A stretch of DNA of 32,665 bases, from contig VAXR01000070.1 of assembly GCA_005885165.1 (NCBI GenBank), positions 1 through 32,665 of the forward strand. The letters are read 5' to 3'. Made by a program: the position numbers and the translations under genes. Below, one piece after another: positions 1 to 32,665 of this stretch. The number at the start of each line of letters is the position of its first letter. Within the stretch, counting starts at the first letter, position 1. This stretch comes from Actinomycetota bacterium. Lineage in GTDB: Bacteria; Actinomycetota; Thermoleophilia; Solirubrobacterales; Thermoleophilaceae. The notes beneath the pieces are model-generated. The model saw only the letters and a program-made list of their open reading frames with translations. It was not told the DNA's origin and ran no database searches.

Positions 1-552
1 ATCACCTGGGGCTGCATCACGAGCTTCGTGAGCACGTCGGGCACCGGCTCCTTCCACGGGGCCGTGCCGGCGAACGGCATGTCCGCGCAGCGGCAGAGCA
101 ACGACTCGGTCCAGATCGCAAACCCGACGCCGAAGGCGACGAACGTCTCGGGCACGAGCCCGACCATCTGCCCCGGAGGGGGAGGAGGAGGCGGATCGGC
201 GTTCGCGGGGGTGAAGATCCCGAAGCAGACGGCGAAGGTGAAGAAGGGCAAGGCTCCGGTCTCGGTCTCCTGTCCGGCCAAGGCGAAGACGAGCTGCGTA
301 GGCAAGCTCGTCCTGAGGACCGCCAAGGCCGTCACGACCTCGAGCGGGAAGAAGAAGTTGGTGACGCTCGGCAAGGCGAGCTTCTCCATCGCCGCGGGCA
401 AGACGAAGGTCTTGAAGTTGAAGCTCTCGAAGGGCGGCAAGAACCTGCTGTCGGCCCACAAGACCGTCAAGTCCATCGCCACCGCGACCGCTCACGACGC
501 GACCGGCAAGATCAAGACGACCTCCGGAAAGGTGAAGGTCAAGCGCGGCTAG
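1..552 (+). CDS. C-terminal part of a secreted/surface protein with Gly linker and Lys-rich beta-type repeat domain (5' truncated by window)
   Basis: Open frame from base 1 (ITWGCITSFVSTSG...), GGGGGGG linker, then VKKGKAPVSVSCPAKAKTSCVGKLVLRT...KVKVKRG and stop at 550-552. Confidence 0.7.
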   Translation: MTWGCITSFVSTSGTGSFHGAVPANGMSAQRQSNDSVQIANPTPKATNVSGTSPTICPGGGGGGGSAFAGVKIPKQTAKVKKGKAPVSVSCPAKAKTSCVGKLVLRTAKAVTTSSGKKKLVTLGKASFSIAAGKTKVLKLKLSKGGKNLLSAHKTVKSIATATAHDATGKIKTTSGKVKVKRG

Positions 553-561
553 CCGCGCGCG

Positions 562-804
562 CTACTTGTGGACGGTGCCGGGCGCGTTGATGCCCGGCTG
601 CTCGGACTTCTCGGTCTTCGACGTGACAATCGCCGAGCCGATCGCGCCGGCGACCAGCGCGATCGAGATCGCGAGCACCACCCGCTGGCCCCCGTGACCG
701 CCCGGGAAGCGCGCGCTGCTCAGCCCAAGCGCCGCCAGGATGACCGCCCAGACCGCGAGCAGGCCGCCCAGCACGTAGAAGATCCGCAAGGCAAGGACCG
801 TCAC
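562..804 (-). CDS. small membrane protein, unknown function
   Basis: 80 aa with two hydrophobic segments (VLGGLLAVWAVILAALGL, VVLAISIALVAGAIGSAIV); GTG start preceded by TAGCTT. Confidence 0.6.
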   Translation of the reverse strand: MTVLALRIFYVLGGLLAVWAVILAALGLSSARFPGGHGGQRVVLAISIALVAGAIGSAIVTSKTEKSEQPGINAPGTVHK

Positions 805-831
805 CGCGCGAAAGCTACCGCAGGGTGAGGG

Positions 832-1095
832 TCAGCTGTGCGCGGGCTCGAGGCGCCGGCCGCGAGCTCGGACGCGGCTAGGCGAGCGCGGCGGCGGCTC
901 CGCGTGCGGGCCTCGGCGCGGCGGCCGCGGACGGCGGGGGCGGGGATGGTCGTGCGGTCGCCCCCCTCCCCGGTCGACCCACTCCTCCTCGGTCTGGTCG
1001 CTGTTCTTGATCGCCCACCAGACCAGGATGAGCAGCATGGCGATCGGGATCTTGAGGACGAACATCATCCAGATGAACATCGCCACGCCGCGCAT
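832..1095 (-). CDS. small membrane protein with basic/Pro-rich tail
   Basis: N-terminal hydrophobic helix MFIWMMFVLKIPIAMLLILVWWAIK followed by an Arg/Pro-rich tail; exact start uncertain. Confidence 0.5.
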   Translation of the reverse strand: MRGVAMFIWMMFVLKIPIAMLLILVWWAIKNSDQTEEEWVDRGGGRPHDHPRPRRPRPPRRGPHAEPPPRSPSRVRARGRRLEPAHS

Positions 1096-1146
1096 GCTAG
1101 GTCATCCCGGCCGCTAATGCCAGGCATGGGGTCTACGATCCCGGCT

Positions 1147-1980
1147 ATGGCCGATGCCGGCCTATTCGGTCCCGAAACGATGACCTGGCGCGTGAACCGC
1201 GAGGGCGTGCTGCTCTTGGGCGGAGGGCGGGCGCTGATCCTCCAGGTCGCCCATCCGCTCGTCGCTGCCGGCGTGGCCGAGCACTCGAACTACCGGGAGG
1301 ATCCCTGGGGCCGGCTCTACCGGACGCTCGACCTCACGACGAAGATCGTGTTCGGCAGCACGCACACGGCGAGGGAGGCGTCGGAGCGCATCTGGCGCGT
1401 CCACGGGCGGGTGCACGGCGAGACGGCGGAGCCGGGTGGCCGCTACCCGGCGGGCACGCCGTACGACGCCCGCTCGCCGGAGCTCCTGATGTGGGTCCAC
1501 GCCACGCTCGTCGACACCTCGCTGCTCATATACACGCGCTATGTCGGATCGCTGACGATCGCCGAGCGGAACCGCTACTACGACGAGCAGAAGCTGCTCG
1601 GTGAGCAGTTCGGGGTCCCGCGCGACGAGCAGCCGAGGACGTTCGCGGACTTCAACGCCTACGTCCAGGAGATGCTCGAGAGCGACCGCATCGCCGTGAC
1701 CGACGCCCTGCGCGACGTTGTCGACGCCACGCTCCGGCCCGAGCTGCCGATCGTCGCGCGCCCGCTCGTCAGCGCGATGAACCTCGTCACCGTTGGGCTG
1801 CTCCCAGACCGGCTTCGCCGGGATCTCGGCGTGCCGTGGGGCACCGGCCGCAGCCGCCTTTTCGAGGCCTCCCGCCTGATGATGAGCGGGATCCTCCCGG
1901 TCCTTCCGCGCGTGATGCGCGATTTCCCGCCTGCCCGCAGCGCCGACCGGCGGGTGCGGCGGCTCGCCGCGGCGGCCTAG
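1147..1980 (+). CDS. DUF2236 / MpaB-like oxygenase family protein
   Basis: FGPETMTWRVNREGVLLLGGGRALILQVAHPLVAAGVAEHSNYREDPWGRLYRT...LLMWVHATLVDTSLLIYTRYVG, characteristic of the DUF2236 family; start within the longer ORF 838-1980, preceded by TACGAT. Confidence 0.8.
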   Translation: MADAGLFGPETMTWRVNREGVLLLGGGRALILQVAHPLVAAGVAEHSNYREDPWGRLYRTLDLTTKIVFGSTHTAREASERIWRVHGRVHGETAEPGGRYPAGTPYDARSPELLMWVHATLVDTSLLIYTRYVGSLTIAERNRYYDEQKLLGEQFGVPRDEQPRTFADFNAYVQEMLESDRIAVTDALRDVVDATLRPELPIVARPLVSAMNLVTVGLLPDRLRRDLGVPWGTGRSRLFEASRLMMSGILPVLPRVMRDFPPARSADRRVRRLAAAA

Positions 1981-2062
1981 TCCCGCCGCTCCCACCTGGC
2001 GCGCGGCGCGACGCGCTCCTATAGCTTCGGGCGGGCACTGAGCGGTTCACGGGAGGAGTCGC

Positions 2063-3367
2063 TTGCCGGTCGGTAGGGCGCCCCAGATCGCGCGGCGCCT
2101 GCTCACCGCTGGGGCGATCGCCCTGGCGATCTTGGTCGTCGCGCTGCTCATCTTCGGATCGGGCCCGTCCTACAGCGTCCACGCGACGCTCGACAACGCG
2201 AGCCAGCTGATCGCGGGGGACCAGGTGAAGGTGGGCGGCGTGCCGGTCGGATCGGTCGACGACATCACGCTCGATTCCCACGGACGCGCGCGGCTCACCC
2301 TCTCGATCGACGACTCGTCGCTCGTGCCGCTTCACCGCCCGAGCCAGGTCGAGGTGCGCTCCGTGGGGCTCGCGAGCATCGCGGGCCGCTACGTAACGCT
2401 CACGCCGGGGCCGAGGAACGGCCCGAAGATCAGGAACGGCGGGGAGATCGGCGCCGACAACGCCCAATCCGAGGTCGACCTCGACGAGGTGCTGAACTCG
2501 CTCGACCCGGGGACGCTCGGCGACCTGCGGGCCGCGATCCGGGGCCTCAGCAGGACCAGCGGCGGCCAGGCCCCGCAGGAGTTCAACGCGGCGCTGCACG
2601 ACCTCAACCCCGCGCTCTCGCAGACTGCGGCGACGGCTGCCGAGATCGTCCGGGACCAGCCGCGATTCGAGCGCTTCCAGCGGCTCGTCCCCGCGACCGG
2701 CCAGACGCTGTCCGCGATCGCCTCGCAGACCGCGGCGCTCGACGACTCGCTGCGCAGGTTCCCCTCCACCTTGCGCGAGGCCAACACGACGCTCGTGAAC
2801 CTCCGGAGCACGATCGCCGACGTCCGCCCGGCCGTTCGCGAGGCGCGTCCGGTCGCCCCGCTCCTGAACGAGTTCCTCACGCGCCTGCAGCCGGTTGCCG
2901 AGCAGGGGGTCGAGGTGGTGCCGGCCCTGCGGGCCCTGATCGACAGCCCGGGCCCGCTCGACCTGCTCGGCGTGCTGCGCACGCTGCCGTCGCTCGAGAG
3001 CGTGGCCGTGCCGGCGTTCGCGTCGGGCGTGAAGACGACAAAGCTCGGACTGCCGATCCTCGACGAGCTGCGCCCCTACACGCCCGACTTCTTCGGTGGC
3101 CAGATCAACGGCTTCGGCGGCACGACGAGCACGTACTACGACGCCAACGGCCGCTACGCCCGGATCTCGTTCGAGGGAAGCGGCTACACGCTCAACAACC
3201 AAGGCACGCTCGTGCCCCTGCCACCCTCGCAGCCGGGCCTCACCGGCTACCGCAAGGGGCTCCTGCGCCGCTGCCCGGGTGCTGCGACGCAGACCGCGCC
3301 CGACAAGTCGAACCCCTGGCTGCCGCGGCCGAACTTCCCGTGCCGGCTGGCGGACTCGCCGCGATGA
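2063..3367 (+). CDS. MCE/MlaD family protein (1 of 6)
   Basis: N-terminal TM then YSVHATLDNASQLIAGDQVKVGGVPVGSVDDITL (MCE domain); TTG start with GGGAGGAG upstream. Confidence 0.88.
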   Translation: MPVGRAPQIARRLLTAGAIALAILVVALLIFGSGPSYSVHATLDNASQLIAGDQVKVGGVPVGSVDDITLDSHGRARLTLSIDDSSLVPLHRPSQVEVRSVGLASIAGRYVTLTPGPRNGPKIRNGGEIGADNAQSEVDLDEVLNSLDPGTLGDLRAAIRGLSRTSGGQAPQEFNAALHDLNPALSQTAATAAEIVRDQPRFERFQRLVPATGQTLSAIASQTAALDDSLRRFPSTLREANTTLVNLRSTIADVRPAVREARPVAPLLNEFLTRLQPVAEQGVEVVPALRALIDSPGPLDLLGVLRTLPSLESVAVPAFASGVKTTKLGLPILDELRPYTPDFFGGQINGFGGTTSTYYDANGRYARISFEGSGYTLNNQGTLVPLPPSQPGLTGYRKGLLRRCPGAATQTAPDKSNPWLPRPNFPCRLADSPR

Positions 3368-4794
3368 AGCGCCTCCTCGCGATCGCGGTTGCCGGGCTCG
3401 CCGCCTTGGTGGCCGTTTTGCTGACTATCGGGGCCGGCGGCGGCTCGGGCGACTACCGCGTCGACGCGATCTTCGACAGCGCGGACTTCCTGATCTCGGG
3501 CCAGGACGTGAAGGTGGCCGGAGCGCGCGTCGGCCAGGTGACCAAGGTCGCGCTCACGAACGATCGCAAGGCGCGCATCGAGATGCAGATCGTGCCCGGC
3601 TTCGCCCCCTTCCGGGCCAACGCCAGCTGCTCGATCCGCCCGGCGAGCCTGATCGGCGAGAAGTTCGTGCAGTGCGATCCGGGGACGCCCGATGCGGCCC
3701 CGCTCACGGCGCCGCACGGGCGCGCGCCGACCGTCCCGATCTCGCACAACCACTCCCCGGTGGACCTGGACCTCGTGTTCACGGCGCTGAGGCAGCCGAT
3801 TCGCGAGCGGCTCTCGATCATCATCAGCGAGCTGGGTGCCGGTCTGGCGGGTCACCCGGCCGAGCTGAGCGCCGCGATCCGCCGGGCGAACCCCGCGCTC
3901 GAGCAGGCGAACCGCACGCTGGCGATCCTCGACTCGGAGCGATCCACGCTCGGGCGGCTGATCGACTCGTCCGACACCGTCCTCCGCGAGCTCGCGGCCA
4001 GGAGCGGCGACGTGGGCGGGTTCATCGCGCATGCGAGCCACGTGAGCGACACCGTGGCCTCGCGCACGGGCGACCTCGCGCTGGCGATCCACCGCCTCCC
4101 GCCTCTCCTCGCGCAGCTCGAGCCGGCCTCGGAGGAGCTCGGGGGCTTCGCCACCGACGCTCGGCCGGTCGTGCGCGCGCTGGGCGCCGCGGCGCCGCAG
4201 CTTCGCGACGTCCTGGGCGACCTTCCCCCGCTCGAGGCAGCGGCGCGTCCCACCCTCGTCAAGCTCTCGGCGCTTTCCGCGGCCGGACTGCACGCGGTGC
4301 GCGAGACCCAGCCACTGGCCGACCTGCTCGATCCCGTCTCGCGCAAGCTGCCGCCCGCCGTCGCGCTCGTAAAGGGCCTGGTCGACTCGCTGATCGCACG
4401 CGGGGTCCCGGAGGGGATCGGGCGCTTCGTGTGGCTCTCGGTGGCGGCGACGGGGCGCTTCGACCAGATCTCGCACGTGCTCCCGTCATACCAGCTAGGG
4501 GGTACGTGCAACACGTACGCGACGACCCCGACGGCGGGCTGCTCGGCCCACTTCAGCGGCGTGGGGAAGGGCGCGCCGAACAACGGCGGAAGCACGGCGG
4601 CGGGGGCGCCGGCCGGCGGGGGAACCGCCGGTTCCGCGAGTGGCGCCCGCGACAACCGCACCCCGGCCGAGCGCCGGAGGGATCGCCGGCTCGCGCAGCA
4701 GGCCGCCCAATCTGCTGCGCACAGCATCCCGGGAACGCACGCGCCGCCGGTGCCCAACCCGGGCAACCTCCTCAACTGGCTGCTGCCGCCATGA
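3364..4794 (+). CDS. MCE/MlaD family protein (2 of 6)
   Basis: YRVDAIFDSADFLISGQDVKVAGARVGQVTKVAL; ATGA overlap with previous stop. Confidence 0.88.
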   Translation: MKRLLAIAVAGLAALVAVLLTIGAGGGSGDYRVDAIFDSADFLISGQDVKVAGARVGQVTKVALTNDRKARIEMQIVPGFAPFRANASCSIRPASLIGEKFVQCDPGTPDAAPLTAPHGRAPTVPISHNHSPVDLDLVFTALRQPIRERLSIIISELGAGLAGHPAELSAAIRRANPALEQANRTLAILDSERSTLGRLIDSSDTVLRELAARSGDVGGFIAHASHVSDTVASRTGDLALAIHRLPPLLAQLEPASEELGGFATDARPVVRALGAAAPQLRDVLGDLPPLEAAARPTLVKLSALSAAGLHAVRETQPLADLLDPVSRKLPPAVALVKGLVDSLIARGVPEGIGRFVWLSVAATGRFDQISHVLPSYQLGGTCNTYATTPTAGCSAHFSGVGKGAPNNGGSTAAGAPAGGGTAGSASGARDNRTPAERRRDRRLAQQAAQSAAHSIPGTHAPPVPNPGNLLNWLLPP

Positions 4795-6173
4795 GCCGAC
4801 GTTCGCAGCCAAGCATCGCGGGTTCGCCGATCCTGATCGGCGCCGTGACCGTGCTGGTCACGGTCGTCGCGGTGCTCCTCTCCTACAACGCGAACTCGGG
4901 CCTGCCGTTCGTCCCGACCTACCACATCAAGGCCGAGGTGCCGGACGCCGCGGGCCTCATCGAGGGCAACGAGGTTCGCATCGGCGGCAAGCGCGTAGGG
5001 ACGATCGACGGCATCACCGGCAAGGTCGGCCCGCACGCGCCGTACGCCGTGCTCGCGCTGAAGCTCGACAAGACCGTCCAGCCGTTGCGCGACGACTCCC
5101 AGCTCACGGTCCGCCCGCGATCGCCGCTCGGGCTCAAGTACCTCGAGCTCGTTCCCGGCCGGCACGGCCGCCCGCTGAACGAGGGCGGGAAGCTCTCTCT
5201 CGTCCACGCGCGGCGGAGCGTGGAGCTCGACGAGGTGATCAACACCTTCGACGCCCAGACCCGCGCCGCGATTCAGCGCACGACGTTCGAGTTCGGAACC
5301 GGCCTGGCCGGTAGGGGGATCGACTTCAACCGCTCGCTCGCGTCGGCGCCCGTGCTGCTCCTCCATCTCGAGCACGTCGCCGCGACGCTCGCGGACCCGC
5401 GCACCGGCTTGCGGCAGACGCTCCGTGCGGTGGCTGCCGTGGCCGGTCAGCTCGCACAGGTGAGCCCGCAGCTCGGCTCGCTCTTCACGGCGGCGGACCG
5501 CACGTTCGCGGCGCTCGACTCGGTGCGGCCGGCCATCGCCGCTACGCTGGACGAGCTTCCGGGCACCGAGCTCACCGCGATCACCGCGCTGGCTGCCGCG
5601 CGACCGGTGCTCCACGATGCGCGCGGCCTGGTGCACGACCTGCGCCCTGGGATCGGCGTCCTGCCGCTCGCCGCGGGCCGCCTGCACCTGGCGCTCCAGC
5701 GCGGGATCCCGGTGCTCGGCCACGCAGGTCCGCTGTACGACCGGGTGCGCTCGGCGCTCGACGCCCTCGAGGCGCTCGCGGCGGATCCGCTGGTCAGGAG
5801 CGCGGTGAGGCGGCTCAACGTGGCGCTCGAGTCGGCGATACCGACGGTGCGCTTCGTCGCTCCGGCGCAGATCCGCTGCAACTACCTCGGGGTGTACCTG
5901 CGCAACGAGGCGTCCACGATCGCCGAAGGCGACGACGCCGGAACCTGGCTCCGGACGCTGACGATCTCCCAGACCAACCAGTTCCACGCGCGGTCGTCGC
6001 CGTCGCCCGACCTGCATACGAACCCCTACCCGTACACCGCGGCGCCCGGCCAGCACGGACTGTGCGAGGCCGGCAACGAGCCGTACCTGCCGGGGCAGCG
6101 GTTCGGCCACGTCCCCGGAGTGACCGCCCACTACACAGAGGACACGTCGCCTCCGCCGGGGGTGGGCCGGTGA
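4791..6173 (+). CDS. MCE/MlaD family protein (3 of 6)
   Basis: YHIKAEVPDAAGLIEGNEVRIGGKRVGTIDGI; ATGA overlap with previous stop. Confidence 0.88.
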   Translation: MSRRSQPSIAGSPILIGAVTVLVTVVAVLLSYNANSGLPFVPTYHIKAEVPDAAGLIEGNEVRIGGKRVGTIDGITGKVGPHAPYAVLALKLDKTVQPLRDDSQLTVRPRSPLGLKYLELVPGRHGRPLNEGGKLSLVHARRSVELDEVINTFDAQTRAAIQRTTFEFGTGLAGRGIDFNRSLASAPVLLLHLEHVAATLADPRTGLRQTLRAVAAVAGQLAQVSPQLGSLFTAADRTFAALDSVRPAIAATLDELPGTELTAITALAAARPVLHDARGLVHDLRPGIGVLPLAAGRLHLALQRGIPVLGHAGPLYDRVRSALDALEALAADPLVRSAVRRLNVALESAIPTVRFVAPAQIRCNYLGVYLRNEASTIAEGDDAGTWLRTLTISQTNQFHARSSPSPDLHTNPYPYTAAPGQHGLCEAGNEPYLPGQRFGHVPGVTAHYTEDTSPPPGVGR

Positions 6174-7573
6174 GCTGGTGGGATCGCATCCGAGGCCGGC
6201 GGACGCCGATCACCGCGTTCCGGGCGGGGCTCATCACCATCGCCCTCACGACGATCGCGGTCTACTTCGCGTTCGGCGGCGCGCTGCCGTGGCAGAGCAG
6301 CTTCCAGCTCCGCGCGGTGGTGACCTCGGCCAACCAGCTGCACTCCCGCACGCCCGTGCGGATCGCCGGGATCGACGTCGGCCACGTGGAGTCGATCAAG
6401 CGCGGGCCCGGCCGCTTCGCCACCGTGACGATGGCGCTGCAGGACCGCGCGCTCCCGATCCACGCCGACGCCACGCTGAAGGTCCGCCCGCGCATCTTCC
6501 TGGAGGGCAACTTCTTCATCGACCTCCAGCAGGGGACGCCCGCGGCGCGGACGGTCGGCTCGGGCTACGAGATCCCGCTCTCGCAGACGGCGGTCCCGGT
6601 CCAGCTCGACCAGGTCCTCGACGTGCTGCGCCGCGGCACCCGCGACAACCTGGTCTCGCTCGTCCACGAGGTCGCCGCCGCCCTCGACCACGGCGGGGGC
6701 GACGCGATCCGCGAGTCACTCCAGTACTGGGAGCCGACCTTCCGCAACGGCGCGATCGCGGCTGAGGCGTTTCGCGGTGAGCACGCGCACGATCTCTCGG
6801 GGTCGATTGCCGGCCTCGAGCGGATCGCGGGCGCGCTGGCACGCCACCGCACGCAGCTGGCCTCGCTGATCTCCGGGCTGGACGCGACGGTGGAGGCGCT
6901 GGCGTCACAGCGGTCGGCGCTCGCTCAGTCCGTCCCCGAGTTCGACACGTTGCTGCGCGAGGCCGAACCCACCTTCGTCACGCTGAACGACCTCTTCCCG
7001 ACCGCCCGGGCGTTCGTCCGCGAGGCGCGGCCGGGCATACGCGCCGCGCCCGCGACGCTCGAGGTCGCGAACCCGCTGCTTGCGCAGCTCGAGGGCCTCC
7101 TCTCGCCGTCCGAGCTCCCGCAGCTCGTGGACGTCGGCACCCCCGCGATCCGCACGCTCGCCCGCGCCCAGCCGCATCTGCGGACGATCCTGAAGCTGCT
7201 GACGCCGGTCACGGAGTGCCTGCGCCGCGACGTCGTCCCCACGCTGAAGACGCCCGTCCAGGATCCGCCGCACACCACCGGCGATCCGCCCTACCGCGAG
7301 CTGCTGCACGCCTGGATCGGCCTGGCGAGCCTGTCGCAGAACTTCACGGGCGACGGGCCCTCCGTCCGCTACCACGCCGGGTTCGGCGACCAGACCATCC
7401 TCACCGGCAACATCCCGAGCGAGGGGCAGCCGCTCGTCGGGCTCACGCAGACCAAGCTCCTCGGCTCGCGGCCGCGCTACACGGGCGTGCAGCCGCCGCT
7501 CAAGCCGAAGGCCCCCTGCTCGAAGCAGAAGCGGCCCAACCTCCACGCCGAGACCGGGCCAGCGGAGCAGTAG
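6170..7573 (+). CDS. MCE/MlaD family protein (4 of 6)
   Basis: FQLRAVVTSANQLHSRTPVRIAGIDVGHVESI; GTGA overlap with previous stop. Confidence 0.88.
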   Translation: MSWWDRIRGRRTPITAFRAGLITIALTTIAVYFAFGGALPWQSSFQLRAVVTSANQLHSRTPVRIAGIDVGHVESIKRGPGRFATVTMALQDRALPIHADATLKVRPRIFLEGNFFIDLQQGTPAARTVGSGYEIPLSQTAVPVQLDQVLDVLRRGTRDNLVSLVHEVAAALDHGGGDAIRESLQYWEPTFRNGAIAAEAFRGEHAHDLSGSIAGLERIAGALARHRTQLASLISGLDATVEALASQRSALAQSVPEFDTLLREAEPTFVTLNDLFPTARAFVREARPGIRAAPATLEVANPLLAQLEGLLSPSELPQLVDVGTPAIRTLARAQPHLRTILKLLTPVTECLRRDVVPTLKTPVQDPPHTTGDPPYRELLHAWIGLASLSQNFTGDGPSVRYHAGFGDQTILTGNIPSEGQPLVGLTQTKLLGSRPRYTGVQPPLKPKAPCSKQKRPNLHAETGPAEQ

Positions 7574-7575
7574 AC

Positions 7576-8994
7576 GTGCTGAGCCTCCGCAGAATCGCGC
7601 GGCAGTACCTCCAGCACCTCATGGCGCTCGCCGCGATGGTGGGGTTGGCCCTGGCGGTGACGGTCTACGTGACCGTCCACGAGCGCCTCCGCTTCCCGTG
7701 GCAGCACGAAACGCGCATCTACGCCGAGTTCCAGAACGCCCAGTCGGTGACGCCCGGGCAGGGGCAGACCGTGGACGTGGCGGGCGTGCAGGTCGGCGAG
7801 ATCGGCGGCGTCACGCTGAAGGACGGGCGCGCGGTCGTGGAGCTCGACATCGAGTCGCACGTGCCGGGCGGCATGTTCCGCAACGCGCACCTGCAGCTGC
7901 GCCCGAAGACCGGCCTCAACGACATGGCGATCGAGATGGACCCGGGCCGGCCCGACCCGTCGCTGCCGGACAAGGGCCGCCTGCACGACGGGGATCACCT
8001 GCCGATCGAGAACACGCGGCCGAACGTGAACTCCGACGAGGTGCTGGCCGCGCTGGACGCCGACACACGGCAGTACCTGGCGGCGTTCGTGGACGCCGGC
8101 GGCCAGGGGCTGCGCGGGCGGGGGGCCGACCTCCGCCGCGTGCTGCAGGCCAGCCAGCCGACGTTCGCGCGGTCCGCACGGATCGGGCGGGCGGTGGCCG
8201 ACCGGCGCGCGAAGGTGCGGCGGCTCGTGACCAACCTAAAGCGCCTGGCGTTCGCCGCGGCGGTCAAGGACAAGGAGCTCGGCCGTCTGGTCGACTCCTC
8301 GTCGGCGATCTTCGGGACGATCGCGAGCCGCGACGCGGACCTCCGGGCGGCGGTCAGCCGCCTTCCGGGCGCGCTGCACGCGACCAGCAGCGCGCTGGCC
8401 GCCACGCGCGGGCTTGCGCTCGACGCACGGCCCGCTCTCAGCGCGTTGATCCCCGTGGCAGACGAGCTGACGCCGGCGCTCGTTCGCTCGCGGCCGCTGC
8501 TGCGCGACGCGACGCCGGTCATCGCCAACGGGGTGCGCCCACTGGTCCGCGCCGCGATCCCGCTGCTCCGCAAGCTCGGCCCCGAGCTCGCGCGGGTCGA
8601 CACCACGACGCCGGGGCTCGTGGACGCGGGACACGCACTGAACCACGTGGTGAACGAGCTCGCCTACAACCCGCCGGGCAAGGAGGAGGGCTACCTCTTC
8701 TGGCTTCCCTGGTTCGTGCACAACTCGAACTCGGTCGTCTCGATCGAGGACGCACACGGGGCCGCGTTCCGCGGACTCGTGCTCTTCGGCTGCTCGAGCG
8801 TTCCCTCAGTCCTCGCCGCCAACCCTGCGCTCCTCCCGTTCTTCCAGCTCCCGCTGTGCCCGAAGCACCCGAGCCCGCCGCGCGCGCAGCCCGGCACGCC
8901 CGACCAGATCCGGCGCACGATCGAGCGCTGGGCGCGCGGGCTGACGGCGCACCGCAAGGGCGCTCAGGCGCGGGCGAAGGGGGTGCATCGCTAG
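7576..8994 (+). CDS. MCE/MlaD family protein (5 of 6)
   Basis: TRIYAEFQNAQSVTPGQGQTVDVAGVQVGEIGGVTL; GTG start 2 nt after previous stop. Confidence 0.88.
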   Translation: MLSLRRIARQYLQHLMALAAMVGLALAVTVYVTVHERLRFPWQHETRIYAEFQNAQSVTPGQGQTVDVAGVQVGEIGGVTLKDGRAVVELDIESHVPGGMFRNAHLQLRPKTGLNDMAIEMDPGRPDPSLPDKGRLHDGDHLPIENTRPNVNSDEVLAALDADTRQYLAAFVDAGGQGLRGRGADLRRVLQASQPTFARSARIGRAVADRRAKVRRLVTNLKRLAFAAAVKDKELGRLVDSSSAIFGTIASRDADLRAAVSRLPGALHATSSALAATRGLALDARPALSALIPVADELTPALVRSRPLLRDATPVIANGVRPLVRAAIPLLRKLGPELARVDTTTPGLVDAGHALNHVVNELAYNPPGKEEGYLFWLPWFVHNSNSVVSIEDAHGAAFRGLVLFGCSSVPSVLAANPALLPFFQLPLCPKHPSPPRAQPGTPDQIRRTIERWARGLTAHRKGAQARAKGVHR

Positions 8995-10392
8995 ATGACG
9001 AAGCGCCCGCCCTCCCTCGTCCAGATCGCGGTGATGGTCGCCTTCGCGCTGTCGTGCCTCGGAATCCTCCTGTACGTCTGGCAGTCGTTCGGCGGCCAGA
9101 TCCCGCTCGCGCCGAAGGGGTACCGCGTGGTGGCCGGCTTCAACGAGGCGACGACGCTCTCGGACACCGCCGAGGTGCGGATCTCGGGCGTCCGGGTCGG
9201 CCGCGTCGTTTTGCTGTCCGAGCACGGTGGCCGGACCCAGGCGACGATGCAGATCGACCCGCGCTACGCGCCGATCGCGCGCGACACACGGGCGATCCTG
9301 CGGCTGAAGACGCTGCTCGGCGAGACCTACATCGAGCTGACGCCGGGCGACCGCCGTTCCGGCCTCCTGCCGGACGGCGGCAGGATCCCGAACACGCAAA
9401 TAGGGAGCACGACCGAGCTCGACGAGGTGACCCGCGCGCTCGACGCGCGCACGCGCCGCGATCTCCAGCACTTCCTGCACGGCCTCGCGGTCGGGCTCGC
9501 CGGCAGGGGTCAGGACCTGAACGACGCGCTGGGGAACCTCCCACCGTTCACCGACAGCACCACCGCGCTGCTCCGGGCGCTCGACTCCCAGGACCGCGCG
9601 GTGCGGAAGCTCGTCTCCGACAGCGGCGTGGTCTTCGGCGCGCTCGGTCGCCGCCAGGGCGAGCTAGCCGGGCTGATCCAGGCCGGCGACCGCGTCCTGT
9701 CGACGACGGCGGCCCGCGATCGCGACCTCGCCGAGACCGCGCGGATCCTCCCCGTCACGCTCGCGGAGCTGAGGCCCACGCTCGAGCAGGTGCGCCTCCT
9801 GTCGGGCGAGGCCGCGCCGGTCGTTCACGACCTGCGCCCAGGCGCCCGCGCGCTGGCCCCGGCGCTTCAGGACATCGCCGTGCTGTCGCCCCAGCTATAC
9901 GGCCTCTTCGGCGACGTCGACAAGGTGATCGCGGCATCGAAGCGGGGCGCGCCCGCCCTGACCGCGGTCGTTCGCGCCGCGCATCCGGCGCTGCGGCTCC
10001 TGGTCCCGCTCCTGCGCGAGGCGCAGCCGGTCGTGGACTACCTCGGCCTCTACAAGGAGGAGCTCGTCTCCCAGATCGCCGGCGTGGCAGCGGCGACTCA
10101 GGCGTCGGCGCCGGTGGGCACGGGCCAGTCGCTTCATTACGCGCGAGTGATCGTGCCGTTCACGGCGGAGGGCGCGGCCGCCCAGTACAAGCGCCTCACG
10201 ACCAACCGGCACAACCCGTACTTCCTCCCGCTGGCGCTGAACCGGCTGAAGCAGGCGCTCCTTTCCTTCGACTGCTCGAACGTGAAGAACGGCAACCCCG
10301 GCTTCGAGCAGGCGCCCCCGTGCCTCGTTCAGCCGCCATTGCACTTCCGCGGACGCGCCACCGCCTACCCGCACGTGCACAAGGACAAGTAG
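8995..10392 (+). CDS. MCE/MlaD family protein (6 of 6)
   Basis: YRVVAGFNEATTLSDTAEVRISGVRVGRVVLL; ATG directly abuts previous stop. Confidence 0.88.
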   Translation: MTKRPPSLVQIAVMVAFALSCLGILLYVWQSFGGQIPLAPKGYRVVAGFNEATTLSDTAEVRISGVRVGRVVLLSEHGGRTQATMQIDPRYAPIARDTRAILRLKTLLGETYIELTPGDRRSGLLPDGGRIPNTQIGSTTELDEVTRALDARTRRDLQHFLHGLAVGLAGRGQDLNDALGNLPPFTDSTTALLRALDSQDRAVRKLVSDSGVVFGALGRRQGELAGLIQAGDRVLSTTAARDRDLAETARILPVTLAELRPTLEQVRLLSGEAAPVVHDLRPGARALAPALQDIAVLSPQLYGLFGDVDKVIAASKRGAPALTAVVRAAHPALRLLVPLLREAQPVVDYLGLYKEELVSQIAGVAAATQASAPVGTGQSLHYARVIVPFTAEGAAAQYKRLTTNRHNPYFLPLALNRLKQALLSFDCSNVKNGNPGFEQAPPCLVQPPLHFRGRATAYPHVHKDK

Positions 10393-10401
10393 CGGCCGTG
10401 G

Positions 10402-11331
10402 CTAGGCGCTCGGCACCTCCGCCAGTGCCGTGATCGACCGGAACTCCTCGTAGCGCCTCGCTATGTCCTCCCGTTCGAGGCGCTCCATGCGCTCGGTGCC
10501 GAAGCCCTCGACGTTGAACGACGCGAGCACGGAGCCGTAGGTCATCGCGCGCCTCAGCTCGTCCTCGTCGTCCGGCGCGCCCTCCGGGCGGGACGCCATG
10601 TAGCCCATGAAGCCGCCGGCGAACGAGTCGCCCGCGCCGGTGGGATCCACCACGGTCTCGAGCGGGTACGCCGGCAGCGAGAAGAACCGGTCGCCCGTGA
10701 ACAGCGCGGCGCCGTACTCGCCCTGCTTCGCCACCACGGCGCGCGGCCCCACGCCGAGCAGCTGCCGCGCCGCGCGGACGAGGTTGGGCTGCTCGGTGAC
10801 CATGCGCACCTCGGCGTCGTTCATGAATACGAGGTCGACCTCGGCGATCGCCTGAAGGAGGGAATCGCGCGCGGTCTCGATCCAGAGGTTCATCGAGTCG
10901 AGGCCCACGAGCCGCGCGCGGTCGCACTGAGCGCGCACCGCGCGCTGGAGCTCCGGCTGGATGTTCGCCAGGAAGAGCATGCCTGCCGCCCGCGACTCGT
11001 CGGAGAGCTTCGGCTCGAAGCCCCCGAACACGCCCAGTTGGGTGTCCTCCGTGTGCGCGGTGTTCAGGTCGTACTCGTAGCGGCCGCGCCAGTGGAAGGT
11101 CTGCCCGCCCGGCACGTGCTCCACGTCGCTCGTGTCGATCGCGCGGGCGTGCAGGACGGCGTACTCGGCCTCGCCGAAGTCGTCGCCGACCGGCCCGACG
11201 ACCCGCACGTCGCTGAAGAAGCTCGCGGCGAGCGCGAAGTGCACCGCCGACCCTCCGAGCATCCGCTCGCGCTCCCCGAACGGCGTGCGCACGGAGTCGA
11301 ACGCGATTGAACCGACCACCACGAGGCTCAC
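10402..11331 (-). CDS. PfkB-family carbohydrate kinase
   Basis: GGSAVHFALAASFF N-terminal motif and VVDPTGAGDSFAGGFMGY C-terminal PfkB signature. Confidence 0.9.
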   Translation of the reverse strand: MSLVVVGSIAFDSVRTPFGERERMLGGSAVHFALAASFFSDVRVVGPVGDDFGEAEYAVLHARAIDTSDVEHVPGGQTFHWRGRYEYDLNTAHTEDTQLGVFGGFEPKLSDESRAAGMLFLANIQPELQRAVRAQCDRARLVGLDSMNLWIETARDSLLQAIAEVDLVFMNDAEVRMVTEQPNLVRAARQLLGVGPRAVVAKQGEYGAALFTGDRFFSLPAYPLETVVDPTGAGDSFAGGFMGYMASRPEGAPDDEDELRRAMTYGSVLASFNVEGFGTERMERLEREDIARRYEEFRSITALAEVPSA

Positions 11332-11385
11332 GGCCGGTGCAGGCTAGTGGAGCGCACCCCGACCCGGGATAACCTGACCCGCCCG

Positions 11386-12360
11386 ATGCGCGCCGTCCAG
11401 CTAACGGAGTTCGGTGGGCCCGAGGTCCTGAAGCTGGTGGAGCTCGACGTGCCTGAGCCGGCCGAGGGCGAGGTCCTCATCAGGGTCTCGCGCGCGGGGA
11501 TCAACTTCGCCGACACCCACCAGCGCGAGAACGCCTACATCGCGAGGCGCGAGCTTCCGTTCGTGCCCGGCGGCGAGGTGGCCGGCACGGTCGAGCGGGG
11601 GGCAGGCGAGCTGCGGGAGGGCACGCGCGTCGTGGCGCTGACCGCGGGCACGGGCGGCTACGCGGAGTACGCGACGGCGTCCGCCGAGACGACGTTCCCG
11701 CTGCATGACGAGCTCGACGACGGCACCGCGCTGGCCCTGCTGATCCAGGGCCTCACCGCCTGGCACCTGTTCCGGACGTCGGCGCAGCTCAGGGAGGGCG
11801 AGAGCGTGGTTGTTCACTCGGCGGCGGGCGGGGTGGGGAGCATCGCGGTCCAGCTCGCGAAGCCGTTCGGCGCCGGGAGGACGATCGCCACGGCCGGCTC
11901 GGAGGAGAAGCGGGCGCTCGCGCTCGAGCTCGGCGCCGACGCGGCCCTCGACTACGGCGTGGAGGACCTCACCGGCGCTCTCATCGAGGCGAACGGCGGG
12001 CGGCAGGTCGACGTCGTGCTGGAGATGGCCGGCGGCCGCGTCTTCGAGCAGAGCCTCGCCGCGCTGGCGCCGTTCGGCCGTCTGGTTGTCTACGGGATCT
12101 CGACTCGGGAGCAGGTGCAGGTCTCGACCGGCTCGCTTCTGCGCAGCAGCCGGGCGGTGGTCGGTTTCTGGCTGATGCACTGCCTCGAGCGGCCCAAGAT
12201 GCTTCGCGAACCGCTTCGGGACCTGTTCGAGCGGGCGGCCCGGGGCGAGCTCCGCGCGGTCGTCGGCGGCACCTACGGGCTCTCAGAAGTGCGGCGCGCG
12301 CACGAGGATCTGGCCGGGCGCCGGACGTCGGGAAAGCTGTTGCTCGACCCGTCGAGCTGA
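11386..12360 (+). CDS. NADPH:quinone oxidoreductase-like MDR-superfamily protein
   Basis: MRAVQLTEFGGPEVLKLVELDVPEPAEGEVLIRVSRAGINFAD; VVHSAAGGVGSIAVQLAK nucleotide-binding motif. Confidence 0.92.
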   Translation: MRAVQLTEFGGPEVLKLVELDVPEPAEGEVLIRVSRAGINFADTHQRENAYIARRELPFVPGGEVAGTVERGAGELREGTRVVALTAGTGGYAEYATASAETTFPLHDELDDGTALALLIQGLTAWHLFRTSAQLREGESVVVHSAAGGVGSIAVQLAKPFGAGRTIATAGSEEKRALALELGADAALDYGVEDLTGALIEANGGRQVDVVLEMAGGRVFEQSLAALAPFGRLVVYGISTREQVQVSTGSLLRSSRAVVGFWLMHCLERPKMLREPLRDLFERAARGELRAVVGGTYGLSEVRRAHEDLAGRRTSGKLLLDPSS

Positions 12361-12383
12361 GCCGGCGCCGATAACCTCGCTTC

Positions 12384-13859
12384 GTGCCCACGTTCGCGGA
12401 TCTCGGCCTGTCGAAGCCGTTGCTCGATGCGCTGGCGCACCTCGGCTACGAACGGCCGACGCCGATCCAGGAGCAGGCGATACCCGAGCTGCTTGCCGGA
12501 CGCGATGTGATCGGGCAGGCGCAGACCGGCACGGGCAAGACGGCCGCGTTCGGGCTTCCCCTGCTCGAGTTCGTGGACCCCGAGGACCAGGAGGTGCAGG
12601 CGCTCGTCCTCACCCCGACGCGCGAGCTCTGCATCCAGGTCACGCAGGCGCTGCGGGCATACGGCGAGCGACGCGGGGTCGAGATCGTGGCGATCTTCGG
12701 CGGCGCGCCGATTCGCGACCAGGCCGCGTACTTGCGCCAGGGCGCGCAGGTGGTGGTCGGCACCGTCGGCCGCGTGATGGACATGATGAGCCGCCACTTC
12801 CTGGTGCTCAGCGACGCGCGCTACGTGGTGCTCGACGAGGCCGACGAGATGCTCGACCTCGGCTTCCTCGAGGACGTCGAGACCATCCTCTCGCGCTGTC
12901 CGTCAGGGCGCCAGACCGCCCTCTTCTCCGCGACGATCCCGCTGGAGATCAGTCGCCTCGCCGAGCAGCGGATGTTCGACCCGGTGACCATCAAGGTGCG
13001 CGCCGAGACGCTCACGATCGACACGGTGGACCAGTTCTACGTCGAGGTGGGGGTCAGGGAGAAGGCGGAGGCGCTGGCGCGGGTGCTGAAGTCGGAGCGC
13101 CCCGATCAGGCGATCATCTTCGTCCGGACGAAGATCGGGGCGGATCGCCTGGCGCGCGCACTCGGCGACCGCGGTGTGCGCGTGAAGGCGCTCCACGGCG
13201 ACATGACCCAGGGCTCCCGCGACGGTGTGATGCTCGCCTTCAAGGGCGGCCGCGAGCGGCTGCTCGTTGCGACGGACATCGCGGCGCGCGGGCTCGACAT
13301 CTCGGGCGTGAGCCACGTCGTGAACTACGACCTTCCGAACTCGCCGGATCTCTACGTGCACCGGATCGGGAGGACGGGGCGAGTGGGGCGCTCGGGCAGG
13401 GCGATCACGCTGGTCACGCCGAAGCAGCGCCGGGACCTCGCAGCGATCGAGCGGCACGCGAACACGGAGATCGTGGAGTGGTCCGCGAACGGAGGCCCGC
13501 CGCCGTCCGAGGCCGAGGCCCGGCGCGACGGCGAGCCGGAGCGCGCGCCCCGTGACGAGAAGCGCGAGCGCCGCCAGCCGCGCCGTCCCCGCCACACGAA
13601 GCCGCACGCGCGCGAAGACGGGGACCGGGCGAAGCTGATGATCGGCGCGGGCCGCGCAGACGGCCTGGAGCCGGCGGACGTGATCGGCGCGATCGTCGAC
13701 CACTCGCACCTGGAAGGCGAGGACGTGACCGGAGTGCGGGTGCTGGAGCGGTTCAGCTTCGCGGAGGTGCCGTTCCGGCGGGCCGAGGAGGTCGTGAAGA
13801 AGGTCCGCGGAAAGCGCGTGAGAGGTACCGAACTCGAGCTGGAGGTGACGGGAAGATGA
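12384..13859 (+). CDS. DEAD-box RNA helicase with DbpA-like C-terminal domain
   Basis: [63 protein letters not shown]-terminal [22 protein letters not shown]. Confidence 0.95.
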
Positions 13860-14320
13860 GCGAGGCGACAATGCACACGAACCACGGGCCGATCCGCCTG
13901 GAGCTGTTCGACGACGACGCGCCGAAGACGGTCGGCAACTTCCGCAAGCTCGCCGGCGACGGCTTCTACGACGGGCTGATCTTCCACCGCGTGATCCGCG
14001 ACTTCATGATCCAGGGCGGCTGCCCCCAGGGCACGGGGACCGGCGGGCCCGGCTACACGTTCGAGGACGAGATCAACGACCAGAAGGTGGTGCGCGGCGC
14101 GCTCGCGATGGCGAACGCGGGGCCGAACACCAACGGCAGCCAGTTCTTCATCGTCACGACCGACGCCGCGCCGTGGCTCGACGGCAAGCACACCGTGTTC
14201 GGCCGCGTGGCGGACGGCATGGACGCGGTCGACGCGATCGAGTCGCAGCCGACGGGCGCGGGCGACCGTCCGGTCGAGGACGTCGTGATCGAGCGCGTGG
14301 AGCTCGCCGAAGCCGCTTAG
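13856..14320 (+). CDS. cyclophilin-type peptidyl-prolyl cis-trans isomerase
   Basis: [45 protein letters not shown] overlap with helicase stop. Confidence 0.95.
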
Positions 14321-14789
14321 CTTTCCCGCCCATAGACCCGTTGCGGATGCGTAGGCGCGATTGTGCCTGCTCGCGCGCCCGGCTCGTGCACTTGCGCAGC
14401 CCGCTCCTGCGCTCGCGCATTGCTTCTGCCTCCCGTAGAGCGACGAAGAAGAGGGGGGAAGTTACGTTTCCATCACCCTTGTCGCGCTGCTGTCACGCGG
14501 CATTCGTCCCGACGGAGGATGAGGGTCCTTCCGGCGTAGTTCCCCGAGCAGCTGCGCGGAATGGACGCCATCGAGGCAAACCCGCCCCGTGTAACGCTGC
14601 CGTAACGGACTGAGCGAGCAGCCATCCGGGCTCCCCCTTCGTCGCCCAATCGGACCGGGCTGCGCCCGGGTTCGGGACGTCAGCGGGCGCGACAGCTACG
14701 TCAAACGGCCCGTCCCCCGGCGCACACCCCTTTAGACTCCTTGGCCAGCCGGCCAAAGGGCGCGCAACCACACGAGGAGGACCGGGGAG

Positions 14790-16349
14790 ATGGCGACCGT
14801 CGAGCAGAAGTCCGTCGAGGCGACGCAAAACGGAGGTGCCGACGGGCGGACGTTTGCCGTTGACAACCCGGCCACGGGGGAGCACATCATCCGTCTGCCG
14901 GACATGGACGCCGGGCGGGTGCGCGAGCTCGTCGCGCGCGCGCGCGAGGCCCAGAAGGCGTGGGCGGAGCAGAGCTTCGACGACCGCGCGGCGGTGATGT
15001 ACCGCGCCCGGCAGTGGATGGTCGACAACCGCGAGCGAATCGCGAAGACCGTCATGGAGGAGAACGGCAAGACGCGCGAGGACGCGATGCTGGCCGACGT
15101 CTTCACGACCGCGGACGCGCTCGGCTTCTGGGCGAAGAAGGCGTCCGTGTACCTGGCCGATGAGCGCGTGCGTTCGCACTCGCCGTTCGTGATCGGCCGC
15201 AAGCTCATCGTTCGCTACCGGCCCCGCGGCGTTGTCGGGGTGATCGGGCCGTGGAACTACCCGATCGCCAACTGCTTCGGCGATGCGATCCCCGCGCTCA
15301 TGGCGGGCAACTCGGTGGTGCTCAAGCCGAGCGAGGTGACGCCGATCTCCTCGCTGCTGATGGAGGAGGGGATGCGCGCCGCCGGCCTGCCCGAGGACGT
15401 GATGCTCGTCGCGACGGGCACCGGCGAGACGGGCGCCGCGCTGATCGACGAGGTCGACATGGTCATGTTCACCGGATCGACCCGCACCGGCAAGAAGATC
15501 ATGGGTCGCGCGTCCGAGACGTTGACTCCCGTCTCGCTCGAGCTCGGTGGCAAGGATCCGATGATCGTGCTGCGCGACGCCGACCTCGAGCGCGCCGCCA
15601 ACACGGCCGTGTACTGGGGAATGGCCAACGGAGGCCAGATCTGCATGTCCGTCGAGCGCGTATACGTCGAGGAGCCGGTCTACGACGAATTCGTGGCCAA
15701 GGTGATCGAGAAGACCCGGGCGCTCCGGCAGGGCAAGCCCGAGGGACCGGGGTCGGTGGAGGTCGGGGCCGTGACGTTCGCTCCCCAGGTCGAGATCATC
15801 GAGCGCCATATCCGCGACGCGGTCGACAAGGGCGCACAGGTGCAACTGGGCGGGAAGGTCGCCGACGGCCCAGGTCGCTACTTCCAGCCGACGGTCCTCA
15901 CGGACGTCGACCACTCGATGCAGATCATGACCGAGGAGACGTTTGGCCCAACGCTGCCGATCATGAAGGTTCGCGACGAGCACGAGGCGCTGCGCTATGC
16001 GAACGACTCGCGCTACGGCCTGAACTCGAGCGTGTTCACGCGCGATCTCGAGAAGGGCGAGCGGATCGCACGCCAGCTCACGGCGGGCAGCGCCTGCGTC
16101 AACGACGCGGTGATGAATTACGCGGCCACGGAGCTGCCTTTCGGCGGCACCGGGGAGTCCGGGATCGGCTACCGGCACGGAGCCGCGGGCATCCAGAAGT
16201 ACTGCGAAGTGCAGGCGCTGATGGTCACCCGATTCGCGCCGAAGAAGGACACGTTCATGTTCCCCTACGCTCCGGCGCGCAGCAGGCTGGTGGAACGGCT
16301 GTCGGTGCTCCTGTACGGACGGGTGCCGCGGAAGTACCGCGACCGCTAG
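14790..16349 (+). CDS. NAD(P)-dependent aldehyde dehydrogenase
   Basis: GPWNYPI, FTGSTRTGKKIM, LELGGKDPMIV, GQICMSVERVYV; SD-like GAGGAGG upstream. Confidence 0.93.
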   Translation: MATVEQKSVEATQNGGADGRTFAVDNPATGEHIIRLPDMDAGRVRELVARAREAQKAWAEQSFDDRAAVMYRARQWMVDNRERIAKTVMEENGKTREDAMLADVFTTADALGFWAKKASVYLADERVRSHSPFVIGRKLIVRYRPRGVVGVIGPWNYPIANCFGDAIPALMAGNSVVLKPSEVTPISSLLMEEGMRAAGLPEDVMLVATGTGETGAALIDEVDMVMFTGSTRTGKKIMGRASETLTPVSLELGGKDPMIVLRDADLERAANTAVYWGMANGGQICMSVERVYVEEPVYDEFVAKVIEKTRALRQGKPEGPGSVEVGAVTFAPQVEIIERHIRDAVDKGAQVQLGGKVADGPGRYFQPTVLTDVDHSMQIMTEETFGPTLPIMKVRDEHEALRYANDSRYGLNSSVFTRDLEKGERIARQLTAGSACVNDAVMNYAATELPFGGTGESGIGYRHGAAGIQKYCEVQALMVTRFAPKKDTFMFPYAPARSRLVERLSVLLYGRVPRKYRDR

Positions 16350-16500
16350 GCGGCGCGCGCCGCCGCCTTTCCGGCTGCAGTCAGCGTCGGCAACCCCCGT
16401 CCCGAGCGTCATATCCCGGACGCTCACGCACCTGAGGCCACCGAATCGATCGAAGCTAGGCGCACTGCCACCCGGGTAAGGATGGCGAGCGGGGCGCTGG

Positions 16501-16514
16501 GTGATCTACGTCAC
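16501..16514. promoter_or_regulatory. CRP/FNR-type palindrome (GTGA-N6-TCAC)
   Basis: gtgatctacgtcac, perfect 4+6+4 palindrome 86 bp before the 16587 start. Confidence 0.4.
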
Positions 16515-16543
16515 GTTTCGGAGGCGTCTGAGTCGGCGACACT

Positions 16544-16568
16544 TACTGAACGGTTAGTCAGTTAGAGT
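16544..16568 (+). promoter_or_regulatory. candidate promoter with operator-like inverted repeat (ACTGA-N9-TCAGT) ahead of a TAGAGT -10-like hexamer
   Basis: actgaacggttagtcagttagagt; arms ACTGA (16544-16548) and TCAGT (16558-16562), TAGAGT 16563-16568. Confidence 0.4.
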
Positions 16569-16586
16569 GATGCGAGAGAGGAGCGA

Positions 16587-18515
16587 GTGCAGATGAAGCG
16601 ATCAGTTCGCCGTGCCGTTCAGACCCTTCTCATGTCGGGCTTCGTGCTCGCCACCGCTCTGGCGCTGGCCCCGAATGCGCTCGCGGCCGGATCGCCGCCC
16701 GCCGGCGGCGCCGCGATCGGCCAGGTGATCGCCGCAACGCTCGGCGCGACCGTCGCGACCTTCGCTCTCCTGTGGGTGATCTCCGCCCACCGCAGCGGGC
16801 GGATCGCGTGGTTGGGGCGGCTGGCCGGCCTGGGAGAGCGCCTCACCGGGCTTCCGGGCTGGGCCTCGATCCCCGCGTCGGTCCTCGGGGGGAGCCTGCT
16901 GATCGCGGTGTTCGGGATGTACTGGGACATCTCGCTTCACCTCGACAATGGCCGCGACCCCGGACCGCTGGCCAATCCCGCCCACTACTTCATCCTCGTC
17001 GGCCTCTTCGGCGTATTCGCGTGCGGCGCTCTGACCCTGGCGCTTGCCGACTCGAAGCCGAGCAACGTCGCGAAACGACTCACCACCGAGTGGTGGGCGC
17101 CGCTCGGCGGCATCCTGATCCTGGTCTGCTCGGCGGTCTCGCTGCTGGCGTTCCCGCTCGACGACATCTGGCATCGCCTGTTCGGCCAGGACGTGACCCT
17201 CTGGGGTCCGACCCACCTGCTGCTCTTCGGCGGCGCGAGCTTCTCGATCATCGGGCTCTGGGTGCTGCAGGTCGAGGGGGCGAAGGAGCACGGGCACTCA
17301 CCGCTCGCCACCACGCGGCTCCAGCGTTTCCGCGACCTCAGCCTCGCGGGCAGCCTGCTCGTCGGCATGTCCACCTTCCAGGGGGAGTTCGACTTCGGCG
17401 TTCCCCAGTTCCGTCTCGTGTGGCAGCCGGTCCTGATCGCGCTTGCTGCGGGTATCGCGCTGGTCACCGCCCGCGTGCGCCTGGGCCGCGGTGGTGCGTT
17501 CGCCGGCGTCGCGTTCTTCCTCGCCCTGCGCGGGTTCCTGGCCCTGATGGTCGGCCCGATCCTCGGGCAGACGACCCCGCACTTCCCGCTCTACATCGCC
17601 GAGGCGGCGTGCGTCGAGCTCGTCGGCCTCCGCATTGGCCGGCGCCGGCCGATCGCGCTCGGAGCCGTCTCCGGCCTCCTGATCGGGACGGTCGGATTCG
17701 CGGCCGAGTACGGCTGGTCGCACGTCTGGAGCTACAACCCCTGGCCGCCGTCGCTGCTTTCAGAGGCGATCCCGGTTGCGATCGTCGCCGGGCTCGCGGG
17801 CGGTGTCCTCGGAGGCTTCGTCGGCAGGTCGCTGACGCCGGCGGCCGCGGGGGAGCGCGCGCCGCGCTGGGCGGTCCCCGCCGCCGCCGCGGCCGTTGTC
17901 GGCCTCGTGGCGTGGTGCCTGCCTATGCCCGTCCCCGCGCATCCGCCGAGCGCGACGATCGCCTTGCACAACGTGCCCGGTGCGGGCCCGACGCGCAAGG
18001 TCGCGGCCACGATCCGCCTGCATCCGCCGGACGCGGCGAAGAACGCGCGCTGGCTCACCGTCACCGCGTGGCAGGGCCACGGCGCCGTCGTCGACCGGCT
18101 GAAGAAGATCGGGCCGGGCGTCTACCGCACCGCGCACGAGATCCCGGTGTCGGGACCGAAGTGGAAGTCGACGCTCCGGCTGCAGAGAGGGCGCGAAGTG
18201 CTCGGGCTTCCGATCTACATGCCCGCCGATTCCGCGATCCCGGTGAAGGGGATCCCCGCGCTCGCGCACTTCACCCGCCCGTTCGAGCGGGACCAGAAGC
18301 TCCTCCAGCGGGAGCAGAAGCCGGGTGTCTCCCCGATCCTGACCACCGCTGCGTATCTCGTGGTGCTGGCGGTGGGGCTCGCCGTGATCGCGCTGCTGGC
18401 CTGGGGCCTGCGGCGGATCTCCGCCGAGATCGGCACGCTGCCACCGCGGCCGCGGCGACGGGAGGCAGCTCGCGTCGCACCGGCCGCGGGTGGACCGCGC
18501 GTGGGCGCCGCGTAA
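16587..18515 (+). CDS. polytopic membrane protein with C-terminal extracytoplasmic domain, unknown function
   Basis: Many hydrophobic segments; WDISLHLDNGRDPGPLANPAHYFILVGLFG, FPLDDIWHRLFGQDVTLWGPTHLLL; GAGAGGAG upstream of GTG 16587 (ATG at 16593 is an alternative start). Confidence 0.85.
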   Translation: MQMKRSVRRAVQTLLMSGFVLATALALAPNALAAGSPPAGGAAIGQVIAATLGATVATFALLWVISAHRSGRIAWLGRLAGLGERLTGLPGWASIPASVLGGSLLIAVFGMYWDISLHLDNGRDPGPLANPAHYFILVGLFGVFACGALTLALADSKPSNVAKRLTTEWWAPLGGILILVCSAVSLLAFPLDDIWHRLFGQDVTLWGPTHLLLFGGASFSIIGLWVLQVEGAKEHGHSPLATTRLQRFRDLSLAGSLLVGMSTFQGEFDFGVPQFRLVWQPVLIALAAGIALVTARVRLGRGGAFAGVAFFLALRGFLALMVGPILGQTTPHFPLYIAEAACVELVGLRIGRRRPIALGAVSGLLIGTVGFAAEYGWSHVWSYNPWPPSLLSEAIPVAIVAGLAGGVLGGFVGRSLTPAAAGERAPRWAVPAAAAAVVGLVAWCLPMPVPAHPPSATIALHNVPGAGPTRKVAATIRLHPPDAAKNARWLTVTAWQGHGAVVDRLKKIGPGVYRTAHEIPVSGPKWKSTLRLQRGREVLGLPIYMPADSAIPVKGIPALAHFTRPFERDQKLLQREQKPGVSPILTTAAYLVVLAVGLAVIALLAWGLRRISAEIGTLPPRPRRREAARVAPAAGGPRVGAA

Positions 18516-18528
18516 TACCCTCGTGGGC

Positions 18529-19116
18529 GTGGCCCGGCACTGGAAGCTGCGAGCCGGCACCCTCCTTGCGGCGGGCGCGTACGGGCTGCACCAGCTGCGC
18601 TACCTGCTCGCGTACGGGAGCGACTCCCACCATGAGCTCGCGTCCCAGGGCCACGCCTACCTGACTTTCGTCGCCCCGCTCCTCGCGGTGCTGGTCGTGC
18701 TGTCCGTGCTGGAGCTGGTCCTTCGGATCGCGGGCGCCCGAACGGAGGTCGGCCACCCGCGTGCGCCACGCCTCCGCGTGCTGTGGAGTGCAGCCGCCGC
18801 CGCGCTGCTGGGCTCTTACTCGGCTCAGGAGCTCGTCGAGGGCGCCGTGAGCCGCGGCCACGCCGCCGGGCTTGCGGGCGTCTTCGCCCACGGTGGATGG
18901 GTGGCGATCCCGCTCGCGATCGTCCTGGGTCTCTTCGTCGCGCTGCTGCTCCGCGGCGCCGCGCGCGTGCTCGAGCTTGCCTCCGAGGCCCAGCTCAGAA
19001 TCGCACCGCCGCAGCCGTTCCTCCCGATCCGCCGGTCGCGACGCGCATGCGCCGAGGCCGGCTCCGTCCTCGCCCGCCACATCGGCGGCCGCGGCCCTCC
19101 GCTCCCCTCCGTCTAG
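18529..19116 (+). CDS. polytopic membrane protein, unknown function
   Basis: VARHWKLRAGTLLAAGAYGLHQLRYLLAYG...; several hydrophobic segments; GTG start with TACCCT 7 nt upstream. Confidence 0.7.
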   Translation: MARHWKLRAGTLLAAGAYGLHQLRYLLAYGSDSHHELASQGHAYLTFVAPLLAVLVVLSVLELVLRIAGARTEVGHPRAPRLRVLWSAAAAALLGSYSAQELVEGAVSRGHAAGLAGVFAHGGWVAIPLAIVLGLFVALLLRGAARVLELASEAQLRIAPPQPFLPIRRSRRACAEAGSVLARHIGGRGPPLPSV

Positions 19117-19174
19117 CGATTTTCCTGCGCCCCACCGCACGGTGCGGCGCCACTTCGACTTACGGAGGTTCGGG

Positions 19175-19537
19175 ATGAGTCAGCAGGGTCGCAAGATCGC
19201 TGCAGGGCTCGCGGTGCTGGTGGCCCTCTCGGGGCTGCTGGTCGCGGGTTGCGGCACTGGAGCCAAGCTCACCAAGGGGCCGGTCCACATCGTCGTGAAG
19301 AACGCCAAGCCGGTCGGCGGCGTGAAGGACATCACTGTGAAGAAGGGCAAGCCGGTGGGCTTCTCCGTCACGTCGGACGTGGCCGACGAGATCCACGTCC
19401 ACGGCTACAACTACCACAAGGATGTGAAGAAGGGCGGGACGATCAGCTTCGACTTCCCCGCGAAGATCGACGGCAACTTCGTCATCGAGCTGGAGAGCCG
19501 CAGCGAGCAGATCGCATCGCTGACGGTTGAGCCGTGA
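19175..19537 (+). CDS. cupredoxin-like lipoprotein
   Basis: Lipobox-like LLVAGC; beta-rich domain with DEIHVHGYNYHKDVKKGGTISFDF; SD-like GGAGG upstream. Confidence 0.8.
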   Translation: MSQQGRKIAAGLAVLVALSGLLVAGCGTGAKLTKGPVHIVVKNAKPVGGVKDITVKKGKPVGFSVTSDVADEIHVHGYNYHKDVKKGGTISFDFPAKIDGNFVIELESRSEQIASLTVEP

Positions 19538-20919
19538 AACGCCGGCGGGCGGCCGCGGCCGTCGCGCTCGTGACCGTCGCCGCGGCGGGCATCTGGCCCG
19601 CCGCGGCACTCGCCCACGGGCTCGTCGGACGGGCCGACCTGCCGATCCCGCCCTACCTGTTCGGCTGGGCGGCGTCGATCGTGCTCGTCGTGTCGTTCAT
19701 TGCCCTGGCCGCTCTGTGGAAGCAGCCCCGGCTCGAGGACGCGCGTGAGCGGCGGATCTTCGACATGCCGCGAATGGTCGACCCGCTCTGCGGGCTCATC
19801 GGCGTCGCGCTCTTCGGCATCGCGATCTACGCCGGGCTCGACGGGACGAAGGAGTCGAACCAGAACCTGCTCCCGAACCTCGTGTACGTGCACTTCTGGG
19901 TCGGGTTTGTGCTGGCGAGCGTGATCCTCGGCGACGTGTTCCGGGTGTTCAACCCGTGGCGTGCGATCGCGCGGGCCGTCGGCTGGGTGTCAGGCAGGCT
20001 CGGGATCCGGTCGCCCCTGAGGCGCGAATACCCGGAGAAGCTCGCGTGGCTCGAGCTCGTTTACACGCAGAAGGCCAACCCCCGGATCCTGGTCTGGATC
20101 TCGATCGGGTATGCGGTCGTCCAGCTGGCGGCGATGGCCGTCTACGGAGTGGAGCGGTGGACGCAGGACGGCGACGCGTTCTCCGTCTACTTCAACCTCT
20201 TCAGCCGGATCTCGGTGTTCGTGAAGCGCGGCCGCACGGTCTACCTGAGGCCGCTCCTATCGGGCGTCACCGACATGCCGCTGAAGCCGGGCTCGGTCGC
20301 ACTGCTGTGCGCGGCCATTGGATCGACCACGTTCGACGGGGCCTCGAACGGGCCCCTGTGGGCTTCGCTGAACCCGGACCTCCAGAGCTTCTTCAAGACT
20401 CTCGGGGCGTCTGCGAACGTGAAGATCGAGCTCGCCGGGACGGTGGGCCTGGCGGCCTGCGTGGCCGCGGTCGGGCTCTTCTACCACCTCGGCGTGCGCG
20501 GGATGCGGACGGTGGGCCGAGGGCACACCACGAGGGAGCTGGCCCGGCGCTTCGCGCACACGCTCGTGCCGATCATGTTCGCGTACGCGCTGGCGCACTA
20601 CTTCTCGCTGCTGATCTATCAGGGCCAGGCGGCCGGGTACCTGGCCTCCAACCCACTCGGCAACGGGAGCAACCTGTTCGGGACGGCGCACTGGGGTATC
20701 AACTACGGGGTGATCTCGGGCGCCGGCATCTGGTACGTGCAGGTTGGGGCGCTGATCGCCGGGCACGTGAGCGGGCTGACGCTCGCCCACGACCGCGCGC
20801 TCACCGTCTACCAGCGCCTTCGCGACGCGACCCGCTCGCAATACTGGATGCTGGTGGTGATGGTCGGTTTCACGAGCCTCGGGCTCTGGCTCCTGTCGGC
20901 GGTGCGCGGCGCCGGATGA
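19534..20919 (+). CDS. polytopic membrane protein (resembles actinobacterial proteins annotated, without strong support, as 'fenitrothion hydrolase')
   Basis: AHGLVGRADLPIPPYLFGWAASIVLVVSFIAL; His-containing helices VYVHFWVGFVLA, AYALAHYFSLLIYQG, TAHWGINYGVISG; ATGA-type overlap (GTGA) with previous stop. Confidence 0.8.
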   Translation: MKRRRAAAAVALVTVAAAGIWPAAALAHGLVGRADLPIPPYLFGWAASIVLVVSFIALAALWKQPRLEDARERRIFDMPRMVDPLCGLIGVALFGIAIYAGLDGTKESNQNLLPNLVYVHFWVGFVLASVILGDVFRVFNPWRAIARAVGWVSGRLGIRSPLRREYPEKLAWLELVYTQKANPRILVWISIGYAVVQLAAMAVYGVERWTQDGDAFSVYFNLFSRISVFVKRGRTVYLRPLLSGVTDMPLKPGSVALLCAAIGSTTFDGASNGPLWASLNPDLQSFFKTLGASANVKIELAGTVGLAACVAAVGLFYHLGVRGMRTVGRGHTTRELARRFAHTLVPIMFAYALAHYFSLLIYQGQAAGYLASNPLGNGSNLFGTAHWGINYGVISGAGIWYVQVGALIAGHVSGLTLAHDRALTVYQRLRDATRSQYWMLVVMVGFTSLGLWLLSAVRGAG

Positions 20920-21065
20920 TGACGCCTCCGATCGCGCACTTCGGGCACTGGTACATCTCGCTGCCGGTGTTCATGGGCCCGGTCGTCGCGCTGTTCGGCT
21001 ACATCTACCTGCAGGAATGGCGCAACAAGCGCCGCGAGCGAAAGAAGTCGAAGAAGGGGGCCTGA
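20916..21065 (+). CDS. 49-aa single-TM membrane peptide
   Basis: MMTPPIAHFGHWYISLPVFMGPVVALFGYIYLQEWRNKRRERKKSKKGA; overlaps previous stop (ATGATGA). Confidence 0.65.
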   Translation: MMTPPIAHFGHWYISLPVFMGPVVALFGYIYLQEWRNKRRERKKSKKGA

Positions 21066-21707
21066 CTAGGCCGGCTGCTCCTCCTCCTCGAGCTCGTCCT
21101 CCTCGCGCCCCATGCGGCGGTAGCTGACCACCGCGAGGCCGATCGCGAGCAGCACCAGCGGGCCCGCGAAGATGAGGGCAGACGATCCGCCCGAGCCGCC
21201 CCCGCTGCCCTTGAAGCTGCCGATCTTGTGGCCGGCGGCGGCAGCTAGGCGCTGGACGGCTTTGACCGCGGTGTTCGCCATCCCGTCCGCACCCTGCTCG
21301 ACGGTGATCCCCTTCGCCGCCGCGGTCGCCTTCGGACCTACCTGGTAGGTGCCCAGCCCGTTCGGCATCACGACGATCAGCGGCTGCGGCTTGCTGAAGC
21401 TGAGCTCCGCCCCTAGGTAGCGCGCGTAGGGCTGGGGCTTGTTGAAGAAGTCGGGGACGCCGCCGAGGTCATCGGGGGTCGCGATGATCGCGATCTTGAT
21501 CGGGAAGCCGGCCTTTGCCGCCGCGGCGGTCACCCCGCGCAGCTCCTCCTGCTTCGACGTCGATATCCGCGGCTGGTAGGGCACGAACACGTTCTGCACG
21601 GGCAGGACGTCGCTGGCCGGGTCGGCATCGCCCAACGCGACGGCCGCGCCGCCGATCGCCACGGCGGCGAAAACCGCGGCGGCGAGCAAAGTGGTCCGCT
21701 TCAGCAC
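21066..21707 (-). CDS. membrane-anchored exported protein, possibly TPM-domain-like
   Basis: Signal peptide, LRGVTAAAAKAGFPIKIAIIATPDDLG...LIVVMPNGLGTYQVG, C-terminal TM and acidic tail; GTG start with TACGCT 6 nt upstream. Confidence 0.65.
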   Translation of the reverse strand: MLKRTTLLAAAVFAAVAIGGAAVALGDADPASDVLPVQNVFVPYQPRISTSKQEELRGVTAAAAKAGFPIKIAIIATPDDLGGVPDFFNKPQPYARYLGAELSFSKPQPLIVVMPNGLGTYQVGPKATAAAKGITVEQGADGMANTAVKAVQRLAAAAGHKIGSFKGSGGGSGGSSALIFAGPLVLLAIGLAVVSYRRMGREEDELEEEEQPA

Positions 21708-21738
21708 GGGGCCAGCGTAACGCGGGCGGATGTGCCAG

Positions 21739-22374
21739 TTACGGGCGCGGGTTCGGTGGGAAGGCGTAGCGGCGGCGGGGCGCTACCACCCGCCCGACCT
21801 CGAGAGTGAGGGCGGTGTGCTCGCGAAGCGGAATCGTGCGCGGGTCGCCCTGCCATCGCCTTGTCCCTGCGAAGGCGACGATCGCGGTGCCGCGAGGGGC
21901 AGTGAAGCCGAGCAGCCCGCGTCGCGAGAGCGGCTGCGCCCAGATCCGGAACAGGTCCCCGAGCGTGACCGGCTGGTTGCCCGCGACCTCGACGAGCCCG
22001 GTCGGTTCGTGAGTGCGCACCGGATACTCGCAGCGCCCGTGCACCACGTACGCGCCGCGGCGGGTCTGCGGCGGCGCTATGCCGATCCCCGACGGCATCA
22101 GCACGACGCGGCCGTTCGCGATCACCTCGACGTGCGCAAGGAAGCGCGTTCGGGCGGGCGGGTTCGCGCAGGCGAGCGACCCGATCTGCCTCGCCGCCGC
22201 GACCGCGCGACCGTACGCGGGCGGGTGGTAGCGCGGGCCGTGACCGAAGAACAGCGGCTCGGGCAGGTGCGTGCGCGAATGGCCACAACCGCTGCCCATC
22301 GCTAGACACCCGAGCGCCGCGAGCGCGACCGCCGCTCGCACCAAACGGCGCGCAGGCCGCACGACACGCTTCAT
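21739..22374 (-). CDS. putative lipoprotein, unknown function
   Basis: MKRVVRPARRLVRAAVALAALGCLAMGSGCG signal/lipobox-like; ATG directly follows the TAA of the HAD gene. Confidence 0.7.
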   Translation of the reverse strand: MKRVVRPARRLVRAAVALAALGCLAMGSGCGHSRTHLPEPLFFGHGPRYHPPAYGRAVAAARQIGSLACANPPARTRFLAHVEVIANGRVVLMPSGIGIAPPQTRRGAYVVHGRCEYPVRTHEPTGLVEVAGNQPVTLGDLFRIWAQPLSRRGLLGFTAPRGTAIVAFAGTRRWQGDPRTIPLREHTALTLEVGRVVAPRRRYAFPPNPRP

Positions 22375-23022
22375 TTAGCGGAGGCCGACGGCCAGCAGGC
22401 GCTCCAGCTCGGGCACCGTGCCCTCCGCGCCGCGGTGCAGGATCGCGGTCATCCCCACCGCCTCGGCGCCCTCGCAGTTCTCGCGCAGGTCGTCAACGAA
22501 CACGCACCGCTCCGGCGCCACGCCGATGCGCTCGGCGCCGAGCCGGAAGATCTCGGGCTCCGGCTTGTGCAGGCCGACCTCGCCCGAGATCACCACTCCG
22601 TCGAAGAGCTCCTCGATCAGCGAGTGGTCGTAGGTCGTGCCTCCCCAAGAGTTCGAGATGAGGCCGGTGGGCACGCCCTTGCGGTGGGCGCTGCGGACGG
22701 CCTCGATCATCGGCTCGTCGGGGATCACGCCGGCGAAGAGCCGATCGACAAGCCCGTCGACCTCGCGGACGCCGAGGAGCGGCGCGAACCGCTCCGAGAA
22801 CTCGTCCACCTCGAGCTCGCCCTTCTCGAGCTGGCGAAGGAGCGCCAGCCCCTCCCCACGCTCGCGAAAGAGCGACTTGACGGCGTCGGGCTCGAGCCCC
22901 TCGGCCTCGCAGAAGGCCCGGAACGATTCGAACACGTTGGTGGTGAGCACACCGCCGAAGTCGACGAGCAGTCCGCGGCGGTGCCCGTCGCCGCGATCCG
23001 GATCCGGGCGCCCAGCGCTCAC
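22375..23022 (-). CDS. HAD-superfamily hydrolase
   Basis: LLVDFGGVLTTNVFESF, GLISNSWGG, GLHKPEPEIFRLGAERIGVAPERCVFVDDLRENCEGAEAVGM; GTGA overlap with APH gene stop. Confidence 0.9.
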   Translation of the reverse strand: MSAGRPDPDRGDGHRRGLLVDFGGVLTTNVFESFRAFCEAEGLEPDAVKSLFRERGEGLALLRQLEKGELEVDEFSERFAPLLGVREVDGLVDRLFAGVIPDEPMIEAVRSAHRKGVPTGLISNSWGGTTYDHSLIEELFDGVVISGEVGLHKPEPEIFRLGAERIGVAPERCVFVDDLRENCEGAEAVGMTAILHRGAEGTVPELERLLAVGLR

Positions 23023-24113
23023 GCCTGCGGGGCGGGCAGCTTCGTGATCTCGTGCGCCGCCTCGGCCAGCTGGGGCACGCCCTGGTCGAAGAGCTTCAGG
23101 TACGGGTCGTCGGTCGTGCCGGCCAGCGAGCGCTTGTAGTTCCCCTCCATGAACACCGCGGCCTTCCAGAGCGCGAGCGCCTGGTACCAGCGGAGATCCG
23201 ACATCGACCTGCCGGTGCGCTCCTCGTAGCGCGCGATCAGCCCGTCGCGCGTTAGGAACCCCTCCTGGTGCGTCACGGTCAGGCGGTCGAACATCGTCTC
23301 CTTGCGGTCCTCGCCCCGCGGTGGCTCCGACCAGGTGGCCGTGAGGTAGCCGAGGTCCGCGAGCGGATCGCCGATCGTCGCCATCTCCCAGTCGAAGATC
23401 GCGATCAGGCGCGCTGGGGCCTCGCTCGCGAACATCGTGTTGCCGAGCCGGTAGTCGCCGTGCACGATCGTCGCCGGCGGAGACTCGGGCTTGTTGGCGG
23501 CCAGCCAGTCGCCCACCGCCTGAACGAGCGGAAGCTCCCGCGTCTTGTTGATCTCCCACAGCCCGACGAAACGGCGGAGCTGGCGGTCGAGGTAGCCGGT
23601 CGGCTTGCCGAATCCCTCGAGGCCGCACTCGAGCCAGTCGATCGCGTGCATCTCGGCCAGCGAGTCGACGAGCTCCTCGGATATCCGCCGCCGCTCATCG
23701 GGCGTGTCGAGCGGCTCAGGCGCGGCCGCGGTGATCACCGTCCCCTCGAGGTACTCCATCAAGTAGAAGGGCACGCCTAGCACCGACTCGTCGTCGCACG
23801 CGTCGAGGACGCGCGGCGTCCGCACGTCCGCTTCCTGCACCGCCGCGAGGAGCCGCGCCTCGCGCAGCACGTCGTGAGCCGTCGGGGGAAGCGGCGGCCG
23901 CGGCGGCCGGCGCAGCACGAAGCGCTCGCCGCCGCGGGTGATCAGGTAGGTGACGTTCGAGTGCCCTTCGCCGATCCGCTCGGCCTCGACCGGCCCGGAG
24001 CCGAGCCCGCGGGCGTCGAGGTACGCCGCGAGCGGCTCGCGCACGATGAGCGGCGCGAGCTCCTGCCGGGCGGCCTCGTCGGCCGTGTCGACGATCTCGA
24101 GGGCGGTCGTCAA
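23019..24113 (-). CDS. aminoglycoside-phosphotransferase-like kinase (ACAD10/11-kinase-like)
   Basis: RIGEGHSNVTYLITRGGERFVLRRPP, IVHGDYRLGNTMF, AIFDWEMATIGDPLADLGYL; start inferred as TTG at 24113 with TAAGGA 10 nt upstream. Confidence 0.88.
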   Translation of the reverse strand: MTTALEIVDTADEAARQELAPLIVREPLAAYLDARGLGSGPVEAERIGEGHSNVTYLITRGGERFVLRRPPRPPLPPTAHDVLREARLLAAVQEADVRTPRVLDACDDESVLGVPFYLMEYLEGTVITAAAPEPLDTPDERRRISEELVDSLAEMHAIDWLECGLEGFGKPTGYLDRQLRRFVGLWEINKTRELPLVQAVGDWLAANKPESPPATIVHGDYRLGNTMFASEAPARLIAIFDWEMATIGDPLADLGYLTATWSEPPRGEDRKETMFDRLTVTHQEGFLTRDGLIARYEERTGRSMSDLRWYQALALWKAAVFMEGNYKRSLAGTTDDPYLKLFDQGVPQLAEAAHEITKLPAPQA

Positions 24114-24150
24114 GGCAGCGAAATCCTTACAGGTTGGGTATACACCGCAT

Positions 24151-24549
24151 ATGAGGCGCTTTGCTGCTGCAGCGGCGCTCTCGGTAGGGGTGATTGCAGG
24201 GGTGGGGGTGACCGCGCTCGGGGCTCCGACCGCGCCCAAGATCACTGGGATGAAGGTCAACCCGTCGAAGGTCTGCCGGACGCGGTCCGACACGTGCTCG
24301 CATCCAGGCTCGAACGTCACGTTCAAGCTGTCGCAGAAGTCGAAGGTGACGGCCGACTGCCGGCCGGTCTCGACAAACCTCGGTCCGGTGATCCTGTTCA
24401 AGCGCACGTTCAAAGCGGGCAAGCACACCCGTCACTTCTCGGTGGAGGGGCTTGCGAAGGGGAAGTACATCCTCCGGCTGACGGCGACGGACGCGCACCA
24501 CCACGACCTCTCGCACCCGGCCGAGCGGCACTTCAAAATCGTCGGCTAG
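24151..24549 (+). CDS. secreted protein, unknown function
   Basis: Signal peptide MRRFAAAAALSVGVIAGVGVTALGAPTAPK; TATACA 6 nt before ATG. Confidence 0.75.
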   Translation: MRRFAAAAALSVGVIAGVGVTALGAPTAPKITGMKVNPSKVCRTRSDTCSHPGSNVTFKLSQKSKVTADCRPVSTNLGPVILFKRTFKAGKHTRHFSVEGLAKGKYILRLTATDAHHHDLSHPAERHFKIVG

Positions 24550-24568
24550 CGGCCGGCCGCAGCGCCGG

Positions 24569-25003
24569 TCAGATCTCGTCGAGATGCCGCACGTTCGCGG
24601 CGTCGGTCTCGTCGCGGCTCGGCTCTGCGTCGAGCCAGGCATCGAGGATCTCGCCGAGCACGGCGCCGCTCGTGCCGCGGAGCGACAGTGCGAGGACGTT
24701 CGCATCGTTCCACTTGCGGGCGCCCCGCGCGGTCTCCGCGTCGCCGCACAGCGCCGCCCGGATGCCCTCGACCTTGTTCGCGGCGATCGACGCCCCGGTC
24801 CCCGTCCAGCAGCAGACGATCCCCTGATCGGCGCGGCCCTCGGCCACGTCGCGCGCCGCCGCCTCGCTCGCCCACGCCCAGTCGTCGCGCTCGCCCTCCG
24901 CCAGCGCCCCGTGCAGCAGCGGCTCGTGCCCGCGGCGGCGGAGCTCCTCGACCACCGCATCGGCCACGCCGGTGCGCTCGTCGCTGGCCACGGCGATCCT
25001 CAT
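24569..25003 (-). CDS. RpiB/LacA/LacB-family sugar-phosphate isomerase
   Basis: [68 protein letters not shown]. Confidence 0.85.
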
Positions 25004-25047
25004 GGAGATCAGCGTAGACCCAGAGGCCAGCTCCTAACCTAGAAGCG

Positions 25048-25896
25048 GTGCCGGAGCTGCCCGAGGTCGAGATCGCCGCGCGGCGCCTCGACCGCGCGAT
25101 CAGCGGTGTCGAGGTGGAGTCGGCGCTGGCTCCCGGCATGGTCACGATGCGGACGATCGATCCGCCGCTCGACGTTCTCGCCGGCCGCGAGATCACGGGC
25201 GTACGCCGCGTCGGGAAGATGCCGGTGGTCGAGTTCGGAGACCTCGTCCTCCTCGTCCATCTGATGTCGGCCGGACGCCTGCAGCTCTTCCCAGACCGGG
25301 CGTCGCTCCGCGACCGGCGGTCGCGGCTCCTGATCCGCCTCCGCGACGGACGTGAGCTGCGCCTGCGCGAGTTCGGCACCCAGCAGCGCGCGTGGGCGAA
25401 GCTGCTGCCGGCCGACCAGCTCGAGGCCGACGAGGCCGTGACCGGGCTCGGCCCGGAGGCCTGGCCGCCCCCGCCGCTCGAGGAGCTGGAGGAGATCGTC
25501 GACCAGCCGCGCCATCTCCATCCGTTGCTTCGCGACCAGCACGCGATCGCCGGGATCGGCCGCTCGTGGGTCGACGAGATCCTGTGGCGGGCCGAGCTGT
25601 CGCCGTTCCGCAGGGGAGACGATCTCGACTCCGAGGAGGTGAGCCGCCTCCACGGGGCGATCGACGAGGTGCTCGGCGGAGCGCTCGCCCACTACGAGGA
25701 GGTGGTGGGCGAGCAGCTCCCGGATAAGGCGCCGATGCCGCTCAAGGTGCACCGCCGGGCGGGCGAGCCCTGCCCGCGCTGCGGAACGACCATCGAGGCG
25801 GTTCACTTCAAGGACTACGTGATGTGCTACTGCCCCGCCGAGCAGACGGGCGGCCGCGTCCTCAAGGACCGGCGGCTGTCGCGCCTCCTGAAATGA
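25048..25896 (+). CDS. Fpg/Nei-family DNA glycosylase
   Basis: N-terminal MPELPEVEIAARRL; RRVGKMPVVEF; C-terminal zinc-finger-like CPRCGTTIEAVHFKDYVMCYCPAEQTGGRVLKDRRLSRLLK. Confidence 0.9.
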   Translation: MPELPEVEIAARRLDRAISGVEVESALAPGMVTMRTIDPPLDVLAGREITGVRRVGKMPVVEFGDLVLLVHLMSAGRLQLFPDRASLRDRRSRLLIRLRDGRELRLREFGTQQRAWAKLLPADQLEADEAVTGLGPEAWPPPPLEELEEIVDQPRHLHPLLRDQHAIAGIGRSWVDEILWRAELSPFRRGDDLDSEEVSRLHGAIDEVLGGALAHYEEVVGEQLPDKAPMPLKVHRRAGEPCPRCGTTIEAVHFKDYVMCYCPAEQTGGRVLKDRRLSRLLK

Positions 25897-26741
25897 GCCG
25901 CACGCTTCTCACCGGGGCCGCGCTGCTCGTGATCGCCTTTGGCGCGGCGGGAGCGGCCCGCGCCGGGGATCCCGTGGCCGACCTCCACCTGAGCGAGAGC
26001 GCGAGCCCGTCGAACGTGGCTCTCGACCGGCGGGTCACGCTGACCTACTCGGTGTCCAACGGGGGGCCGAACACGGCGAGCGACGTGGGGCTTAAGGTGC
26101 CGCTTGGAGAGGGCTGGCGCCCGGTGTCCGTCTCCCCGAGCACGGGCAGCTGCAACGGCGTCCGCTCGATCTTCTGCTTCCTCGGCGATCTGCCTGTCTT
26201 CGGCCATGCGACCGTGCGGGTGGTCGCCCGGCCGGTCTTCAAGGGGACGCTGCATCCGCGTGGTGGGCTGACGAGCCCGGCGACGGATCCCAACCCGGAC
26301 GACAACTTCACCGCGGCTGAGGTGACGGTCGCGGACCCGTTCACGGGGCTCGCGCCGGAGAACGCCGCGGTCCACGTGCGCGACGGCATCCTCTTCCTCA
26401 GGTACGCGTGCCCGACCTCGGTCTACCTGTTCTGCCGGGGCCGAGTTACGCTGATCCGGCCGGCGCCTCCGTCCGCGCAGCCCCCGCCGGCCGGTCCGCC
26501 GCCGACGGTGCCACCGGTGCTCGGTGAGTCGCTGCTCTCGCTCCCCTCGGGCGTCGACGGCAAGCTGCGCGTGCGGCTCAACTCGACCGCGATCTCGTTC
26601 GTTAACAAGGCCCGCACCCTTCCGGTGCTCGTGATCACGAACCTACGCGATGGCGTCCGGACGAAGGCGACGCGCTACTCGAAGGTCAACCTGATCGCGC
26701 CGCCGCCCAAGAAGAAAAAGAAGAAGAAGCACCACCACTGA
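25893..26741 (+). CDS. secreted DUF11-like domain protein with Lys/His tail
   Basis: Signal peptide; VSNGGPNTASDVGLKVPLGEGW...DPNPDDNFTAAEVTV; ends PPPKKKKKKKHHH; ATGA overlap with fpg stop. Confidence 0.85.
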   Translation: MSRTLLTGAALLVIAFGAAGAARAGDPVADLHLSESASPSNVALDRRVTLTYSVSNGGPNTASDVGLKVPLGEGWRPVSVSPSTGSCNGVRSIFCFLGDLPVFGHATVRVVARPVFKGTLHPRGGLTSPATDPNPDDNFTAAEVTVADPFTGLAPENAAVHVRDGILFLRYACPTSVYLFCRGRVTLIRPAPPSAQPPPAGPPPTVPPVLGESLLSLPSGVDGKLRVRLNSTAISFVNKARTLPVLVITNLRDGVRTKATRYSKVNLIAPPPKKKKKKKHHH

Positions 26742-26756
26742 AGAAGCACCACCACT
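26723..26756 (+). repeat. perfect 17-bp tandem duplication at the end of the DUF11-like gene
   Basis: gaagaagcaccaccact repeated twice (26723-26739, 26740-26756). Confidence 0.97.
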
Positions 26757-26784
26757 AGGCGGTTGCTCCGGATCGGGCGGACGC

Positions 26785-27066
26785 CTACGTACCGAAGCCC
26801 TCGCGCGCCTCGCGCACGAGCGTGACCGCCTCCGGGAAGAGCAGCCTGATCGCGTCGCGAACCTCGCCCGCCTGCTGCTCCGCGTTCCCCTGGAGGTTCA
26901 GGCGGTTGATGGCGGCGACCGTCATGTCCACGGCGAGCTTGATCGCGTTGTCCGCCCAGGCCACGCGCTGCGCGCCCTGCATCTGCTCGGCGAGCTCGGC
27001 CATCCTGCGCCGCAGCTCCTCGGGATCGCCGAACAGGCCGCCGAAAGGATCTTCCTCGGAGGACAT
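26785..27066 (-). CDS. small soluble protein, unknown function
   Basis: MSSEEDPFGGLFGDPEELRRRMAELAEQMQGAQRVAWADNAIKLAVDMTVAAINR...; TACCAT 6 nt before ATG. Confidence 0.7.
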   Translation of the reverse strand: MSSEEDPFGGLFGDPEELRRRMAELAEQMQGAQRVAWADNAIKLAVDMTVAAINRLNLQGNAEQQAGEVRDAIRLLFPEAVTLVREAREGFGT

Positions 27067-27120
27067 ACGTCAATGGTAGGGGTCGACTGGCCGGGGCTCG
27101 GGTAATCTCGCCCGCCGCCG

Positions 27121-27874
27121 ATGACCCTGCCCCCACCCACCCAATCCTCGACCTGCCTGATCACCGGCGCCTCGTCAGGGATCGGGGCGGAGGTGGCGCG
27201 CGTGCTCGCCCAGCGCGGCTACGGCGTGACGCTAACCGCGCGGCGCAAGGAGCGACACCGTGGCGTGCGATCTCTCGTCCATCGCCGCCCGGCACCGGAT
27301 GATCCAGACGCTCGAGAAGCGCGGTCGCGCCGTCGAGGTGCTCGTCAACAACGCGGGGTTCGGCAGTGCGGGACGCTTCCAGGATCTCGACGCCGACGAC
27401 GAGCTTCGCATGGTCCGCACGAACGTCGAGGCGGTGATGGACCTGTGCGCCCACTACGTGCCCCAGATGATCCAGCGCCGCCGCGGCGGCATCCTCAACG
27501 TCGCCTCGACAGCCGCCTTCCAGCCGATCCCGCGTCAGGCGACGTACGCCGCGACGAAGGCGTTCGTCCTGAACTTCACCGAGGCGCTGCACACCGACCT
27601 GCGCGGCACGGGGGTGACCGCCACGGCCCTCTGTCCCGGTCCGACGAAGACCGAGTTCAATCGCGTGGCCGGCATCGACGAGGGGCTCGTGGAGCTGCCC
27701 GGGGTCTGGTACTCGGCCGAGGAGATGGCGCGCGCAGGCGTGACGGCGCTCGAGCGCGGCCGCCGCACGACCGTCCCCGGTCCCGCGAACCTCATCGGCG
27801 CGATCGCGGGCCGGCTGTCGCCCCGCGCCTTCGTGCTCGAGCTGCTCGACCGCTTCTACCCGGTCGGAAAGTAG
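27121..27874 (+). pseudogene. short-chain dehydrogenase/reductase, frame-disrupted by an internal deletion
   Basis: N-terminus in one frame (CLITGASSGIGAEVARVLAQRGYGVTLTARRKER); remainder in another (TVACDLSSIAARHRMIQTLEKRGRAVEVLVNNAG...STAAFQPIPRQATYAATKAF). Break near 27247-27262. Confidence 0.8.
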
Positions 27875-27883
27875 GCGCTGCGG

Positions 27884-28390
27884 TCAGCCGTAGCTCTTGC
27901 GCCGGAAGACGTCGGTCGCCAGCGAGTCCACGCGATCGAGGAAGAGGATCCCGTCGAGGTGGTCGATCTCGTGGAGCAGGCAGCGGGCCTCGAACCCCTC
28001 GGTCTCGACCCGGCGGGGATCGCCGTCCGGCGCGCTCGCCTCGATCGTGACGTGGGTGGCGCGGCGCACGTTCGCGGTCAGGTCGGGGATCGACAGGCAC
28101 CCCTCCCGGGCCACGGCCGCGCCCGACGACTCGACCACCCGCGGGTTCACGAGCACGAGCTCGCCGTGACAGGCGGTCGCCTTCGGGTGGTCTGTCACGT
28201 CGACCACGATCATGCGCACCAGCTCGCCCAGCTGCGGGGCGGCGATCCCCACGCACCGCGGAAACGAGCGCATGGTGTCGAGTAGGTCGCGGCCGACCCG
28301 CTCCGCCAGCTCCCGCTCACCCTCGTCGAGCGCCCTGGCCTCGGTCTTGAGAACTGGATTCGGGTACCGCAGGACCTCGCGGACGGCCAT
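27884..28390 (-). CDS. def: peptide deformylase
   Basis: GIAAPQLG, EGCLSIP, HEIDHLDGILFLDR motifs. Confidence 0.95.
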   Translation of the reverse strand: MAVREVLRYPNPVLKTEARALDEGERELAERVGRDLLDTMRSFPRCVGIAAPQLGELVRMIVVDVTDHPKATACHGELVLVNPRVVESSGAAVAREGCLSIPDLTANVRRATHVTIEASAPDGDPRRVETEGFEARCLLHEIDHLDGILFLDRVDSLATDVFRRKSYG

Positions 28391-28437
28391 CCGTCAGGCG
28401 GCGCCGGCCGGGAGCGACGTGCCCGCGCCCTCCATCA

Positions 28438-28977
28438 CTAGAGAACGTCCTCCTCGAGCGGACGGATCGTGAGGTCGACGCCCTGGTCGTGCGCCACCGC
28501 CCGAAGCGCGGACTCGAGCTCGTCCGGGTCGGCGCCGCCGGGAGGCGCGATCTCCATCATCAGCGCATACAGCGGCGGATCGGCGCCCTCGACAAGCTTG
28601 GTCGTTAGGTCGGTGATGTCGACGCCGCGCTGCGCGAGCGCCGACGCGGCGGCGTGGACGATGCCGGGGTGGTCCGCGCCGTAGAGCGTGACGATGTGCG
28701 TGGGCGAGGGCTCGGCGGCCGGATCCGCCTCCACCAGCGGGCTCAGCCCCAGCACCTCGAGCTCGAGGCGTTCGCGTACGGCGTCGAGGTCGGACCGCAG
28801 GCGGTCCAGATCCGCTCCCTCGGGCGGCGCGACGACCAGCACCATCGTGAAGTGGCCGCGCAGGATCGTCATCTGCGAGTCCTCGATGTTCACCGAGTGC
28901 GCGAGCAGCGCCTCGGAGACGGCCGCGACGATTCCGGGCCGGTCGCGCCCGACGGCGGTCAGGGCGTAGTGCGCCAT
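28438..28977 (-). CDS. double ACT-domain protein (GcvR-like)
   Basis: Two ACT-like halves: VGRDRPGIVAAVSEALLAHSVNIEDSQMTILRGHFTMVLVV and YGADHPGIVHAAASALAQRGVDITDLTTKL. Confidence 0.85.
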   Translation of the reverse strand: MAHYALTAVGRDRPGIVAAVSEALLAHSVNIEDSQMTILRGHFTMVLVVAPPEGADLDRLRSDLDAVRERLELEVLGLSPLVEADPAAEPSPTHIVTLYGADHPGIVHAAASALAQRGVDITDLTTKLVEGADPPLYALMMEIAPPGGADPDELESALRAVAHDQGVDLTIRPLEEDVL

Positions 28978-29067
28978 GCGGCGCGGACGTTAACCCGTCG
29001 AGCGGCGCGGGCGTCCGGCCGGATGCGAGCGCGCCAGGATCCGCGCGCCGCGCGTACACTCGCCGCC

Positions 29068-29517
29068 GTGCAGATAGGCGAGGTCATGACCCACGGCGCG
29101 GTGTCCGCGCCGCCCGAGGCGACGCTCGGCGAGGTGGCGGAGCTGATGCGCGACAGGAGCGTCGGTTCCGTCGTGATCGTCGACCACGACCGGCCCGTTG
29201 CGCTGATCACCGACCGCGACGTCGCGCTGGTCATCGGCGCCGACGGCGTCGATCGCGGCGAGCCCGTCGGGCAGTACGCCACCCGTCCACTGGTGACCGG
29301 CGAGCCTGGGATGAGCCTCGAGGAGGCAGCCGCGCTGATGGTCCAGCACCGGATCCGGCGCCTGCCCGTCACGAACGGCGACGAGCTCGCCGGGATCGTG
29401 ACGCTCGACGATCTCGCGGTGAAGACGGGCGACGCCACCCTCGCGCAGCAGATGACCTCGGAGGTGACCCGTGCGGTTGTCCCTGGTTTCTTCTTCCACC
29501 ACAGAGGGGAGGGCTGA
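29068..29517 (+). CDS. tandem CBS-domain protein
   Basis: VQIGEVMTHGAVSAPPEATLGEVAELMRDRSVGSVVIVDHDRPVALITDRDVAL...LMVQHRIRRLPVTNGDELAGIVTLDDLA; TACACT 7 nt before GTG. Confidence 0.85.
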   Translation: MQIGEVMTHGAVSAPPEATLGEVAELMRDRSVGSVVIVDHDRPVALITDRDVALVIGADGVDRGEPVGQYATRPLVTGEPGMSLEEAAALMVQHRIRRLPVTNGDELAGIVTLDDLAVKTGDATLAQQMTSEVTRAVVPGFFFHHRGEG

Positions 29518-29524
29518 GCTGACG

Positions 29525-29731
29525 ATGCCGCTCACCCCCGAGCAGCGCCGGACCCGCGACCGCGTCGAGAGGCTGATCAGGCTGATGGCGCCGGGCCTCA
29601 GCCTCGTGCTGGCGGCCGGCGAGCGCCTGTCGCAGATGGTCGCCCCGGAGGACGACGATTTCTACCCGGTGCGGCCGAGCACGCTGCCACCGGAGCCACC
29701 CCCCGTCGAGCCCCCGCCCGCCCGCGACTGA
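29525..29731 (+). CDS. small Pro-rich-tailed protein, unknown
   Basis: MPLTPEQRRTRDRVERLIRLMAPGLSLVLAAGERLSQMVAPEDDDFYPVRPSTLPPEPPPVEPPPARD. Confidence 0.5.
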   Translation: MPLTPEQRRTRDRVERLIRLMAPGLSLVLAAGERLSQMVAPEDDDFYPVRPSTLPPEPPPVEPPPARD

Positions 29732-29755
29732 AGGGCCTTCTGTCAGCATAGGTAC

Positions 29756-29950
29756 CGCCGTGGCGCCCGAGGCACAGCTCGCGTGGGAGGCCCGGGCCGG
29801 TCGGCCCGCGGGTGCGGCCGCAATCCTGTCGGCCGTCGCGGGCATGGCCGGGCTCGTCTACGGCAACGCGACTCTCGCGAGCGCCGCCGGGGACGACACG
29901 GACACCGCGTTCCTGGTCCACCACCACGTCGGCGCGCTGACCGTGACCGC
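29756..29950 (+). repeat. inverted repeat arm A (5' end of the 29760 membrane gene)
   Basis: Identical base for base to the reverse complement of 32232-32426 (position i pairs with 62182-i), checked across all 195 positions. Confidence 0.97.
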
Positions 29951-30731
29951 CGTGCTCGAGGCCCTGTCTGTCTTTCTCCTCGCCGGCTCCCTCGTCTACC
30001 TATATCGCGCCACGAAATACCGGCGGCCGGAGCTCCAGAACTTCACCCTGCCGGCGCTGTTCGTCGGGTCTGTCGGCTACGCGGCCGTCCTCATCGCGCA
30101 GCAGGTCGCCTTCACGAACGCGGAGAACCGGGTGGTGTCGAAGCTGCGGGCGAACCCGCTGTCCCCGCACGCGGCAAACCAGCTCGTCAAGCACGAGCTG
30201 ACCCACGGAGCCGTCGCCACGACCACCTGGCTCCAGCTCGCCATGGGCCTGGTGCTCGCCATCGGCGTCGTGCTGATCTCCCAGGCGGCGCGGCGTGCGG
30301 GCCTCCTCTCGAACTTCCTGGGGATCCTCGGGATCATCGTGGGCGTGCTGCTGTTCGTGCCGCTCTTCGGGCGGCCGCCGGTGATCGCCTACTTCTGGAC
30401 GATCGCCCTCGGCTTCCTGTTCATCGACCGCTGGCCCCAGGGACGCGGGCCGGCCTGGGAGTCCGGCGAGGCGATCCCGTGGCCAACCGCGGCGCAGCTG
30501 CGCGAGCAGCAGCAGGCGGAGAAGGGCGGCGGCGACGGCCGGCGCAGCGACCGCGGGGCGATGCGGCGCGTCGAGGAGAAGGCGCGCGAGCGCGCGGCCC
30601 GTGCCCAGGCGGAGTCCGCCGCCCGCGCGGAGCGCGACGGGGACGAGGAGCTGGAGGAGGCGGAGGCGGCGACCGGCGGCGGCACCCCGCACCCGCGCTC
30701 GAAGAAGCGCAAGCGCAAGCGGCGGCGCTAA
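29760..30731 (+). CDS. polytopic membrane protein with charged C-terminal tail
   Basis: Several hydrophobic segments (AAILSAVAGMAGLVYG, VLEALSVFLLAGSLVYLYRATKY, FLGILGIIVGVLLFVPLFG) and long basic/acidic tail; GTG start. Confidence 0.82.
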   Translation: MAPEAQLAWEARAGRPAGAAAILSAVAGMAGLVYGNATLASAAGDDTDTAFLVHHHVGALTVTAVLEALSVFLLAGSLVYLYRATKYRRPELQNFTLPALFVGSVGYAAVLIAQQVAFTNAENRVVSKLRANPLSPHAANQLVKHELTHGAVATTTWLQLAMGLVLAIGVVLISQAARRAGLLSNFLGILGIIVGVLLFVPLFGRPPVIAYFWTIALGFLFIDRWPQGRGPAWESGEAIPWPTAAQLREQQQAEKGGGDGRRSDRGAMRRVEEKARERAARAQAESAARAERDGDEELEEAEAATGGGTPHPRSKKRKRKRRR

Positions 30732-30738
30732 GCGGCGC

Positions 30739-31602
30739 TCAGGCGCTCAGTAGCGCTTCGGCGACGAGCGCCGGCGCCTCAAGGGGCGGCCAGTGCCCAA
30801 CGTCGTCGAGCGCCACGAACGGCGCCCGCGGCAGCCGCTCCCGGATCCGTTCGGCCATGTGCGCGCCCGAGACCGGGTCGAGCATCCCCCAGACAAAGGC
30901 GAGCCTGACGTCGGTGGCCTCGAGAGCCCCGATCCAGCGCGTCTCGTGCTCGCGGCGGTCCTTCATGTACCGGATGAGCAGGTGGAGGATCCGGTGGCCC
31001 CCGTCCCGGCTCAGTGCCCGCCAGATGGCCGCGCTGTCCGCAGCGGCGTCATAGCCCTCGGCGAACGTCGGACGGAGCGCCGCCAACAGCGCCTCCTCGG
31101 TGAGCGCGGCGCTGAGCTGCGGGCCCTGCTCCGGGTCGAGGAGCGCTTCCTGGACCGGCTGCGGCCGGTGGACGTCCGGGTAGAGGCCGCCGTTCAGCAG
31201 ATGGATCGCGACCAGGTCGACGGCGAGCGTCCCCTCGGCGCGCCGCGCGAGCAGCTCCTGCGTGACCGAGACCGCGTAGTCGTGGGCCACGATCGCCGTG
31301 GCGGTCACTCCCTCCATCTCCCAGACAGCCTCGACCAGGTCCGCCTGCTCGTGCAGCGAGTAGTCGTGATTCGTCGGCTTCTCGGACGCCCCGAATCCGA
31401 GGAAGTCGGGCATCAGCAGCGCGTGCCGCCCGGCGAGCGCGGGCGCGACCTTCGCCCAGTCGTGCGAGGAGCTCGGGAAGCCGTGGAGGAGGGTCACCGT
31501 CGGGCCGGACCCGGTCCGGCGGAGGAACACCGCGCGCCGCGCACCGTCGAGCTCGACGTCGACGCGTTGGCCCGACGCCCACCAGTCCTCGACTGACGTC
31601 AC
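30739..31602 (-). CDS. alpha/beta hydrolase with Asp nucleophile elbow (haloalkane dehalogenase/epoxide hydrolase-like)
   Basis: LLHGFPSSSHDW, MPDFLGFGASEKP, AIVAHDYAVSVTQELLAR (HDY elbow), DDVGHWPPLEAP. Confidence 0.85.
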   Translation of the reverse strand: MTSVEDWWASGQRVDVELDGARRAVFLRRTGSGPTVTLLHGFPSSSHDWAKVAPALAGRHALLMPDFLGFGASEKPTNHDYSLHEQADLVEAVWEMEGVTATAIVAHDYAVSVTQELLARRAEGTLAVDLVAIHLLNGGLYPDVHRPQPVQEALLDPEQGPQLSAALTEEALLAALRPTFAEGYDAAADSAAIWRALSRDGGHRILHLLIRYMKDRREHETRWIGALEATDVRLAFVWGMLDPVSGAHMAERIRERLPRAPFVALDDVGHWPPLEAPALVAEALLSA

Positions 31603-31603
31603 G

Positions 31604-32422
31604 CTACCGGCGGCGATGCGCGCAACGTCCCCCGCCGCGTGCTACCGAGGCGTGCAGGGGAAGGTCGCGCGACGAGCGGCCCACGGCGATCGTGAAGCAG
31701 CCGGGCGCTACCGCCCAGCGGTTGTGCGAGACGTCCCAGTACGCGAACGCGCGCGAATCCAGCACAAGCCGCACGCGCTTCGAGTGGCCTCGCCGGAGTC
31801 TGAGCGCCTTGAACGCCTTGAGCTGGTGCGGAGGCTCGATCACGCCGAAGTGCGGGCTCGGGATCGTCACGTACAGCTCGGCCACCGTACGCCCGGTGCG
31901 GCGCCCGACGTTGCGCACCGTGAAGCTCACCGCGTTCCCCTTGACCCGCAGGCGCGAGTAGCGGAAGCGCGTGTAGGAGAGGCCGAAGCCGAACGGATAG
32001 GCGGGCGCGATGTGCTTCGCGTCGTACCAGCGGTAGCCGACGAGCACTCCCTCCTTGTAGTACGCGTTCTCGCCGACGCCCGGGTACTTCTCCTGGTCGC
32101 CGGCCGTGGGGATGTCCCCCTCCGCGCGGGGGAACGTCGACGACAGCCGCCCGCCGGGGTCGACCTTGCCGAACAGGACGCGCGCGATTGCGGCGCCGCC
32201 CTGCTCGCCGGGATACCAGGCCTCGAGCAGCGCGGTCACGGTCAGCGCGCCGACGTGGTGGTGGACCAGGAACGCGGTGTCCGTGTCGTCCCCGGCGGCG
32301 CTCGCGAGAGTCGCGTTGCCGTAGACGAGCCCGGCCATGCCCGCGACGGCCGACAGGATTGCGGCCGCACCCGCGGGCCGACCGGCCCGGGCCTCCCACG
32401 CGAGCTGTGCCTCGGGCGCCAC
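31604..32422 (-). CDS. chimeric ORF: N-terminus of the 29760 membrane protein fused in frame to the GH3 C-terminal and FnIII-like region
   Basis: VAPEAQLAWEARAGRPAGAAAILSAVAGMAGLVYG...VGALTVT|ALLEAWYPGEQGGAAIARVLFGKVDPGGRLSSTFP...YPFGFGLSYTRF. Confidence 0.75.
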   Translation of the reverse strand: MAPEAQLAWEARAGRPAGAAAILSAVAGMAGLVYGNATLASAAGDDTDTAFLVHHHVGALTVTALLEAWYPGEQGGAAIARVLFGKVDPGGRLSSTFPRAEGDIPTAGDQEKYPGVGENAYYKEGVLVGYRWYDAKHIAPAYPFGFGLSYTRFRYSRLRVKGNAVSFTVRNVGRRTGRTVAELYVTIPSPHFGVIEPPHQLKAFKALRLRRGHSKRVRLVLDSRAFAYWDVSHNRWAVAPGCFTIAVGRSSRDLPLHASVARGGGRCAHRRR

Positions 32423-32426
32423 GGCG
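32232..32426 (-). repeat. inverted repeat arm B inserted in the GH3 gene
   Basis: Identical to 29756-29950 in inverse orientation. Confidence 0.97.
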
Positions 32427-32665
32427 TGAGCACCGGCGCGCCCGTCTCGAGCACCACGATCGTGCGCTTGTTGGCCGAGGCGACGGACTGGATCAGCGAG
32501 TCCTGGTCGCCGTAGGCGTTTGGACACTCGAGCGTGAGGCAGTCGCGGTCCGCGCCCTCTGTCTCGTAGTCGGCGGCGAACACGATCGCGACCGTCGCCC
32601 GCTTCGCGTGCGCCGCCGCCGCGCTCGCGTCGCTGCCGTCGTCGAAGGTCACCTTCACGCGGCGC
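32242..32665 (-). pseudogene. upstream fragment of GH3 beta-glucosidase-type gene, truncated by window edge and frame-shifted after ...VLETGAPVLTPW
   Basis: KRATVAIVFAADYETEGADRDCLTLECPNAYGDQDSLIQSVASANKRTIVVLETGAPVLTPW is GH3-like; after Trp (32419-32421) the frame enters inserted sequence and stops at 32242. Confidence 0.8.

What the first reader, a model, noticed from the sequence alone, without database searches (positions are those of the whole stretch)
16587..21065. Candidate undescribed membrane/cupredoxin system
Five same-strand genes: 642-aa polytopic protein with a C-terminal extracytoplasmic beta-like domain (GPGVYRTAHEIPVSGPKWKSTLRL, reminiscent of FixH/YtkA/CopC-type domains); a second polytopic protein; a cupredoxin-like lipoprotein; a 461-aa polytopic protein with several His-bearing helices; and a 49-aa membrane peptide. 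The last three overlap by 4 nt each, implying translational coupling. The His-rich helices and cupredoxin-like domain suggest metal (perhaps copper) handling or electron transfer at the membrane. The label 'fenitrothion hydrolase' used for proteins like the fourth one is unlikely to describe the role here.
Basis: inference. Interest (0 to 1): 0.6.

Follow-up and report, generated by a model that had tools for sequence, protein, structure and literature searches.

The report
Methane-monooxygenase-like copper protein with copper-handling genes
A soil actinobacterium carries a membrane protein that keeps both copper-binding sites of the methane/ammonia-oxidising enzymes but lacks the other two subunits of those enzymes; next to it lies a conserved copper-handling gene set, so it may be a simpler, unrecognised relative of those environmentally important enzymes.

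Summary
The five genes are real, at the stated coordinates, with the stated 4-nt overlaps. They combine two modules. (1) Gene A (16587-18515, 642 aa) is a distant homologue of PmoC/AmoC, the subunit of copper membrane monooxygenases (CuMMOs) that holds the CuC and CuD sites. Both triads are invariant in 42 relatives (D114-H118-H133 with R123; D192-H196-H210). Their joint signature occurs in 58 of 62 A proteins and, among 14,220 other ORFs, only in six true XmoCs. Profile-profile scores of 29.5-40.4 exceed the decoys and shuffles run beside them. No XmoA or XmoB was found in 37 A-bearing genomes. A carries an extra extracytoplasmic beta-domain. Elsewhere A sits beside MerR/TetR regulators, flavin monooxygenases, hydrolases and dehydrogenases; a shared TetR-type operator links A to a hydrolase. 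(2) C-D-E (HxH lipoprotein, His/Met-rich membrane protein, small membrane peptide) is a conserved cassette near SCO1, CtaG and CopCD genes, and near xmoCAB on Mycobacterium and Rhodococcus plasmids. Best reading: a PmoC-like copper oxidase/hydroxylase with a copper-supply cassette. Homology is well supported. Enzyme activity, substrate and copper binding are inferred; a non-catalytic copper-trafficking role remains possible.

The parts
16545..16562 (.). TetR-type operator ACTGAACGGTTAGTCAGT upstream of A
   Evidence: Identical in the same-genus genome G169 inside otherwise diverged upstream DNA. A second related site in both genomes lies between a TetR gene and an a/b-hydrolase gene.
16587..18515 (+). 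Gene A: 642-aa PmoC/AmoC-like polytopic protein with C-terminal extracytoplasmic beta-domain
16926..16985 (+). CuC-like site of A: D114-x3-H118-x4-R123-D124-...-H133
   Evidence: Invariant in 42 homologues; corresponds to PmoC D156/H160/R165/H173
17160..17216 (+). CuD-like site of A: D192-D193-x-W-H196-...-P208-T-H210
   Evidence: Invariant in 42 homologues apart from W195; corresponds to PmoC N227/H231/H245
17949..18281 (+). Extracytoplasmic beta-domain of A (residues about 455-565)
   Evidence: AF2 model, mean pLDDT 88; weak YtkA/FixH similarity
18529..19116 (+). Gene B: His-bearing polytopic protein (ORF opens at 18490)
   Evidence: 18 members; invariant H34, H55, Q113, E114, E117, R201, P203, P204 among others; present in 10 of 62 D loci as called
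19175..19537 (+). Gene C: lipoprotein, weakly cupredoxin-like, putative copper carrier
   Evidence: Invariant H74-x-H76-G77 and E105 in 33 members; lipobox LVAGC
19534..20919 (+). Gene D: 461-aa polytopic protein with conserved H28, H355, H411, H419, M439, M443
   Evidence: 56-57 homologues; AF2 pLDDT 91, no PDB fold match
20916..21065 (+). Gene E: 49-aa single-TM peptide, motif AH-x2-HW
   Evidence: 19 members, A7/H8/H11/W12/P22 conserved; similar peptides overlap the stop of A by 4 nt in other genomes
14790..16349 (+). Aldehyde dehydrogenase gene upstream of A, also next to A in G169
   Evidence: Aldedh E=3.4e-142; L056

Best explanation
A is a divergent, free-standing PmoC/AmoC-like copper protein. 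It most likely acts as a membrane copper oxidase or hydroxylase on a hydrophobic organic substrate: copper held by D114/H118/H133 and/or D192/H196/H210 at the outer membrane face would activate O2, and the product would pass to the aldehyde dehydrogenase, SDR, flavin monooxygenase or hydrolase encoded with it. The beta-domain fused to A would do part of what PmoB does. C (HxH lipoprotein) would collect copper outside and hand it to D (His/Met-bearing membrane protein), which loads cuproenzymes: A here, XmoCAB in mycobacteria, cytochrome oxidase in other relatives. E would be a small membrane subunit of A and/or D. Shown: the sequence homology and site conservation of A; the C-D-E cassette; the contexts; the shared operator sequence. 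Inferred: metal identity, catalysis, substrate, copper transfer, and that C-D-E serves A.
For: Both triads invariant in 42 A sequences. Canonical PmoC wording in distant A members, e.g. L208 DVSWHIDFGRDEFLFTPSH against PmoC DGTWHMTVIRDTDFTPSH. Signature in 58/62 A proteins; 6 of 14,220 background ORFs, all XmoC. hhalign A core vs PmoC: P=0.002 (all A, score 29.5), 6.6e-5 and 3.7e-5 (distant members, 39.1 and 40.4), both sites in register; same-run shuffles at most 22.1, reversed 20.5, 16 decoy families at most 19.1. With a larger PmoC set distant members score 35.1 against 26.3 for 150 shuffles. Ligands and Arg165 of PmoC from PMC12576850. A context: MerR 13/41, flavin monooxygenase 10/41, hydrolase 7/41, TetR 6/41 loci, against 1, 0, 0, 0 of 62 D loci. 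A-SDR fusion L208. Shared TetR-type operator with a hydrolase 62% identical to one overlapping A by 4 nt in L057. C-D near xmoCAB on hydrocarbon-oxidiser plasmids. A-E-C-D in L215/L217. A and D co-occur within the order, Fisher p=0.00045, not phylogeny-corrected.
Against: No XmoA/XmoB in A-bearing genomes. A does not hit Pfam AmoC. hhalign probability is only 14-71% (6-51% with the larger PmoC set), and the first full-length comparison was not significant (P=0.4). Foldseek gives no PmoC match. CuD Asn is Asp. In M. vanbaalenii JOB5 and S. mirabilis, A relatives sit among copper-homeostasis genes. D is found in only 6 of 16 distant A-bearing genomes, so D is not obligatory for A.
Confidence: 0.5

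Rival explanations
1. A is PmoC-like but not an enzyme: it is a copper-binding membrane protein (storage, relay or sensor) of a copper homeostasis system, and C-D-E belongs to the same pathway.
For: JOB5 plasmid: A beside CopC and near other copper/oxidase-assembly genes. S. mirabilis: distant A near a cupredoxin gene, a metal P-type ATPase and a heavy-metal-associated domain protein. No XmoA/XmoB.
Against: In 41 order-level loci A neighbours are organic-catabolism genes and TetR or long (about 250-aa) MerR regulators, almost never copper genes (SCO1 1/41, CtaG 0/41). Fusion to a dehydrogenase. TetR-type operator shared with a hydrolase gene.
Confidence: 0.27
2. A is a membrane oxidoreductase with a different metal (iron or zinc) whose D-x3-H...H motifs resemble PmoC by convergence.
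For: Modest profile-profile probabilities and no Foldseek match. Metal identity cannot be read from sequence.
Against: Two sites, their order, the Arg at +5, the RD and P-x-H details and the helix placement all agree; signature found in 6 of 14,220 background ORFs, all true XmoC.
Confidence: 0.13
3. The two modules are unrelated neighbours: C-D-E (with B) is a general copper-delivery/cytochrome-oxidase assembly cassette, and A only happens to lie next to it in this genus. (This can be true together with any reading of A.)
For: C-D-E often occurs without A and near SCO1, CtaG, YcnI and CopCD. A is usually elsewhere in the genome.
Against: A-E-C-D arrangement in family f35 (L215, L217) and A-C-D in L216; A and C-D about 8-10 kb apart in JOB5; E-like peptides follow either A or D; co-occurrence p=0.00045.
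Confidence: 0.35

Closest known systems
PmoC/AmoC/XmoC (Pfam PF04896), subunit C of copper membrane monooxygenases
   Same: Two D/N-x3-H...H triads in the same order with near-identical spacing, Arg at +5 of the first His, RD and P-x-H details; helix-end placement in the AF2 model of A
   Different: 642 aa with extra helices and a fused beta-domain, against about 250 aa; no XmoA/XmoB; CuD Asn is Asp; first triad spacing H-x14-H in the window against H-x12-H; no Pfam AmoC hit
Actinobacterial BMO/HMO operons (xmoCAB, e.g. M. chubuense NBB4, M. dioxanotrophicus)
   Same: Nearby C-D pair with the same 4-nt overlap in Mycobacterium; small TM peptides beginning with a LAHG motif
   Different: They have a full three-subunit enzyme
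CopC/CopD, SCO1, CtaG copper-delivery proteins
   Same: Genomic association with D; extracytoplasmic His ligands likely
   Different: D has no detectable sequence or fold relative among them beyond one weak CopD hit in 1 of 56 members
Archaeal AmoX/AmoY/AmoZ (PMC10030591)
   Same: Small transmembrane proteins accompanying an AmoC-type enzyme
   Different: No sequence relation tested; E is a 49-aa single-TM peptide with AHxxHW
   Same: Name said to be used for proteins like D
   Different: No evidence found for hydrolase function; metal-linked contexts instead; literature search uninformative

Membership tests
Copper membrane monooxygenase (CuMMO), subunit C | CuC triad Asp-x3-His...His | tested here: met
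   D114, H118, H133 invariant in 42 sequences; R123 matches Arg165. Loop two residues longer in the window protein; exact PmoC spacing in the S. mirabilis relative.
Copper membrane monooxygenase (CuMMO), subunit C | CuD triad Asn-x3-His-x13-His | tested here: met
   D192, H196, H210 invariant with the same spacing, but Asp in place of Asn. PMC9038741 reports this site as not universal among CuMMOs.
Copper membrane monooxygenase (CuMMO), subunit C | Homology to known XmoC at profile level | tested here: met
   hhalign of the TM core P=0.002 to 3.7e-5, 0.0064 to 1.6e-4 with a larger XmoC set. Not at Pfam level: no AmoC hit.
Copper membrane monooxygenase (CuMMO), subunit C | PmoC fold | tested here: inconclusive
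   AF2 places both triads at helix ends in four consecutive helices, but Foldseek found no significant PDB match.
CuMMO holoenzyme (XmoCAB) | XmoA and XmoB subunits present | tested here: not met
   PF02461 and PF04744 not found in 37 A-bearing genomes; the models ring in three xmo genomes. So A is filed as an XmoC homologue, not as a CuMMO.
CuMMO holoenzyme (XmoCAB) | Copper-dependent oxidation of alkane, ammonia or methane | not testable with these tools
   Needs expression and assay
Cupredoxin (gene C) | Pfam Cupredoxin_1 above cut-off | tested here: not met
   E=0.0076, 16.7 bits against 27
Cupredoxin (gene C) | Type-1 copper ligands including Cys | tested here: not met
   The only Cys of the window protein is the lipobox Cys; H74, H76, E105 invariant
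FixH/YtkA/CopC-type domain (tail of A) | Family HMM match | tested here: inconclusive
   YtkA 2/42 members (best E=0.021), FixH 1/42 (E=0.38)
Histidine-brace protein (gene D) | Mature N-terminal His after signal-peptide cleavage | tested here: inconclusive
   A27-H28 nearly invariant, but Mycobacterium, Rhodococcus and Pseudonocardia orthologues start only a few residues before that His

The most novel reading that the evidence does not exclude
A widespread actinobacterial family of free-standing, PmoB-less PmoC relatives are functional copper monooxygenases of larger hydrophobic substrates, built from one polypeptide (PmoC-like core plus fused beta-domain) and often a small peptide, and loaded by a new copper-delivery cassette (C-D) that also serves classical CuMMOs.
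Probability: 0.4. Interest if true: 0.92.

Novelty: new variant of a known kind. Interest (0 to 1): 0.78.

Why it matters
Copper membrane monooxygenases drive methane and ammonia oxidation, and which copper site does the chemistry has been disputed; recent work favours the PmoC sites CuC/CuD over CuB of PmoB (PMC12576850). A natural PmoC relative with both sites and no PmoA/PmoB would allow a direct test of whether these sites alone can activate O2. It would also extend the superfamily beyond xmoCAB and explain conserved unannotated genes in many soil actinobacteria, and C-D may be a missing copper-loading system for these enzymes.

Tried and rejected
(1) Direct family assignment: no Pfam/NCBIfam hit at cut-off for any of the five, nor meaningful PDB sequence hits for A or D. 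(2) Fold search of A and D models against PDB and of A against BFVD: nothing significant. (3) Full-length A alignment against XmoC: best segment was the CuC motif but P=0.4; significance came only with the TM core (cut out around the motifs, so this choice favours the match; shuffles and decoys were run to control for it) and with more distant members. (4) Histidine brace at D's N-terminus: weakened by short orthologues. (5) 'Fenitrothion hydrolase': literature search uninformative. (6) A as a whole CuMMO: rejected, XmoA/XmoB not found. (7) One A1 phylum search failed on the server; an S. mirabilis relative was used as query instead. (8) The Acyl_transf_3 hit of the S. mirabilis protein is below Pfam's cut-off and treated as chance. 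(9) The inverted-repeat finder returned nothing for the operator; the site was found by comparing with G169. (10) Adding viral PmoC sequences did not strengthen the profile match (score 35.1, P=2.4e-4). (11) A first core extraction used a wrong pattern and kept only 3 sequences; superseded.
Full report
Observation. The window carries five + strand genes at 16587-21065 as described: A (642 aa), B (up to 208 aa), C (120 aa), D (461 aa) and E (49 aa); C/D and D/E overlap by 4 nt. None reaches the cut-off of any Pfam or NCBIfam family, and profiles of A and D find no related solved structure. The window is contig C196 of a 2.66-Mb, 240-contig genome; its relatives are MAGs and isolates named Solirubrobacterales/Thermoleophilaceae.

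Two modules. C-D-E recurs as a unit across the order, often with B upstream. D is found in 94 of 249 class genomes. A is found in 39 of 249 (four of these are marginal, E about 4e-4 to 1e-3) and normally lies elsewhere in the genome. It lies next to these genes only in this genus (window and L056), while family f35 has A and C-D adjacent (L215-L217), with an E-like peptide between them in L215 and L217. Within the order 34 of 35 A-bearing genomes have D against 28 of 43 without A (my counts; Fisher p=0.00045; not corrected for relatedness).

Gene A is a PmoC relative. In 42 homologues the invariant His are exactly four, H118, H133, H196 and H210, with Asp at -4 of the first of each pair and Arg-Asp at +5/+6 of H118. 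XmoC has the same pattern: D141-H145-R150-D151-H158 and N215-H219-H233 in an actinobacterial XmoC. In M. capsulatus PmoC these are the CuC ligands Asp156/His160/His173, the CuD ligands Asn227/His231/His245, and Arg165 (PMC12576850). Phylum-level relatives of A read DVSWHIDFGRDEFLFTPSH...DELWHRNYGVDVTMWGPTH (L208), against DGTWHMTVIRDTDFTPSH...NEWGHTFWFMEELFVAPLH in PDB 4phz.

Statistics. A regular expression for both sites finds 58 of 62 A proteins and 6 of 14,220 other ORFs, all six genuine XmoC. hhalign of the A transmembrane core against XmoC gives P=0.002 (all A), 6.6e-5 (phylum-level members) and 3.7e-5 (FTPxH subset), scores 29.5-40.4, with both sites in register; 60 column shuffles reach 22.1, the reversed profile 20.5, D 17.7. 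With a larger XmoC set all A score 25.9 (P=0.0064) and the phylum-level members 35.1 against 26.3 for 150 shuffles. Sixteen decoy families reach 19.1. A first full-length comparison was not significant. AF2 (pLDDT 88) puts D114/H118 at the end of one helix and H133 at the start of the next, and D192/H196/H210 likewise in the following pair. Basic loops at 70-90 and 154-172 suggest both sites face outwards. Foldseek did not retrieve PmoC, so the fold is not independently confirmed.

What A lacks. XmoA (PF02461) and XmoB (PF04744) were not found in 37 A-bearing genomes; the same models ring in three xmo genomes. A instead has a fused extracytoplasmic beta-domain and in eight loci is followed, with a 4-nt overlap, by a small single-TM peptide resembling E. 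Small membrane peptides with a LAHG motif also follow xmoB in Mycobacterium and Rhodococcus.

Context of A. Within 6 kb, 41 A loci contain a MerR regulator in 13, a flavin (FMO/BVMO-type) monooxygenase in 10, an a/b-hydrolase in 7, an acyl-CoA dehydrogenase in 7, a TetR in 6 and an aldehyde dehydrogenase in 4; 62 D loci contain 1, 0, 0, 3, 0 and 1. In the window an aldehyde dehydrogenase precedes A, as in G169. L208 encodes A fused to a short-chain dehydrogenase (adh_short 5.8e-37). Upstream of A, ACTGAACGGTTAGTCAGT (16545-16562) is identical in G169 within diverged DNA. A related site occurs in both genomes between a TetR gene and an a/b-hydrolase gene; that hydrolase is 62% identical to the one overlapping A by 4 nt in L057. 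That a TetR binds there is inferred. Against the catabolic reading, in M. vanbaalenii JOB5 and S. mirabilis the A relatives sit in copper-homeostasis clusters.

C, D and E. C has invariant HxHG and a Glu but no type-1 Cys: a copper carrier is more likely than an electron carrier. D has conserved H28, H355, H411, H419 and an MxxxM in its last helix; the AF2 model is confident (pLDDT 91) but has no PDB fold match. D neighbours include SCO1 (15/62), CtaG (5), DUF1775/CopC (5) and CopCD (4). On plasmids of M. dioxanotrophicus and M. chubuense NBB4, C-D lies about 1 and 5 kb from the xmoCAB genes; in Rhodococcus sp. ZPP about 10 kb away. This fits a copper-delivery role for cuproenzymes in general. 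Of three further xmo genomes, one also has D.

Conclusion. A is an XmoC homologue with both copper sites outside any XmoCAB complex (about 85% confident of homology). That it is an oxidising enzyme is the best inference from context (about 55-60%); a copper-trafficking role is the main rival. C-D-E as copper supply is likely, and its service to A in this genus plausible. I found no description of such a family in the papers searched, but subscription literature is largely missing from that library.

Noticed in passing
L208:5178-7724 (G324): A-family protein and a short-chain dehydrogenase encoded in one continuous 848-aa ORF.
   Followed up: partly
L164:5761-7329 (G072): Distant D relative whose N-terminal half carries NapH/CcoG-like Cys-rich motifs fused to a D-like C-terminal half; probably the Fer4_5 hit (3.3e-9).
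   Followed up: no
L175, L176, L178: Small single-TM peptides with a LAHGGQ motif encoded after xmoB in Mycobacterium and Rhodococcus; possible small CuMMO subunits.
   Followed up: partly
window 19615-19617 and relatives: An N-terminal 'AHG' motif recurs in D, E-like peptides, some A proteins (L208, L214) and XmoB; meaning unknown.
   Followed up: no
L312, about 5715-5740 (G000:C185:8717-8738): TetR gene and divergent a/b-hydrolase gene sharing the operator found upstream of A; the G000 TetR ORF is short (126 aa against 215 aa in G169), possibly frameshifted.
   Followed up: partly
window 21066-21707: Membrane-anchored protein gene of opposite strand after E, recurring near D in relatives (cluster 27).
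   Followed up: no
window 2063-10392: Series of genes that look like MCE/MlaD-type lipid-import proteins, judged by eye only.
   Followed up: no
G228:C1:819921-821244: Fragmented A-family copy with stops, beside a fuller A copy elsewhere in the same genome.
   Followed up: no
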